Positions 1-64,000 of a stretch of DNA of 64,000 bases are shown here, one piece after another. Source of the stretch: a sulfur-oxidizing endosymbiont of Gigantopelta aegis (lineage in GTDB: Bacteria > Pseudomonadota > Gammaproteobacteria > GRL18); the NCBI RefSeq assembly GCF_016097415.1, contig NZ_JAEHGE010000001.1, forward strand, positions 3,414,857 to 3,478,856. Direction: 5' to 3'. The first letter of the stretch is position 1. Every line of letters begins with the position of its first letter. A model generated the notes under the pieces. That model made no database searches and was not told where the DNA came from. It saw only the letters and a list, made by a program, of their open reading frames with translations. A program made the position numbers and the translations under genes.

Positions 1-402
1 CTTATCTTGCATCATTTGTGGTGGTACTTTAATGTCATTCCATTGTAAGCGTAAGATGTTTTCCACTGAATGAACCAGAAAACCCTGCATGTGTTTATTG
101 TATTCTGTGACGATAAGGATCTGTGGTTCTTCGGAGATGTTGAGGTCACAAAATTTAGATAAATTAACCACCGGTACCATCGTGCCACGTAGACTGGTCA
201 TGCCCTCAACTGAATTGGGCATATCCGGTGCATGGGTAATGTCCGGTACTTGCATGACTTCACGTACTTTAAATACGTTGATACCATAAACTTCCTGGCG
301 TGCGGTCGAATCATCCTTACCCAAACTGAATAGCAACACTTCGAGCCGGTTGGTACCGGCTAGATTGGTTCGCTCATCAACAGATTGAATAAAATTAGGC
401 AT
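1..402 (-). CDS. cheV: Chemotaxis protein CheV, N-terminal part (runs off the window)
   Basis: The reverse strand is open from an ATG at 402 to the window edge, 134 codons without a stop. The peptide begins MPNFIQSVDERTNLAGTNRL and continues with GINVFKVREVMQVPDIT and GMTSLRGTMVPVVNLS, the hallmark opening of CheV: a CheW-like scaffold domain that couples receptors to the CheA kinase at the polar chemotaxis array. CheV normally carries a C-terminal receiver domain, which would lie outside this window, so a plain CheW-domain protein is a weaker alternative; the VDERTNLAGTNRL start argues for CheV. A weak AAGAGAA ribosome site precedes the ATG. The neighbour on the other side (rsd) is divergent. 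CheV fits the motA/motB genes at 52-55 kb. Confidence 0.85.
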   Translation of the reverse strand, partial: MPNFIQSVDERTNLAGTNRLEVLLFSLGKDDSTARQEVYGINVFKVREVMQVPDITHAPDMPNSVEGMTSLRGTMVPVVNLSKFCDLNISEEPQILIVTEYNKHMQGFLVHSVENILRLQWNDIKVPPQMMQDK

Positions 403-788
403 AGTGGCGTTCTCTTTGTGTTGTATACGTTACTTGGTATTAATTTTATAAAAGTTTCTTTACACGAGATATATCGACAGTAAAAAATATAACTTTAATA
501 GTTAATGCTATATGCAAAAATTATCTAAGTCCGATAGATACCCGTGATACTCTTCTTTCATAACTTATAGTAGTACAGAAGTTTGTATTTTTCCAAGAAT
601 AAAATGATACGGATGTGAATAGCTTAATTTCTTGTTTAGAAAATAATGGAATGTTTATATACTTGAAAAAAAATAGAAATTTTTCGATTTTTTCATCAAT
701 AATAGGTAAGATGTAAAAAAATTATTTTTAAACGCTCAATAACATAGTGTAATTTGAGTATGAATTAAGTAGTAAACAGGATATAAAA
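403..788. other. AT-rich intergenic region between cheV and rsd
   Basis: This 386-bp divergent spacer is very AT-rich and has no reading frame of note. It must hold promoters for both cheV (leftward) and rsd (rightward). I could not single out convincing -35/-10 pairs or operator repeats. Confidence 0.5.
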
Positions 789-1241
789 ATGGCTGATACA
801 ATAACACAAGAGCGCCGCGTTCAATCTCGTTCGATCATTGAATCGTTAATTGATTCGCGCACCGATACATTGGCCCAATACAAGGATGTGATGTCCTATA
901 AGCCTTTTGAGATGAATGACACTTTGAAGGAGGTTCTGGAAGATTTTTGTGAGTCGATGGTTGATTATAGCGCCAAGGCACACTTTAACCTCTATAATTA
1001 TTTGGAAAACAACACCGAGCGCCGTCAGAGTGTCATTAAGATAGCCGATAGTATTTATCCTGAATTAGTTGATAATACCCAGCAAATTTTAGATTTCCAT
1101 GATAAATATAATAGTGATGTGAATACTTTAGATTGTGAAAAATTGGAAGAATATCTTAATTCAGTGGGAGAGATTCTAGCCGATCGGATTAATCTTGAAG
1201 ATGATGTAATCAGCGCGTTGTTATATGTAGATGGTGCTTAA
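789..1241 (+). CDS. rsd: Rsd/AlgQ family anti-sigma-70 regulator
   Basis: The 150-residue protein matches the Rsd/AlgQ family along its length: DFCESMVDYSAKAHFNLY near residues 52-69, PELVDNTQQILDFHDKY near 91-107 and a C-terminal VGEILADRINLEDDVIS. Rsd binds sigma-70 region 4, lowering housekeeping transcription in favour of alternative sigma factors; AlgQ does the equivalent in Pseudomonas. Length matches the family (about 150-160 aa). It stands alone, divergent from cheV and followed by a 327-bp gap with a long inverted repeat. An AAACAGGATATAAAA stretch before the ATG carries a usable AGGA site. Identification is from remembered family motifs, not an alignment. Confidence 0.85.
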   Translation: MADTITQERRVQSRSIIESLIDSRTDTLAQYKDVMSYKPFEMNDTLKEVLEDFCESMVDYSAKAHFNLYNYLENNTERRQSVIKIADSIYPELVDNTQQILDFHDKYNSDVNTLDCEKLEEYLNSVGEILADRINLEDDVISALLYVDGA

Positions 1242-1305
1242 ACCCTTTATTAGAAAATAGTCTTGGCATACATGACACAGATCAAACCTTGTTTACCAAT
1301 CAGAT

Positions 1306-1386
1306 GTAGGATGTGGTGAGGAACGAACCGCATCAAAGACGTACATTTAAAACCATTGATGCGGTTCGTTCCTCACCACATCCTAC
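1306..1386. repeat. Long perfect inverted repeat (31-bp arms, 19-nt loop)
   Basis: Arms 1306-1336 and 1356-1386 are exact reverse complements and would fold into a 31-bp hairpin. The arm contains TAGGATGTGGTGAGGAACG. It lies between rsd and mazG in a gap without genes. The arms are too long for an ordinary terminator and there is no T-tract, so a small palindromic mobile or REP-like element is more likely. Partial relatives of the arm and of its right flank (TTGAGCTGTCCC) occur downstream of amtB near 11140-11185. Confidence 0.8.
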
Positions 1387-1568
1387 CAATGTAAAGATAA
1401 ATTAGCTTATTTGAGCTGTCCCGAATGCATTATTTTAAGACTCACTTTAAGTCAGACATCTCTTTCCTCAGATGCCATTCAGCATTAAAATCAGATCAAT
1501 TTAATTCCCCTTATTATTCAAAATAAGCGCTTCATGGGGTAAAATAATCCAAGGATATAAGCTTAATT

Positions 1569-2426
1569 ATGCAACAACTCACTCGCTTACTGGAAATTAT
1601 GACGAAGTTGAGAGATCCCCAAAATGGTTGCCCGTGGGATCTGAAACAAGATTATCAATCGCTGGTGTCCTATACGCTTGAAGAGGCCTATGAAGTTGCA
1701 GAGGCGATTGAATTGGGCGATATGAATGAGCTCAAAAAAGAGCTGGGCGACTTGCTATTTCAGGTGGTTTTTTATGCGCAATTGGCCAAAGAAGAGGGTG
1801 TTTTTGAATTTGAAGATATTGCTCAGGCCATTTCAGATAAAATGATTATGCGTCATCCTCATGTCTTTGCCGGACATCATTATGAAGATGAAGCGGCATT
1901 TCTCAAAGCCTGGGAAGAACAAAAAGAGCTGGAAAAACAGCAGGCACAGACAGATACAAGTTTAGCATCTGAGACTGCCCAGCCTATTAGTTTAATGGCT
2001 GGCATCAGCAAAAATTTACCGGCGATGACCCGGGCTGTAAAAATCCAGAAAAAAGCCGCACAAATTGAATTTGACTGGGAATGTGCAGAAGAGCTACTGC
2101 CGGTGATTAAGGATGAGTTAGATGAGTTATCTGCTGAAATGGATCAGGCTAAGCAGGTAGAAAATTCCGAGCAATCAGTGCAATGTATTGAAGAAGAACT
2201 GGGTGATGTGTTATTTAGTTGTGTCAACTTGGCACGTAAACTCGATATCGATCCAGAAAAAGCATTACGTATGAGTAATCATAAATTTTCCCAACGCTTT
2301 AAAGCCATGGAAGCGCATTTTCAATATGATAGACAGAGCATGGAGCAAGCAACAATGAAAGAACTCGATGCTGTTTGGGCGATCATTAAAAAAAACTTAG
2401 CGGATAAAGAAAAATCCAGGGATTAG
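1569..2426 (+). CDS. mazG: Nucleoside triphosphate pyrophosphohydrolase MazG
   Basis: The 285-residue protein opens with a helix and the NGCPWDLKQDYQSL motif, then TLEEAYEVAEAIELGD and KKELGDLLFQVVFYAQLA, the metal-binding EExxE...ExxD pattern of the all-alpha NTP-PPase superfamily. A second MazG domain at about residues 150-265 repeats the pattern (DELDEL, EEELGDVLFSCVNLARKL), as in E. coli MazG (263 aa). MazG hydrolyses NTPs/dNTPs to monophosphates in the cytoplasm, clearing damaged nucleotides and lowering ppGpp. The insertion around residues 118-135 is slightly longer and Q/T-rich. The adaptor gene starts 4 bp after the stop, suggesting co-transcription with the efflux genes. Confidence 0.93.
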   Translation: MQQLTRLLEIMTKLRDPQNGCPWDLKQDYQSLVSYTLEEAYEVAEAIELGDMNELKKELGDLLFQVVFYAQLAKEEGVFEFEDIAQAISDKMIMRHPHVFAGHHYEDEAAFLKAWEEQKELEKQQAQTDTSLASETAQPISLMAGISKNLPAMTRAVKIQKKAAQIEFDWECAEELLPVIKDELDELSAEMDQAKQVENSEQSVQCIEEELGDVLFSCVNLARKLDIDPEKALRMSNHKFSQRFKAMEAHFQYDRQSMEQATMKELDAVWAIIKKNLADKEKSRD

Positions 2427-2430
2427 AAGC

Positions 2431-3642
2431 GTGTTATTTTTAGTCATAAAACAAAAATTGCTTAGCAGCAGATTGAGACCCATGCTGTTGTTAACAGTGT
2501 TATTAATCGTGCTATTAACGGGACTGCTCGCCAATGTGCCTGCCTTGGCTCAAGGCAATTTGTTAGCTAAAGCAATACCCGTTACGGTTAAAGCCTTGCA
2601 AGAATTAACCTTTCATCCAATAAAAAAAGCCCCGGCTCAGGTGGTGAGCCTGCAAAGTAGTTTACTGAGTGCAGAGCTTTCGGCACGAGTCATCAGTGTT
2701 GAAGTTAAAATTGGTGATAGCGTCAAAAAAGATCAATTACTCCTGAGTTTAGAGTGTGATGATTATGTGCTCAAGCAGCAACAATTGCTGGCTGAAAAGC
2801 GAGCTCTGCTTGCGGAGAAAAAATTTGCTGATTATCAATGGCAACGTTCTAAACAATTGATTAAGAGTAAAAGTGTTTCTCAGGAAGCCCATCGACGTTT
2901 GGCCACCGAAGTTGAAAAGTTATCAGCACGTATTGATTTACAGCAGGGCAGAGTCAAGCAGGCGCAGAAAAACATATCCCGTTGTCAGGTTGTCGCACCT
3001 TATAGTGGTGTGATAGCAGAACGTTTTATTCATGTCGGTGAATATGTCAGACCGAATACACCTTTAGTGCAATTGATTGATGTTGATGATCTTGAAGTTG
3101 AAGTACAAATGCCTATCGTTTTAGTGGATACTTTGGATTATACTGCGCTCAATTTTATCTATCGAAAGCAACGCTATCCTTTACACCTGAGAGCAATTAT
3201 CCCCAGCGTTGAAACACGGGCAAGACATCAGCGAGTGCGTTTGAGCTTTGTTGCTAAAAAAGCCTCTCCCGATGCAGCAGGCATGGTGGAAATGATTTTA
3301 CGATCAAACAATATACCGGCAAATTATTTAGTGAAACGAAATGCACAAGTCGGGCTCTTTCTCTTAGAAAAAAGAAGCTTAGAAAAAAGAAGCTTAGAAA
3401 AAAGAAGCTTAGAAAAAAGAAGCTTAGAAAAAAGAAGCTTAGAAAAAGGAAAGTTAGAAAAAATCAATGACAAGTCATCGATTCAATGGCAGGCACGTTT
3501 TTGGCCATTGAAAAACGCCTTAATTGGACGAGCAGCTGAAATCGACTTGCCCTCGGATACACAGGTGATTATCTCCGGTCGCAATGCCTTGAGTGATGGA
3601 CAGCCTGTCCTATTAAACACTACTCAACAGCGGCTTAAATAG
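2431..3642 (+). CDS. RND efflux periplasmic adaptor (HlyD/MFP family)
   Basis: A GTG start 4 bp after mazG gives a 403-residue protein with an N-terminal hydrophobic segment (about residues 17-36). A lipoyl-like barrel half follows (LLSAELSARVISVEVKIGDS), then an alpha-hairpin (about 105-185) and the closing half (VVAPYSGVIAERFIHVGEYV). This is the membrane fusion protein that bridges an inner-membrane RND pump and an outer-membrane channel. The permease starts 5 bp downstream. The C-terminal third contains a run of five identical LEKRS pentapeptides (residues 312-336) inserted where the family normally has a short beta connector. No outer-membrane factor gene is adjacent. The substrate cannot be inferred. 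Confidence 0.88.
   Translation: MLFLVIKQKLLSSRLRPMLLLTVLLIVLLTGLLANVPALAQGNLLAKAIPVTVKALQELTFHPIKKAPAQVVSLQSSLLSAELSARVISVEVKIGDSVKKDQLLLSLECDDYVLKQQQLLAEKRALLAEKKFADYQWQRSKQLIKSKSVSQEAHRRLATEVEKLSARIDLQQGRVKQAQKNISRCQVVAPYSGVIAERFIHVGEYVRPNTPLVQLIDVDDLEVEVQMPIVLVDTLDYTALNFIYRKQRYPLHLRAIIPSVETRARHQRVRLSFVAKKASPDAAGMVEMILRSNNIPANYLVKRNAQVGLFLLEKRSLEKRSLEKRSLEKRSLEKRSLEKGKLEKINDKSSIQWQARFWPLKNALIGRAAEIDLPSDTQVIISGRNALSDGQPVLLNTTQQRLK
3364..3453 (+). repeat. In-frame 15-bp tandem repeat inside the adaptor gene
   Basis: The unit TTAGAAAAAAGAAGC is repeated five times without a mismatch (3364-3438), followed by one degenerate unit (3439-3453) and a trace of a seventh. Each unit encodes LEKRS, and 15 bp keeps the frame, so copy-number change would lengthen or shorten the protein without breaking it. 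Confidence 0.95.
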
Positions 3643-3647
3643 ATTTT

Positions 3648-6600
3648 ATGCCTAGCTCACTTCTACAACGTTTTTTACAACACCATGTGTTAGCCAATCT
3701 GACTTTTATTTTAGTGCTGGTGATGGGCACGTTAAGTTACCTGGCCATGCCCAAAGAAAAAGATCCGACAATTAATTTTAACTGGATACAAATTAATACC
3801 GTATTGCTTGATGCCTCAGCCGAGGATATTGAAAAGCGCATCACTCAGCCGATGGAAGAAGGGATCGCCAAAGTCTCGGATATTCGCTTTATATCATCCA
3901 GCTCCAGAGAATCGATGTCCAGTATTCTGGTGCGTTTTGAAGATCTGAGTGAGCGTATTTTTGATAAGCGCCTAGCCGATTTACGCCGGGAAATACAAAA
4001 AATTGAAAATACCCGACTACCCGAAGAAGCTGAATCACCACTGATTCTTGAACTAACGTCTTCAAGTGCCTTTCCAACAGCGACCTTAGTGCTGCAATCA
4101 AAAGCGTATGATGAAACGCTGCGTTTTTATGCGCAGGAACTGGATAAGGAAATGGAACGCCTATCTTATATAGAGCGGGTAGATGTGTTGGGTAGCAGTG
4201 ATCCGGAAATGATTGTTAATATTAATATTGAACGTCTGAGTGGGCTTGGCCTATCACCTTCAGCCGTTGCACAAACCATTCAAAGTCAATTTAAAGACAC
4301 CACAGCAGGCACACTGAATGTTGCTGATCAACAATGGCTGATCAGCATTAAGGGAACCAGTCATGATCCTGAATATCTGGCTCAATTACCGCTACAGGGA
4401 ATTGAGCATCAGGTGATGCTAGGTGATATTGCACAAATTTATAGTGGTCAGGATAAGTTTAGCACCAAGGCAAGTTATAATGGTCAACCTGCTATTGTGC
4501 TGACTGTTTTCAAAAAAGATAAGGTTAATACCCTGCAAATGATTGACGATCTACGCGTATTCATTGCAGAAAAAATCGGCTGAGTCAGGTGACGGGAGTG
4601 ACAGTTATTTTATTGGATGATAATACTGCGTTGACGCGCAAAGCCATTCAAATCATGCAAAATAATGCCTTAATTGGTTTGTCATTAGTGCTTCTCGTTA
4701 CTTGGTTTTTTCTGGGATCGCGTATCGCTTTTTTTACAACGATCGGAATCCCTTTCACCCTGGCCGCGACTTTCTGGATTTTACATGCCCTGGGACAGAC
4801 GGTTAATAACGCAGTGTTATTAGGTGTCGTCATTGTGTTGGGAATGCTGGTGGATGATGCCATTGTGGTGGTGGAATCCATGTATACTCGTATGCGTGAG
4901 GGAGTGGATAGTGTTCAGGCTGCGATAGAAGCAATTCAGGAGGTGTTTGCTCCGGTGACGGCCTCGGTATTGACCACTATGGCTGCCTTTTTACCACTCA
5001 TGCTATTGCCCGGTATTATGGGTGAGTTTATGCTGGTGATACCTCTGGTGGTCACCATTGCGTTAGCAATCAGTTTAATTGAAGCTTATTGGATGCTACC
5101 GGCTCATCTTATTGTCAGTAAGCCGAATTATAGCTCAGAGGCTCATGCTTCAAAAATCAGGAGCCGCTTCGGACTCTATCGAGTACAAATATTTCGTGAA
5201 CGTTTTACCCAGAAACTAAAAAGTGTTTACATCCGTTTTCTTATTGGCTCACTACGACAGCCTAAAATAATGTTATTGGGATTGGTGTTATTATTTAGCA
5301 GTGCTATCTATGCCTTGCAAAGTGGAAAAATTGTGATTGATTTTTTTGCTGGTGAACCCTTTCCTGTTATTTATGTGAATGTCAAAATGCCTGAAGGCAC
5401 GCCATTGGATTACACCTTAACAGCCGTGCAGCAATTGGAAAACAATATCAAAGCGCAATTGGCCCGTGATGATTATCGGGATATGGCATCCTATGCGGGT
5501 TTCTATTTTACTCAAGTTGAACCCTTGTTTGGTGAACACTATGGACAAATCATTCTCTCGCTCAATGATATTTCTCCGCAAGATTTAACACACTTACACC
5601 AAACGATTAAACAGCAATTTAAAAAAATGACCGGTGTTAAAGAAATGTCCTTATTGCAATTAAAAGATGGCCCCCCAGTTAATAGAGCCGTTAGTATGAA
5701 GGTTCAGGGCGCTGACTTCGAATCTATTCAAGCCGCAGTAGTTGATCTAAAACGGTTTCTGGAAAGTTTATCAGATGTAGAAAATATCAGTGTTTTAGAC
5801 AGTGCAGGCAGTATGGAATTGGCCTTGCAATTAAAGCAGGATGCCATTCATCGTGCCGGTTTGTCGCCTGCACAAGTGATCCGTGATATTCGTTTATTGG
5901 CCAGAGGGGAAATTGTTAGCTCGTATCAATACCGTGGTGAAGAAGTGAAGGTACGTGTGAAAGCCAGTTATCAGGATGATACCAATGCTGACTCCCAATC
6001 AATGCTGACGAATTGGCTACAAAGTCCCATTAGTTTTTTTGATACCCATAGTGATAAAGTCTTATCAATCCCATTGAGTGAATTGGTGGATGAAAAATAC
6101 CAATTGTCACGTAGTCAGATCCGGCATTATAATTTACAACGTGTCATTGTGATCGAAGCAGATATTCAGTCTGGTGGACGCAATACCCTTGAAATTAATC
6201 ATTTGATTCAAGCCTATTGGCATGACATGAAGATTAAGCACCCAGGAATTAGTCTGGACTTCTCTGGGGCTTTAGATGATTTGGAAGAAACATTGGCTGT
6301 TATGCCGTATTTGTTTTTAATGGGCATTGGCTTAATTTACTTGATTTTGGGCACTCAGTTTCAAAGCTATTTTCAACCTATATTAATTTTAGTCACGATC
6401 CCCCTCGCATTTACGGGTGTGGTCATTGGTTTATTTTTAACGTCAAATCCATTGAGTATTTATACCTTGTATGGCGTAGTGGCTTTGGTGGGGATAGCGG
6501 TCAATGCCTCAATCGTGTTGATTTCAGCTGCAAACACACGCCTTAGAGCCGGTATGAGTGTCAACCATGCCATTGTTTATGCGGCACGAAGACGGCTGAT

Positions 6601-6793
6601 TCCCATACTGATCACCTCATTGACTACCATTGCCGGTTTGTTTTCTCTGGCCAGTGGCTTTGCTGGAAAGTCCTTGATCTGGGGGCCTTTAGCAACGGCT
6701 ATTGTCTGGGGCTTAGCTTTTTCAACGATGTTGACTCTTTTTGTAATACCGTTACTCTATAAATTTTTTATGAACAATTCAAAGCAAGTTTGA
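3648..6793 (+). pseudogene. RND efflux permease (AcrB/HAE-like), frame broken once
   Basis: Two frames together cover a complete RND pump: residues 1-311 (TM1, porter subdomains) stop at TGA 4581-4583, and the remaining about 735 residues continue in the -1 frame. The second part carries the TM4 motif GMLVDDAIVVVES and a repeat of the 12-TM plan ending in a C-terminal TM bundle. The break follows a run of six A (4570-4575). Adding one A there reads EKNRLSQVTGVTVILLDD and restores 1,048 residues, the normal family length. The pump uses proton motive force to expel substrates via the adaptor encoded just upstream. A -1 slip on the A-run could make full-length protein, but a missing base in the consensus or a recent mutation is more likely. 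Confidence 0.88.
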
Positions 6794-6803
6794 GTGTGAA
6801 ATT

Positions 6804-7373
6804 ATGATGAACAATAACAAGCAATATTATGGACAAATCATTAGTGTTATATTGATATGGTTATTAGCCTTGAATGCCAATGCTGCTGAAGAAAAAAAAT
6901 ATGACTATCAGGATGATGCGCTTTATTTACGCTTTATCCAATTAACACCTTTGCAAATTGGGTCTTTTTATGAAGGGCGGGAATTTTCTAAAGGGGCAGT
7001 CGATAAGTTAATGGCTTCTTGTTATGTGACCGTGATTATAAAAAATCGTTCTAATGATTTTTTGTGGGTTGATATTGCCAAGTGGAATTTTACTCGACAA
7101 GGTAAAGTGATCAAGCAACAAGATAGGCAATACTGGGATCAGCAATGGGATGAAATTAATCTTAAACAAGCCCATCGTTCAACCTTTAATTGGACTCTGA
7201 TGCCTGCTGTAAGGGATTTATATCCACAGGAAAGTGTCGGTGGACGTATTCCTATCCCCATGCAATCAGAGCCTTTTACCGTTGAGCTTAATTTCCCGAC
7301 AGGGGAGAATAAGCAGGGTAAAATGAAAACAGTGGTAATGGATAATGTCATTTGTAAACAGGATGAAAAATAA
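6804..7373 (+). CDS. Exported protein of unknown function
   Basis: The 189-residue product has a clear signal peptide (hydrophobic residues about 10-25, ANAAEE cleavage region). The mature part is soluble and beta-rich looking, with the string DALYLRFIQLTPLQIGSFYEGR and a single pair of cysteines (in ASCYVT and near the end, VICKQDEK) that could form a disulfide. I recognise no family. It lies 10 bp after the RND permease and 3 bp before a thioredoxin-like gene, so it is probably part of the same transcription unit and acts in the periplasm, where the neighbouring thioredoxin could act on its cysteines (inference). Confidence 0.7.
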   Translation: MMNNNKQYYGQIISVILIWLLALNANAAEEKKYDYQDDALYLRFIQLTPLQIGSFYEGREFSKGAVDKLMASCYVTVIIKNRSNDFLWVDIAKWNFTRQGKVIKQQDRQYWDQQWDEINLKQAHRSTFNWTLMPAVRDLYPQESVGGRIPIPMQSEPFTVELNFPTGENKQGKMKTVVMDNVICKQDEK

Positions 7374-7376
7374 ACC

Positions 7377-7925
7377 ATGACTCTTTTATTTAAACAAACA
7401 ACAACTCTAAAACAAATATTAACAGTTATTTTTCTTAGCCTATTAATAATCACTCAGTCTTATGCGCTAGATAAGCTACCCCGAGGCATTATTTATCAAG
7501 ATGGTCGAGATGCACCGCCTTTGCTATTAAAAATGCTTGATGGAGATGTTTATAATATTACCGAGTCAAAAGGCAAGTGGGTGTTTGTGCATTTTTGGGC
7601 AACCTGGTGTGGGCCATGTCGAAAAGAGATACCGACTATCCAAGCAATAGTGAATAAATTTGCCGATAGCCATCTTGATATTACCATTGTCAATACCGCC
7701 GAATCTGAGGATACGGTGTTTAACTTCTTGGGTTTATTAGCACCGGATATTAATACTTTGATGGACGAGGATGGGCTGGCGACAGAAAAATGGCAACCTA
7801 GAGGCCTGCCCGCTACTTTTTTTGTTGATCCCAATGGGAAGATTCGTTATTTAGCCTTGGGAGGAAGACCTTGGGATAAGGCAGATTATTTACAGTTTTT
7901 ACAGCAGCTAAAAAATAAGCCCTAA
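7377..7925 (+). CDS. TlpA/ResA-like periplasmic thioredoxin-fold protein
   Basis: The 182-residue protein has a signal segment (residues about 12-30) and a thioredoxin fold with the active site WATWCGPCRKEIP at about residues 73-85. The cis-proline region reads GLPATFFVDPNGKIRYLALGG. Such proteins reduce or oxidise disulfides in the periplasm, for example in cytochrome c maturation or in supplying reduced cysteines to exported partners. There is no cytochrome maturation gene nearby; the immediate partner is the exported protein with two cysteines encoded 3 bp upstream. The start is the ATG overlapping the upstream gene's end region (AAACCATG). Confidence 0.88.
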   Translation: MTLLFKQTTTLKQILTVIFLSLLIITQSYALDKLPRGIIYQDGRDAPPLLLKMLDGDVYNITESKGKWVFVHFWATWCGPCRKEIPTIQAIVNKFADSHLDITIVNTAESEDTVFNFLGLLAPDINTLMDEDGLATEKWQPRGLPATFFVDPNGKIRYLALGGRPWDKADYLQFLQQLKNKP

Positions 7926-7931
7926 ATATAG

Positions 7932-9524
7932 GTGGGTAAAAATAAGCACGTGAATATTTTTCAGCAGCTCAGCTTGGTTTTTTTTCTCATATTATTCTGT
8001 GTGAAAAATAGCTATTCAGTCGATAATAAAGGGTTTACGGCGGTTGAAACTACCATTGCACAACTCCAGCAAGCCATAAAAAATCAAACGAGTGATTGTG
8101 AACAAATCACTGGCCAATTTATTAAGCGCATTCAAAGCTATGATAAAAGCACTCATCTAAATGCCATTATCCTGATCAATAAAAATGCCCTGCAAAGAGC
8201 AAAATCTCTCGATCAGCAATGGCAGAAAACTCATAAAATGAGTTCACTACATTGTGTACCCGTGATATTAAAAGATAATTTCAATACCGCTGATATGCCT
8301 ACTGAGGCGGGTTCAATTGCCTTAAAGGGATCACAGCCTGCTCAGGATGCCTTTATGGTAAAACGCTTGCGTGATGCCGGGGCTATTATTATTGCCAAGT
8401 CAAATATGGCGGAGTGGGCATTCAGTGCCTATCAGACCATTAGTTCTACTCATGGTGAAACTCTCAATGCCTATAATCTTGATTTCGTTCCAGCAGGGTC
8501 AAGTGGTGGCACTGCTTCGGCAATTGCTGCGAACTTTGGTGTTATAGGTATGGGAACCGATACCGGTAATTCAATTCGTGGCCCGGCAGCGTATTTGTCC
8601 TTAGTGGGGCTACGTTCTACATTGGGCATGACTAGTCGTAGCGGTATTGTGCCACTCTTAGCCAACCGGGATGTTGCCGGTTCATTGACGCGTACCGTTA
8701 CCGATGCAGCAAAAACTTTTTCAGTGCTTGCAGGCTATGATAAAAACGATTCGATTACTCATAATGAAGTGGCCAGACTGAAGACTGACTATACGATTTT
8801 CTTAAACAAATCTGCCTTGCAGGGGGTACGCCTTGGAGTGATGCGACAGATTTATGATACAGAGTTGGCTGATTTTGAGGTGATTGACTTAATGGATCAG
8901 GCTATAGTCGATTTACGTCAGGCGGGTGCGGTGATTATCGATCCTTTTGAGATTAAGAATTTTAAAACACTGAGTAAGGCGACAGGATTTTGCAGTCGCT
9001 TTCGTTATGATTTAAATCAATATTTAAATCATACTGTTTTTAGTGACAATACATCTGCCCCGATTAAGAAATTTCAGGACATTATTGAGCAAAAATTATT
9101 TAGCGAACAAAGTGCTGCGGATATGAAGTGGGCGGAAGCTGTACACATAGCCCCAAAAATGATGCAACCACCCTGTGTTGGTGTACAAAATGACCCACGG
9201 CGCAAGGCTTTTTTAAATGCAGTAGTCGATGCAATGGACAAAGCCAATATTGATGCCATTATTTACCCAAGCTGGAGTAATCCCCCAAGGCGCGTCGGTG
9301 ATAATAACTCTCCCCATGGTGATAATAGTCCGATAATTGCACCCCATACGGGGCAACCGGCAATCACTGTGCCAATGGGTTATACACAGGGCAATTTACC
9401 AGCGGGCTTACAATTTCTCGCACGACCCTTTGATGATGGTAAATTATTAGCTTATGCATTTGCCTATGAGCAGTACAGCTTACATAGAAAAGCACCCGTG
9501 TTGTTTCCTCAACTAATTCACTAG
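7932..9524 (+). CDS. Exported amidase-signature hydrolase
   Basis: The protein (530 aa from a GTG start) has a signal peptide (hydrophobic residues about 14-26) and a full amidase-signature domain. The catalytic Lys is in VILKDNFNTAD, the cis-Ser in PAGSSGGTASA and the nucleophile Ser in GTDTGNSIRGPA. These make the Ser-cisSer-Lys triad of enzymes that hydrolyse amides, such as fatty acid amides, peptides or aryl amides. GatA is cytoplasmic and lacks a signal, so this is not the tRNA amidotransferase. Its start is 6 bp after the thioredoxin gene, suggesting the same operon. An alternative GTG seven codons in would also keep the signal. Substrate unknown. Confidence 0.9.
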   Translation: MGKNKHVNIFQQLSLVFFLILFCVKNSYSVDNKGFTAVETTIAQLQQAIKNQTSDCEQITGQFIKRIQSYDKSTHLNAIILINKNALQRAKSLDQQWQKTHKMSSLHCVPVILKDNFNTADMPTEAGSIALKGSQPAQDAFMVKRLRDAGAIIIAKSNMAEWAFSAYQTISSTHGETLNAYNLDFVPAGSSGGTASAIAANFGVIGMGTDTGNSIRGPAAYLSLVGLRSTLGMTSRSGIVPLLANRDVAGSLTRTVTDAAKTFSVLAGYDKNDSITHNEVARLKTDYTIFLNKSALQGVRLGVMRQIYDTELADFEVIDLMDQAIVDLRQAGAVIIDPFEIKNFKTLSKATGFCSRFRYDLNQYLNHTVFSDNTSAPIKKFQDIIEQKLFSEQSAADMKWAEAVHIAPKMMQPPCVGVQNDPRRKAFLNAVVDAMDKANIDAIIYPSWSNPPRRVGDNNSPHGDNSPIIAPHTGQPAITVPMGYTQGNLPAGLQFLARPFDDGKLLAYAFAYEQYSLHRKAPVLFPQLIH

Positions 9525-9733
9525 TTGATACAGATGTCATAAATCAGTGCAGGATGATAAATCATGGGTATAGCCCTGAACCATACAAGTGCATTTTATG
9601 ACACTTTTTGTCAATGAATGAAGAATAAATACAGAATAAACATCGTGGGTTGTTTTTCTTCGTGTTTTTGTGTGCAATAATAGTGCAAAAAATGCTCAAG
9701 CTTTCGTAGCAAAATTGCCAAAAGGGTTTTTCA

Positions 9734-11050
9734 ATGTCTAAAATTCATCGCTTATCCGCTATTTCTCTGATCTCATTAGTAGCACTGTTTTTATCGAGCA
9801 ATCTCTTTGCTGCAGATGCCATTAATGGTGCCGACACCGCATGGGTCATGATTTCCACTGTGCTGGTCTTGTTTATGACTCTGCCGGGTCTGGCATTGTT
9901 TTATGGAGGCCTGGTGCGTACCAAAAATGTCTTGTCAGTACTGATGCAGTGTTTTGCTATTACCAGTATTATGTCGATACTCTGGCTGGTCGCGGGCTAT
10001 TCTCTAGCCTTTAGTGACGGCGGCTCAATGAATGCTTTTATTGGTGGTTTTGACAAAGTTCTCTTTGCCGGAGTGATGGAAGGCAGTGTTTCAGGCACGA
10101 TTCCAGAAGGTTTGTTCGCCTTATTTCAAATGACTTTTGCCATTATTACCCCGGCTTTAATTGTCGGTGGTTTTGCTGAGCGGGCAAGATTTTCAGCCAT
10201 GATGCTATTCAGCGCTATCTGGTTGTTTGTTGTTTATGTACCCATTACCCATTGGGTCTGGGCAGAGGGTGGTTGGTTATTTGAAATGGGTTTATTAGAC
10301 TTTGCCGGTGGTACGGTAGTGCATATTACTGCTGGTGTCGCGGCCTTAGTGACAGCGATAGTTATTGGTAAACGTAAAGATTTTGGTGTTCATGCAATGC
10401 CACCACATAACCTAACCATGACCGTCATTGGTGCTGGCATGTTATGGGTTGGCTGGTTTGGTTTTAATGGCGGTAGCGCTTTAGCGGCTGACGGTAATGC
10501 TGCAATGGCGATGCTTGTCACCCATATTTCTGCTGCATCAGGCGCTGCAATGTGGGCCGCTATCGAATGGGTAAGACATGGCAAACCATCCGTACTGGGT
10601 ATTGTCACCGGTATGGTGGCAGGCTTAGGTACAATTACTCCGGCTTCTGGTTTTGTAGGCCCTGCCGGCGCATTAGCGATTGGTCTGATTGCGGGTATGG
10701 TTTGTTACACCGCAACACAGGTAATCAAGGTTAAATTGAAACTGGATGATTCATTGGATGTGTTTCCCGTGCATGGAATTGGTGGCATTATCGGTACTTT
10801 TATGGCCGGTATTTTTGCTTCAGCGAGCTTGGGTGTTTTCTCTGGTCAGGGCTATGCCGAAGGCATGACGATGAGTAGTCAGGTTTGGGTGCAGTTAATC
10901 GGCATTAGCGCGACACTGACTTATACCGCAGTGATGACCTATATCATCTTAAAAGTAGTTGATAGGTTTGTTAGCCTACGAGTTGACCATGAAGAAGAAA
11001 TTGAAGGTCTAGATATTGTTTCTCACGATGAACGTGGCTATGACTTCTAA
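9734..11050 (+). CDS. amtB: Ammonium transporter (AmtB/Amt family)
   Basis: The 438-residue protein starts with a cleavable-looking signal helix, then 11 membrane segments. The Amt signatures are present: FYGGLVRTKNVLS after TM1-2, the pore Asp and first pore His in LLDFAGGTVVHITAGV and the second pore His in FPVHGIGGIIGT. It conducts ammonium/ammonia across the inner membrane under nitrogen limitation. The family usually pairs with glnK, but no PII gene is adjacent here. The 209-bp upstream region probably holds a nitrogen-regulated promoter; I could not find a convincing sigma-54 -24/-12 pair. A hairpin follows the gene. Confidence 0.95.
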   Translation: MSKIHRLSAISLISLVALFLSSNLFAADAINGADTAWVMISTVLVLFMTLPGLALFYGGLVRTKNVLSVLMQCFAITSIMSILWLVAGYSLAFSDGGSMNAFIGGFDKVLFAGVMEGSVSGTIPEGLFALFQMTFAIITPALIVGGFAERARFSAMMLFSAIWLFVVYVPITHWVWAEGGWLFEMGLLDFAGGTVVHITAGVAALVTAIVIGKRKDFGVHAMPPHNLTMTVIGAGMLWVGWFGFNGGSALAADGNAAMAMLVTHISAASGAAMWAAIEWVRHGKPSVLGIVTGMVAGLGTITPASGFVGPAGALAIGLIAGMVCYTATQVIKVKLKLDDSLDVFPVHGIGGIIGTFMAGIFASASLGVFSGQGYAEGMTMSSQVWVQLIGISATLTYTAVMTYIILKVVDRFVSLRVDHEEEIEGLDIVSHDERGYDF

Positions 11051-11073
11051 ATAAAGCCTGTTATTGAATGGAT

Positions 11074-11104
11074 GGGATTCTCATCGCTATAAGCTGAGAA
11101 TCCC
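11074..11104 (+). terminator. Hairpin downstream of amtB, probable terminator
   Basis: GGGATTCTCA (11074-11083) and TGAGAATCCC (11095-11104) form a perfect 10-bp stem with an 11-nt loop, 23 bp after the amtB stop. There is no clear T-tract, so intrinsic termination would be weak. Confidence 0.5.
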
Positions 11105-11365
11105 TATGAAATATAAATCCTAACAAAAAAACTACTAATCCTCACCATATCCTACATTTGAAATGCAAAGTGGGTTGAGCTGTCCCCAAAAACGTATTAG
11201 TGTCAGGAATTTTTACAATCTATTTATCATTGTTTTATATTTGTTCATAATATCCGATAAAAACAGAGGATTTTAACGAATAATCCTTTATCTGTTCATT
11301 TAAACACCCCATTTACCTTCAAAAAAGCTAAATTCTGTCAGTAATTTTTACATTTTTAATTTTAT
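11105..11365. other. Gene-free spacer with dispersed-repeat traces
   Basis: This stretch between amtB and ISa has no gene. It contains a stretch resembling the 1306-1386 repeat arm (CTCACCATATCCTAC, 11142-11156) and TTGAGCTGTCCC, also found at 1413 just right of that repeat. The last 100 bp are AT-rich. Confidence 0.5.
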
Positions 11366-11429
11366 AGTGGACCCCGAAAACTGGACAATAGGTTAAGATA
11401 TAAGAGCTAACCTAACGGGGAACAAAAAA

Positions 11430-12585
11430 ATGAGCACAAAAAGAAAAACATTCAACAACAAATTTAAAGCAAAAGTAGCCATTGAGGCTTTGAAAGGTCA
11501 AAAACAGTCGCAGAAATTGCGTCAGAATTTGAAGTGCACACCACCCAGGTCAATAGCTGGAAAAAGCAGATGCTTGATGGTGCAGCCGATACTTTTTCAA
11601 AAAAAATTAGAGAATAAAGATGCTGAACATGAAAAGGAAAAAGAACACCTGTACAGCCAAATAGGTCAACTAAAAGTAGAGGCTGACTGGCTGTCAAAAA
11701 AAGTTGAAGATGTTCAACTGAGTAGAGCAGAAAAGCGGTGTTGCATAGAAAAAGAGCACCCTCAGTTGAGCATCAAAAAACAATGTGAGCTTATCGGCCT
11801 GAACCGTTCAAGCTATTACTATCAACCTAAAAAGCCTCTGCAAAATAAAGATTTAACATTAATGAATTTGATTGATGAGTTGTACATAAAACATCCATTC
11901 TATGGCAGTCGTCAAATTCGTAATGCATTAAGATTGAAATGTTATAAAATTAATCGTAAAAAGTTCAACGGCTTATGCGGATCATGGGATTGGTTTCAGT
12001 GGCACCAAAACCCAATACCAGCAAGCCTTGCAAAGTAAATAACCTCTATCCATATTTGCTCAAAGGAATTGATATTAATAGGAATAACCAGGTTTGGTGC
12101 ACAGATATCACGTATTTACGGATGCCACATGGATTTGTCTACCTAAGTGCTGTTATGGACTGGAGTAGCCGTTTTGTGCTGTCCTGGGAAGTGTCAACCA
12201 GCATGGAAGAAAGCTTTTGTATCAGTAGTCTGGAAACAGCACTGCGACGATATGGAAAGCCAGAAATCTTCAATACGGATCAAGGTGCTCAATATACTAG
12301 CAGAGCATTTACAGGTGTTCTAAAGGCCAATGATATAAAAATCAGCATGGACGGCAAAGGCAGAGCAATGGATAACATTATGATTGAACGACTCTGGCGA
12401 AGTGTAAAATATGAGGAAATTTACCTCAAGGATTACCAAAGTATTGATGAGCTAAAGAGCTCATTAAAGGAATATTTTGAGTTTTACAACCATGAACGAC
12501 CACACAGTACACACGGTGGAAAACGCCTGCAGAGATCTATGGCGTGATGAAAGAAGTTGTTCCAGACTTAAAACGGGCAGCATGA
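11430..12585 (+). pseudogene. ISa transposase (IS3 family, OrfA-OrfB), multiple frame breaks
   Basis: The N-terminal helix-turn-helix region begins MSTKRKTFNNKFKAKVAIEALKGQ. The DDE integrase core is in WCTDITYLRMPHGFVYLSAVMD, FNTDQGAQYTS and DNIMIERLWRSVKYE. Against the second copy at 28312, this copy has A5 instead of A6 near 11505 and A8 instead of A7 near 11600, so about 35 residues covering the HTH are read in the wrong frame and then restored. A break at AAAAAG (near 11962) is shared by both copies; one more A gives NRKKVQRLMRIMGL. Another near 12525 turns the end into a wrong tail; corrected, it reads HGGKTPAEIYGVMKEVV and stops at 12585. Confidence 0.85.
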
Positions 12586-12617
12586 TGAGAGGATAATCAA
12601 CTTTATTGGCAACCGTT

Positions 12618-12707
12618 TTATCCACATATCCACAGGCCAAGCCAGTAGCCCTGAGATATATCGCAAGCGTCTCTGGACTACTGGCAGACCTGTGGATATG
12701 TGGATAA
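12618..12707. repeat. Hairpin in ISa carrying two inverted DnaA boxes
   Basis: Arms 12618-12636 and 12689-12707 are perfect 19-bp inverted repeats; inner arms 12641-12648 and 12678-12685 pair too. Each outer arm ends in a perfect DnaA box, TTATCCACA (12618-12626 and the complement of 12699-12707). It lies between the transposase stop and the right end of ISa. Confidence 0.85.
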
Positions 12708-12780
12708 GACTAATACTATAAATAACCAACAGAATTATATCTTAATATTTGAGAAAGCTGTCTTGACAATGGGGTCCACT

Positions 12781-13358
12781 GTACCACATAAAAAGTTTTT
12801 GCATTGCTGACACTCATAAACTTTCGTTTGAGAAAAAACAATTATCATCGTGACCTATAAAACTGCGATCAGCATATTCGTGTAAGGGTTTATCAATATC
12901 ACTAAAATCGGGTTCGCTTAAATATAATGGCTGTTGGGTTTCTTTTTAAAGCCGATTAAGGCGAGTTTATTATCTGCTTTGACACAGACTCGATTGCTGA
13001 TATAAGGACTCTCTTTATCAACTGAAACTTGTGTTTTCTTTATTTCAATGGCAATTTTTTGCTCAGGTCGTATGGCATTTGCAAATGAGAACTGGTAATT
13101 ACTGAAATTCAGGTTATTCTTAGTAATAATGGTGTTTTCATTATTGTTTTGCCGGTGCTGGAAAAGTTTGTTTTCGATCAGGGATTCCAGCTGAAAACCC
13201 AGTACGATGGGGCCATGAAAAGGATTCTGATAGATATTTGACCAACGATGGCTATCATGAAATAAGTTAAAATCATCAGTGGCATTACGGGCAATATCAA
13301 TGTGTATTTGGCTGAATACTTCACGCTGGGGTAATTCGCTAATTGTCGTAGAGGCCAT
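12781..13358 (-). pseudogene. Hotdog-fold (MaoC-like) protein, frame-broken and cut by ISa
   Basis: From ATG at 13358 the reverse strand reads ITDDF-type hotdog features: ARNATDDFNLFHDSHRW and NPFHGPIVLGFQLESLIE, like the hydratase/thioesterase N-half of MaoC-type proteins that act on acyl-thioesters. The frame stops at 12918 after GFKKKPNSHYI. One more T at the T-run 12943-12947 gives GFKKETQQPLYLSEPDFSD and carries on; a second correction at the run of six T read near 12840 gives FFLKRKFMSVSNAKTF, which runs straight into the ISa end at 12780. So the gene seems to be a longer protein whose 3' part was lost on ISa insertion. The family call is moderate; the coding extension is clear from sense codons. 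Confidence 0.5.
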
Positions 13359-13439
13359 AAAGAGAGATTACCTTTTTCTGGGTATTAATTATTTTATTTG
13401 TAAAATCTAGCACTTATAGAGTAATTCGTCTATAGCTTA

Positions 13440-14401
13440 TTACTTCTTGATTACCCATAAAGCTCCGCCATTTTTAGGAGCTTTCCATTCATAGGTGGCG
13501 TTTTCATCGCCACGCATAAAAAACCTTGGCATCATGTCTTTTAAGTTAAAGCGTCTATTAAACCGATAACAAAATTCAGCAAGATACCGAGGTAAATGTT
13601 TTGAGTTAATGGAATGATAGCTTCCCTTCATAGAGTTTTTAATATTACCTATCATAGTGTTAACCCAGATAAACTCAATTTTATCAACACTTGCCGCACC
13701 ACCACCCGTGACGATTGGAACATGCTTACAGTCAGCTTCTTTAACCGCAGGAAAACAATTTAACCCATCTGAGTAAACAGTACTTCCAGGTGTTAAATGA
13801 GTTTGTGCCCATCGTTTTATTTCACTGGATTTAAACCCTTTAAGCACATTTAAATTCATTGCAATCGGGTGTCCATCTTCATTAGTAGAAACGGCTGCAA
13901 CGAACGGTGTTTTATTTTCTGAACCACGACCTCTGGAGCCGCCTCTGTGCTCACCACCCCAGTAGGCATCATCAATTTGAATGATGCCTGATAAAGGTTT
14001 ACTGTCATCACGTTCTTTCATAACCTGCATGATCTTTTGTTTCATACTCCAGGCTGTATTGTAGCTTACCTTAAGCTGTCTCTTTAATTCTAATGCTGAA
14101 ACCGCTGTCTTCAATTGAGTCATAAGATGAATCGCTAAAACCACTTAGATAAAGGCAGTTTGGTACTATCAAATATTGTCCCACAGGTTGCTGATGTCTG
14201 ATGATGACAATGGTGGCACTGATAAAGATGGCGATGTTCTAGAGTGCAATAAGTCTTATTGCCACACTCTGGGCAAACAAATCCATCAGGAAATTTCCAT
14301 TTAAATAAGGCTTGTCGGCACTGTTTGTCAGTGCCATAATCATTAAAAAGCTCAAATAAACTATAACCTTCTTGAAACTGAATTTTATTTTTTGACATCA
14401 T
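13440..14401 (-). pseudogene. IS1595-family (ISXO2-like) transposase, one frame break
   Basis: The N-terminal part (start ATG 14401, after a GGAG site) has a zinc-ribbon: CPECGNKTYC and QCHHCHHQTSATCG. It ends at TAG after KLPLSKWF. In the -1 frame it resumes as LAIHLMTQLKTAVSALEL and continues through the ISXO2-type DDE core (IIQIDDAYWGGEHRGG, VYSDGLNCF, and the RYLAEFCYRFNRRFNLKDM tail). The break (TGG TTT TAG) is identical in copy 2, so it is either programmed -1 frameshifting or the same missing T in both. The last sense codons GVA-ATC-AAG region lie in the terminal repeat and the stop TAA at 13440-13442 comes from the flanking target, so the element has no stop of its own. Confidence 0.88.
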
Positions 14402-14520
14402 TCTACTCCACACATAATCTATACTTTAATTATAGTATAATTATAGTATAATTATAGTATAATTATAGTATAATTATAGTATAATTATCGAAATATGGCG
14501 GAGCTTTGTGGGTAATCAAG
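13446..14520 (-). mobile_element. IS1595-family insertion sequence, copy 1
   Basis: The element runs from CTTGATTACCCATAAAGC to its inverted match GCTTTGTGGGTAATCAAG, 1,075 bp. It is flanked by perfect 8-bp direct repeats TATTACTT (13438-13445 and 14521-14528), the target-duplication length of IS1595-type elements. It sits between the hotdog gene and the cyclic-nucleotide-binding gene, which were divergently arranged. Compared with copy 2 (62037-63077) it has three more units of an 11-bp repeat and one extra T. Confidence 0.93.
14427..14488. repeat. 11-bp tandem repeat upstream of the IS1595 transposase
   Basis: TAATTATAGTA is repeated five times plus a partial unit between the right end and the transposase start. 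Copy 2 of the IS has only two full units plus the partial, which accounts for 33 bp of the 34-bp length difference between the copies. It lies where the transposase promoter should be. Confidence 0.95.
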
Positions 14521-14544
14521 TATTACTTTGTGTGGAGAGCCCCA

Positions 14545-15018
14545 ATGAATCATATTCTTCAAGAGATACTAAATGATCAACGATTTCCTGAAGGCTCAGC
14601 ATGGCAACGTCGTGTTTTTAGCAATAAGGACATGATTGTTGAAGAAGGACAGGCGGGTGGTTCGTTGTTTTACATAGAGTCAGGTTGTTTGCGCGTGTCT
14701 GGCAATATTGAATTAGAATCCAAAAAAAATATTCAGCCGGGTATCTGGGAGTTGGAGCAAGGAGAGATATTTGGGGAAATTGCTCTGTATCAATCGCAGT
14801 TTCGTACTGCCTCTGTGTGCGCCATATCGGATGTGACTTTAGTTGAAATTAATGGCGAAAAGCTCAGTATTTATCTGGATGATAATCCTCAACGGGGCTA
14901 CTTGTTTTATAAAGGTCTGTTTGAAATTTTAATCGGTCGTTTAGATCGAGCCAATCATCGAGTCAGTGATCTCTTTGCCTGGGGCTTAAAAGTTCATGGC
15001 ATTAAAGAACATTTGTAA
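14545..15018 (+). CDS. Cyclic-nucleotide-binding-domain protein
   Basis: From ATG 14545 (GTGGAGAG site 10 bp before) the 157-residue protein is a single cNMP-binding fold: KDMIVEEGQAGGSLFYIESG for the first strands, the phosphate-binding-cassette-like GEIFGEIALYQSQFRTASVCA, then VTLVEINGEKL. No helix-turn-helix follows, so it is not a Crp-type activator but a stand-alone sensor or adaptor domain. Upstream in-frame codons belong to the IS1595 terminal repeat and are not part of the gene. The IS sits 17 bp before the start codon (after its 8-bp target repeat), so the native promoter has been displaced. Confidence 0.8.
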   Translation: MNHILQEILNDQRFPEGSAWQRRVFSNKDMIVEEGQAGGSLFYIESGCLRVSGNIELESKKNIQPGIWELEQGEIFGEIALYQSQFRTASVCAISDVTLVEINGEKLSIYLDDNPQRGYLFYKGLFEILIGRLDRANHRVSDLFAWGLKVHGIKEHL

Positions 15019-15039
15019 GGGAGAATAAAATACTTGACG

Positions 15040-15870
15040 CTATTTTTTCAGTTGTTTAATAAATGATTTAATTTTATTTTTTACTTTATTAATTTCTTGT
15101 TGCTGCTGTTCATTTTTTTCACGAATGGCAACTTCTTTAAGTTCGTTGGCATGTATTTTTTTCTGTAAATGAATTTTTTTACGGATTTTTTCTTTGGAAT
15201 TGTCATCAATCTTAATATGCAAAAAATCTTTATCTTTTCTTAAAATATAACGCGCTAGTTTATCTAGATAAGCTTCATTAACTTGATTGGGATTGATCTT
15301 CTGGGTTCGATGCTCGAAATTATCATGGTTCTGAATGTTTAGGGTAATATTTGAATTTTCCTTATCGACAGAAAATTTGAATATGATGGGAATTTTTTTA
15401 CTGATTTGAAAACTGATGCCATTATTTTTTATGGTGCCAATGCTATGATTTTGCTTGAAGGAGACTTTATGCTGTGATAAAAATTCTTTTTCCTGATCAG
15501 CATCAATAGCGTGTTCAACAATGTGAGTAAAACTCTCTTCATTTTCATCCAGACATTTGAAACGAAGATATACTTCGGTCAACTTTTCAAAATCAGCAAT
15601 GCCGCCATGTTGATCAGTACTGAGTTTATAATCCTGTTGATGTAAATGCACTAATGCAGGATAACGTGTTGAATAATGATTCACCTCAATCGGTGTTTCA
15701 ATGATATTAAGATAATCAATCAATTCCTTAAAATAGGAAAATATTTGCTGCATTTTAGGCAATATTGACGTTTGATAATATTGCTCCTGTTGCTCCTGAG
15801 TTGCTAAATCATCTTGTTGAACTGTTTGCTGTTGATTGGCTTGTTCGCGTAAATCATCAAGAATACCCAT
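15040..15870 (-). CDS. Unknown charged protein
   Basis: I do not recognise this protein. I place the start at ATG 15870 (MGILDDLREQANQQQ, preceded by AAGAGTG), giving 276 residues; the open frame extends 19 codons further through an AAAAAT microsatellite coding NKNKNK, which is unlikely to be translated. It is Gln-rich near the N-terminus and has a middle region with alternating strands. The C-terminal segment of about 60 residues is very lysine-rich and predicted coiled coil (KIRKKIHLQKKIHANELKE). No signal or membrane segment. It converges with the cNMP-binding gene 21 bp away. Confidence 0.6.
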   Translation of the reverse strand: MGILDDLREQANQQQTVQQDDLATQEQQEQYYQTSILPKMQQIFSYFKELIDYLNIIETPIEVNHYSTRYPALVHLHQQDYKLSTDQHGGIADFEKLTEVYLRFKCLDENEESFTHIVEHAIDADQEKEFLSQHKVSFKQNHSIGTIKNNGISFQISKKIPIIFKFSVDKENSNITLNIQNHDNFEHRTQKINPNQVNEAYLDKLARYILRKDKDFLHIKIDDNSKEKIRKKIHLQKKIHANELKEVAIREKNEQQQQEINKVKNKIKSFIKQLKK

Positions 15871-15888
15871 GGTTTCACTCTTAGTCTT

Positions 15889-15912
15889 ATTTTTATTTTT
15901 ATTTTTATTTTT
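15889..15912. repeat. Hexanucleotide microsatellite upstream of the unknown gene
   Basis: Four perfect ATTTTT units (AAAAAT on the coding strand) lie 19-42 bp before the chosen start of the leftward gene, in the region expected to hold its promoter or leader. Unit-number change could tune spacing. Confidence 0.8.
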
Positions 15913-16023
15913 ATTCCTGCTATTCACCTATAGTATATCTGGACTTAGATATATCTGCTATATTGATATTAATATTTTTATATGAATTTGGGTTGTTTTA
16001 GCGGCCAATGAGGGGGATTTATA

Positions 16024-17403
16024 ATGGATTATGATGTGATTATAGCGGGAGCAGGGCCAGCAGGTTTAAGCGTGGGCTCTGAACTATCAAAAGAACTTAA
16101 AGTACTGGTGATTGATAAAAAAGAAAAAATCAGTGATTGTCATCGTAGTTGGCTGGTGCCGGATCTCTGTGTACAAGGAGGTAATGCCCAGGAAATAACA
16201 CAGTGCGCACATAATGGTGTGACTCATTTCTTAACCAAAACCTTTGGTGGTGCTTGTGTTAAATGGGATGCCTTATTGAAATATTATTTTATTGATGAGC
16301 ATAAAGTCCTGCCTATGTGGGGTGATATATTGGAATCTAACGGGGCGAAAATTTTACTGGGTTGCCTCTATCAAGACAGTGAAGTTGAGCAAGATAAAGT
16401 CATAGTAAGCACTTCAGAAGGAACCTTTACCACTCGTTTGCTGATCGATGCATCGGGTTATAATTCTCCTATTCGTAAGAAATATAACATCATGGAAAAG
16501 GGCTATTATTGGTGGTCTGTTTATGGTGCCATTGTCGAATTTCCAGATGGCCTAAATGATATGGAAGTGGGCGATTATATGCTCTGGCAAACGTTCAAAG
16601 ATACCAATGCGCATGTTGATACCTCGATGGCACATGGCCGTCCGGTATTGGAATATGAAATTCTAGATGACAAAACAGCCTTTGTCTTTATTTTTTACTT
16701 ACGTAAAAATCAAGTAGAAAAAGACATGATGCACGAAGAATTTGATCATGTATTACGTCATGAAAAATCCATGAAAAACTACGAGAACTGTACCATCAAA
16801 GAATGGAAGTTTGGTTGGTATCCCATGGGGGGAATGAATTCACAAAAAGTAGCAGAAGATAGGGTTACTTTTATTGGTGATGCTGGTTGTTGGACTGCTC
16901 CCTGCGGCTGGGGATTTTCTTTTGTGGTTGATAACTACAAAAAATATGCCGCGAACTTGTTGGCGAGCATTAATAATGAGCAATTTGATAAATGCCATTT
17001 AGTTAATTTGATTCAACTGTCGGTGCGTACCAAAAGCCAAGTGCTAATTGATCAAATTACCACCCATTTTCTTGCCAATGCCAGTGCGCCAATGCTGGAT
17101 AAATTTATTAATTTATTTGAACCCGGTGGTCCCTTGGGCGATAAAGGGCCTCTACTCTGTGAAAAATTATTCACCTTGACTCTCAGCGATGATGACGTGA
17201 AGTTTATGCTTAAAGTAGCTGTGAAGTACTTTGACCTACGTGAATTGATGCATATCATGCCCCATGAAGATTATTTTCTATTGTTGGAAGAAGTTAAAGA
17301 GTATGTAGAGGCTGAAGTGCTGGATGGACTGCATGAATTGTTAAGCATCTTTAAGCACAAGAAAATTCGTTCAGTACATATTAATGGCTTTGATTTTAGT
17401 TGA
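16024..17403 (+). CDS. FAD-dependent oxidoreductase, lycopene-cyclase/geranylgeranyl-reductase-like
   Basis: The 459-residue protein starts with a Rossmann FAD-binding motif (DYDVIIAGAGPAGLSVGSEL, residues 2-21). It has a mid-protein LLIDASGYNSPIRKK and the second FAD motif RVTFIGDAGCWTAPCGWGFSF at about residues 281-300, the layout of group-A flavin monooxygenase/prenyl-reductase/lycopene cyclase relatives. The strong GAGGGGGATT site 5 bp before the ATG supports the start. No carotenoid or lipid genes are nearby, so the substrate is open; a prenyl- or fatty-chain reductase/cyclase role is a family-based guess. ISb remnants start 11 bp after the stop. Confidence 0.75.
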   Translation: MDYDVIIAGAGPAGLSVGSELSKELKVLVIDKKEKISDCHRSWLVPDLCVQGGNAQEITQCAHNGVTHFLTKTFGGACVKWDALLKYYFIDEHKVLPMWGDILESNGAKILLGCLYQDSEVEQDKVIVSTSEGTFTTRLLIDASGYNSPIRKKYNIMEKGYYWWSVYGAIVEFPDGLNDMEVGDYMLWQTFKDTNAHVDTSMAHGRPVLEYEILDDKTAFVFIFYLRKNQVEKDMMHEEFDHVLRHEKSMKNYENCTIKEWKFGWYPMGGMNSQKVAEDRVTFIGDAGCWTAPCGWGFSFVVDNYKKYAANLLASINNEQFDKCHLVNLIQLSVRTKSQVLIDQITTHFLANASAPMLDKFINLFEPGGPLGDKGPLLCEKLFTLTLSDDDVKFMLKVAVKYFDLRELMHIMPHEDYFLLLEEVKEYVEAEVLDGLHELLSIFKHKKIRSVHINGFDFS

Positions 17404-17413
17404 GTATGGTTTT

Positions 17414-17642
17414 TAATGTGGCTATACTTAACCGGACACACAACTTAAAATAACTAAAAGATAAAAAGTGTGACCTAAAATGAATGATCAAACAAAAAAA
17501 CCGAATAAAAGCTATACATCAGAATTTAAAGAATCAGCTGTCAAATTAGCTAATGAGACGGATCAACCCGTTTCTCAGACTGCCAGGGAGCTAGGTGTTA
17601 ATGTAAATACTCTACATACCTGGATCAGTAAATATTCCAAAC
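17414..17642 (+). mobile_element. ISb fragment (5' 229 bp)
   Basis: This matches the first 229 bp of full ISb copies (TAATGTGGCTATACTTAACC end, then the first 54 codons of orf[19 protein letters not shown]). It stops abruptly at CCAAAC where an inverted ISb copy begins. Confidence 0.9.
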
Positions 17643-17933
17643 TGATGTGTCAACACTTTTCCGGACAGTTTTCTAAATATTTTTTTGGCTGTTTCAAGTG
17701 ATTTTTGTCATTTTGTATTTCCTATCATTTTAGTTTCTCATGTTAACTTTAAACAGATGAAGAGAAAGGGCTTTGCCCTCTGGAACGATAGAGCCGTTCC
17801 ATTCACCCAAGGTATTTTCACAACGGTAATGATCCTGTTACAATATCTTCACGGCACAGGCTGAGGAGCCGATGGCCGTCAACGGTAATGGGCGGCATTT
17901 ATGTCGCCTTTTACCCCTCTTCAATCAATCGAT

Positions 17934-18797
17934 TTAAGCTATTTCCTGCTGTATTTCATAATCGACTGGTGACAAATAATCATTAGCCGAATGAAGTCGC
18001 TCCCGATTATAAAATACCTCAATATATTCAAATATTGCCTGCTTTGCTTCTACTCTGGTTTTGAATCGACAATGGTGCGTCAATTCAGTTTTCAAACTAT
18101 GAAAGAAGCTCTCTGATACAGCATTGTCCCAGCAATTTCCTTTGCGGCTCATAGACTGAATTATGTTATGATCCGACAATATTTTTCTATGACTATCAGA
18201 GGCATATTTGCTACCTCGGTCAGTATGCCAAAGCAATCCATCCATTGGTTTACGCTTCCATATGGCCATCAGTAAAGCATCATTGACTAGCTTGGCTTTC
18301 ATTCGCTCATCCATCGACCAGCCAACAATTTGCCTAGAGAATAAGTCAATGACAACCGCTAAATATAACCAGCCTTCCTTGGTGGCAATATAGGTAATAT
18401 CACCCACATAGTAGCGATCAGGTTGAGAGACAGTAAACTCTCTTTCCAGTAAATTTGGAGATATACGCTTATTATGCTTGGAATTAGTCGTCGCTTTAAA
18501 GCGTCTCTTCGTTTTACAAAACAAACCGGCTTTTTTCATTAATCGACCAATTCTCCGGCGGCTTATATGAACGCCTTTTTCAGCCAGTTTTCTTTTTAAG
18601 ACGACGGGTTCCATAAGTCTTGCGACTGTCTTCAAACAGTTTTTTAGCTGCTCAGTAAGCGCTTCATTTTCTTTCTCTCTATCCGTTTTAGGAGAGCTAA
18701 CCCAATCATAATAGCAACTACGGGAAACATCCATAAAACGGCACAGAATCGTTACCGGGTAATCTTTAGCCTGATCAGTTATCCATGCGTACTTCAC
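17934..18797 (-). CDS. ISb OrfB, DDE transposase (open in this copy)
   Basis: 287 residues with HTH_21-like N-part ([18 protein letters not shown]) and DDE core: [34 protein letters not shown] and [16 protein letters not shown]. The stretch [13 protein letters not shown] is out of frame; the true reading [12 protein letters not shown] appears in the -1 frame between A_AAA_AAC (CTA AAA AAC) and a downstream A-run. In this copy the second run is one A longer than in copies D and E, which restores the frame and keeps the ORF open. Function of the resulting protein is doubtful because 20 conserved residues are replaced. Confidence 0.85.
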
Positions 18798-19095
18798 AAA
18801 GTTTCCCTTGCAAAGTACGCTGTGGCCTTTTTAATAAATCACGCTCCTGAATCACTTTTGCCAATTCTTTTTTCAGACGTTTTACTTCATCATAAATGTG
18901 TTCATCACTTCTATTGGCTACCGTCTTCACCGGTTTGGAATATTTACTGATCCAGGTATGTAGAGTATTTACATTAACACCTAGCTCCCTGGCAGTCTGA
19001 GAAACGGGTTGATCCGTCTCATTAGCTAATTTGACAGCTGATTCTTTAAATTCTGATGTATAGCTTTTATTCGGTTTTTTTGTTTGATCATTCAT
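18775..19095 (-). CDS. ISb OrfA (IS3-family HTH protein)
   Basis: 106 residues: an HTH_Tnp_1 domain ([39 protein letters not shown]) and a leucine-zipper-like helix ([20 protein letters not shown]). It binds the IS ends. The last 20 residues ([11 protein letters not shown]...) look like a wrong-frame tail: one more A in the run before GGCCACAG would read [14 protein letters not shown] and stop, as in typical OrfA. All four near-complete copies share the shorter run. It overlaps orfB by 23 bp, the usual place for -1 frameshifting in IS3 elements. Confidence 0.85.
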
Positions 19096-19161
19096 TTTAG
19101 GTCACACTTTTTATCTTTTAGTTATTTTAAGTTGTGTGTCCGGTTAAGTATAGCCACATTA

Positions 19162-19397
19162 GCTTCAAGTGCATCATTTGCTAAAAACGTTGAATCAAAA
19201 TAATAGAATGACAATCCATTCAATACCTTCGTAGCATGAGTATTAATCGAGCTAAGCAGATCATCATTATAAACTCTGAAAGGGACAGTCAAACCGTTTT
19301 TTACAAACTCAAGGCTCCTATTGCTTCTAACTAAAATGGCGATTTCTGATAATGAAGAGGCTAAACCATCATCAATTAGCTTATTTATAGTGTATTA
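19162..19397 (-). pseudogene. Remnant resembling a UvrD-type helicase segment
   Basis: The reverse strand is open for about 78 codons with sense-looking peptide: KLIDDGLASSLSEIAILVRS followed by NRSLEFVKNGLTVPFRVYND. The ExAxLVRSNR...L...G string resembles motif regions of UvrD/Rep-like helicase C-halves. It has no start or stop of its own and is cut by ISb on one side and by a 26-bp tandem repeat on the other. Short length makes the family call tentative. Confidence 0.3.
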
Positions 19398-19446
19398 GGT
19401 GGGTGGCTATAAATGTATTATTAGGTGGGTGGCTATAAATGTATTA
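19395..19446. repeat. Perfect 26-bp tandem duplication
   Basis: TTAGGTGGGTGGCTATAAAT-containing unit of 26 bp occurs twice in a row (19395-19420, 19421-19446) at the junction between the helicase remnant and the PIN toxin 3' part. Confidence 0.9.
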
Positions 19447-19483
19447 CTAACGCTAATGATATTTTCTGGTTATGATTTTTATC

Positions 19484-19761
19484 TTAAGAAATTGAAATAA
19501 TTCCCCACAATTCATCAGGAGTATAAATGGGTAATTTGGCTTGCTTATAATCCTTTGTATTTCTTGTAACCAAACCATTTACACCGCAACACTCACCAGA
19601 ATAATATTGAACTGCATCTTCAAAATCTCTGAATCCAGATTTGAGAGACATATTAAGCACCTTTGTGTTAACTTCTGAGATTTTAAATATATTTAGTAAT
19701 TTTTCTATCTCTATTCTTGCTGCACTTCGATTTGTTTGTTTCGAGATTAGATAGTCTAATG
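19484..19761 (-). pseudogene. PIN-domain toxin, C-terminal part (split by ISb copy C)
   Basis: The reverse strand from the ISb junction reads LDYLISKQTNRSAARIEIEK, then GFRDFEDAVQYYSGECCGVN and LVTRNTKDYKQAKLPIYTPDEL: the second half of a PIN RNase, with the acidic residues of FEDA and TRNTKD. Its first half is at 24624-24766. Removing the 4.9-kb insert and one AATG target copy gives a continuous 138-residue protein (TTITTLDYLISKQ across the join). Apparent upstream codons (MCPVKYSH) are IS sequence. The partner antitoxin is intact at 24763-24999. Confidence 0.85.
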
Positions 19762-19827
19762 TAATGTGGCTATACTTAACCGGACACACAACTTAAAATA
19801 ACTAAAAGATAAAAAGTGTGACCTAAA

Positions 19828-20585
19828 ATGAATGATCAAACAAAAAAAACCGAATAAAAGCTATACATCAGAATTTAAAGAATCAGCTGTCAAATTAGCT
19901 AATGAGACGGATCAACCTGTTTCTCAGACTGCCAGGGAGCTAGGTGTTAATGTAAATACTCTACATACCTGGATCAGTAAATATTCCAAACCGGTGAAGA
20001 CGGTAGCCAATAGAAGTGATGAACACATTTATGATGAAGTAAAACGTCTGAAAAAAGAATTGGCAAAAGTGATTCAGGAGCGTGATTTATTAAAAAGGCC
20101 ACAGCGTACTTTGCAAGGGAAACTTTGTGAAGTACGCATGGATAACTGATCAGGCTAAAGATTACCCGGTAACGATTCTGTGCCGTTTTATGGATGTTTC
20201 CCGTAGTTGCTATTATGATTGGGTTAGCTCTCCTAAAACGGATAGAGAGAAAGAAAATGAAGCGCTTACTGAGCAGCTAAAAAACTGTTTGAAGACAGTC
20301 GCAAGACTTATGGAACCCGTCGTCTTAAAAAGAAAACTGGCTGAAAAAGGCGTTCATATAAGCCGCCGGAGAATTGGTCGATTAATGAAAAAAGCCGGTT
20401 TGTTTTGTAAAACGAAGAGACGCTTTAAAGCGACGACTAATTCCAAGCATAATAAGCGTATATCTCCAAATTTACTGGAAAGAGAGTTTACTGTCTCTCA
20501 ACCTGATCGCTACTATGTGGGTGATATTACCTATATTGCCACCAAGGAAGGCTGGTTATATTTAGCGGTTGTCATTGACTTATTC
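19828..20585 (+). pseudogene. ISb copy C transposase genes, 5' portion
   Basis: orfA starts at 19828 but has an extra A after ATGAATGATCAAAC (A8 against A7 in other copies), shifting the frame after five codons. The orfB portion from 20127 reads through [10 protein letters not shown] and is cut by the IS66 insertion at 20585. The 3' portion lies at 23929-24327. Confidence 0.85.
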
Positions 20586-20668
20586 GTAAACGTCAATTAA
20601 AACCCACGTTCACAATAAGCTTCAGTTAGCTCAAACTATGATCTTCAATTCGTAATTTGGAGATACAA

Positions 20669-20991
20669 ATGAGCAACCATTCAAAAGATGCTTCGATGAA
20701 GCAACACATAGAGGCCTGCCAAGCCAGTAACTTAAGCCAGGCAGTTTATTGTCAACAACATAAGATACCCTCTCATATTTTTAGCTATTATCGAAAGAAG
20801 TTGGGTATGTTAGCTCATCAAAACAGGTCAACACCAACAATCAACTCATTCCCATTAATTTACTGGCCAATTCCCCCACAAGCAATGCAATTAAAGTAAG
20901 CCATACCAATGGTTTCAGTTTGGAAATCAATTCTGATACGAACCTGAATCAGCTCAAGTCCATTCTGGATTTGCTCAGGACTGTTTCATGA
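20669..20991 (+). pseudogene. IS66 TnpA (Orf1), frame broken
   Basis: Starts MSNHSKDASMKQHIEACQAS with the HTH-like N-part and SYYRKKLG typical of IS66 Orf1. After about residue 57 the reading leaves frame and stops at 20899. In the adjacent frame it resumes as QLIPINLLANSPTSNAIK and ends at TGA 20989-20991, overlapping the tnpB ATG by 4 bp, the usual translational coupling. A missing base near 20840 explains it. Confidence 0.75.
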
Positions 20992-21343
20992 TAACGGGCA
21001 TCACAGTCAATCAGGTTTATCTGGTTTCTGGTGTTACCGATATGAGAAAAGCAACCAATGGGCTATCACTGATTGTCTCAGAGCAATTGGAACACAATCC
21101 CTTTGATGGCAGTGTCTTTGTTTTTTGTAATCGTCAGCGAGATAAACTTAAAATACTGTACTGGGAGCGTAATGGTTTCTGGCTTTACTATCGTACACTT
21201 GAAAAGGGAAATTCCAGTGGCCGATGGAAAAAGAACAACCCACTCTTTCGTTAACACTGAGAGAATTACAGTGGTTACTGGATGGTTTATCTTGCACACA
21301 ACACCATGCTCACCCTGAAATTCATGGTCTGGAAAACAACTAA
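20988..21343 (+). pseudogene. IS66 TnpB (Orf2), frame broken near the end
   Basis: MITGITVNQVYLVSGVTDMR followed by DGSVFVFCNRQRDKLKILYW is the IS66 Orf2 signature. The frame ends early at 21254; one more A at GGGAAATTCC (near 21210) reads LEKGKFQWPMEKEQPTLSLT and ends with HPEIHGLENN at 21343. Confidence 0.85.
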
Positions 21344-21417
21344 AAAAGTCCCTTTAGATGCGCATTAAACAGAATAAATACAAGCATTTAACGCTCATTT
21401 TTAGTATAATATAACGC

Positions 21418-22950
21418 ATGAGTTCAACAGACAAAAATACTACCAGAAGAGATACCAACGCTCAAAAACAGGGTGCTTGAACTCCAGTCAAAAGTGGACT
21501 GGTATGAGGAACAATTTCGTCTGTTGCAACACAAACGGTTTGGTACTTCCAGTGAAAAAGAAGCCCACCCCGACTTCTTTAATGAGGCAGAAACGTTCGC
21601 CGAAGAAGCACCGGAAGTCCGTGAAACCATTACTTATGAGCGTAAAAAGCCCGGTCGTAAGCCTTTACCTAAAGACCTACCTCGTAAAGTTGTTCGTCAT
21701 GAGTTATCTGAAGCAGAACAAGTCTGTGACTGCGGTCATCACTTGCATGAAATTGGTGAAGAGACCTCAGAGCAACTGGAAATTGTTCCTGCTCAGGTAT
21801 ATGTTGTAGAACATGTTCAGGTTAAATATGCCTGTCGTGCTTGTGAGGAAGGCGTTAAAACTGCTCCTAAGCCTGCACAGCCCATTCCTAGAAGTTTTGC
21901 ATCACCCAGCCTGCTGGCCTATATCATTGTTTCTAAATTCCTAGACAGCTTGCCTCTCTATCGACAGGAAGCGATATTTAAACGCTATAAGATAACACTT
22001 TCCAGAGCCAGTATGTCCAACTGGGTGCTTAAATCAGCTGAATTACTCAAACCCTTTTATAATCGGTTGTTGTATTATCTCATTAGGCAGAAAATCATCC
22101 AGGCCGATGAAACAACGATGCGAGTGATCCATGATGGACGTGAGAATTGCCCTAAATCTTATATGTGGCTCTATCAAAGTGGCGGCTATCATTCCAAGTG
22201 TCCCATTGTTTTGTATGAGTATCAGCCTACTCGTGCAGGCCAACATGCCAAAACCTTTTTAACGGGGTTTTCAGGTTACCTGCAAACGGATGGCTTTCCC
22301 GGTTATCATATATTCGAAAATGAGAACAGTGAAGTCACTTTATTAGGCTGCATGGCACATGCTCGTCGCAAGTTCCATGATGCCTTAAAAGCATTACCCA
22401 AGAACAGTCAGAAAAAGCCTGGCATGGTACAAATGGCGATCAGTAAAATTGCTAAATTGTATGCGATTGAAAAACAAATCAAACCGCTCAATGCTGAACA
22501 ACGTTACCTGATCCGTCAGGAAAAAAGCAAACCACTACTGGATGACTTAAAAAAAAGTGGTGTGATGATAAAGTGACTAAAACAACAAAAGACAGTAAGT
22601 TGGGTGTCGCTATTCGTTATGTGATCAATCAATGGAAGTATCTGACTGTCTATCTTGAAGAGGGCAACCTCCAGATTGATAATAATATGGCAGAGCGGCG
22701 GATCAAACCCTTTGTGATTGGGCGCAAAAACTGGGTCATGAACCAAAATCCTCGTGGTGCTGAGGCCAGTGCTATTTTATATTCAATCGTGCAAACAGCG
22801 AAAGCAAACAACCTAGAGCCCTTTGCCTTTTTAACACACATTCTGACTGAGTTACCTAAGCTGGGCAGGCATTATGATGATGAGGCTTTAGAGCAATTGT
22901 TGCCATGGAATTTGACTGAAAAAATTCAGCCTTTAAATAAAGTGGAATGA
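21418..22950 (+). pseudogene. IS66 transposase TnpC, two frame breaks
   Basis: The likely start is ATG 21418 (MSSTD); the A-run that follows has one base too many for the frame LPEEIPTLKNRVLELQ. The core is clear: zinc-binding CDCGHHLHEIGEE...CRACEEG, DDE segments IIQADETTMRVIHDG and LLGCMAHARRKFHDAL, and EEGNLQIDNNMAERRIKPFV with the catalytic Glu. A second break lies at the eight-A run near 22550-22558, where a ninth A would read LKKKWCDDKVTKTT. It ends in a C-terminal IS66 domain at 22950. Confidence 0.88.
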
Positions 22951-22980
22951 TACGTCAACGTGGGAAGTTTTGACGTATAC

Positions 22981-23920
22981 GAATTACTCAAACCCTTTTA
23001 TAATCGGTTGTTGTATTATCTCATTAGGCAGAAAATCATCCAGGCCGATGAAACAACGATGCGAGTGATCCATGATGGACGTGAGAATTGCCCTAAATCT
23101 TATATGTGGCTCTATCAAAGTGGCGGCTATCATTCCAAGTGTCCCATTGTTTTGTATGAGTATCAGCCTACTCGTGCAGGCCAACATGCCAAAACCTTTT
23201 TAACGGGGTTTTCAGGTTACCTGCAAACGGATGGCTTTCCCGGTTATCATATATTCGAAAATGAGAACAGTGAAGTCACTTTATTAGGCTGCATGGCACA
23301 TGCTCGTCGCAAGTTCCATGATGCCTTAAAAGCATTACCCAAGAACAGTCAGAAAAAGCCTGGCATGGTACAAATGGCGATCAGTAAAATTGCTAAATTG
23401 TATGCGATTGAAAAACAAATCAAACCGCTCAATGCTGAACAACGTTACCTGATCCGTCAGGAAAAAAGCAAACCACTACTGGATGACTAAAAAAAAGTGG
23501 TGTGATGATAAAGTGACTAAAACAACAAAAGACAGTAAGTTGGGTGTCGCTATTCGTTATGTGATCAATCAATGGAAGTATCTGACTGTCTATCTTGAAG
23601 AGGGCAACCTCCAGATTGATAATAATATGGCAGAGCGGCGGATCAAACCCTTTGTGATTGGGCGCAAAAACTGGGTCATGAACCAAAATCCTCGTGGTGC
23701 TGAGGCCAGTGCTATTTTATATTCAATCGTGCAAACAGCGAAAGCAAACAACCTAGAGCCCTTTGCCTTTTTAACACACATTCTGACTGAGTTACCTAAG
23801 CTGGGCAGGCATTATGATGATGAGGCTTTAGAGCAATTGTTGCCATGGAATTTGACTGAAAAAATTCAGCCTTTAAATAAAGTGGAATGATACGTCAACG
23901 TGGGAAGTTTTGACGTATAC
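22981..23920 (+). repeat. Tandem duplication of the IS66 3' end (940 bp)
   Basis: This repeats 22040-22980 almost exactly (one T fewer near 23488), joining the IS66 right end GACGTATAC directly to GAATTACTCAAACCC from inside tnpC. It contains partial transposase frames (22960-23490 and 23483-23890) that lack the N-terminal half and are unlikely to be functional. Confidence 0.93.
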
Positions 23921-23928
23921 ACTTATTC

Positions 23929-24327
23929 TCTAGGCAAATTGTTGGCTGGTCGATGGATGAGCGAATGAAAGCCAAGCTAGTCAATGATGCTTTACTGATG
24001 GCCATATGGAAGCGTAAACCAATGGATGGATTGCTTTGGCATACTGACCGAGGTAGCCAATATGCCTCTGATAGTCATAGAAAAATATTGTCGGATCATA
24101 ACATAATTCAGTCTATGAGCCGCAAAGGAAATTGCTGGGACAATGCTGTATCAGAGAGCTTCTTTCATAGTTTGAAAACTGAATTGACGCACCATTGTCG
24201 ATTCAAAACCAGAGTAGAAGCAAAGCAGGCAATATTTGAATATATTGAGGTATTTTATAATCGGGAGCGACTTCATTCGGCTAATGATTATTTGTCACCA
24301 GTCGATTATGAATACAGCAGGAAATAG
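23929..24327 (+). pseudogene. ISb copy C transposase, 3' portion
   Basis: Continues OrfB after the IS66 insertion: [46 protein letters not shown]. The last residues differ (YEYSRK) because GAATACAG has one A fewer than other copies. Confidence 0.85.
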
Positions 24328-24623
24328 CTTAAATCGATTGATTGAAGAGGGGTAAAAGGCGACATAAATGCCGCCCATTACCGTTGACGGCCATCGGCTC
24401 CTCAGCCTGTGCCGTGAAGATATTGTAACAGGATCATTACCGTTGTGAAAATACCTTGGGTGAATGGAACGGCTCTATCGTTCCAGAGGGCAAAGCCCTT
24501 TCTCTTCATCTGTTTAAAGTTAACATGAGAAACTAAAATGATAGGAAATACAAAATGACAAAAATCACTTGAAACAGCCAAAAAAATATTTAGAAAACTG
24601 TCCGGAAAAGTGTTGACACATCA

Positions 24624-24766
24624 AATGTTGTAATAGTCGTTGCACACAAATAACCTTCAATGTTATTGTTCTCTACAGAGCTAACAATATTAGCTGACAG
24701 CTCAACAAAGGGCTCTCTGTTTAATAAAACATCAAGAATAATATTAGTGTCAAATACTATCTTCAA
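24624..24766 (-). pseudogene. PIN-domain toxin, N-terminal part
   Basis: From a TTG at 24766 that overlaps the antitoxin stop (TTGA), the reverse strand reads KIVFDTNIILDVLLNREPFV, the first strand and first catalytic Asp of a PIN RNase, up to the ISb junction. It joins the 19484-19761 piece. A TTG start and overlap with the antitoxin suggest translational coupling. Confidence 0.85.
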
Positions 24767-24999
24767 AGGTATTTTTCCTCTAAATGTTTTTTATAATCAT
24801 TTTTATCAATATTATTGGAGTCTAAAATCCCAATTAATGACTTTGTGATGGGAGATATTCCTGATTTTCCGGCCTGTTGTGTCAACATGTGAAAGTAATC
24901 AGCTACAACTTGAGAAAGTGACTTATCATGTTGTTTTGCATAATCTTTTGCTTCTTGTATCAAAGAGTCTTCTAGTCTGAGTGTTAATTTTGTTTGCAT
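24763..24999 (-). CDS. Antitoxin of the PIN module (ribbon-helix-helix-like)
   Basis: 78 residues beginning MQTKLTLRLEDSLIQEAKDY, followed by AKQHDKSLSQVVADYFHML, a ribbon-helix-helix-like DNA-binding N-part of the DUF6364 type; the acidic/basic C-tail would wrap the PIN toxin. Such antitoxins repress their own operon and neutralise the RNase. It is intact while its toxin is split by ISb, so it is probably expressed alone. It lies in reverse orientation inside the first cassette of the attC array. Confidence 0.8.
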   Translation of the reverse strand: MQTKLTLRLEDSLIQEAKDYAKQHDKSLSQVVADYFHMLTQQAGKSGISPITKSLIGILDSNNIDKNDYKKHLEEKYL

Positions 25000-25100
25000 A
25001 ACTGAACCTCTTGACGTATCAAATAAATATAACTATACGCCAAAAGAAATTAGAAAACAACACGAATATATAAGATCAGGGATTTGTGTATATTTTGATC

Positions 25101-25184
25101 ATAACGCCTAAATCACTGGGAAATTTGTCGTTGGCGTTTTTTCAGCCAATGACAAATTTTTCCATGTGGATTTTCTGGTTAGAC
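25101..25184 (+). other. attC-like site (cassette array site 1)
   Basis: Starts with ATAACGCC and ends with GTTAGAC (25178-25184), which fits the integron GTTRRRY core. Between them GGGAAATTTGTCGTTGGC pairs with GCCAATGACAAATTTTTCC as an imperfect palindrome with unpaired bases. The 5' core is a poorer match than in the later sites. Confidence 0.75.
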
Positions 25185-25230
25185 TGTTCTATATTATGTA
25201 ATAACATTTGTACTAACATAAAAGGCGTTG

Positions 25231-25458
25231 ATGATGTTAAAAGTAAAAGTTACCTCAATTGGCAATTCTATGGGAATTTTACTGCCAAAAGAAGCTCTTA
25301 TCAAGATGAAAGTATCCAAAGGAGATGCTTTGTATCTTGTAGAAAGTCCAGAAGGCTTCACTTTAACACCGTATCAAGAGGATTTTGAAAGCCAAATTGA
25401 AGCGGCTGAAAACATAATGAAACGATACCGAAATACTCTTCATGAGCTAGCTAAATGA
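25231..25458 (+). CDS. AbrB/MazE-type antitoxin
   Basis: 75 residues starting MLKVKVTSIGNSMGILLPKE, the swapped-hairpin AbrB fold seen in MazE-like antitoxins, with an acidic helical tail (QEDFESQIEAAENIMKRYR). It precedes the Doc-type toxin and overlaps it by 4 bp (ATGA), the usual order of an antitoxin-toxin operon. The first ATG, one codon earlier, is equally possible. It is in the forward sense of its cassette. Confidence 0.88.
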   Translation: MMLKVKVTSIGNSMGILLPKEALIKMKVSKGDALYLVESPEGFTLTPYQEDFESQIEAAENIMKRYRNTLHELAK

Positions 25459-25844
25459 GAGAACCTGTTTGGGTACTTGATGAAATTGTTGAATCAGTAC
25501 ACTCCATGCTTTTGGCAGAACATGGGGGTGGAAGTGGAATTCGAGATAAAGCTCTTTTAGATTCTGCAATCGCTAGAGCCAAACAAAAATTTAGCTATGA
25601 TTCAGATGTTTCAATTTTTGATCTTGCTGCCGCTTATAGCTTTGGTATTGCAAAAAATCATCCATTTGTTGATGGAAACAAAAGAACAGATTTCACTATT
25701 GGCACTTTGTTCCTTGAAATTAATGGTTTCAAACTTAATGCAACTGAAGTTGATGCCACTGTCACTTTTGAAAATTTAGCAACAGATATCATTAACGAAA
25801 ATGAACTGTCATCATGGTTCAAGAAATGCTGTATTAAAGTCTAA
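25455..25844 (+). CDS. doc: Doc-type (death-on-curing, Fic fold) toxin
   Basis: 129 residues with the Doc-type Fic motif HPFVDGNKRTD (residues 73-83) in an all-alpha protein starting MREPVWVLDEIVESVHSMLL. In the best studied case (P1 Doc) the enzyme phosphorylates EF-Tu and stops translation. The AbrB-type gene upstream is the cognate antitoxin. The stop codon falls inside the attC site that follows, as is common for cassette genes. Confidence 0.92.
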   Translation: MREPVWVLDEIVESVHSMLLAEHGGGSGIRDKALLDSAIARAKQKFSYDSDVSIFDLAAAYSFGIAKNHPFVDGNKRTDFTIGTLFLEINGFKLNATEVDATVTFENLATDIINENELSSWFKKCCIKV

Positions 25845-25950
25845 CGCCGAGTTCACCAGACCGAAAAGTTACGTAGCTTTTGTGGCATTATAGCGAAGCG
25901 CCACAAAAGGTGCGTAATTTTTTGGGTCTGCGTGCAACGTTTCGTTAGGG
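25839..25950 (+). other. attC site (cassette array site 2)
   Basis: 5' core GTCTAAC (25839-25845, RYYYAAC) and 3' core GTTAGGG (25944-25950). Inside, CAGACC pairs with GGTCTG and TTACGTAGCTTTTGTGGC pairs with GCCACAAAAGGTGCGTAA, with a short loop: the folded structure of an integron attC. The last base of the 3' core departs from the Y of GTTRRRY. Confidence 0.88.
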
Positions 25951-26169
25951 CTGTTGGTTCCAAGAAATATCAACTTTACGATGCTGTGAAATACAATCTC
26001 GAAGATAAAGATTAATTAAGCTTTGATAAGGAACACCTGAATCTTCAGCCATGCTTTTGAAATAATTAATTACATCTTCACCTAGCCTCATTGTTACAGG
26101 TTTCTTTAGTTTTGATGCATATGGATTTTTACGTGACTTCATTTTAGACAAATCATATTCTTTTTTCAT
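25945..26169 (-). CDS. brnA: BrnA-family antitoxin
   Basis: 74 residues: MKKEYDLSKMKSRKNPYASK then VTMRLGEDVINYFKSMAEDS and GVPYQSLINLYLRDC, the ribbon-helix-helix BrnA family. BrnA neutralises BrnT and represses the promoter. It follows brnT with a 4-bp overlap (toxin first, the reverse of most modules but normal for BrnTA). The stop codon is formed at the cassette junction inside the preceding attC. Confidence 0.88.
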   Translation of the reverse strand: MKKEYDLSKMKSRKNPYASKLKKPVTMRLGEDVINYFKSMAEDSGVPYQSLINLYLRDCISQHRKVDISWNQQP

Positions 26170-26453
26170 GATGTTTCACCTTGATACAGCTTTCGCTCTT
26201 TTGCGGTTGCTTTACGAGCTGATATGATTCGAATGAGATTACCTGAGTCTTTTTCACAATGACAAATAAGCAGTATTCGTGATTGATTGCTATGACCAAG
26301 TATTAGAAACCTATCTTCTTCTCCTGAATTTTCATCATCAAAGAATTGAATAGCGAAATCATCGTAGAATACTGACTGCGCCTCTTCGAAGGTTACGCCA
26401 TGTTTTCTTTTGTTTGATGGTGCTTTTGAGGGATTCCATTCGAATTCAATCAT
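26166..26453 (-). CDS. brnT: BrnT-family toxin (RNase)
   Basis: 95 residues starting MIEFEWNPSKAPSNKRKHGV, with FEEAQSVFYDD and RILLICHCEKDSGNLIRIIS, then ARKATAKERKLYQ: the RelE-like BrnT fold, with the usual WD/NP...K..KHGV..EEA signature. BrnT cleaves RNA and inhibits translation. Transcribed against the attC direction, so it must have its own promoter, in the 26454-26502 spacer. Confidence 0.92.
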   Translation of the reverse strand: MIEFEWNPSKAPSNKRKHGVTFEEAQSVFYDDFAIQFFDDENSGEEDRFLILGHSNQSRILLICHCEKDSGNLIRIISARKATAKERKLYQGETS

Positions 26454-26502
26454 AAATACATTGTATTTACATTAACAGAAATGTCAAGATGTGGTTTTAT
26501 AG

Positions 26503-26632
26503 CCCTAACGCCTATTTCAATTGACACAGGGACAAGGAAAGACTTTGTAAAAAAAGTTTTCCTTTCAAATCCACTCGGTTTATTTTTAAAAATCGCTAAG
26601 TCCCTGAGATCCATTGCAAATTTTGGTTAGAA
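26503..26632 (+). other. attC-like site (cassette array site 3)
   Basis: CCCTAAC (26503-26509) and GTTAGAA (26626-26632) are near-core sequences. CTAAC/GTTAG, GGGAC/GTCCC and AAGGAAA/TTTCCTT pair in nested order. Both cores miss the consensus by a base, and the arms are less regular than in sites 2 and 4. Confidence 0.6.
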
Positions 26633-26633
26633 T

Positions 26634-26858
26634 TTAATTTTGTGATGCAACTAGAAATAAAACCCCGACTCCAAACAATTGAATAAAAAATGGTTTTTTT
26701 GCAATATCCCAATGAAGTATTATAAAAACAAGTGCAACCGGACTTATTAACAGACAAGCCAAACCCCAAATAATTCCTACTTTAAAAGCTTCAATTAGCA
26801 ACAGTATTCCACCAACTACAATAATAAATACAGCTATTAATGCTATAATTTCTGACAT
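26634..26858 (-). CDS. Small two-helix membrane protein of unknown function
   Basis: 74 residues, mostly hydrophobic: MSEIIALIAVFIIVVGGILL, IIWGLACLLISPVALVFIIL and QLFGVGVLFLVAS, consistent with two or three membrane segments. It follows the Excalibur-domain gene by 21 bp on the same strand and is in the same cassette. The stop codon lies 7 bp from the cassette boundary. No family recognised. Confidence 0.6.
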   Translation of the reverse strand: MSEIIALIAVFIIVVGGILLLIEAFKVGIIWGLACLLISPVALVFIILHWDIAKKPFFIQLFGVGVLFLVASQN

Positions 26859-26879
26859 TTGTTATTCCTATTCCTATTC

Positions 26880-27293
26880 TTAAAAACGACTGTCATTTTC
26901 ACAAGGAATACCATCATAATCACCATCCATTTTTGTATTTGGACAGTTATTATTAAAGAATATAGCTTCTGCTCTTGAATTCATTTGGCTACAGTATTGC
27001 CTTTCATCACATTTGAAACTTGAAATTCTACGATTTTTGGGTCTATCATTTTTATATGTTGTACTTGGAACTACTGTTAATGAGCCTTTAATTGGTTCAT
27101 ATCTTTCACATATGGTTCCTTTTGGCACGCTCCCATATATAACTTCACCATCTTTAGTAATGCATTTTTTTTGTTCTCCTAAATCAGAGATGCTTATCGA
27201 ACTCTGAAAAAATGGTAAGTCATTTTGTTTGTATAGTAAGTTTCCGTACCATCCAATTATTAGAACTACGGTAATTATAATTATTTTTTTCAT
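26880..27293 (-). CDS. Membrane-anchored Excalibur-domain protein
   Basis: 137 residues: an N-terminal membrane or signal helix (IIIITVVLIIGWYGNLLY), a middle part with GEVIYGSVPKGTICERYEP, and a C-terminal Excalibur module (CSQMNSRAEAIFFNNNCPNT then DGDYDGIPCEN). Excalibur is a small calcium-binding domain (DxDxDGxxCE) found on extracellular nucleases and surface proteins. Function unknown; likely faces the periplasm. It shares a cassette with the small membrane protein. Confidence 0.75.
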   Translation of the reverse strand: MKKIIIITVVLIIGWYGNLLYKQNDLPFFQSSISISDLGEQKKCITKDGEVIYGSVPKGTICERYEPIKGSLTVVPSTTYKNDRPKNRRISSFKCDERQYCSQMNSRAEAIFFNNNCPNTKMDGDYDGIPCENDSRF

Positions 27294-27309
27294 TTCTATT
27301 TTTACTTTA

Positions 27310-27408
27310 ATCTAACGACCTAGCTCAGCGGCAGGCGAAAGTGGCGCGTATTTTTGCTTCGCAAAAATCGCGACGCTTTTGACTGTCAGCTGTAGCGTAT
27401 TGTTGGAC
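27310..27408 (+). other. attC site (cassette array site 4)
   Basis: 5' core ATCTAAC (27310-27316) and 3' core GTTGGAC (27402-27408) both match RYYYAAC/GTTRRRY exactly. The arms pair through AGCTCAGCGGCAG/CTGTCAGCT and CGCG-ATTTTTGC/GCAAAAAT-CGCG around a short TTC loop. This is the best attC of the array. Confidence 0.9.
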
Positions 27409-27526
27409 GAACCGCTATCGCGGAGAAAACAGCTCATCACTCTAATTTAGTGTAACCTCATAAATTACCGCTTACACCAATAAGCAGGTTTGTGTGATCT
27501 CTTCAAATAACAGAGGTTACAACCTA

Positions 27527-28081
27527 ATGAAAACACCAAATAATAAACAATTCAAGCAATATTATGCATTACACTGCAAACATTTAAAACTTAAAGGCCT
27601 GCAACCCAAAACCATTGATGCATACTCCCGTGCCATTCGACGAATTGGTGAGTATTTTAATGGAAAACTAAACAATCTGACTGAAAACCAACTCATCGAC
27701 TACTTTCATGCACTTCTAGAACGGCTTTCTTGGAGTGCCGTAAAGCTTGATCTCTATGGTTTAAAATTCTTTTATATTCATGTTTTGAAGAGAAATTGGG
27801 TTGATATTCCTATTATTAAGCCACCTAAAATCGTTCGTATCCCAGACATTATCACCATTGATGAAGCCAATAAACTTTTTCTTTCAACTCGCAAACTCAG
27901 TTATCGTGTATTGTTCTTCACCTTGTACAGCATGGGACTTCGATTGGGTGAAGGGCTTCGTTTACAAGTAGGCGATATTGATGCCATCAATTGTCGAGTA
28001 CATATTCGCAATGCCAAAGGCAATAAAGACCGACTGGTTCCCTTGCCTACCAGACCGGAGTCTTGGCCACCCATGATCTAA
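27527..28081 (+). pseudogene. Tyrosine recombinase, C-terminally truncated
   Basis: From ATG 27527 (AGAGG site) the product has a SAM-like core-binding part (LKGLQPKTIDAYSRAIRRIG) and the first catalytic segment (LYSMGLRLGEGLRLQVGDID with the box I Arg, then NAKGNKDRLVPLP with the beta Lys). It ends at 28081 right after TTGGCCACCCAT, lacking HxxR and the nucleophilic Tyr. The cut coincides with a half copy of the palindrome at 28880. It resembles the IS91-associated/XerC-like integrases rather than IntI, and lies at the wrong end of the attC array for an integron integrase. Confidence 0.8.
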
Positions 28082-28204
28082 ACCCAGTGTAATACAAATA
28101 ATAAGCTGAAACAAATGCTCATGGGATAGCATTACTTGAATATTGTACGTTTATATTCTATACTTTCCATTCAGCTGTCATCCCGATTAAATGGAGTTAA
28201 TCAA

Positions 28205-28248
28205 ATGTCCACCCCAAGAAGCCAACAAATCAGTCTTTCAGATACTAT
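28205..28248 (+). pseudogene. Start of a REP-associated tyrosine transposase (RAYT), cut by ISa
   Basis: ATG 28205 (GGAG site) reads MSTPRSQQISLSDT and is then interrupted by ISa. The string QISLSDT at the extreme N-terminus is typical of Y1/RAYT transposases that process REP palindromes. Only 14 codons remain. Confidence 0.45.
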
Positions 28249-28868
28249 AGTGGACCCCGAAAACTGGACAATAGGTTAAGATATAAGAGCTAACCTAACG
28301 GGGAACAAAAAATGAGCACAAAAAGAAAAACATTCAACAACAAATTTAAAGCAAAAGTAGCCATTGAGGCTTTGAAAGGTCAAAAAACAGTCGCAGAAAT
28401 TGCGTCAGAATTTGAAGTGCACACCACCCAGGTCAATAGCTGGAAAAAGCAGATGCTTGATGGTGCAGCCGATACTTTTTCAAAAAAATTAGAGAATAAA
28501 GATGCTGAACATGAAAAGGAAAAAGAACACCTGTACAGCCAAATAGGTCAACTAAAAGTAGAGGCTGACTGGCTGTCAAAAAAAGTTGAAGATGTTCAAC
28601 TGAGTAGAGCAGAAAAGCGGTGTTGCATAGAAAAAGAGCACCCTCAGTTGAGCATCAAAAAACAATGTGAGCTTATCGGCCTGAACCGTTCAAGCTATTA
28701 CTATCAACCTAAAAAGCCTCTGCAAAATAAAGATTTAACATTAATGAATTTGATTGATGAGTTGTACACAAAACATCCATTCTATGGCAGTCGTCAAATT
28801 CGTAATGCATTAAGATTGAAATGTTATAAAATTAATCGTAAAAAGTTCAACGGCTTATGCGGATCATG
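28249..28868 (+). mobile_element. ISa copy 2, 5' 620 bp only
   Basis: It starts with the ISa left end AGTGGACCCC and is nearly identical to copy 1 up to GGATCATG (28868). There the sequence switches to AACATGG, the flank of the palindromic repeat. The right 795 bp, including the DDE core, are absent. Confidence 0.92.
28312..28868 (+). pseudogene. ISa transposase, truncated copy
   Basis: The HTH region is in the correct frame here (KTVAEIASEFEVHTTQVNSW), unlike copy 1. It continues through IKKQCELIGLNRSSYYY and HPFYGSRQIRNALR, then leaves frame at the same AAAAAG run as copy 1 and is cut off before the catalytic domain. Confidence 0.88.
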
Positions 28869-28879
28869 AACATGGTTTT

Positions 28880-28915
28880 GGCCACCCATCATTTGATATC
28901 AAATGATGGGTGGCC
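28880..28915. repeat. Perfect 36-bp palindrome, copy 1
   Basis: GGCCACCCATCATTTGAT and its exact reverse complement abut with no loop, within a longer repeated block (AACATGGTT...TTAACTGATGCT) also present at 29777. It lies where ISa copy 2 is truncated and overlaps the end of the sorting-signal gene. Confidence 0.95.
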
Positions 28916-29593
28916 TTAACTGATGCTTTCTTCTAGTTGCTCCAATTAAGCCTAAAATGCCTGAAGCAAACAACCAAATTGTCGCTGGTGTAGGTACAGG
29001 TACAGCAGATACTGTATTAATGAGACCATAAGTGACATTATCAATTATTCCACCAGAACCTAACGGTAGAATTCTATTTCCATCAATTGCACTTGCTAGC
29101 CTGCTGTAGGAAACTGTTTTAAAAGTATTGGCCGTATCAACTATCCCAAAAAATTACTTGTTCCATCCCCTATAATGGCTTTAGTATTTCTGGATTGTGC
29201 ATTTAAAGTAATTTTAGCCAATAAATTAGAACCATAATTAGAACCATCATAAACGCCAAAATCCAAACCAAAAGCATTAATTCCACTATCAAACTCAAAA
29301 GTGCCACTGCCACTTGTTGATAGGTAGTTGGGATTAAATCCTTGAGAAGTATTATTTCCACAATCAAAATTGTTTACGCATCCATATACAGATGTTGTGA
29401 ATTTATAGCTTCCGCGATTAATACCAGATAAATAATTTCCTTGATGAATATTATCAAGGCCATCAATGGTAAAATTTGTAACAAAACTTTCAAAAACCGC
29501 TCGATCATCAAAAGTGATTAATGTGGCCTTAGAGTTAACAGAAATAGCTAAAAAAAATAGGGTGAGTAAAATTAGTTTTTGATTCATTTTCAT
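28899..29593 (-). pseudogene. Exported protein with VPxxP/PEP-CTERM-like sorting signal, one frame break
   Basis: The N-terminus is a signal peptide (QKLILLTLFFLAISVNSKA). The middle part is Gly/Asn/Ser-rich and beta-like. The frame stops at 29141 after DGTSNFLG. One more T in the run of six (29150-29155 region) reads SNFFGIVDTANTF and continues to a C-terminal VPVPTPATIWLFASGILGLI followed by GATRRKHQ: a proline motif, a hydrophobic helix and a basic tail, the architecture of PEP-CTERM/VPxxP exosortase-type signals. Restored length is 231 aa. Such proteins are exported and often linked to exopolysaccharide. The stop codon lies in the palindrome. No exosortase gene is in the window. Confidence 0.75.
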
Positions 29594-29776
29594 ACGATAA
29601 TCCTTAATTTATATATAGTTATTAAAAAAAAGCATTAATTATGCCAATAATATTTATTTCTTTATTTTCAATTGGATAAAGAAAATTTAGTATTTAATGA
29701 ATCTTTAATGTGTAAAAAAAATGGACAATGTTTTAAGTTCGAATTTTGATAGTTTTTGACCTAAAACAGAACATGG

Positions 29777-29820
29777 TTAAGGCCACCCATCATTTGATAT
29801 CAAATGATGGGTGGCCTTAA
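29777..29820. repeat. Perfect 44-bp palindrome, copy 2
   Basis: Contains the same 36-bp core as 28880-28915 and extends by TTAA on both sides. The two copies bracket the sorting-signal gene in the same orientation of their flanks. Confidence 0.95.
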
Positions 29821-30068
29821 CTGATGCTCATTGGGTGGAATAATTATTTATTATGGATAAGGAAGTTCTTAACGAAACAAACTATGCAGCAGTTAACAGG
29901 AAATTATTATTGTAACGGTTGACAAGTATACATTTACTGTGAGGCAATGCAGATGGATATGTTGCTGTAAATTTTGCCCCCAGGTATGCAAAACACACGT
30001 CACACCCAGTTGACCACGCAAGCATTTATGGGTTTTGGAAAACTGTCTTTTTAGAATCAGAAGTTATG
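29821..30068. other. Gene-free spacer
   Basis: About 250 bp between the palindrome and the PIN toxin gene without a supported reading frame. I see no RNA gene or recognisable IS end in it. Confidence 0.4.
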
Positions 30069-30437
30069 TTAAATGTTGTAGGGTATCCTGACGGTTGGAT
30101 CGTATTCTGAAAAATCTTTAGTGTTTCTGGTGACCAGTAGTCGTTCGGAAACTAATGCAGTCGCATGAATAATTGCATCGGGTAGTTTTATTTTTCTGTT
30201 TTTTCTTATTTCAACAGCTTTAATACTGATAGGCTGATCCAGATTGATTGTCGTAAAAGTTTGAGACAGCCATTGTTCAATATTAATATGAGGGTTTTTG
30301 TCCCCACCTACCATTACTTCCATCCATGTGATTGTGCTTACTGCTTTATCTTTGAATAATTCAATCTCATCTTTGGCTGATTGAATGCCATTTAGATAAT
30401 CAATAAGAATACAGGTATCAAATAAAGCTTTCACCAT
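30069..30437 (-). CDS. PIN-domain toxin (VapC family)
   Basis: 122 residues with all PIN acidic positions: FDTCILIDYLNG (first Asp), ITWMEVMVGG (Glu), IKLPDAIIHATA (Asp) and VTRNTKDFSEYD (Asp). VapC toxins are Mg-dependent RNases that cleave tRNA or rRNA. It overlaps its antitoxin by 7 bp. It is a different subfamily from the split PIN toxin at 19484/24624. Outside the attC array. Confidence 0.9.
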   Translation of the reverse strand: MVKALFDTCILIDYLNGIQSAKDEIELFKDKAVSTITWMEVMVGGDKNPHINIEQWLSQTFTTINLDQPISIKAVEIRKNRKIKLPDAIIHATALVSERLLVTRNTKDFSEYDPTVRIPYNI

Positions 30438-30643
30438 TCATCCCTAAGTTTTTCTTGATAGCTAAGCCCATCGTCACTTTTATTTTTCCATGCTCCAAAG
30501 GCATCAATATGAGGCTGTTTATTATTTTTAACAAATAAATCAATAGCTCTACGAATAGCTTCGGCTCTGGAAATGCTGAATTTATCACACAGCTCGGATA
30601 GAGAGTGTATTTGACCTTCGGGTATATCAACTAATGTTTTCAT
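30431..30643 (-). CDS. Ribbon-helix-helix antitoxin of the PIN pair
   Basis: From ATG 30643, 70 residues: MKTLVDIPEGQIHSLSELCD then KFSISRAEAIRRAIDLFVKN, a ribbon-helix-helix domain, with a C-terminal toxin-binding tail (GAWKNKSDDGLSYQEKLRDEW). The frame extends upstream, but those codons lack a ribosome site. It represses the operon and neutralises the PIN RNase. Confidence 0.88.
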   Translation of the reverse strand: MKTLVDIPEGQIHSLSELCDKFSISRAEAIRRAIDLFVKNNKQPHIDAFGAWKNKSDDGLSYQEKLRDEW

Positions 30644-31166
30644 AATTTTTACCGATATATGATATCTATATAGTATATGCTTAATGTTATATGCCTTCAA
30701 CTGCATTTAATGCCAATTATGTTAAATTGGCGCACCTAAAATGCGCTAAATGACCTGAAAAGACAGGTTTTAAACTATTATTTGTATCAAAAAAGCTGAT
30801 TTTAGTTTAGCAGTTTTTATTAATTGATCAAAATGACGTTTTTTTAGTAAATATTATGTTTTTGGCCTAAACACAATGGTTTCATGGACTGTTGTCCCGT
30901 TTTATTGGAGAGATAATCTTCTGATACCTATACAACGTTGTACTCTAATAGTACTCATGAAATTGAAGAACCAAATTTACGTGTACGTATTCGCTAAGCT
31001 GAGTCTTTGTCTAAAAAGTTTCAAATGGACTAATGGATGGCGCTTATAGGACTTCACCAGTTTGTGCTGAAAAACGCACTCTAAAATGGTAAAAAAGCTC
31101 GAAATGTGTTATTTTTCGCGCTTCTAAATCATTTATTTATATCACATTATGTGGGGAAGCATACTG
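30644..31166. other. Intergenic region upstream of miaB
   Basis: About 520 bp. It should contain the miaB-operon promoter and the antitoxin promoter. A 26-codon forward fragment ending EEPNLRVRIR before 31000 may be a gene relic, but it is too short to assign. No RNA gene seen. Confidence 0.4.
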
Positions 31167-32492
31167 ATGCCCGGTAAGTTGTATATTCAAACCTTTGGTT
31201 GCCAGATGAACGAGTATGACTCGGCTAAAATGGCTGACGTATTGCGTGAATCCCATGGTGTAGTGCAGGTGCAAGAACCTAAAGATGCCGATATTTTATT
31301 GTTAAATACTTGTTCTATAAGAGAAAAAGCTCAGGAAAAAGTGTTTTCCTTATTAGGTCGCTTTCGCCAGTTAAAAGAACTCAATCCTAATATTGTTATT
31401 GGAGTAGGGGGTTGTGTTGCCAGTCAGGAAGGGGAGTTGATTCGTGAGCGTGCACCTTATGTAGACTTGGTGTTTGGTCCTCAGACTCTGCACCGTTTAC
31501 CGCAAATGCTGAATGAAGTCTCGACCATTCATAAGCCTGTGATTGATGTCTCTTTTCCCGAAATTGAAAAATTTGACAATTTACCCGAGCCACGCGCCGA
31601 TGGACCTAGTGCCTTTGTCTCGGTTATGGAAGGCTGTAGTAAATACTGTACTTTCTGCGTGGTACCTTATACCCGTGGTGAAGAAATCTCCCGTCCTTTG
31701 GATGATGTGATTGCTGAAATTGCTTCCTTAGCGGGGCAGGGCGTTATTGAAGTCAATTTATTAGGCCAAAACGTTAATGCCTATCGTGGTGAAACCCATG
31801 AGGGTGATATTGCTGATTTAGCGATGCTGATACACTATATTGCCCAGATAGAAGGCATACAGCGAATCCGTTACACCACCTCACACCCCAATGAATTCTC
31901 CGACTCCTTAGTAGATGTCTATCGTGAAGTGCCTGAACTGGTTAGTTTCCTGCATTTGCCGGTACAAAGTGGCTCGGATCGTGTGTTGAGCATGATGAAA
32001 CGCGGCCATACCGCTTTAGAATATAAGAGTAAGATTCGTCGTATCCGTGAGGCGAGACCGGATATTTACATATCCTCCGACTTCATTATTGGCTTCCCCG
32101 GTGAAACGGAAGCAGATTTTCAGGCCACGATGAAACTCATTGATGATGTACGTTTTGACCAGAGCTTTAGCTTTATCTATAGCCCCAGACCGGGAACACC
32201 AGCCTCTGCTTTGCCGGATGATGTACCCATGGCGGTGAAAAAAGAACGTCTGAGTCAGTTGCAGGCACGTATCAATGAATTTGCCCATGAGTATTCACAA
32301 GAAATGGTGGGTAGCGTGCAACAAGTATTAATACATGGTATTTCCAAAAAAGACAAGGCTGAAGTATCAGGGCGTACTGAAAATAATAGGGTGGTGAATT
32401 TTGATCCACAAGGGCAGGATTTAATTGGTCATATTATCCCAGTCAAAATTACTGCGGTTTATAGTAATTCATTACGGGGTGAGTTGGTTTAA
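31167..32492 (+). CDS. miaB: tRNA-2-methylthio-N6-dimethylallyladenosine synthase MiaB
   Basis: I choose ATG 31167 ([20 protein letters not shown]), preceded by GGGGAAGC; the frame opens 18 bp earlier without need. The 441-residue protein has the UPF0004 domain with cluster cysteines ([26 protein letters not shown]), the radical-SAM CxxxCxxC ([16 protein letters not shown], about residues 150-165) and a C-terminal TRAM domain ([20 protein letters not shown]). It methylthiolates i6A37 in tRNAs reading UNN codons. It overlaps the next gene by 1 bp. Confidence 0.97.
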
Positions 32493-33571
32493 TGACGAAA
32501 ATAGAAACAAGTTCAGCACAATTGGTGCTGGAACCCGTGGATAATCACCGTTTGGTGAATCTTTGTGGTCAATTAGATGAACACTTACGTTTAATTGAAC
32601 GACGTTTGGCTGTACAAATTGCCAACCGCAGTAACCGTTTTAAAATAACCGGCAAGCCCAAAGACAGGGATGCGGCAATTTCGGTCTTAGAAATCCTTTA
32701 TGAAGAAAGTGCTAATGGTATTCTTGACCCGCAGAGGGTGCATTTGTTCTTACAAGAATCAGGCATTGAAGCACAGCTAAAAGACACGGCTAAGGCGCAT
32801 AAGCTCGAACCAAATGGTGAGCAAATTGATGATATTTCAATTTTAGCGGGGCGTAGTTTAATTAAACCACGCGGTACCAATCAACTGAGTTATTTACGCG
32901 GTGTTTTACAACATGATATCAGCTTTGGTATTGGTCCTGCCGGTACGGGAAAAACCTTTTTAGCGGTTGCCTGTGCGGTTCAGGCCTTGGAACGTGATGA
33001 AGTTCGACGTATTATTCTAACCCGCCCTGCGGTGGAAGCAGGAGAAAATCTGGGTTTTTTGCCGGGTGATCTATCGCAGAAAATCGATCCCTACTTACGT
33101 CCACTTTATGATGCCTTATATGAGATGTTAGGCTTTGAGAAAGTCAGTAAATTAATTGAACGCAATGTGATTGAAGTTGCGCCATTAGCCTTTATGCGTG
33201 GTCGTAGTCTCAATGAATCCTTTATTATTCTGGATGAGGCACAAAATACCACTCAGGAGCAAATGAAGATGTTTCTGACCCGTATTGGTTTTGGCTCAAC
33301 GGCTATTATCACTGGTGATATCACCCAGATTGATTTACCCGGTGGTCGTCCATCAGGCTTAAAGCATGTGATTGAAGTGTTGGCAAAAGTGAAAGGCGTT
33401 AACTTCACCTTTTTCAATTCCAAAGATGTGGTACGCCATGTTTTAGTGCAACGTATTGTTGATGCCTATGAAAAAAATGACCAATTACAAGCCAAACTCG
33501 AAGAAAAAGATCACTCAAAAAATAACTATAGAAGTGACCACCATAGCAAAGCCAGACGTTCAGACCGATGA
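32492..33571 (+). CDS. ybeZ: PhoH-like ATPase YbeZ
   Basis: 359 residues: an N-terminal KH-like region, then a PhoH P-loop domain with [17 protein letters not shown] (Walker A, about residues 145-160), [18 protein letters not shown] and the Walker [19 protein letters not shown]. YbeZ partners the rRNA-maturation endonuclease YbeY encoded next. The ATG overlaps the miaB stop (TAATG) and the end overlaps ybeY by 4 bp, so the block is translationally coupled. Confidence 0.95.
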
Positions 33572-34080
33572 GTGATGACTTTAGCCTGTATCTGGATCTG
33601 CAAACTATCGTTTCTTCTGATAGCATTCCGGTACAAAGTAAAATGGAAGCATGGCTTAGACAAGCTTTGATTATCGAAGCAGAATCGGTGTCACTGCCTT
33701 TGGATGATGAGTATGAGTTAACCATTCGGGTTGTTGATAAAGAAGAAATTCGTGCTTTGAATGATACTTATCGACACATTGATAAACCGACCAATGTACT
33801 GTCTTTTCCCTACGAAGATTTATCCTTCGACTCCCCGATGGCTATTCCTTTGGAAGTTCAATTGCCTTTATTGGGTGATATAGTGATTTGTCATGATATT
33901 GTTATAGAAGAAGCAGCCGCACAAAATAAACTCCTTGAGGCACATTGGGCGCACATGGTTATTCATGGCTTATTGCACCTCAAAGGCTATGATCATATTG
34001 AGGATGATGAAGCAGAAATCATGGAAGCATTGGAAGTGAAAATCCTGCAACAGCTTGAGATTGCTAATCCTTATTTATAA
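33568..34080 (+). CDS. ybeY: Endoribonuclease YbeY
   Basis: 170 residues with the UPF0054 metal site [18 protein letters not shown] near residues 131-148 (H-x3-H-x5-H) and the family strand [20 protein letters not shown] followed by [11 protein letters not shown]. YbeY is a single-strand RNase involved in 16S rRNA 3'-end maturation and ribosome quality control. Length is slightly longer than E. coli YbeY (155 aa). Confidence 0.96.
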
Positions 34081-34181
34081 CTACCCACCTTGAATACCGC
34101 TGATTTTGCATGTTTCTATAGGCTCATGTAGAATTACCCATCATTGATAAGACACAGACAAGAACCGGTTTATACGAAATT

Positions 34182-35054
34182 ATGAAAGAAGAACGACCCA
34201 GTAAGGCCTCTGCATTGAAAAGTAGGGGTCGAAAGCTATTACAATGGATTGGCAACACCTTGATTGGCGAAATCAGTGATAAATCACGTTTAATGGAAAT
34301 ACTGCGTGATGTTCAGTCGCGTAATATCATTAGTAATGAAACCCTCTCCATGATCGAAGGGGTGATGGAAGTGACGGACATGCAAGTGCGTGAAGTCATG
34401 GTTCCACGCTCACAAATGACCGTTATTGAACGCGATGCCAATGCGGATGATATTCTTGCCTGCATTATTGACTCCGCACATTCACGCTTTCCTGTCATTG
34501 GTGACAATCGTGACGATGTTGAAGGCATTATTCTGGCGAAAGATATGCTTAATTTCTTTGCTAAGGAAGATCATCATTCTTTGGACTTAAAAGAATATAT
34601 GCGACCAGCGGTGTTCATTCCAGAAAGTAAGCGTCTTAATGTTCTGTTGAGGGATTTTCGGGCAAATCGTAATCACATGGCCTTGGTGGTCGATGAATAT
34701 GGTGGCGTTGCGGGCCTAGTAACAATTGAAGATGTATTGGAAGAAATTGTCGGCGAAATTGAAGATGAGCATGATGTCGAAGAAGACAGCAATATCAGCT
34801 CTCATGGCGAAGGCATTTATACCGTTCAGGCGCTCACTGAAATTGATGAATTTAACGCCTTTTTTAAGTCTGACTTTAGAAATGACAAATTCGACACCAT
34901 CGGCGGTATTATTATGAATGCCTTTGGTCACATGCCACAGCGTGGTGAAGAAATTGAGCTAGGCAATTTTCGTTTTAAGATCAGTCGTGCCGATCACCGG
35001 CGGATTCATAGTCTCAGAGTGATCCGTATTGCCGTCACAGGTCGCTCCTCTTAA
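34182..35054 (+). CDS. corC: CorC/YbeX CBS-domain protein
   Basis: 290 residues: two CBS domains ([18 protein letters not shown] and [18 protein letters not shown]), the strand [20 protein letters not shown] and a C-terminal CorC_HlyC domain ([20 protein letters not shown]). It lacks the DUF21 membrane part, as in YbeX/CorC. Linked to magnesium/cobalt efflux and, by gene context, to ribosome metabolism. A 101-bp gap separates it from ybeY; lnt follows after 18 bp. Confidence 0.95.
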
Positions 35055-35072
35055 GTGTCATGGGTATAGGGA

Positions 35073-36680
35073 ATGATGACTAAAAGGAATACCATGCCTC
35101 TGCCCGCTTCTTACCCTGTTGACTCTTATTGTTCGCGAGCGAGTCTGCTTGAGTTTTTACCACAGCAATGGCTGGTTGTACTCACAAAGGGGTGGTCGTC
35201 CTGGTTTTTAGCGGCCTTGCTGGGAGCAATCATTCCCTTATCCTTTGCGCCATTTAATGTCCAATACCCATTTTTGGCCTATCTACTTTTTTTCCCCATC
35301 AGTTTATTTGTCTATCAAATATTACATAGCCATTCAGCCAAAGAGGCTTTTTATAAGGGCTGGGTGTTTGGCACTGCTTTTTTTGGCGTGGGCGTGTCAT
35401 GGGTTTATGTTGCTATACATGATTTTGGTGCAGCACATTGGTCTTTGGCGGTGTTATTTACCAGTTTATTTGTTCTGATTCTATCCGTGTTTTACGGCTT
35501 TTTTGCCTGGAGTGTTTTTAACACCACTAAAAAGTTACAAGGCAGACATGATACAAGCCTGATATTGTTTTATGTGCCTTTGCTTTGGGTGTTATTTGAA
35601 TGGCTACGCAGTTGGGTGCTCACGGGCTTTCCCTGGTTGCTTGCAGGCTATCCCATGATCGATACACCCTTGTCGGGGTATGCGCCTGTGGTGGGTGTTT
35701 ATGGCCTATCTTTTCTGGTATTACTTGTAGCCATGTTATTGAGCTTGAGAATTAAGCCTATTGTGAGTGTGTCAGGTATGGCTTTAATTATTATTGGTGG
35801 GGTGTTATTAGGGCAGATTCAATGGTCCAAGCCTGTAGATGAACCTTTATCGGTCGCTTTAATTCAGGGCAATGTCAACCAATCAGTCAAATGGAATCGT
35901 CAGCAATTAGAAGCGACTAAAAAACTTTATGTGGCATTAAGCAAGCCACATTGGCAGGATAATGACCTGATTGTCTGGCCAGAAAATGCCATCCCGGTGT
36001 TTTATCATACCCTGGAAAATAACTTCTATCATCACTTGGATTTGCAAGCACGAAAAACGAATACGGAACTGGTCGTTGGCTTGCCGGTTTTTGATGATAA
36101 AACCGAGCAATATTACAATGCCATGACCAATTTTGGTGGTCAGCAAAGTTATTATTATAAAACCCATCTCGTGCCTTTTGGTGAATATGTGCCTTTGGCA
36201 TCACTCATTCGTGGCATTGTGAAGTTCTTTAATATGCCGATGTCAAGCTTTAGTGCTGGTGAAGCCGATCAAGATGCGGTGACGGTCAAGGGACATAAGG
36301 CGGTAGTGACGATTTGTTATGAAGATGTTTTTCCACAGGATATGATGCAACAAATTCCCCAATCACAATTTATGATCAACTTGTCTAATAATGGCTGGTA
36401 TGGTGATTCATTTGCACCACATCAACATTTAGAGATGTCACGTATGCGAGCCTTGGAAACCAGTCGTGATTTAATTCGCAGTACCACTAGTGGTATTTCT
36501 GCATTGATTGATGCCAGCGGCAAAGTTTTAGTCCAAGGGCCGCAATTTAAAGCAGCGGTGGTTAAAGGCAAGATTCAGCCGAGAACGGGCACGACACCCT
36601 ATGTTTTTTGGGGTAATCATCCCATTATTTTATTGTTTATTATTGCTGCTCTTGTAATGTTCAGACAAACGAGAGGCTGA
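35073..36680 (+). CDS. lnt: Apolipoprotein N-acyltransferase Lnt
   Basis: 535 residues with six or more N-terminal membrane helices (about 40-235) and a nitrilase domain (about 255-500). The catalytic triad is visible: Glu in VWPENAIP, Lys in YYYKTHLVPFGEYVPL and Cys in AVVTICYEDVFP. Lnt transfers the third acyl chain onto the N-terminal Cys of lipoproteins on the periplasmic face of the inner membrane. The PilZ-neighbour lipoproteins and the MCE auxiliary lipoprotein here would be its substrates. The AGGGA site precedes a double ATG; either Met is possible. Confidence 0.96.
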   Translation: MMTKRNTMPLPASYPVDSYCSRASLLEFLPQQWLVVLTKGWSSWFLAALLGAIIPLSFAPFNVQYPFLAYLLFFPISLFVYQILHSHSAKEAFYKGWVFGTAFFGVGVSWVYVAIHDFGAAHWSLAVLFTSLFVLILSVFYGFFAWSVFNTTKKLQGRHDTSLILFYVPLLWVLFEWLRSWVLTGFPWLLAGYPMIDTPLSGYAPVVGVYGLSFLVLLVAMLLSLRIKPIVSVSGMALIIIGGVLLGQIQWSKPVDEPLSVALIQGNVNQSVKWNRQQLEATKKLYVALSKPHWQDNDLIVWPENAIPVFYHTLENNFYHHLDLQARKTNTELVVGLPVFDDKTEQYYNAMTNFGGQQSYYYKTHLVPFGEYVPLASLIRGIVKFFNMPMSSFSAGEADQDAVTVKGHKAVVTICYEDVFPQDMMQQIPQSQFMINLSNNGWYGDSFAPHQHLEMSRMRALETSRDLIRSTTSGISALIDASGKVLVQGPQFKAAVVKGKIQPRTGTTPYVFWGNHPIILLFIIAALVMFRQTRG

Positions 36681-36691
36681 TATTTTATCGG

Positions 36692-37998
36692 ATGATAAAT
36701 ATTAACTTATGTCTGAGTCTGTTAGTGCTTTTAGTCTCCAACCCTGCGATGGCAAAAATAATTGCATCATATCAAGTTGAACTTGATGCGGTATGTACTA
36801 GCCAACAGAGTTTATTAGTGCTTAGTGGGGAGGATATTCCAGCTCTATTGAATGTGCCTTTGAATCATATTGCGCTATTAAACCGTCAGCAAAAAAAATA
36901 TATTCAGTACTTTTTCAGCTTGATCAAAAAGATGAGCAAGGACGTTATATACTGGCTGAAATCAATAAAAATGCTTTGCCTAGAACGCTAATAAGCAAGC
37001 AAGATGAATTCGTTTTTAGAAAAAAAGATTTAGGACAACGCATTGAAACAGGTTTGGAAGTATTAAAACCTATTGAGCTAATTGAAGTACAAATTCTGCA
37101 AACTTCAGATGAGAGTGGAAGAGGTGGTTGGATTTATATTGCCATCGACCCACGGAATGAAAAAACCTCTTTTTTGTCCAAAGAAGTGTCCCCAGTAAAA
37201 AGTGGTCAAGAGCTATCGAATGACATTGAATATAATCAGCATAGCGATACACTGACAAGTTTGTTGTATAAAATGAGTTTTTCCCAAGAGAAGCCGTTTT
37301 TACTGAATGCTTTTCATTGGCGTTTATCTGCGAGTGAAGATCAGGAGAATCTTTGGAGTCCTGATGTAACAGACACCATGAAAATTCGTCACCTTGGACG
37401 CTTTTTAGGCTTTGCATTCAAACGTACTGATGATGACTATGATTCTCAATTGATTGCGGTTAAAGAAGGCCCTTTACGGGTCATTCGACGCACTGAAAAT
37501 CATGTTAAAGTCTTATGGAAATTAAAAAGCCCCGCTTTGTATATTGATTATGTCATGATGCCTGATGGCTTTGTGATGAATAGCATGATTGATATCCCAT
37601 TTAATTTATCATTTTTTTTTAGCGATCTCATCACCCTGACGACAATGGATTGGGACGATAGTGCAGAGCGACCTGCTTTAAAAGTGCTGGCTGAGCAGGC
37701 AAACTTAATTCTGCCGGTTAATGGCTATGATTCAGCCGATAAAATCGCTTTTAATGGGCTTCCTGAGCAACAGTTTGCTTTGAGTAGTGACTTAGGAAAT
37801 TTTGCTGTGCGTCTGGAAATACCGGATGACTTTCCTATTCATTCACAATTATATTTAAAAGATGCTCAGGATGAAATTGATATGCCGGAAAACATTCCGG
37901 GTCAGTTTGGTAATGTGGGCTTTAAAACCACGGGCTGGGAAAATATTGATACCGAGCTGCACCATCTTAAATTTACAGTCTGCGTGGATAAACCATAA
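36692..37998 (+). pseudogene. Exported protein of unknown function, one frame break
   Basis: A signal peptide (INLCLSLLVLLVSNPAMAK) opens the first frame, which loses sense after NRQQKKY at a run of eight A (36892-36899). One more A gives IYSVLFQLDQKDEQGRYILA and joins without stop to the second frame, whose apparent ATG at 36976 is internal (ALPRTLISKQDEF). Restored length is 435 aa. The mature protein looks soluble and periplasmic; no family recognised. It starts 11 bp after lnt, so it may belong to the same transcript. Confidence 0.6.
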
Positions 37999-38095
37999 GT
38001 TCTGCCATCAAGCCTGTGAAAATTTGAAAGTTCGTAAGTTTTTATTTTCTCGGCTATAATCATAAATTAGTATTCATTAATAATACAGGTATGCT

Positions 38096-39235
38096 GTGGA
38101 CGGTTTGGCACCAACATTTCATTTTTCTTATCAAGACTCGACGCTTGCAATCAAATTGCAGGGTAATTGGCTGCGGGATGCTGAATTTCCTGAGCACTTT
38201 GATGATGAAGTGTTGCAACAATTTAAGCAAAATTCAGAGTTGAATAAAGTCAGCATTTGTATGACAGAGGTCAGTGCTTGGAACTCAGCCTTATTGACCA
38301 TGGTTTTATCCCTGAGCGAGCTTTGTGACAAAAAGCAAACTAAATTTGATGTCTCGCAGCTTCCCTTAGAAATGGTTCGCCTGATCAAATTATCCACGAA
38401 AATCCCGCCTAGACTAGGTGATGCACCACCCGCTAAAAACACCTCTTTTTTGCACAATGTAGGTAGTAATACCCTGGCATCGGTGAAAGAAGTGGGTGAA
38501 GTGATTCACTTTATTCGTGATGCGGGTGTGGCTTTTTGGGCCATGCTCAGAGGTAAAGCAATTTATCGTTCTTCTGATACTTGGCTCATTATGCAGCAAA
38601 CAGGTGCTGAAGCCATGCCTATTGTGAGTCTGCTTAATTTTCTTGTCGGGGCTATTTTAGGTTATATCGGTGCCATGCAATTGGAAAAATTTGGCGCGGA
38701 AATTTTTATTGGCGATATGGTTGGCGTAGCGATGACCCGTGAGATTGCGGCTATTATTACAGCGATTATTATGGCTGGACGTTCAGGGGCTGCTTTTGCG
38801 GCACAATTGGGGACCATGAAAGTTAATGAAGAAATTGATGCATTAAAAAGCATGGGTATCTCACCGATGGAGTTTCTGGTCTTACCCCGCATGATAGGTA
38901 TGATGCTGATGATGCCGTTATTGGCCGTTTACGCCAACTTCATGGGGATTCTGGGTGGTGCTTTAGTCGCTTATGGCATGCTCAATATTACCTTTGAGCA
39001 ATATATTGATGTAGTGATAAAATCGGTTGGCTTAAATGATGTCGCTGCCGGTGTGTTTATGGCCACGGTTTTTGGGGTTATTGTGGCGGTCGTCGGTTGT
39101 CAAAAAGGCATGAGCTGTGGCAAAAGTGCCGAGGCTGTGGGTGCTTCAACGACAGCTGCCGTGGTTACTGCAACGGTGATTATCTTTATTAGTGCGGCTA
39201 TTTTAACCGTACTCTATGGTGTGATGGGGATCTGA
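38096..39235 (+). CDS. MlaE-family lipid-transport permease with N-terminal STAS domain
   Basis: From a GTG at 38096, 379 residues: a STAS-like part (about 1-110, LAIKLQGNWLRDAEF, VSICMTEVSAWNSALLTMVL), then an MlaE permease with five or six membrane helices. The family core is present: GYIGAMQLEKFGAEIFIGDM and TREIAAIITAIIMAGRSGAA, then GTMKVNEEIDALKSMGISPM. In Mla-type systems it forms the inner-membrane channel of an ABC transporter that moves phospholipids between membranes. The ATPase gene follows 2 bp later. STAS fused to MlaE is common outside enterobacteria, where MlaB is separate. Confidence 0.92.
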   Translation: MDGLAPTFHFSYQDSTLAIKLQGNWLRDAEFPEHFDDEVLQQFKQNSELNKVSICMTEVSAWNSALLTMVLSLSELCDKKQTKFDVSQLPLEMVRLIKLSTKIPPRLGDAPPAKNTSFLHNVGSNTLASVKEVGEVIHFIRDAGVAFWAMLRGKAIYRSSDTWLIMQQTGAEAMPIVSLLNFLVGAILGYIGAMQLEKFGAEIFIGDMVGVAMTREIAAIITAIIMAGRSGAAFAAQLGTMKVNEEIDALKSMGISPMEFLVLPRMIGMMLMMPLLAVYANFMGILGGALVAYGMLNITFEQYIDVVIKSVGLNDVAAGVFMATVFGVIVAVVGCQKGMSCGKSAEAVGASTTAAVVTATVIIFISAAILTVLYGVMGI

Positions 39236-39237
39236 TA

Positions 39238-40047
39238 ATGACAGAGCAGACAATCATTTCCTCCCACATCACCAAAGATTGCTCGTATGAAGATGCCATT
39301 ATTGTTGAAGATCTTACTATGGGCTATGATGGCAATATCATTCAACAGGATCTAAATTTTACCGTTAAGCGTAATGATATTTTTGTCATTATGGGCAATA
39401 GTGGTAGTGGTAAGAGCACCCTAATGAGAGCTATGACGGGTTTAAATCAGCCCTTAAAGGGCGATGTGTTTTATCATTGCGATAATTTACACAATGGCTT
39501 GTGGCAAGCAACTGAAGCAGTACAATTAAAAATTATGACGCAGTTTGGCGTCATGTTTCAGGGTGGCGCTCTGTTCAGTTCAATGACCCTACTAGAAAAT
39601 GTTTCACTGAGGTTGTTACAAACCACACAATACAGTGCGAGTAGAATTCGTAAAATTGCCTCTTTTAAATTGTCGCTGGTGGGACTAAAGGGCTTTGAAC
39701 ATTATTATCCCTCGGAAATCAGTGGTGGTATGCAAAAACGGGTGGCTATTGCGCGGGCGATGGCGATGGATCCACCGATTTTATTTTTTGATGAGCCTTC
39801 AGCCGGACTTGATCCCCTAAGCTCAAAATTATTAGATGATTTATTATTGGAATTAAAAGACAGTATGGGCATTACAATGGTGGTAGTGACTCATGAACTC
39901 GACAGTATTTTTTCCATTGCCACCAATGCAATTTTTCTCGATCATGGACAAAAAACCATTATTGCCCGAGGCAATCCTAAGGAAATGTTAACCCATAATC
40001 ATCATGAACAAGTTCAGGCTTTCCTCACTAGAGGAGTAAAACTGTGA
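39238..40047 (+). CDS. MlaF-like ABC transporter ATPase
   Basis: 269 residues with Walker A IMGNSGSGKSTLMRAM, Q-loop FGVMFQGGALFSSMTLLENV, signature SEISGGMQKRVAIARAMA, Walker B ILFFDEPSAGLDPLSS and the switch His in VVVTHELDS. It powers the MlaE permease. The stop is followed within 33 bp by ISb copy D, which separates it from the MCE gene at 43261. That distance would normally be a few bases, so downstream expression is probably affected. Confidence 0.94.
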   Translation: MTEQTIISSHITKDCSYEDAIIVEDLTMGYDGNIIQQDLNFTVKRNDIFVIMGNSGSGKSTLMRAMTGLNQPLKGDVFYHCDNLHNGLWQATEAVQLKIMTQFGVMFQGGALFSSMTLLENVSLRLLQTTQYSASRIRKIASFKLSLVGLKGFEHYYPSEISGGMQKRVAIARAMAMDPPILFFDEPSAGLDPLSSKLLDDLLLELKDSMGITMVVVTHELDSIFSIATNAIFLDHGQKTIIARGNPKEMLTHNHHEQVQAFLTRGVKL

Positions 40048-40145
40048 ATCTTACTATGAAAGAAGCGATGAGTAAAATATAATGTGGCTATACTTAACCG
40101 GACACACAACTTAAAATAACTAAAAGATAAAAAGTGTGACCTAAA

Positions 40146-41306
40146 ATGAATGATCAAACAAAAAAACCGAACAAAAGCTATACATCAGAATTTAAAGAAT
40201 CAGCTGTCAAATTAGCTAATGAGACGGATCAACCCGTTTCTCAGACTGCCAGGGAGCTAGGTGTTAATGTAAATACTCTACATACCTGGATCAGTAAATA
40301 TTCCAAACCGGTGAAGACGGTAGCCAATAGAAGTGATGAACACATTTATGATGAAGTAAAACGTCTGAAAAAAGAATTGGCAAAAGTGATTCAGGAGCGT
40401 GATTTATTAAAAAGGCCACAGCGTACTTTGCAAGGGAAACTTTGTGAAGTACGCATGGATAACTGATCAGGCTAAAGATTACCCGGTAACGATTCTGTGC
40501 CGTTTTATGGATGTTTCCCGTAGTTGCTATTATGATTGGGTTAGCTCTCCTAAAACGGATAGAGAGAAAGAAAATGAAGCGCTTACTGAGCAGCTAAAAA
40601 ACTGTTTGAAGACAGTCGCAAGACTTATGGAACCCGTCGTCTTAAAAGAAAACTGGCTGAAAAAGGCGTTCATATAAGCCGCCGGAGAATTGGTCGATTA
40701 ATGAAAAAAGCCGGTTTGTTTTGTAAAACGAAGAGACGCTTTAAAGCGACGACTAATTCCAAGCATAATAAGCGTATATCTCCAAATTTACTGGAAAGAG
40801 AGTTTACTGTCTCTCAACCTGATCGCTACTATGTGGGTGATATTACCTATATTGCCACCAAGGAAGGCTGGTTATATTTAGCGGTTGTCATTGACTTATT
40901 CTCTAGGCAAATTGTTGGCTGGTCGATGGATGAGCGAATGAAAGCCAAGCTAGTCAATGATGCTTTACTGATGGCCATATGGAAGCGTAAACCAATGGAT
41001 GGATTGCTTTGGCATACTGACCGAGGTAGCCAATATGCCTCTGATAGTCATAGAAAAATATTGTCGGATCATAACATAATTCAGTCTATGAGCCGCAAAG
41101 GAAATTGCTGGGACAATGCTGTATCAGAGAGCTTCTTTCATAGTTTGAAAACTGAATTGACGCACCATTGTCGATTCAAAACCAGAGTAGAAGCAAAGCA
41201 GGCAATATTTGAATATATTGAGGTATTTTATAATCGGGAGCGACTTCATTCGGCTAATGATTATTTGTCACCAGTCGATTATGAAATACAGCAGGAAATA
41301 GCTTAA
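40146..41306 (+). pseudogene. ISb copy D transposase genes (orfA, broken orfB)
   Basis: orfA is as in copy B (106 codons from 40146). orfB starts at 40444, leaves the family frame at CTA-AAA-AAC and, lacking the extra A of copy B, stops after [11 protein letters not shown] at 40677. The DDE part reads on from 40701 ([58 protein letters not shown]) to 41306. A -1 slip at A_AAA_AAC would give the full canonical protein with [16 protein letters not shown]. Confidence 0.85.
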
Positions 41307-41595
41307 ATCGATTGATTGAAGGGGGTAAAAGGCGACATAAATGCCGCCCATTACCGTTGACGGCCATCGGCTCCTCAGCCTGTGCCGTGAAGATATTGTA
41401 ACAGGATCATTACCGTTGTGAAAATACCTTGGGTGAATGGAACGGCTCTATCGTTCCAGAGGGCAAAGCCCTTTCTCTTCATCTGTTTAAAGTTAACATG
41501 AGAAACTAAAATGATAGGAAATACAAAATGACAAAAATCACTTGAAACAGCCAAAAAATATTTAGAAAACTGTCCGGAAAAGTGTTGACACATCA
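41307..41595 (+). other. Structured non-coding tail of ISb
   Basis: Nearly 290 bp separate the orfB stop from the right end, long for an IS3 element. Every full copy keeps it (also at 17643-17933, 24328-24623, 54452-54742). It contains small hairpins, GGAACGGCTCTATCGTTCC and AGGGCAAAGCCCT, and a repeated ATTACCGTTG, but no open frame. Confidence 0.6.
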
Positions 41596-41633
41596 ATAAT
41601 ATGGGTGTAGTTCCTTTAAAACGACAAAATTCA

Positions 41634-43120
41634 TTACCCAAAGTTGTTAACCTCTAAAAAATCATAATTTCTTTTTTTTGACATTTTCTTATAAAACTTC
41701 CAATACATTTCAAAGTCACCACTGGATTTTAGTGAGCGTAATTTCAATACTGCTTCTGCTCCCTGCAGACTCCAACGAGCACCGGTTATATCAAGTCGGT
41801 CATTAATGAGGTGACTGCACCTTCAATAACGCCACTGGCAATAGGATAACCCGCTTTTAATGCGATGCCATACTGCAACCGCTCTTTATTTTTTAGTAAA
41901 TAATCAGCACATTTATCAATATTTTCTCTACTTTCTATTTTCCGTCTTGTGGCACTGAGTCTGATCCCTTTGGCTACTTGTGAACAATGGCCATTAAGTA
42001 TTTTGACTGCTCTTTCAGCTATCCATTCCTCAACCGCTTCGTCACCTTTATCAAAGAAGCACCAAGCTGCTTTCAGAGATATTCCAAGACATGGATAAAG
42101 TCCATTACAATAGTTGCTTTGATGCTCAGTTTCTTCATCACTTTTTTGATGAGTTTGATCTGGTGAGGTAAACCATCAATTAAAATAACCCATTCCCTCT
42201 TTTGTTTTGGATCTCTTTGTAGTGCTTCCTGAAATGCTTCCTCAATAACAGTTTCTGCCTCTCGCTCAACACTCGCCCAAACCCGCTTATTTCTAATGGG
42301 GGTTCGAAAAGAAACGACATTATCATCTTCTGCTACTTTCATAATAGATTCAGCAGCACGAATATGAGATTGTACGGTATAAACGGCAGCCACTTGTGCC
42401 ATACGTTTTCGGTCTTTTTCTCTCCCTGACTCAGACGACTTTTGAGCTTCTTATTCTTCTGGGCATTTTTCTTTGTGCATTCTCTTAAACCTTCAGGTCG
42501 CATAACTATCCCTTTTCCATCAAAGGTTAAGACCAGAAAATCTGATGTTTTTTCGGGTTCAATAAATCGTTTTTCTTATAAAAACCTTCAAAATCCTGAG
42601 CAACATCTCTCACTATATTGAGGCACTGTCTTTTGGGCACATGACCAGCAGTTGTACTATCAATACTTTCAACGACATCATCGAATGAACCTCGAATGGC
42701 TTCTTTAGACACTCTGAAATAAATACCATCACTGTAACTGTTAGTTGATAAATTCAGTTCAGCATCAATAGGAAATAAACTGTCTTTATTTCTTTGACTA
42801 TAACCATTTCTGGTGGCAGTGACCTGACCAAACAAACTATTCAGCGAACGATGGGTGTTTGTACGGACATAATTCAGCTTGTCTCCTGAAACGGTGTTAA
42901 CACAGCTTCTTTTTTCCTCGTTGGCGGCTTTTAAATCTAGCCAGCCCTGCAGTAGTCGTCTTAAAATTTCCTGACCTTCCTTGTTAATAAAATCTTCTAT
43001 GTCACCATGTTCACAATTTTTATGTTTATCTGTTTGTAATTGTTTAATCAACTGTTCAAGTTGATCCTGAGCACCAAAAAAGAATGAATAATCGTTTGAA
43101 TTTAGGTATGCTATGTTCAT
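41634..43120 (-). pseudogene. ISKra4-family transposase remnant, several frame breaks
   Basis: Reverse-strand pieces add up to one ISKra4-type transposase. 43120-42527 holds the N-part (MNIAYLNSNDYSFFFGAQDQ, VPKRQCLNIVRDVAQDFEGF). 42402-42073 holds the core (MAQVAAVYTVQSHIR, RVWASVEREAETVIEEAFQE, WVILIDGLPHQ, VMDFIHVLEYL). 42070-41634 holds the C-part (GYPIASGVIEGAVTS, DITGARWSLQGAEAVLKLRS). Frames are broken at least three times. I could not define terminal repeats. Together with ISb copy D it separates mlaF from the MCE gene. Confidence 0.8.
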
Positions 43121-43260
43121 GAGAGAGGTCTTTTTATTGGGTTATGAAACTAAGAAGCTTATAAAACAATATTTTGATCTTTCTCTTTTCATTTTTCAAG
43201 CATTAACTATTGAATTTATTGTTTATTTTCATCGTTTTAGAAGATCTGCACCCAAATAAT

Positions 43261-44283
43261 ATGAGCATAAAAGCTAATCCATCCGTTGTGGGTGGTTTTG
43301 TTATTGGCGCAATCATTTTAGTGGTTGTTAGTTTTTTGGTGTTAGGGTCAGGTCGATTATTAAAAAATGACATGCGCTTGATGGCTGTGTTTCCTGGCAC
43401 AGTGAATGGCCTGCATGTTGGATCACCAGTACTTTTTCGGGGGGTGAATATTGGCTCAGTAGTTAAAATTGAGTTATATCATAACCATAAGACACAACAG
43501 AGTTTAGTGCCTGTTTATCTGGATCTTAAGCAAGAAGTGATGGAGTTAATGATTCAGGGTGACGATGCCTCTAGCCTTACAGAAGAGCAGGCATTGAAGT
43601 TGATGGTTGATTTAATTAAACAGGGACTTCATGCACGGCTTACCTTAGAAAGTTTGGTTTCGGGCAGACAAAATGTAGAATTTGAATTTGATCCAACCTT
43701 ACCGATTAAGCTCACCGGTATTGATAAAAAATATCTTGAAATCCCAACGTCAGAATCTGATTTTAATAAATTGCAAAATTTATTTAAGAGCATTCCACTT
43801 AAAGAATTAACGGATGGTTTGATTGTAACAGTGACTGAGCTGAATAAAATGTTTGCCAGTAAGGATAGTCGAGAAATATTTAATAATATTAATGCCACTA
43901 TTATCGGTAGCCGAAAATTTATTGATAATCTCAATGAACAAGTTGTTCCACTATCTCAGTCTACTCAACAACGCCTAGCTGAAGTACAGGTGTTGCTACA
44001 AAACACTGAACAACAGTTGACTAAAACCTTATTGGAACTCACAAGCTTGTCCATGAATGTGAATGAGAAACTGACAAATTTAACAGAATCTGCAACCACT
44101 GCATTCGATAAAAGTGAAGTGGTATTGGATAATATGAATGCCATTGTTGATAAAAAAAGTACCACCCGAACTGAATTAGAGCGAAGCTTAAAAGAACTTT
44201 CACGTGCGGCTAAATCCATGCGGGTTTTTACCGAATATTTAGAGCGTCATCCTGAGGCAATTATTCAGGGTAAAAAATATTAA
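43261..44283 (+). CDS. MCE-domain (MlaD/PqiB-like) lipid-transport protein
   Basis: I place the start at ATG 43261 (MSIKANPSVVGGFVIGAIIL); the frame is open 51 bp upstream, but those codons lack family similarity. 340 residues: a membrane anchor (about 10-30), one MCE domain (FPGTVNGLHVGSPVLFRGVN, residues about 46-65, and GLHARLTLESLVSGRQNVEF) and a C-terminal alpha-helical region (about 190-340, rich in LNEQV, TEQQL). Such proteins form hexameric rings or tubes that carry lipids across the periplasm with MlaE/MlaF. Separated from its ATPase by two IS elements. Confidence 0.9.
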   Translation: MSIKANPSVVGGFVIGAIILVVVSFLVLGSGRLLKNDMRLMAVFPGTVNGLHVGSPVLFRGVNIGSVVKIELYHNHKTQQSLVPVYLDLKQEVMELMIQGDDASSLTEEQALKLMVDLIKQGLHARLTLESLVSGRQNVEFEFDPTLPIKLTGIDKKYLEIPTSESDFNKLQNLFKSIPLKELTDGLIVTVTELNKMFASKDSREIFNNINATIIGSRKFIDNLNEQVVPLSQSTQQRLAEVQVLLQNTEQQLTKTLLELTSLSMNVNEKLTNLTESATTAFDKSEVVLDNMNAIVDKKSTTRTELERSLKELSRAAKSMRVFTEYLERHPEAIIQGKKY

Positions 44284-44320
44284 GCAATAACGCTGTTCTA
44301 TCGAGTTGAAAAGAGAAAAT

Positions 44321-44932
44321 ATGATGAATAAATTAAATCTGCGCCATGTCCCATTAGTTCCAATGCTATTATTGCTAAGTCTTTTTATTAGTGCTTGTGG
44401 GACATCACAAAAAACAGATTTCTATCAATTAGAGGAACGCAGTGCGCTATCCTTGATGGACATAGAAAAGGGGGCTGTCATTGGTGTGGGTCCTATTAAC
44501 CTGCCTGAATACATTAATCGTCCGCAAATTGTGACCCGATTATCTAAACATCATTTAAAAGTTTCGGAATTCAATCGCTGGATAGAACCCGTGAATGATA
44601 GTGTGAGACGCTTATTGGTCATTAACCTATCAAATAACCTTAATTCCAATCGTGTCTATAGTATTCCGGGTTATGACCGAGCACAGTCGCTGGATTTACG
44701 CATTGGTATTGATGTGGGACGCTTTGATGGGCAACTCGGCAAAGACGTTTTATTAGAAGCCCGCTGGAGCCTGTATGATAAAAATGATAAAGCTATTCTA
44801 ACTAAGGTGTCATTGATTAGCATGCCTGCTAATGGTCAAGATTATTCTGCACTGGTTTTGGCAATGAACAATGCTTTGCAGGCATTGGGTGAAGAAGTGT
44901 CACAGGCAGTGGCCAAACATCTGGCCAAGTAG
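44321..44932 (+). CDS. ABC-type transport auxiliary lipoprotein (PqiC-like)
   Basis: From ATG 44321 (AGAGAAAA before it) about 203 residues. The lipobox is LSLFISACG (Cys about 26), so it is a lipoprotein. The family pattern FYQLEERSAL...IGVGPINLPEYINRPQIVTR...NRWIEPVNDSVRRLLVINL is that of PqiC/YmbA (DUF330) proteins that sit at the outer membrane and complete MCE-type transporters. It follows the MCE gene after 37 bp. Confidence 0.9.
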   Translation: MMNKLNLRHVPLVPMLLLLSLFISACGTSQKTDFYQLEERSALSLMDIEKGAVIGVGPINLPEYINRPQIVTRLSKHHLKVSEFNRWIEPVNDSVRRLLVINLSNNLNSNRVYSIPGYDRAQSLDLRIGIDVGRFDGQLGKDVLLEARWSLYDKNDKAILTKVSLISMPANGQDYSALVLAMNNALQALGEEVSQAVAKHLAK

Positions 44933-44976
44933 TTATTGTTATGAAAATCTTAAACATAAAATAGAGTTTTATATTG

Positions 44977-46026
44977 ATGGATTTAAAAGTATTGATGTTA
45001 AAAATAATTATTTTATTATTAGTTCCTGCGCTTAGCTTTTCTCACTCTTTGAATTCTGTTTTCAAGCAAGTTAATCCCACTGTTGTGGTTGTTCATATTG
45101 AAGGTGAAAATTCCAAGTTTAAAAAAATATCCAGTGCAGAAAAAAATAGCTTGGTAAAAAAAGATATTGGCTCTGGCGTTGTGATTAGTCAGGATGGAAA
45201 AATCATGACGGCTTCTCATTTGGTGCATTCTGCGGATAAGCTCAGTGTGGAGTTTCTTAATGGTGACTTGATTCCCGCTCGTGTACTATCCTCTGTCCCT
45301 CATGCTGATGTTGCTCTGATTCAATTAACCCGTTTACCAAAAAATCTACAAGTCGCCCCATTAGGCGACTCAGATAAAGTGTTAGTGGGGGATGATGTTT
45401 TTGTCGTGGGCGCACCCTATGGTTATAGTCATACGGTGAGCAAAGGAATCGTCAGCGCTCGTTATAAACCCGGTGATACGAATATTGAATTAAAATCCAG
45501 TGAACTCATACAAACCGATGCGGCCATTAATCAGGGGAATTCCGGTGGCCCGATGTTTAATGAAAAGGGTGAGGTGATTGGTATCGTGAGTCATATTATT
45601 TCTCGCTCAGGAGGTAATGAAGGGCTTGGCTTTGCAGTAACATCTAATATGTCAAAACGCTTGTTGTTGGAGGAAAAGCCTGTTTGGAGTGGCTTGGATG
45701 GTATTATTATCAGCAATTTGACTCAGGCGCTAAATGTGCCTCAGCCTGCGGGATATCTGGTACAACATGTTGCACAAAGCTCTATCGCCGATAGAATAGG
45801 TATTCGTGGCGGTTCGATTCCTACCAAAATTTATGACACTCAATTTTTATTGGGCGGTGATGTGATTCTTGAAATGTTGGGTATTACCATTGAAAATAAT
45901 CCTGACTCATTTAAAAACATAAGAAATAAACTGGCAGCACTGAAATATGGAGACAAGGTGACAGTGAAACTCTTACGGGCTGGAAAAATTATTCATTTAT
46001 CAACAAGGCTGAAAAATGAATATTGA
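44977..46026 (+). CDS. Exported trypsin-like serine protease with PDZ domain (HtrA/Deg type)
   Basis: 349 residues. A signal segment (LKIIILLLVPALSFSHS) leads into a chymotrypsin fold with His in IMTASHLVHSADKL, Asp in PHADVALIQLTRL and Ser in QTDAAINQGNSGGPMFN. A PDZ-like domain follows (about 240-340, GGDVILEMLGITIENNP). HtrA-type proteases degrade or sense misfolded periplasmic proteins. The layout is one protease plus one PDZ, as in DegS, but the signal looks cleavable; a membrane-anchored DegS-like form is possible. It follows the MCE operon by about 44 bp. Confidence 0.9.
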   Translation: MDLKVLMLKIIILLLVPALSFSHSLNSVFKQVNPTVVVVHIEGENSKFKKISSAEKNSLVKKDIGSGVVISQDGKIMTASHLVHSADKLSVEFLNGDLIPARVLSSVPHADVALIQLTRLPKNLQVAPLGDSDKVLVGDDVFVVGAPYGYSHTVSKGIVSARYKPGDTNIELKSSELIQTDAAINQGNSGGPMFNEKGEVIGIVSHIISRSGGNEGLGFAVTSNMSKRLLLEEKPVWSGLDGIIISNLTQALNVPQPAGYLVQHVAQSSIADRIGIRGGSIPTKIYDTQFLLGGDVILEMLGITIENNPDSFKNIRNKLAALKYGDKVTVKLLRAGKIIHLSTRLKNEY

Positions 46027-46029
46027 TAT

Positions 46030-46045
46030 GACACTAATTAGTGTC
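46030..46045. repeat. 16-bp palindrome between convergent genes
   Basis: GACACTAATTAGTGTC is a perfect palindrome just after the protease stop, between two convergent genes, followed by CACCCTACG. It may act as a bidirectional terminator remnant or repeat fragment; there is no T-tract. Confidence 0.5.
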
Positions 46046-46103
46046 CACCCTACGATTATTTATATAAAAAACCTATTTACGGATAGGCACTAATTATCTA
46101 AAA

Positions 46104-47714
46104 TCATGAGTCATAATGGCCTGGAGAGAGAATACCGTTGGCATCAATGGCTTGTTTAATGCTAGCTATAAACTGTTGATAATCCGCTTCGGGCTCTGGT
46201 AAACCCTGCATAGAATGTATGCCTAATCGATAGGGATAATAACCTGCATCAGTGAGTTGTTTGAATAATTCATCATGGCATTGTTGTGCTCGCCTATCCT
46301 CACCTTCAATTTCCCTATCATAAGAAAGCGCTACCACACAATCCATTGTTCGTTCGGTAATAAGCGTAATGGAAACGGCTGGCTCAAATTGGTATTTGCT
46401 AAAAACCGCTTCAACCATTGACCATATTTCTAATGCATATTGTCCATCAGTGGGCGCTACGGGAGACAGCCACATCAAACCACAGGCATCTTGTTCGGGA
46501 GTGTTTTTTCTTGTCGTTTCTTTGGCATTATGTCTGGTTTTGCGCCAATAAGTGCTGGGGATCATCGCATTAGTGGGCACGCCTTTGGTGAGTCCGACCA
46601 CGGGTTTAATGATTTTCAGCATCTCTGATAAATTGATCCCAGTGAGCCATTGATAAGGTTTCTGTATAGCTTCGGCAAATTTTAATAGACGATCATCAAT
46701 GAAGCGTAACTTTTTTACCTTGCCTTTTAATTGTTTTTTTATCAGCTTACGAGCCAAGGCCACTTGAGCTTTACTACCATATAAAGCACCTGAGGCATTC
46801 CAAGCACCAAAGTCCCAGGTTTTAGAAAGTTCTTTAAGGTGAGCTTTAGAGAGTGGTGTTTTATGTTCAGTTTTGTCCCAGGGATATGAGCCGATTGATT
46901 GCAGTACTTTATAGTCATTGGCAATGTGCATAGCAGAGTTGATTGTGCCATTGAGTCGTAAGGGTCTTAATAAATTGACCACCTCAGCAAGCTGCTCATG
47001 CTTTTTGACACTAAAATAAAAGGTCTGGGAGTATTCTGGTGCGGGCATTAGCCAAAGAGTAATTTGGGTGATAATACCGAAATTAGACTGGGTAAATAAG
47101 CCATCAATATAAGGACCTACGCCCCATTTATAAACGCCTCTGGCCTTGGCGTTGGGAAAACGGCCAAAGCCGGTGTGAATACAATTGCCATTGGCAAGTA
47201 CGACCTCCATGCCGCCAACCTGAGCAAAGTGATCACCATAGGGGGTGTGGCCAAAACCTCTTTCGGCAATGTTCCCTATTAGGCTATGGTGAGTAAAAGA
47301 ACCCGTTGCATCCATCCATAAATTTGATTTGTCCGCTTGCAAAAACTGATAAAGCTGTGCTTGTGTGACCCCAGGTTCAATTGTAATGTGTGCCAGCTCG
47401 GCATTAAAATCAACAATATTATTCATTCTTTTTAATTCAAGAATAATGCAATTGTTAGCACTGGGAACTTTAGAGCCGTAACCCACATTCAAACCGGTGC
47501 TGACAGGATAGAGTGGCAGGTGAAATTCATTGGCTATTCGTAAGCACTGCTGTACTTGTTCTCTTGATGCAGGTTTAACAATGGCCAGTACTTTATTATC
47601 GGTCTGATAGGTGGCTGTTTCATAATTGTTACGAATAGTTTGTTCAGTGATGACAGCATCACTGCCCAGCAGTTCTTTGAATTTTTGAATTGCTTGCGTG
47701 AAATTATCAGACAT
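46104..47714 (-). CDS. FAD-linked oxidoreductase of the 4-cresol dehydrogenase/vanillyl-alcohol oxidase type
   Basis: 536 residues with a PCMH-type FAD domain: YPVSTGLNVGYGSKVPSANN for the pyrophosphate loop, and NIAERGFGHTPYGDHFAQVG followed by GMEVVLANGNCIHTGFG. Then KWGVGPYIDGLFTQSNFGIITQITLWLMP, nearly the PchF consensus. These flavoproteins oxidise p-alkylphenols or related compounds; PchF hands electrons to a small cytochrome c, which I do not see here. There is no signal peptide. It lies 76 bp after the TRAP genes on the same strand, so the TRAP substrate may be its substrate (inference). Confidence 0.85.
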   Translation of the reverse strand: MSDNFTQAIQKFKELLGSDAVITEQTIRNNYETATYQTDNKVLAIVKPASREQVQQCLRIANEFHLPLYPVSTGLNVGYGSKVPSANNCIILELKRMNNIVDFNAELAHITIEPGVTQAQLYQFLQADKSNLWMDATGSFTHHSLIGNIAERGFGHTPYGDHFAQVGGMEVVLANGNCIHTGFGRFPNAKARGVYKWGVGPYIDGLFTQSNFGIITQITLWLMPAPEYSQTFYFSVKKHEQLAEVVNLLRPLRLNGTINSAMHIANDYKVLQSIGSYPWDKTEHKTPLSKAHLKELSKTWDFGAWNASGALYGSKAQVALARKLIKKQLKGKVKKLRFIDDRLLKFAEAIQKPYQWLTGINLSEMLKIIKPVVGLTKGVPTNAMIPSTYWRKTRHNAKETTRKNTPEQDACGLMWLSPVAPTDGQYALEIWSMVEAVFSKYQFEPAVSITLITERTMDCVVALSYDREIEGEDRRAQQCHDELFKQLTDAGYYPYRLGIHSMQGLPEPEADYQQFIASIKQAIDANGILSPGHYDS

Positions 47715-47790
47715 AGGGAGTTCTCAGTTAAAATAATGTCAATGCTACTATTTTTATATTATTTTTTCTGCTGAACCGCAAGCAAAATGG

Positions 47791-49047
47791 TTATTGCCAC
47801 CAAGTGGTTAAAAAGGGTACGTAGGTTATTAATAATAGCCAGACTAACATAATGAGCAAGAAGGGGAAGGTGGCTTGAAAGAGTTTCAAAATTGGTTGTT
47901 TAAAACGCTGACTGGCAATAAATAAATTAATGCCTACGGGTGGGGTCATATAACCAATTTCGAGGTTGGCAAGAAAGATAATACCCAAATGTACAGGGTC
48001 AATATTATAGCGTAGTGCGAGTGGCATAATGAGGGGCACGACGACGACGATAGCAGAAAAAATATCCATCATGGCGCCAACCACCAATAGAAATAAATTC
48101 AACAACAATAAAAATTGCAGTGGACTACTGACAAATTGTTCGACAAATTCTAATAATTGCATCGGTAGCTGCGAATCGATCAGTAAGTTAGTGAGACCCA
48201 TGGCCATACCCAAAATGATTAAAATACTGCCGACGAGTGTGGTGGTATCAATAAGGATATGAGGTAGATCTTTTATAAGATTAATTTTTTTACTGATCAC
48301 TGTTTCAACAAATAAGACATAGGCGGCTGTGAGAGCCGCAACCTCGGTAATGGTAACGAAGCCACCGAAGATGCCGGTAAAAATAAAAATGGGTAAGAGT
48401 ATGTCCCAGATACATTCACGAATGGCTTTGAGCGTTTCGCGCATGGAAAAATCTTGAGTGGGAATATCAAATTTAGGGGCAGAATAGATGCTGTAGATTG
48501 AGAGCATCACTAATAGCACTAGGCCGGGTATCATGCCGGCCACAAATAACTCATCAATGCTGACACCGGAGACAATGCCATACAATAAAATAGCCATACT
48601 GGGTGGAAATAAGAGTCCCAGTGAACCGGAGGTAGTTAATAAGCCCAGACAAAATTTATGACGATAATGGGCGTGTTCCAACATCGGATAAAGCAAGGCG
48701 CCTAGGGCAATAATCGTTACCCCTGAAGCGCCGGTAAAAGCAGTAAAAGCAGAACAGGATACGATGGTGACTATCGCCAATCCGCCGGGCATCCAGCCCA
48801 GTAAGGCATTAAATAGTTTAATCAGGCGCTTGGTGCCATCGCCAGCGGCTAGGGTAATGCCGGCAAAGGTAAACAAGGGGATGGCAATTAAATTGGGCTG
48901 CGAGGCGAGGCGATAGATTTCGATAATGAGACCTACCGGATCGAGATCAGCGGAATAACTGGCGACCAAGCCTCCAGCACCCATGATGGCAAATAGGGGC
49001 GTGCCTAATATGGCCAGCAGAATTAATACAAGAATAATAGCAATCAT
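47791..49047 (-). CDS. dctM: TRAP transporter large membrane subunit (DctM)
   Basis: 418 residues of continuous membrane helices with DctM signatures: LGTPLFAIMGAGGLVASYSA and NLIAIPLFTFAGITLAAGDG, then GASGVTIIALGALLYPMLEH and NLEIGYMTPPVGINLFIASQ. It is the Na+-coupled transport subunit of a TRAP transporter. It follows dctQ after 8 bp. Confidence 0.95.
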   Translation of the reverse strand: MIAIILVLILLAILGTPLFAIMGAGGLVASYSADLDPVGLIIEIYRLASQPNLIAIPLFTFAGITLAAGDGTKRLIKLFNALLGWMPGGLAIVTIVSCSAFTAFTGASGVTIIALGALLYPMLEHAHYRHKFCLGLLTTSGSLGLLFPPSMAILLYGIVSGVSIDELFVAGMIPGLVLLVMLSIYSIYSAPKFDIPTQDFSMRETLKAIRECIWDILLPIFIFTGIFGGFVTITEVAALTAAYVLFVETVISKKINLIKDLPHILIDTTTLVGSILIILGMAMGLTNLLIDSQLPMQLLEFVEQFVSSPLQFLLLLNLFLLVVGAMMDIFSAIVVVVPLIMPLALRYNIDPVHLGIIFLANLEIGYMTPPVGINLFIASQRFKQPILKLFQATFPFLLIMLVWLLLITYVPFLTTWWQ

Positions 49048-49055
49048 AAGTTCTT

Positions 49056-49601
49056 TTAACGTATCTCAGAACAGGAGGGACAGTGTTCTTGTGGATCTTT
49101 GGGTCTCTCTTCTAAAATACGTTCTTGTTCAAAGCCGGTGATGGTGAGTAATAATAAATGCAGAGATAAAATAGAAAAACCAACCGGTAAAATTAAAGCC
49201 AGATAAACTGACCAGCGTTCATTGGACGGTGCATATTCATATTCATCCAGCCAAAAACCAACGGCATTCCAGGCAAAAATAGCACTGATAATTGCACACA
49301 GTAATAATACCGGACGGATCAGTTTTTGTTGTTGCTGTTTGTTGAGTAAGGGGACGAGAATATCTATTTTTATATGGCGGTTTTGTTCAGAAACTAAGGC
49401 AGCGCCCATAAAAATAATAAAGAGGATTAAATGGCGTGAAATGACATCCATTTGTGAAAAACCGGTATCAAAAAAATTACGGGCAATGATTTGTACGATA
49501 GCGAAGATCAATAATAATAATAGGCTACCGGCTGCGACCAGTTTTTCAAAAACAATTAAGCTGTGTTTTATTTTAAAAAGTATTCTGAGCCAGAGAGGCA
49601 T
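49056..49601 (-). CDS. dctQ: TRAP transporter small membrane subunit (DctQ)
   Basis: 181 residues with four membrane helices and the DctQ core: FAIVQIIARNFFDTGFSQMD and FMGAALVSEQNRHIKIDIL. The C-terminal tail (about 30 residues, with CPSCSEIR) is cytoplasmic and carries a CxxC. It pairs with DctM. Confidence 0.92.
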   Translation of the reverse strand: MPLWLRILFKIKHSLIVFEKLVAAGSLLLLLIFAIVQIIARNFFDTGFSQMDVISRHLILFIIFMGAALVSEQNRHIKIDILVPLLNKQQQQKLIRPVLLLCAIISAIFAWNAVGFWLDEYEYAPSNERWSVYLALILPVGFSILSLHLLLLTITGFEQERILEERPKDPQEHCPSCSEIR

Positions 49602-49658
49602 TATTCTTTACCGCTTGTTTTACTAAAACTAAAGTTGCTAAAATTATAGTTGCTAAAA

Positions 49659-50696
49659 TCATTTTGATTGGGCACGAAACTCTTCTAATAAAGTCGTAGT
49701 CCGGGTGAACATTTTTTTGGAAATATAATCAGACTCAATGAGCTTTGCCGCTGCTTTATTTCTCACCTCGATCATTTCTTGTTTTTCCTTTTCGTTCCAG
49801 TCCCACATGAACTTAATACCACTTTCTTTGAGCAATATTTTGCTTTGCTTATTATCACGACGCGTAATACGGTTAATATTTTGCCCCGCAATCTTGCCGG
49901 TTTCTTTTAATAATTTTTGCAGATCATCGGGGAGCTTCTTAAAAAAGCGATTACTGACCACTAAGCTACCAATGCCATTGGTCATAGCGATGTTGGTGGC
50001 GTAGGAAAGTTTGGTATGCCATTGCATGGTTAATGCGCCAAAAGTAGAGTTATAAACCGTATCAATGCTGCCATGTCGGGCTGTTAATTGGGTATAGACA
50101 TCAATAATTGAGAGTGGCACAGGTGAAATACCGGAAGCTTCAGTAAATGCTTCGCCCACGGGGTCGCCCTGCCATAGCCAGATGCGTCTTTTTTGCAGAT
50201 CGGCTAAGGAATTGATGGGTTTTTTAGAGAAAAAGTGAATACTGCCAATTTCTGGCCAGCCTAATAATTCAAAGCCCTTATAACGAAACCCAGCCTCAAT
50301 TTCTGGCATGAGATGTTCACGCACATAATCGGATTCATCGGTGTTTTTGAATAAAAAAGGCATTTCCAATACCCGTGCCGACGAATAAATCCGGCCAATG
50401 CCGTAGCCAGTGAAGAATGCGCCTTGTAATTGTCGGCTGCGAATTTTTCGTAAAACATCGGGCTCATCACCCATCACACCGCCAGGATACATTTTAAATT
50501 TAAGGCGGCCATTACTTTTTTTGTAGACTTCGGCGGCCCAGCGATCAATTTCTTTCATCCAGGCCGTATCAGGTGGCACCAGGGTGGCAAATTTAAAGGT
50601 GTATTGTGCTTTGGCATGAATCGTTGCTGAAAACAGTATACTAAAGAATAGTGCTAATACAGTTACATAACGCATAGGGTATCGTTTTAAAACCAT
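49659..50696 (-). CDS. dctP: TRAP transporter solute-binding protein (DctP/TatP type)
   Basis: 345 residues with a signal peptide (YVTVLALFFSILFSATIHAKA) and the DctP fold: FKFATLVPPDTAWMKEIDRW, RIWLWQGDPVGEAFTEASGI, QLTARHGSIDTVYNSTFGAL. The conserved Arg that usually pairs with a ligand carboxylate is not obvious at the RIWLWQGDP site beyond its leading Arg. A GGAAGAG site supports the start that overlaps tatT by 10 bp. The overlap with a TatT gene suggests the TPAT form, where the binding protein docks to a TPR lipoprotein. Confidence 0.92.
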   Translation of the reverse strand: MVLKRYPMRYVTVLALFFSILFSATIHAKAQYTFKFATLVPPDTAWMKEIDRWAAEVYKKSNGRLKFKMYPGGVMGDEPDVLRKIRSRQLQGAFFTGYGIGRIYSSARVLEMPFLFKNTDESDYVREHLMPEIEAGFRYKGFELLGWPEIGSIHFFSKKPINSLADLQKRRIWLWQGDPVGEAFTEASGISPVPLSIIDVYTQLTARHGSIDTVYNSTFGALTMQWHTKLSYATNIAMTNGIGSLVVSNRFFKKLPDDLQKLLKETGKIAGQNINRITRRDNKQSKILLKESGIKFMWDWNEKEKQEMIEVRNKAAAKLIESDYISKKMFTRTTTLLEEFRAQSK

Positions 50697-51586
50697 TGCT
50701 CTTCCTTGTTGAGTAATAGGGAAGCCTTATATTTGGATATTTGATTGATAAGTGCTTGTTCCGGATAAAGCGCATCATCTGCTTGTTGAATTTGGGTCAA
50801 TAAATCATGGAAAGCCTGTTGATTAAAACGCTGTCGCTCCAGATATTGCGCCTGTAATAAATTAATAATGAGTAGCTTGTTTTGCGTGGCCTTATTGGCC
50901 GCCGCAAAGTGTTGTTCTGACAAGGCGAAATTGCCGCCAAGCATAGGGGACTTACTGCCATAATACACCCCGAAAAAGACATGAGCGCCGCTCATATAAT
51001 AATTTTCATCCAGTTCCAGTACTCGCTGCATCAGCATCACGGCCTTAGGTAGCTGTGCCAGATTGCGGGCTTTATCTCGATTTAAGTCAATGGATTTTGC
51101 CCAGCATGAAGCTGCCCAAAAGAGTGCCGGTACAGCGCTTTTACCCAGCTTGTCGATACGTTGTTGTAAGTCATTAAGTTCGCCATTGAGCATTTTATCG
51201 GTGATGCCATGGTCAGCTAAGAGCTGCTTCGCATGGGAAAAACCTTTGTCGTACAAGGCGGCTGCTCGCTTAGGATTGGCTTTGACTGCTAGGCCATTCT
51301 TCATAAAGCCATCTTCAATAAAGCCAAAACCATAGCCATAATAAGCTTGGGCAGCATAGAGGCGTAGCTCTTCATTGCCGGGATCATTGACTATCATACC
51401 TTCGATGAGGCTTATATTAGCTGGCAAAGCCGCCTCCGCAAGTTCCAGATCGCTCTGCTGGTTCATGGCGATAATGCCACCTTCAATCATTGGCATTGAG
51501 GCACGTACTGTCAATTGCCCCATCGTGCAAGCGCCCAATTGGGTCACGATAAAAATGGCAAGACTGATTTGTAGATATGTTTTCAT
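50687..51586 (-). CDS. TatT-type TPR lipoprotein of the TRAP transporter (TPAT)
   Basis: 299 residues. A lipoprotein signal (VTQLGACTMG, Cys about 20) is followed by helical repeats (LRLYAAQAYYGYGFGFIEDG, WAASCWAKSIDLNRDKARNL, ALINQISKYKASLLLN). This matches the TRAP transporter TatT component family described for Treponema pallidum Tp0956, a trimeric TPR lipoprotein that binds the TatP solute-binding protein and may shuttle hydrophobic ligands. It leads the operon tatT-dctP-dctQ-dctM. Confidence 0.88.
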   Translation of the reverse strand: MKTYLQISLAIFIVTQLGACTMGQLTVRASMPMIEGGIIAMNQQSDLELAEAALPANISLIEGMIVNDPGNEELRLYAAQAYYGYGFGFIEDGFMKNGLAVKANPKRAAALYDKGFSHAKQLLADHGITDKMLNGELNDLQQRIDKLGKSAVPALFWAASCWAKSIDLNRDKARNLAQLPKAVMLMQRVLELDENYYMSGAHVFFGVYYGSKSPMLGGNFALSEQHFAAANKATQNKLLIINLLQAQYLERQRFNQQAFHDLLTQIQQADDALYPEQALINQISKYKASLLLNKEEQWF

Positions 51587-51804
51587 ATAAATTCTGGTTT
51601 ATTCGTTTGAAGTGCTTGAGAAAAAGCCCAAAAATGGGAAAAATGCTAGCAAAGACATGATAATTAAAGAAACTAAGCTATATAAGTAAAAACTAATGCT
51701 AAACGATTGTCTTTAAAGCTAAAATCAGGATCAAAACTACAGTTCAAGGATATGAGAGTCAGCCTGATTTTGCAATAGCTATACAGTACTTCTTTTGACT
51801 TTAA

Positions 51805-52242
51805 TCAGCTAGATTGAATAGTCTCGTTATTATGGCGGTGATGAATTTGTCTTTTTTGTTCCGCTAAAATAAATTGTTCGATATACATTTGTGTCTCGGG
51901 AGTGATATCTATAAATTGACAGCAACAAGTAGTGCCTCGTATTTGTATCACTTGCACATTACAATGTAATTCAATTGTTATTGTTTCTGGCTTTTTAAAG
52001 GCAGGTAAACGGAAGGCTATGCTTAATTGGCTGGTATTTTTATAAGCCCCGGAAGTAACCATTTCATCACTTATGGGCGCAAAGGCCATACCCATAAAAC
52101 TGATATCAACAAGCTTAAACTCTTGTGCTTTATGATGCACAATAATATCGTTGAGGGGCTGTATGCGAATCCCCTGACGGCGCTCATCCTCATCTAATTC
52201 AATGATAATTTCATCATCATTGCTCTTCTTTTTCCAGAACAA
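51805..52242 (-). CDS. PilZ-domain protein
   Basis: I choose the TTG at 52242 because AGGAGG lies 7 bases before it; no better site precedes the longer frame. 145 residues: an acidic N-part, DERRQGIRIQPLNDIIVHHK (the RxxxR c-di-GMP motif of PilZ, in the form RRQGIR) and VDISFMGMAFAPIS. It overlaps motB by 26 bp. A PilZ protein coupled to motor stator genes could adjust motility in response to c-di-GMP (inference). There is no membrane segment. Confidence 0.8.
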   Translation of the reverse strand: MFWKKKSNDDEIIIELDEDERRQGIRIQPLNDIIVHHKAQEFKLVDISFMGMAFAPISDEMVTSGAYKNTSQLSIAFRLPAFKKPETITIELHCNVQVIQIRGTTCCCQFIDITPETQMYIEQFILAEQKRQIHHRHNNETIQSS

Positions 52243-53065
52243 ACTCCACCCTCCTGTTTTGTGCACGACCTTGTTCAGTCTCATTGCTTGAAAGCGGAAA
52301 TAAATCCGCATAGCCCGTTGCTGACATGCGTACGGGATCGATTCCCTCATCAATAAAAAAGCGTAATACGGTTGTTGCCCTAACGGCGGATAGTTCCCAA
52401 TTTGAGGGGAATCGAGACGTGGCTATGGGGGTATTATCGGTATAGCCTTTGATATCAATATTATAGTCAGAATATTTTTGAAATAAAGCCCGAATATCAT
52501 CAAATATCGGCACCGCACCATCAAATAGCTCGACATCACCGGAGGGGAATAATATGGTTCCCTTGATGCGTATGATGATGCGTTCACCCTCGGTATAAAC
52601 ATAAATATATTCACCCAGACGCTGCTCCTGAATCATGCTTTGGATATCATTGATCAAAGCTTCTTTGTCTGAGTCCTTGGGCTTAGCGTCCTCTTGCCCC
52701 TCATCCATGCCGGGTTTGGGGATAATAGGATCAATTTTGGATTCTGTCTGAGGTAAAACTTGTTGTATAACGATCTGGCTAGCCATGGGATTATTCTGGT
52801 TTAAAGCAATTTGAATTGAAGATAATACCGACTTAAACTTCTCCTTTTCTACCGAGGAAATAGAAAACAGCAAAATAAAAAAGACCAGCAAGAGTGTGAC
52901 CAAATCGGCAAATGTGACCATCCATGCTGGCGCACCTTCTTCTTCGGCAATTTCATCAATATTATTTTCTTTATCATCAGCGGCAAGCGTGTCACTAAAA
53001 TCACTGAATTGCTGTGGCATTTGCAAGTTTTCAGTGGCAGAATTTTCCGTCTCCTGAGTCACCAT
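52217..53065 (-). CDS. motB: Flagellar motor stator protein MotB/PomB
   Basis: 282 residues: a cytoplasmic N-part, the single membrane helix with the essential Asp (WMVTFADLVTLLLVFFILLF, residues about 49-68) and an OmpA/MotB peptidoglycan-binding domain (NIDIKGYTDNTPIATSRFPS, NWELSAVRATTVLRFF, NRRVEFVLEKEE). With MotA it forms the ion channel of the stator. H+ or Na+ coupling cannot be told. It starts 3 bp after motA ends, so they are one unit. Confidence 0.94.
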   Translation of the reverse strand: MVTQETENSATENLQMPQQFSDFSDTLAADDKENNIDEIAEEEGAPAWMVTFADLVTLLLVFFILLFSISSVEKEKFKSVLSSIQIALNQNNPMASQIVIQQVLPQTESKIDPIIPKPGMDEGQEDAKPKDSDKEALINDIQSMIQEQRLGEYIYVYTEGERIIIRIKGTILFPSGDVELFDGAVPIFDDIRALFQKYSDYNIDIKGYTDNTPIATSRFPSNWELSAVRATTVLRFFIDEGIDPVRMSATGYADLFPLSSNETEQGRAQNRRVEFVLEKEEQ

Positions 53066-53068
53066 AGA

Positions 53069-53230
53069 CTAACCCTTCTTCTTGCTGGATTTTTTAGAGC
53101 CACCCATTGAAGGTCGCTGATTTCGGGGTAGATAGGAGGATAATTTTTCATAGACAGACAGTTGATTATTGTCTTTGAGAATACAAATTGCCCCTTCAAA
53201 CATAATTTCCAGATTAATGACTTCAAACAT
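53069..53230 (-). pseudogene. motA: motA 3' part, separated by ISb copy E
   Basis: From the ISb junction the reverse strand reads MFEVINLEIMFEGAICILKD then NNQLSVYEKLSSYLPRNQRP and a Lys/Ser-rich tail, the C-terminal cytoplasmic end of MotA/PomA. Joined to 54743-55369 through the CAT duplication it restores a 261-residue protein without frame change (KLKSRTMFEVINLEI). Confidence 0.92.
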
Positions 53231-54742
53231 TAATGTGGCTATACTTAACCGGACACACAACTTAAAATAACTAAAAGATAAAAAGTGTGACCTAAAATGA
53301 ATGATCAAACAAAAAAACCATAAAAGCTATACATCAGAATTTAAAGAATCAGCTGTCAAATTAGCTAATGAGACGGATCAACCCGTTTCTCAGACTGCCA
53401 GGGAGCTAGGTGTTAATGTAAATACTCTACATACCTGGATCAGTAAATATTCCAAACCGGTGAAGACGGTAGCCAATAGAAGTGATGAACACATTTATGA
53501 TGAAGTAAAACGTCTGAAAAAAGAATTGGCAAAAGTGATTCAGGAGCGTGATTTATTAAAAAGGCCACAGCGTACTTTGCAAGGGAAACTTTGTGAAGTA
53601 CGCATGGATAACTGATCAGGCTAAAGATTACCCGGTAACGATTCTGTGCCGTTTTATGGATGTTTCCCGTAGTTGCTATTATGATTGGGTTAGCTCTCCT
53701 AAAACGGATAGAGAGAAAGAAAATGAAGCGCTTACTGAGCAGCTAAAAAACTGTTTGAAGACAGTCGCAAGACTTATGGAACCCGTCGTCTTAAAAGAAA
53801 ACTGGCTGAAAAAGGCGTTCATATAAGCCGCCGGAGAATTGGTCGATTAATGAAAAAAGCCGGTTTGTTTTGTAAAACGAAGAGACGCTTTAAAGCGACG
53901 ACTAATTCCAAGCATAATAAGCGTATATCTCCAAATTTACTGGAAAGAGAGTTTACTGTCTCTCAACCTGATCGCTACTATGTGGGTGATATTACCTATA
54001 TTGCCACCAAGGAAGGCTGGTTATATTTAGCGGTTGTCATTGACTTATTCTCTAGGCAAATTGTTGGCTGGTCGATGGATGAGCGAATGAAAGCCAAGCT
54101 AGTCAATGATGCTTTACTGATGGCCATATGGAAGCGTAAACCAATGGATGGATTGCTTTGGCATACTGACCGAGGTAGCCAATATGCCTCTGATAGTCAT
54201 AGAAAAATATTGTCGGATCATAACATAATTCAGTCTATGAGCCGCAAAGGAAATTGCTGGGACAATGCTGTATCAGAGAGCTTCTTTCATAGTTTGAAAA
54301 CTGAATTGACGCACCATTGTTCAAAACCAGAGTAGAAGCAAAGCAGGCAATATTTGAATATATTGAGGTGTTTTATAATCGGGAGCGACTTCATTCGGCT
54401 AATGATTATTTGTCACCAGTCGATTATGAAATACAGCAGGAAATAGCTTAAATCGATTGATTGAAGAGGGGTAAAAGGCGACATAAATGCCGCCCATTAC
54501 CGTTGACGGCCATCGGCTCCTCAGCCTGTGCCGTGAAGATATTGTAACAGGATCATTACCGTTGTGAAAATACCTTGGGTGAATGGAACGGCTCTATCGT
54601 TCCAGAGGGCAAAGCCCTTTCTCTTCATCTGTTTAAAGTTAACATGAGAAACTAAAATGATAGGAAATACAAAATGACAAAAATCACTTGAAACAGCCAA
54701 AAAAATATTTAGAAAACTGTCCGGAAAAGTGTTGACACATCA
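53231..54742 (+). mobile_element. ISb copy E (IS3 family) inside motA
   Basis: The element runs TAATGTGG...CACATCA, 1,512 bp, flanked by CAT on both sides (53228-53230 and 54743-54745). It is inserted in the opposite direction to motA. Confidence 0.95.
53297..54451 (+). pseudogene. ISb copy E transposase genes
   Basis: orfA has a 2-base loss after AAAAAAACC (CCATAAAAGC against CCGAATAAAAGC), which breaks it after seven codons. orfB has the same A-run breaks as copy D, plus a 3-base loss near 54320 that, with a further shift, ends the DDE part early at 54335 (HHCSKPE) instead of at 54451. Otherwise nearly identical to the other copies. Confidence 0.85.
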
Positions 54743-55369
54743 CATTGTACGTGATTTCAACTTGCCAGCAATGGGAATAAAAATAACTGTGGCCAATAAT
54801 GAACCATAAAATGTGGTCAGTAAGGCCACTGCCATTGACGGGCCAATGGTTGAGGGATCATCAAGCGTACTCAACATTTGAATAAGACCGATCAAGGTGC
54901 CTAACATGCCAAACGCAGGAGCATAAGTGGCCATTTTTTTAAACACATCCTGAACATTGAAATGTCGTGCTTTCATGGAATTAATCTCCGTGCGTAGGAC
55001 ATGACGAATCATTTGTTCATCGGAGGCATCAGCAATTAAATTGCAGGCACGTTTTAAAAAAGGTGAATTGGTTTTAACTTCCGACAGAGCCAGCAAACCT
55101 TTTCTACGACTGAGTTGTGTGAGTTGCAACATGGTTTGAATCAATTGCTCAGGCCGTTGTTTGTTGGTGCCAAAAACAAAGGCCGCACTTTTAAAGGCAG
55201 TAATAATATCTTTAAGAGGAAAGGTCAGTAAGGTGGCAGCAATCGTGCCACCAAAAACAATCATCATACCCGGCACATTGATGAAGGTTGAGGCATTGCC
55301 ACCGAGTAATATGGCAGAAACAATCAATGCAAACCCCGAAATAATACCAATTAGTGAAGCAAAATCCAT
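54743..55369 (-). pseudogene. motA: motA 5' part (flagellar stator MotA/PomA)
   Basis: 208 codons from ATG 55369: MDFASLIGIISGFALIVSAI, GGTIAATLLTFPLKDIITAF, NVQDVFKKMATYAPAFGMLG and TLIGLIQMLSTLDDPSTIGP with the TM3-TM4 helices, all MotA/PomA family. Both conserved TM3 and TM4 are kept, but the cytoplasmic tail is cut at 54743 by ISb. With only this gene for the stator, motility may be lost; another stator set elsewhere could compensate. Confidence 0.93.
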
Positions 55370-55576
55370 AGCAATGAGTGCCTAAAATGTGTGAGACCGA
55401 GGGCGTTGAGATGCTTTAATTGTAGACCAGATAAATGGATAGGCAAGGTGGGGATAAAGGGAGAGGTTCTTCGCTCATTTTTATTGACTTATCAGCAAGT
55501 AACACCTATAAATTAACAGTAGTACAAATTCCCCTGTGCCATGATAGATCTTTGTAAATTAAAGGAATTGTTGTTA

Positions 55577-56364
55577 ATGAGTTTGAAGTTTTGGAATTTT
55601 AACTATTGGAAGTTGAACTATCGTTGTTTAAGATTATCACTTTTTTTGACCAGTTATTTAATAATAAGTATGGCACATGCAGACAGTATACAAGCTGATC
55701 GACCTGGGTTCAGCACGGGTACCTATACCGTAGCGCCGGGCTATAGTCATATTGAAGTTGGCTTACAATATGATAAGGGCAATAATATTGGTGAGCGAGG
55801 CAGTTATACCGCACCCTTATATTAAACTATAGAATGGGGCTGACGGATGAAACCGAGCTTAATCTTCTATGGGATGGTTGGAATAAAAGCAATGGTGATT
55901 CTTCTTTGACCAATGGTGACTTAATGCTGGGCTTGAAACAACGCATCGTGACCAATGAAGACTATAATATATCCTGGTTGGGCTTTGTTACGTTGCCTAC
56001 AGGCACTCGAAGTAATGCTCAGCATTTTTCCCCGTTTATTGGTTTACTCTGGGATCGTACCATTACAGATAATATTTCTTTATTTGGCACTTTACAATTG
56101 GTCTCTTATGTTGAATCCAGAGACCGAAAAAACCAATTTCAGCCAGCGATAGGCTTGTCCTATCAGCATACTGATAAATTGGGTAGCTATGTAGAAATAT
56201 ACAGTGATATTGCTATGAATACGAGTGTTGCACCGGCGAGCGTGTTTGATGCAGGACTTACTTATTTGTTAACGGATTCAATACAGGTCGATTTTAATTT
56301 TGGCCTAGCAACGGATCGTCGCTCATCTGATTTTGCAGGCTTTGGTTTTGCCATACGTTTCTAG
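55577..56364 (+). pseudogene. Outer-membrane-type protein (phenol MetA-degradation transporter family), one frame break
   Basis: From ATG 55577 (AAGGA upstream) a signal peptide (LSLFLTSYLIISMAHADS) leads to IQADRPGFSTGTYTVAPGYS then HIEVGLQYDKGN, the opening of the Phenol_MetA_deg/MetA-like beta-barrel family. It stops at TAA 55823-55825 (TTATATTAAAC). In the other frame it resumes as LNYRMGLTDETELNLLWDGW and ends with a beta-barrel-type Phe (FGFAIRF). About 262 aa restored. It may be a porin-like carrier for hydrophobic or aromatic compounds. Family function is poorly known; the pairing with a cresol-type flavoprotein is only suggestive. Confidence 0.75.
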
Positions 56365-56450
56365 GTTAATGGCTGTGTCAAACTTCACCCATAATATTCA
56401 TCGTAAATTGTTTACTCAATAATCTATTAAGGTAAAAGTATCAATCAGTC

Positions 56451-59176
56451 ATGAGCTTAAGTAATAAAATAAATTATATACAACAAGCATGGAATGATTT
56501 GCGTATTGGTGCACGCCTGACAATCGGTGTGAGCACCATCTTATTTCTCACCGTTGTTGTTGGTCTAGTGGGTTGGGTCACGCTGGAATCTCAGTCTCGC
56601 TCACAAATTTTAGCCAATCAGGCGATTGATTTAGTCAGTGCATTACGTGCTGCACGTCAGGACGAAAAAAAACTATATGCTCAGTGGTGATGCCATCCAT
56701 ATTAAAGAAACGCTGGAAGGCATAGAAAATATCCGAAAAAATGCTGAAAGACTCAAGTCTGACTTAGAAAAAGAATTACATGCGATGCTGAATGATTTAT
56801 TAGCTGAGCGGGATAACTATCAAACTGAATTTGAAAATTTTGTTGAATTGAATTATAAAAAATCGCTCAGCTTAAAAGAGATGGTAAGTCAGGGACGAGA
56901 ACTGGAAAATACGGCGGTTATCTTACGTGATGATCAGAAAAAAGAATTGCAGCGTCTGGAAACTTTGGCCGTTACCTCATCCGATGAACGCCAGGAAAAA
57001 GAGAAAAAGCGGATGATGCTAATCGCATGATTAAGCTGATGGGTGAAGCACGACAACAAGAGAAAAATTTCCTGCTACGCAATAATCCGCGTTATGCCGA
57101 TGATACAGAAAACCTGGTCGATAAACTCATTATTCAGGCTAATTCCACTAAATCTCGCTTTGAAGATGTAGAAAATCAACGTTTGGCACAACAAATTATT
57201 GATGCTGCCGAGCAATATAAAAAGGATCTAAAAGCCGTTGTTGAGGGTGAAAAAGAAAATACTCAGGCATTAGCAACCATTATTATTTTGGGTCGTTTAG
57301 TGGAAGATCACTCGGTTAAACTCCGTGAAGATCAAAAACAAGAACTCTTAAAATTAGAACAGCAAACGACTGACACAGGGAAGCAGCGACTGGATAAACG
57401 TGAGAAGGCCGATCTGGCCAATCGTATCATTAAACTCATGGGAGAGGCGCGGCAACAGGAAAAAAACTTTTACTGCGTAAGGAACAATCTTATGCTGAAG
57501 TCACTTATGACTTGGTCAGAGAAATGATCAAACAGGCGGTTGATTTACGGCAGCGTTTTCAGGACAAACAAAATAAAAAATTAGTCAATCAAGTCATTGA
57601 AGCTGCAAAACAGTATTTGGATGAATTTAACAAGATTGTTAAGATAACCAACGCCAATGTCTTAGCTCAGGATTCAATGGCATCATTGGGGCGTAAAGTG
57701 GAAGATCGTTCATCTCAATTGAGGGATGATCAGAAACAAGAACTACAGCGCCTGGAGCGCATTTCAACACGTTCTTCTAAGCAACGGCTGGATAAACGCA
57801 TCAAGGCGGATACGGCGAATCGTATTATTAAGCTAATGGGCGAAGCCAGACAACAGGAAAAAAACTTTCTATTACGTAAGGAGCAAGCTTATGTTGAACA
57901 AACCCGCACCTTGGTGAATCAGGCAGTACGTCAGGCACAATTATTACGCGAACGATTTCAGGATAAGCAAAACCGTGAATTAGCGGATAAAATTATTAGC
58001 GCTGCACAAAGTTATTCACAAGAATTTGAAGATGTTGTGGTGGCTGAAAATGAGCAGGTGCAACAGCAAGCACGTATGGTGAATGCCGCTCGTGAGATTG
58101 AGCAATGGGCAGGTCAAATTCGTCATAAAACACAATTGTCTGCGGATAATGCTAAAGAAACCGCTGTCGTTATCATTCTATTGACCTTAGCTCTGGCGTT
58201 AATTCTAGGGGTTGCTGCGGCGGTTATATTGACCAATAGTATTTCCAAGCCTATTCAGGAACTTGTTGAGGTCATTAACCGACTGGCACGCGAAGATAAT
58301 GTGGATGTACCCTTGGTGATGAATCAGGACGAAATTGGTAAAATTGCCCGCGCAATTTCAAACTTTAAAGAAGTTATTCTACGGCGTAAAGAAAAAACCG
58401 AGGCACAGCTCATTCAAGCTGAGAAAATGGCCGCATTGGGCGATTTGGTTGCCGGTGTGGCTCATGAAATTAATACGCCAATAGGTATTGCCGTGACGGG
58501 TAGTACACACTTGCAAGATCAAATCACCTTATTAGAGCAAAGCTTTGATCAGGGCAAACTGACAAAATCAGAATTTAAAGACTTTGTCGATAATGCGATG
58601 CCAACAGCAGCAACGATACAAAATAATTTGGAGCGAGCCTCTGCCTTAATCAAAAGTTTCAAGCAAGTGGCCGTTGATCAATCCAGTCAGGAATTAAGAA
58701 TCATAAAAATAGCCGATTATATTAATAATGTGTTAGTCAGTTTACACCCTAAGATCAAACAAACTAAACATCAGATTTTAGTTGAAGGCGATCAACAATT
58801 GATGATTGAAACAGTGCCGGGTGCACTGTCACAAGTGATCACTAATTTGGTTATGAACTCCTTAACACATGGTTATGAGACTGACTCAGAGTCTGGCATT
58901 ATAAAAATTAATATCGCATCTGAAAATAAAGATGTCATTATAACGTATAGTGATGATGGGAAAGGCATGAGTGATGAAACGGCAAAACGTATTTATGAAC
59001 CCTTTTTTACGACTAAGCGTGGTACCGGTGGTAGTGGTCTGGGACTGAGTATTATTTTCAATTTGGTCACACAAACATTAGGTGGTGTTATTCATTGCTC
59101 CACAAAATATGAGCAGGGTGTAAGCTTTGAGATACGCTTTCCAATCAAAAAAGAAATGGATAACATAAATGATTGA
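56451..59176 (+). pseudogene. Sensor histidine kinase with four tandem helical sensor repeats; three frame breaks
   Basis: Pieces in different frames join into a 908-residue kinase. TM1 is LTIGVSTILFLTVVVGLVGW. A very long periplasmic part holds four copies of a 132-133-residue unit, each with GEARQQEKNFLLR or a variant (anchors at about 56664, 57060, 57459 and 57857) and DDQKQELQRLE. Then TM2 (VVIILLTLALALILGVAAAV), HAMP, HisKA with the phospho-His in GDLVAGVAHEINTPIGIAVT, and HATPase (NLVMNSLTHGY, YSDDGKGMSDETA, GTGGSGLGLSII). Breaks: one A too many near 56668, one G missing near 57013, one T missing near 57470. The EKNF units resemble HBM-type helical sensors of chemoreceptors. The receiver-kinase at 59169 overlaps its end by 8 bp. 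Confidence 0.85.
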
Positions 59177-61607
59177 AGATGATGATCTGTTATTTAATGA
59201 CGATGATGATGAGACAAATGTGAATGATAAGACATCATTAAAGAGTGATTTGCAAGCCTGGAAATTACTCATTGTTGATGATGATCCTGAAGTACATCAA
59301 ATTACCAAATTATCTTTAGTTAATTTCAAATTTGAAAATAGAGGTTTGGAATTTTTGCAGGCATATAGTGCTGAAGAAGCTTTAAAAATTATTCAGTCAA
59401 CGCCTGACATTGCACTCACATTACTGGATGTGGTAATGGAAACAGAACATGCTGGCCTAGAGTTAGTCGAAAAATCCGTACACAACTGAACAATAATCGC
59501 ATTCGAATTATTCTCAGAACCGGGCAACCGGGGTGGCGCCGGAAAGAGATATCATTGTTCATTATGATATTAATGATTATGCAGAAAAAGCCGAATTATC
59601 AGCCCAAAAATTATTTACCTTAGTTGTCGCTAGCTTACGTGCTTATCGAGATATCGTAAAATTAGAAGATAGTCGGGCTGAGCTAGTGGAAGCTAATTTA
59701 CGTTTATCAAAAGAGCGTGAACGCATACAAGTAACCCTGGATTCAATTGGTGATGGGGTAATGACGACTGATGCACAAGGTTTGATCACCCATCTTAATC
59801 CAGTGGCAGAAAAATTGACCGGCTGGAGTCTACAAGATGCTTGCGGACTGGATGTTAAAAACGTTTTTCCTATTGTTGATGCCTCCAGTGGCGAGACGAT
59901 TTCAAACCCCATTGACAAAGTCATTGCCACGGGCGAAACCGTCTATTTGAGTAATCATACCACACTGATTTCCAGAACCGGGAAGCAATTTCAGATTGCA
60001 GATTCGGCAGCGCCTATTAGAGGTGCAGACCAGCAGATTGTGGGTATGGTGCTGACCTTTAATGATGTGACAGAGCAATACAGTCTGCGCGAAGCGGCTA
60101 AACAGAGCTAACATCATCTGCAAATGATTATGGATCATACTCCCGCTATTATTTATGCCAAAGATATTCAAGGTCACTATCTTTTTTGTAAATCAGAAGT
60201 TCAAGTCGTTTTTGAACTCACGACAGAGGAAGTCATTGGTAATACGGATTTTGATATTTTCCCTGCTGAAATTGCCACAGCATTCCGCAAAAACGACCAG
60301 CTTGTTTGGGAGTCAGGAAAGGCTTGGAAGCTGAAGAAAGCGCACCTTATAAGGATGAAATCCGACATTATTTATCGGTTAAATTTCCTATTTTAGATGC
60401 TGCTGGCATGGCCTATGCGATGTGTGGTATTTCAACGGATATCAGTGAGCACAAGAAACAGGAAGAACAATTGCGCCGAAGCCAAAAATGGAGGCCATCG
60501 GTCAACTCACCGGTGGTATTGCACATGATTTTAATAATCAACTGGGTGTGGTGCTCGGTTACTTAGATTTTATCAATGACTCCGTTGAAGATGATAAAAA
60601 CTGCAAAAATGGATTGGTACAGCCACCAAAGCTGCATTACGCTGCACTGATCTAACGCGCCAGTTATTGTCTTTTCACGCACCCAAGCGAATGAAAAAAC
60701 CGTAGTCGATATTAACTCTAAATTAGAAGAGTTAAAAATATGTTGGCCCGTTCTATCACGCCTGCAATTGTAATCCAATATTTTTTAGCGGATGACCTCT
60801 GGCTAACAGAAACGGATGGCGGAGAGTTTCAAGACGCTATTTTAAACTTGGTTATTAACGCCCGAGATGCGATGCCTAATGGTGGTAAGTTATTAATTGA
60901 AAGCAGTAATAAAACAATTGATAGTGATTGTACGCACATTAATTCGACAGCGACTGCGGGTGATTATGTTCAAATTATGCTCAGTGATACCGGAATGGGC
61001 ATGGATAAAGCCACTCAGGAGCGTATTTTTGAACCATTTTATACCACCAAGCCTAAAGGGAAGGTACGGGCTTAGGGATGGCGATGGTGTATGGTTTTGT
61101 GAAACGCTATGGTGGTTTTTTTCAAATCTATTCGGAAGTCGATGTGGGTACAACAATGCGCTTGTATTTACCGCGTACGCTTTCGGAGCAGGAAAATGCT
61201 GTTTTACCTGAAAAGAAAGGCGTTATTCCATCCGGTTCAGAAACGGTTTTAATTGTTGATGATGAAGTAGATTTATTAAATTTAGCCGACACTTATCTCT
61301 CTGCTTTAGGTTACCAAACTTTTTGGCTGAAAATGCCCAACAGGCGATGGCAATCATGGCAAAACAGCCGAATATTGATGTGTTATTCAGTGATGTGGTG
61401 ATGCCGGGTGGTGTTAATGGTTACGAGTTAGCCGAGCAAGCCATAGAAAAATATCCACATATTAAAGTGCTGCTGACTTCGGGCTTCACTTCGAACACCA
61501 TCGCTCAAAATGGGCAGCAACGCTTTACAAGACAATTATTAACGAAACCCTACCGAAAAATAGAATTGGCTCGGGCGTTACGCAAAGTGATAGCAAAATC
61601 GGTTTAA
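59169..61607 (+). pseudogene. Hybrid REC-DUF3369-PAS-PAS-histidine kinase-REC protein, many frame breaks
   Basis: Domains in order: receiver (LLIVDDDPEVHQITKLSLVN, LLDVVMETEHAGLELV); DUF3369-like (NNRIRIILRTGQPG, YDINDYAEKAELSAQKLFTL); PAS (VTLDSIGDGVMTTDAQGLIT); PAS (MIMDHTPAIIYAKDIQGHYL); HisKA ([20 protein letters not shown]); HATPase (NLVINARDAMPNGGKLLIES, LSDTGMGMDKATQERIF); C-terminal receiver (TVLIVDDEVDLLNLADTYLS, LFSDVVMPGGVNGYEL). Nine one-base losses (near 59474, 59527, 60316, 60490, 60604, 60672, 60733, 61064 and 61322) restore 815 codons. A tenth fault is different: an in-frame TAA at 60109-60111 where CAA (QHHLQMIMDH) is expected. It overlaps the upstream kinase gene, so the two act together in signalling. 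Confidence 0.82.
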
Positions 61608-61728
61608 TGAACACTGGATACCTTGTAAGATGTGTTTGAGTGACAAAGCGCAGCAATATTTTTTTATTTTCTAGAATTATCCCTCAATCAAGTAGAATAC
61701 AGCTCTCATTCTTATTAGTGGAACTCTT

Positions 61729-62036
61729 ATGGATAAATTTAGCCTCATTATTGTTATTGGCGTTATCGCCCTGACCGCCTATTATTTTATGTCAAATAAA
61801 AATAACGGCAAAACTGCTGTAGAAAATACCCGCCTGGGGGCAGAATATTTGGCTACAAACAAAGTCAAAGAAGGCGTTGTAGAAACAGCATCAGGCTTGC
61901 AATATCAGGTGCTGACTCAAGGCAGTGGGACACAGCATCCTAGCGCGAAAGCAACGGTTAAGGTGCATTATCATGGCACTCTAATGGACGGTAAAGTTTT
62001 TGATAGCTCGGTGGATCGTGGTGAGCCTATTAGTTT
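61729..62036 (+). pseudogene. FKBP-type peptidyl-prolyl isomerase, 5' part (split by IS1595)
   Basis: MDKFSLIIVIGVIALTAYYF is an N-terminal membrane or signal helix. VETASGLQYQVLTQGSGTQH and KATVKVHYHGTLMDGKVFDS then SVDRGEPISF are FKBP strands with the proline-isomerase pocket residues Tyr/Phe/Asp. The reading is cut at the ATTAGTTT target site (62029-62036); it then runs 58 bp into the IS before stopping at 62094. The rest is at 63078-63259. Confidence 0.93.
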
Positions 62037-63077
62037 CTTGATTACCCACAAAGCTCCGCCATATTTCGATAATTATACTATAATTATACTATAATTAAAG
62101 TATAGATTATGTGTGGAGTAGAATGATGTCAAAAAATAAAATTCAGTTTCAAGAAGGTTATAGTTTATTTGAGCTTTTTAATGATTATGGCACTGACAAA
62201 CAGTGCCGACAAGCCTTATTTAAATGGAAATTTCCTGATGGATTTGTTTGCCCAGAGTGTGGCAATAAGACTTATTGCACTCTAGAACATCGCCATCTTT
62301 ATCAGTGCCACCATTGTCATCATCAGACATCAGCAACCTGTGGGACAATATTTGATAGTACCAAACTGCCTTTATCTAAGTGGTTTTAGCGATTCATCTT
62401 ATGACTCAATTGAAGACAGCGGTTTCAGCATTAGAATTAAAGAGACAGCTTAAGGTAAGCTACAATACAGCCTGGAGTATGAAACAAAAGATCATGCAGG
62501 TTATGAAAGAACGTGATGACAGTAAACCTTTATCAGGCATCATTCAAATTGATGATGCCTACTGGGGTGGTGAGCACAGAGGCGGCTCCAGAGGTCGTGG
62601 TTCAGAAAATAAAACACCGTTCGTTGCAGCCGTTTCTACTAATGAAGATGGACACCCGATTGCAATGAATTTAAATGTGCTTAAAGGGTTTAAATCCAGT
62701 GAAATAAAACGATGGGCACAAACTCATTTAACACCTGGAAGTACTGTTTACTCAGATGGGTTAAATTGTTTTCCTGCGGTTAAAGAAGCTGACTGTAAGC
62801 ATGTTCCAATCGTCACGGGTGGTGGTGCGGCAAGTGTTGATAAAATTGAGTTTATCTGGGTTAACACTATGATAGGTAATATTAAAAACTCTATGAAGGG
62901 AAGCTATCATTCCATTAACTCAAAACATTTACCTCGGTATCTTGCTGAATTTTGTTATCGGTTTAATAGACGCTTTAACTTAAAAGACATGATGCCAAGG
63001 TTTTTATGCGTGGCGATGAAAACGCCACCTATGAATGGAAAGCTCCTAAAAATGGCGGAGCTTTATGGGTAATCAAG
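62037..63077 (+). mobile_element. IS1595-family insertion sequence, copy 2
   Basis: The element runs CTTGATTACCCACAAAGC to GCTTTATGGGTAATCAAG, 1,041 bp, flanked by 8-bp ATTAGTTT on both sides (62029-62036 and 63078-63085). It is nearly identical to copy 1 but with two instead of five full 11-bp repeats and one T fewer near 63004. Confidence 0.95.
62123..63077 (+). pseudogene. IS1595-family transposase, copy 2
   Basis: Same zinc-ribbon and ISXO2 DDE segments as copy 1, with the same TGG-TTT-TAG break, plus a second break at GGTTTTTATGCG (five T against six) that replaces the tail. In the correct frame the end WKAPKNGGALWVIK has no stop and reads on into the FKBP 3' part in frame. Confidence 0.88.
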
Positions 63078-63259
63078 ATTAGTTTTGCATTAAATCAGGT
63101 TATTCCCGGTTGGACTGAAGGACTGCAATTAATGGTTGTCGGTGAAAAGACCCGTTTTTTATTCCGGCTAAACTCGCCTATGGCAATCGAGCTATGGGCG
63201 CCATTGCCCCTGGCTCGACATTGATCTTTGATGTGGAACTCTTAGGTGTTACAGAATAG
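63078..63259 (+). pseudogene. FKBP-type peptidyl-prolyl isomerase, 3' part
   Basis: Continues the FKBP fold after the IS: ALNQVIPGWTEGLQLMVVGE then, with one T added to the run of six at about 63160, KTRFFIPAKLAYGNRAMGAI and APGSTLIFDVELLGV. This is a textbook FKBP C-terminus. With one target copy and the T, the gene is 161 codons (160 aa), acting as a periplasmic or membrane-linked foldase. Confidence 0.92.
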
Positions 63260-63277
63260 TATCATGAGTATAAGGCG

Positions 63278-63909
63278 ATGCTAAAAATACTCTGTTTTGG
63301 TGATAGCATTACCCTTGGTGAATTAGACCTTGAGTGGGGTGGCTGGGCTGATCGTTTAAAGAGGCACTTTTTGCCCAATTTTCAGCACAACAAACACAAG
63401 ACATTGGCCTATATAATCTGGGCATTGCCGGAGAAAATACCGATGGCTTAGTTTATCGATTTGAAACAGAGCTCAAAGCACGTCATATCAATGGTCAACA
63501 ATTGATTATTTTATTCGCCTATGGTGCAAATGATATTGTCATTCATAAAGATAAAAATATTGTTCCGGAAGCTTATTTTATCAGGAATTTAAAACACTGT
63601 ATTGAAATAGCTCAAGGTGTTAATGCCGAGATAGTATTATTAGGTGTTTTGCCAATCTCTGACCGCATTGAAGGTCAAGTAAATCAGCATGGCAAGTTGC
63701 GTTTTGATAGTGACATACAAAAATATAATGTCATTTTAAACACGCTTGCTCAAAAAATGCATTGCCAATTTATTGATTTATACTCGATTTTTTCGGAAGC
63801 TGGCAATAAAGAAAAGTACCTTTCCAGCGATGGATTGCATCCCAATGCTAAGGGACATGAATTGCTCTACAAAAATATAAAGCAACAACTCGAAGCATTA
63901 GTTCTTTAA
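63278..63909 (+). pseudogene. SGNH/GDSL hydrolase, one frame break
   Basis: ATG 63278 reads MLKILCFGDSITLGELDLEW (block I GDS) then WADRLK. One more A at TTTAAAGAGG (near 63360) continues as EALFAQFSAQQTQDIGLYNL, GIAGENTDGLVYRFE, block III AYGANDIVIHKD and block V SSDGLHPNAKGHELLY with the catalytic Asp-x-x-His. Restored length is 210 aa. It hydrolyses esters or thioesters, such as lysophospholipase or arylesterase. No signal peptide. It lies 18 bp after the FKBP gene. Confidence 0.88.
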
Positions 63910-63925
63910 CAGGTAAAATTTGTAG

Positions 63926-63942
63926 GGTGGGCACTGCCCACC
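63926..63942. repeat. REP-like palindrome
   Basis: GGTGGGCACTGCCCACC is a perfect 8-bp stem with a one-base centre, and GTAGGG (63922-63927) recurs inverted as CCCTAC near 63977. Such GTAGGGTGGGC palindromes are common dispersed REP units in gammaproteobacteria. Confidence 0.65.
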
Positions 63943-64000
63943 AATTGCGATCAATGAATACTGCTGATGGACAGCTCCCTACGTTCTATTTTTTTATTTA

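Follow-up and report, generated by a model that had tools for sequence, protein, structure and literature searches.

The described systems closest to the protein reported here are sensors built of helices. The HBM domain (PF16591), which has been described as bimodular, is represented by McpS (2YFA/2YFB), a chemoreceptor with two modules. A helical sensor exceeding an HBM in size is the ligand-sensing domain of McpZ (8F7N), which we take to be a Sinorhizobium meliloti chemoreceptor with three stacked modules, and the periplasmic helical sensors TorS (3I9W, 3I9Y, 3O1H-J) and PilJ (7ZJR, 8WDF) are presumably both two-bundle sensors, as against the four units of the protein described below. As to what such domains sense, passages of PMC5126104 propose that HBM domains bind organic acids and place the ligand site at the dimer interface, with organic acids as ligands in McpS, McpQ and McpK, and passages of PMC6321045 name TorT as the binding protein with which TorS works and PstS as the one through which the HBM chemoreceptor CtpL acts. 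Among the literature matches listed, no title or abstract opening named a four-module HBM, a statement that concerns those matches and not print as a whole.

Here we describe a gene of a sulfur-oxidizing endosymbiont of Gigantopelta aegis, located in the window (the whole stretch of DNA that was analysed, 64,000 nucleotides). In a modelled pair of units of an orthologue, the sensor shares the fold of the McpS HBM, but McpS is a chemoreceptor with two modules, while the present protein is a histidine kinase with four; its four units likewise set it apart from the three-module type of McpZ. The kinase is an HBM-superfamily helical sensor enlarged to four modules, about twice the usual size, and as such a new variant.

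A sensor histidine kinase with four tandem helical units

The gene lies where the first-pass annotation had placed a sensor kinase (Table 1), although no single ORF spans that interval: the frame is broken three times in the window, leaving four reading pieces, namely three ORFs of at least 80 amino acids and, at the N terminus, a shorter one. The same genome has the kinase on contig C7 as a single ORF of 908 amino acids (L009:1704-4430), from which the unit coordinates were transferred to the window through the C7/window alignment. Its sequence predicts an inner-membrane sensor histidine kinase. Behind the second transmembrane helix, HAMP and HATPase_c both score above their Pfam cut-offs (HATPase_c with E 4.5e-21 and 75.8 bits against 26.4); HisKA stays below its cut-off of 26.9, with 15.0 bits here and 17.3 bits in the orthologue L017 (see below), and the H-box AHEINTP is present by eye.

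Table 1. Positions in the window of the kinase gene, the parts of its product and the adjoining partner gene
Feature	Position	Strand	Remarks
Four-module sensor histidine kinase gene	56451..59176	+	three single-base indels in window; intact on C7
TM1	56523..56579	+	residues 25-43, Kyte-Doolittle scan
Unit 1	56604..57002	+	residues 52-184; helices A, B, C diverge from other units
Unit 2	57003..57401	+	residues 185-317
Unit 3	57402..57799	+	residues 318-450
Unit 4	57800..58162	+	residues 451-571; helix D divergent, continues into TM2
TM2	58172..58228	+	residues 575-593, Kyte-Doolittle scan
HAMP	58229..58360	+	residues 594-637; PF00672, 26.9 bits vs cut-off 25
Kinase core	58436..59149	+	H-box AHEINTP (His 672, by eye); HATPase_c 791-900, PF02518
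REC-PAS gene	59169..60111	+	frameshifted in window; 314 aa on C7, L009:4423-5367
PAS-HisKA-HATPase-REC	60124..61607	+	frameshifted in window; 496 aa on C7, L009:5380-6870

As had been claimed from the sequence, all four helical units lie within the predicted transmembrane pair of the sensor kinase. In the predicted fold, each runs from helices A and B into a long C-D helix. The motif by which they were recognized reads AARQDEKNYML once and then EARQQEKNFLL three times, starting at residues 67, 199, 332 and 465 of the 908-residue copy, that is, 132, 133 and 133 residues apart (window positions 56649, 57045, 57444 and 57842, transferred by alignment); the four copies at this spacing therefore stand, while the positions originally given for them were about 15 bases too far on. 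The QELxRLE block said to follow each motif was found after units 1-3 (KELQRLE, QELLKLE and QELQRLE), but not in unit 4, which passes into TM2. In a self-comparison of the 908-residue protein, which the first-pass annotation had suggested, the best segment scored 711 at an offset of 133 and 374 at 266, against a best score of 45 at any offset more than 1 away from multiples of 133, so that the repeat is far beyond chance. Near-identity between copies holds for the junction block, but not for the units at large: units 2-4 share 42-53% with one another, and unit 1 only 22-32% with units 2-4.

Intactness of the gene and age of the duplications

Compared with C7, the window copy of the kinase gene has three single-base indels, near 56.66, 57.00 and 57.47 kb, all in homopolymer runs, and neighbouring genes in the window are broken by indels in like manner; between 55.7 and 61.5 kb we counted 15 differences from C7, 14 of which are single-base indels and one a two-base indel. 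C7 is a 22.6-kb contig that matches the window stretch at 99.68% over 9276 bases (3 mismatches, 25 gap openings), and its remainder continues in C1, the contig of the window, at 99.66% over 13353 bases (7 mismatches, 34 gap openings). Part of C7 (L009/L010) duplicates window positions 54746-64000, with many indels relative to C1. On this comparison of sequences we regard the kinase gene as intact and attribute the frame breaks to consensus errors in C1. C7 itself may be a redundant contig, or it may stem from a genuine duplication that polishing missed, and it is a better source than the window for reading genes in the duplicated part.

Two full-length orthologues also carry four units, which answers the comparison of repeat number in related genomes that had been proposed: one of 895 amino acids, 67% identical, in G023, a member of another genus of the same taxonomic family, and one of 910 amino acids, 72% identical, in L017 (WFOC01000079.1), a gammaproteobacterial MAG. 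The unit spacing is equal in the three proteins but for one residue. Since the sensor occurs in 2 of 24 genomes of the taxonomic family and in 3 of 57 relatives (the source genome counted in both, and one of the three being a single weak match), its distribution is patchy. An artefact, either in the number of units or in the gene itself, or a decaying pseudogene, would account for the three frame breaks of the window copy, but is very improbable: C7 carries an intact copy, the indels between C7 and the window run on through the adjoining genes, and the four units recur in both orthologues. Because these stem from two other assemblies, the unit number is no assembly artefact, and the concern that the repeat had been collapsed or expanded in assembly falls away. 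The sequences thus speak for a real gene encoding a conserved, unusually large sensor.

A recent tandem duplication of one unit, as proposed in the first-pass annotation on account of the near-identical junction blocks, is hardly credible in view of the orthologues. When the 12 units of the three proteins are placed in a tree, they mostly cluster by position, with clades for unit 1 (100/100), unit 4 (100/100) and, less strongly supported, unit 2 (93/91), while for the three unit-3 rows no clade was resolved. Identity is 62-77% between orthologous units and 20-56% between units at different positions, and even in the near-identical junction block 10/10, 10/11 and 8/11 of the fourfold sites differ between unit pairs. 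From the unit identities by position and the diverged fourfold sites, it follows that the duplications are old and that selection holds the junction blocks.

Kinship with HBM sensors and relatives with two or three units

Membership in the HBM family was scored with PF16591 on two of the three orthologues (all but G023), which gave whole-protein scores of 30.6 bits for the kinase itself and 38.5 bits for L017, at a cut-off of 29.8. The former score, which adds up three stretches with the best at residues 50-153, is marginal; in a search of the genomes of the class, which gave matches in 25 of 369 genomes (9 above the cut-off), the best single stretch of the kinase reached 19.8 bits, below the cut-off. 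Its membership being marginal by sequence, it therefore rests also on the fold. L017 has one HBM match, which covers positions 9-239 of the 254 in the profile and spans residues 181-423, in other words units 2 and 3. This match over two units, together with the superposition of modelled units 3 and 4 on McpS (see below), indicates that an HBM domain equals two units, and one unit would, by sequence and model, be half an HBM domain. The kinship of the units with HBM sensors that had been suspected is thus borne out, but it is the pair and not the single unit that corresponds to the domain. An ordinary HBM sensor has about 250 residues, with two units between its transmembrane helices, whereas here four units take up 531-533 residues.

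When genomes were searched with a profile of the unit, 19 of 369 in the class, 9 of 24 in the order and 75 of 398 in the phylum gave matches, the three sets overlapping and all including the source genome. We examined 83 unit-bearing ORFs from loci fetched by the earlier searches, which do not amount to a census. Four units, with a transmembrane spacing of 531-533, were found in 3 of the 83, and these are exactly the three orthologues. Three units occur in 16 ORFs, which differ from the four-unit kinase in having a spacing of 352-419 (16/16), and two units in 48 ORFs, with a spacing of 232-299 in 47 of the 48; the exception, L031, shows two unit matches at a spacing of 400 and probably hides a further unit. 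The 16 ORFs outside this tally comprise 3 with one unit and 13 without a called transmembrane spacing, among which several are clipped at locus ends and some are fragments, such as L038 of the kinase gene itself; L099, in which three units were seen, also belongs to these 13. Wide-spaced three-unit sensors include L049:3250-6585 (G007, same genus, 1112 amino acids) and L094:1016-4663 (G711, 1216 amino acids). These two and L050 (G253, 984 amino acids) match the same unit profile and have one unit more than an HBM.

Among units of relatives, gathered with a profile containing the signature, R..EK is found in 78, 85 and 83% (156 units) and the Tyr in 98% (163 units). Being so widespread, the motif that first drew attention is a signature of the family. 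It is shared with the relatives found here, a set to which McpS itself does not belong. Against the PDB, phmmer gave no match for the sensor at E 1, the unit profile had its best match in 9snn ('ancestral PcpI', E 1.1e-5), and the profile had no sequence match to McpZ 8F7N at E 10.

Predicted fold

Structure prediction, which the first-pass annotation had recommended, gave helical units and an HBM fold for units 3 and 4, but did not settle the overall topology. Two AlphaFold models of L017 were obtained: model 1 (pLDDT 73, pTM 0.42) from a 6-row alignment with window pieces, some of which were set on the wrong unit, and model 2 (pLDDT 80, pTM 0.45) of the ectodomain alone from a 4-row alignment. 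In both, units 3 and 4 superpose on McpS (2yfb/2yfa) with Z 22.1-22.3 and 2.3 Å over 234-235 residues, and in these models they make up a pair of four-helix modules, one on top of the other, that have two long helices in common. The matches after McpS stood at Z 17.6 and 18.6 or lower, and Foldseek of model 1 gave McpS with E 1.1e-5. TorS and PilJ superpose on units 3 and 4 with Z 16.5-17.6, and McpZ on the HBM part with Z 17.2, over 235 and 238 of its 364 residues, 126-129 being left over. Unit 2 of the models superposes on single-bundle sensors. In both models C1-D1-A2 and D2-A3 are each one helix, while D3/A4 and C2/D2 are broken. This yields 11 periplasmic helices, an odd number where two transmembrane helices in one membrane need an even one, and the global arrangement in the models is therefore unreliable.

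Arrangement of the four modules

If each C/D and D/A joint is either continuous or reversed, and D4 ends at the membrane, the neat solutions would be a single stack or two towers, to which mixed forms can be added. Parity excludes closed bundles lined up in a simple string. The rod of about 550 residues proposed in the first-pass annotation is one arrangement among several. We prefer a nested four-storey stack, with a probability of roughly 0.45. The lower two storeys would be built from units 1 and 4 and the upper two from units 2 and 3, helix D of one unit completing the bundle of its partner unit by analogy with the HBM. A1, B1 and C1 with D4 would form the membrane-proximal module, D1-A2 and D3-A4 would be continuous helices, and the turn D2/A3 would be the tip. 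The C3-D3 helix has 65 residues in the ectodomain model; at a helix rise of 1.5 Å per residue it spans two modules in about 97 Å, so that a four-storey stack would be a rod of about 195 Å.

The pattern of divergence and the conservation of the junctions speak for this rod, whereas the AlphaFold models do not. ABC1 is 18-23% identical to the rest, against 51-61% among ABC2-4, and D4 is 19-27% identical to D1-3, against 31-48% among those; in a stack, these two divergent parts would fall in one shared bottom module, which supports it. The junctions D1/A2 (81%) and D3/A4 (84%) are conserved and gap-free, while D2/A3 (45%) has a deletion in one protein. The heptad phase in the three proteins is 0, -6 and 4 degrees at D1/A2 (within 6 degrees in 3/3), -19, -17 and -56 degrees at D3/A4, and -8, -1 and 72 degrees at D2/A3 (in phase in 2/3); as the units are related, these values are not independent. 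Counts in relatives were made with phase windows set for the wide-spaced form and with three unit rows without flanks dropped: the tips of wide-spaced two-unit relatives (including the outlier L031) lie within 45 degrees in 12/36, near random, and those of narrow-spaced ones in 2/15; C/D joints are in phase in 68/103 cases in two-unit and 22/51 in three-unit relatives; and the D/A joints of three-unit relatives lie within 45 degrees in 1/30 narrow-spaced and 2/4 wide-spaced cases. As a stack would need continuous D/A helices in the three-unit relatives, and these are not in phase by this measure, a result hard to interpret with windows set for the wide form, the argument from phase is weakened, and this control led us to lower the odds of the stack from 0.5 to the value given above. 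The modelled break at D3/A4 and the HBM formed by units 3 and 4 also speak against it.

That same closure of units 3 and 4 of L017 into a complete McpS-like HBM, with the break at D3/A4, is what would be expected if two ordinary HBM towers (units 1+2 and units 3+4) of about 100 Å stood side by side, connected through a turn at the surface of the membrane, and the chain thus held an internal HBM pair. With twelve alternating helices the parity is right, and the sequences at D1/A2 and D3/A4 are alike (TSSDERQEK, TRSSKQRLDK), as two equivalent tips should. These would-be tips, however, are the conserved junctions, while tip length varies in wide-spaced two-unit relatives (spacing 129-148 in 35/36), and duplication of a whole HBM predicts that unit 1 pairs with 3 and unit 2 with 4, whereas the highest identities are those of units 2-3 (53%) and 3-4 (50%), with unit 1 standing apart; we consider the two towers unlikely, although they deserve to be kept in mind. 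Mixed topologies appear more doubtful still, such as one in which units 1-3 are stacked in three storeys in the manner of McpZ and unit 4 forms a bundle of its own. They would leave TM1 and TM2 beneath different bundles and require a C4/D4 break that is absent from the AlphaFold models, which on the other hand make unit 2 a closed single bundle with D1-A2 and D2-A3 continuous; in addition, the glycine in the C2/D2 loop (G266) is invariant across the three orthologues, and the residues of McpZ 8f7n that are spare when it is aligned to the HBM part lie within its aligned range.

Taking the four-storey stack of about 195 Å as the preferred arrangement, we tentatively suggest that helical-bundle sensors grow by mid-chain insertion of whole modules, TM1 and TM2 always remaining in the same bottom module; the phase control made us slightly more reserved about this reading, to which we give somewhat less than even odds. 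If true, the modular growth of these sensors would extend over one, two, three and now four storeys, and at this length the rod could reach through the peptidoglycan into the vicinity of the outer membrane, and a single kinase could thereby sense a signal on the far side of the periplasm, or several ligand sites along the rod. The HBM is described as bimodular, but the series of two, three and four units suggests that evolution works with the module rather than with the pair as its unit. The stepped transmembrane spacing further suggests that the height of a sensor can be changed in steps, and with the series one could test directly how signals from different heights above the membrane are passed on to a kinase.

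Output, partner gene and neighbourhood

The likely partner of the kinase is the adjoining REC-PAS-HK-REC gene. It is split into two ORFs in the source genome, even on C7, and is one gene in the orthologous loci (683 amino acids in L017, 685 in G023), its domains being identified by Pfam in L017 and by eye only in G023. Kinase and partner gene overlap by 8 bases in the source genome and by 4 bases in L017, and are separated by a 15-base gap in G023. A signal would bind to a single module or several, or to the tip via a partner protein; binding in the periplasm would then move D4-TM2, next HAMP and finally the kinase, whose phosphate may go to the receiver at the N terminus of the REC-PAS-HK-REC protein encoded downstream.

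We also considered a PhnD-type binding protein as a partner, after the pattern of kinases coupled to a binding protein such as TorT-TorS and XylFII-LytS, and compared L017 with the source genome for it, the contig of G023 ending too early to be included. A PF12974 gene lies two genes downstream of the kinase in L017, directly before another kinase, and a PhnD-type binding protein with a kinase of another sensor type occurs both there (L017:10796-13768) and in the source genome (L115:2266-6457). The L115 binding protein is 47% identical to the PF12974 protein of L017, and the core of the L115 kinase 43% identical to the four-unit kinase. Since the gene in L017 directly precedes a kinase of its own (CACHE-like, a label given by eye), and the same pair stands elsewhere in the source genome without the four-unit kinase, this pairing is weakened.

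An Rfam scan of the window gave no match. Directly upstream of the kinase, window positions 55541-56364 (L009:796-1617) encode a PF13557 protein (E 1.2e-14), presumably outer-membrane-like, of which no counterpart was noticed by eye upstream of the kinase in L017. Further upstream, at 52217-55369, MotB-like and MotA-like genes were recognized by eye with an IS-type transposase between them (53301-54335), and the MotA-like frame seems shortened in the window. Beyond the partner gene, at 61729-63072 (L009:6994-8527), an FKBP-like gene is, by eye, apparently split by a transposase gene, its C-terminal part lying beyond the insert.
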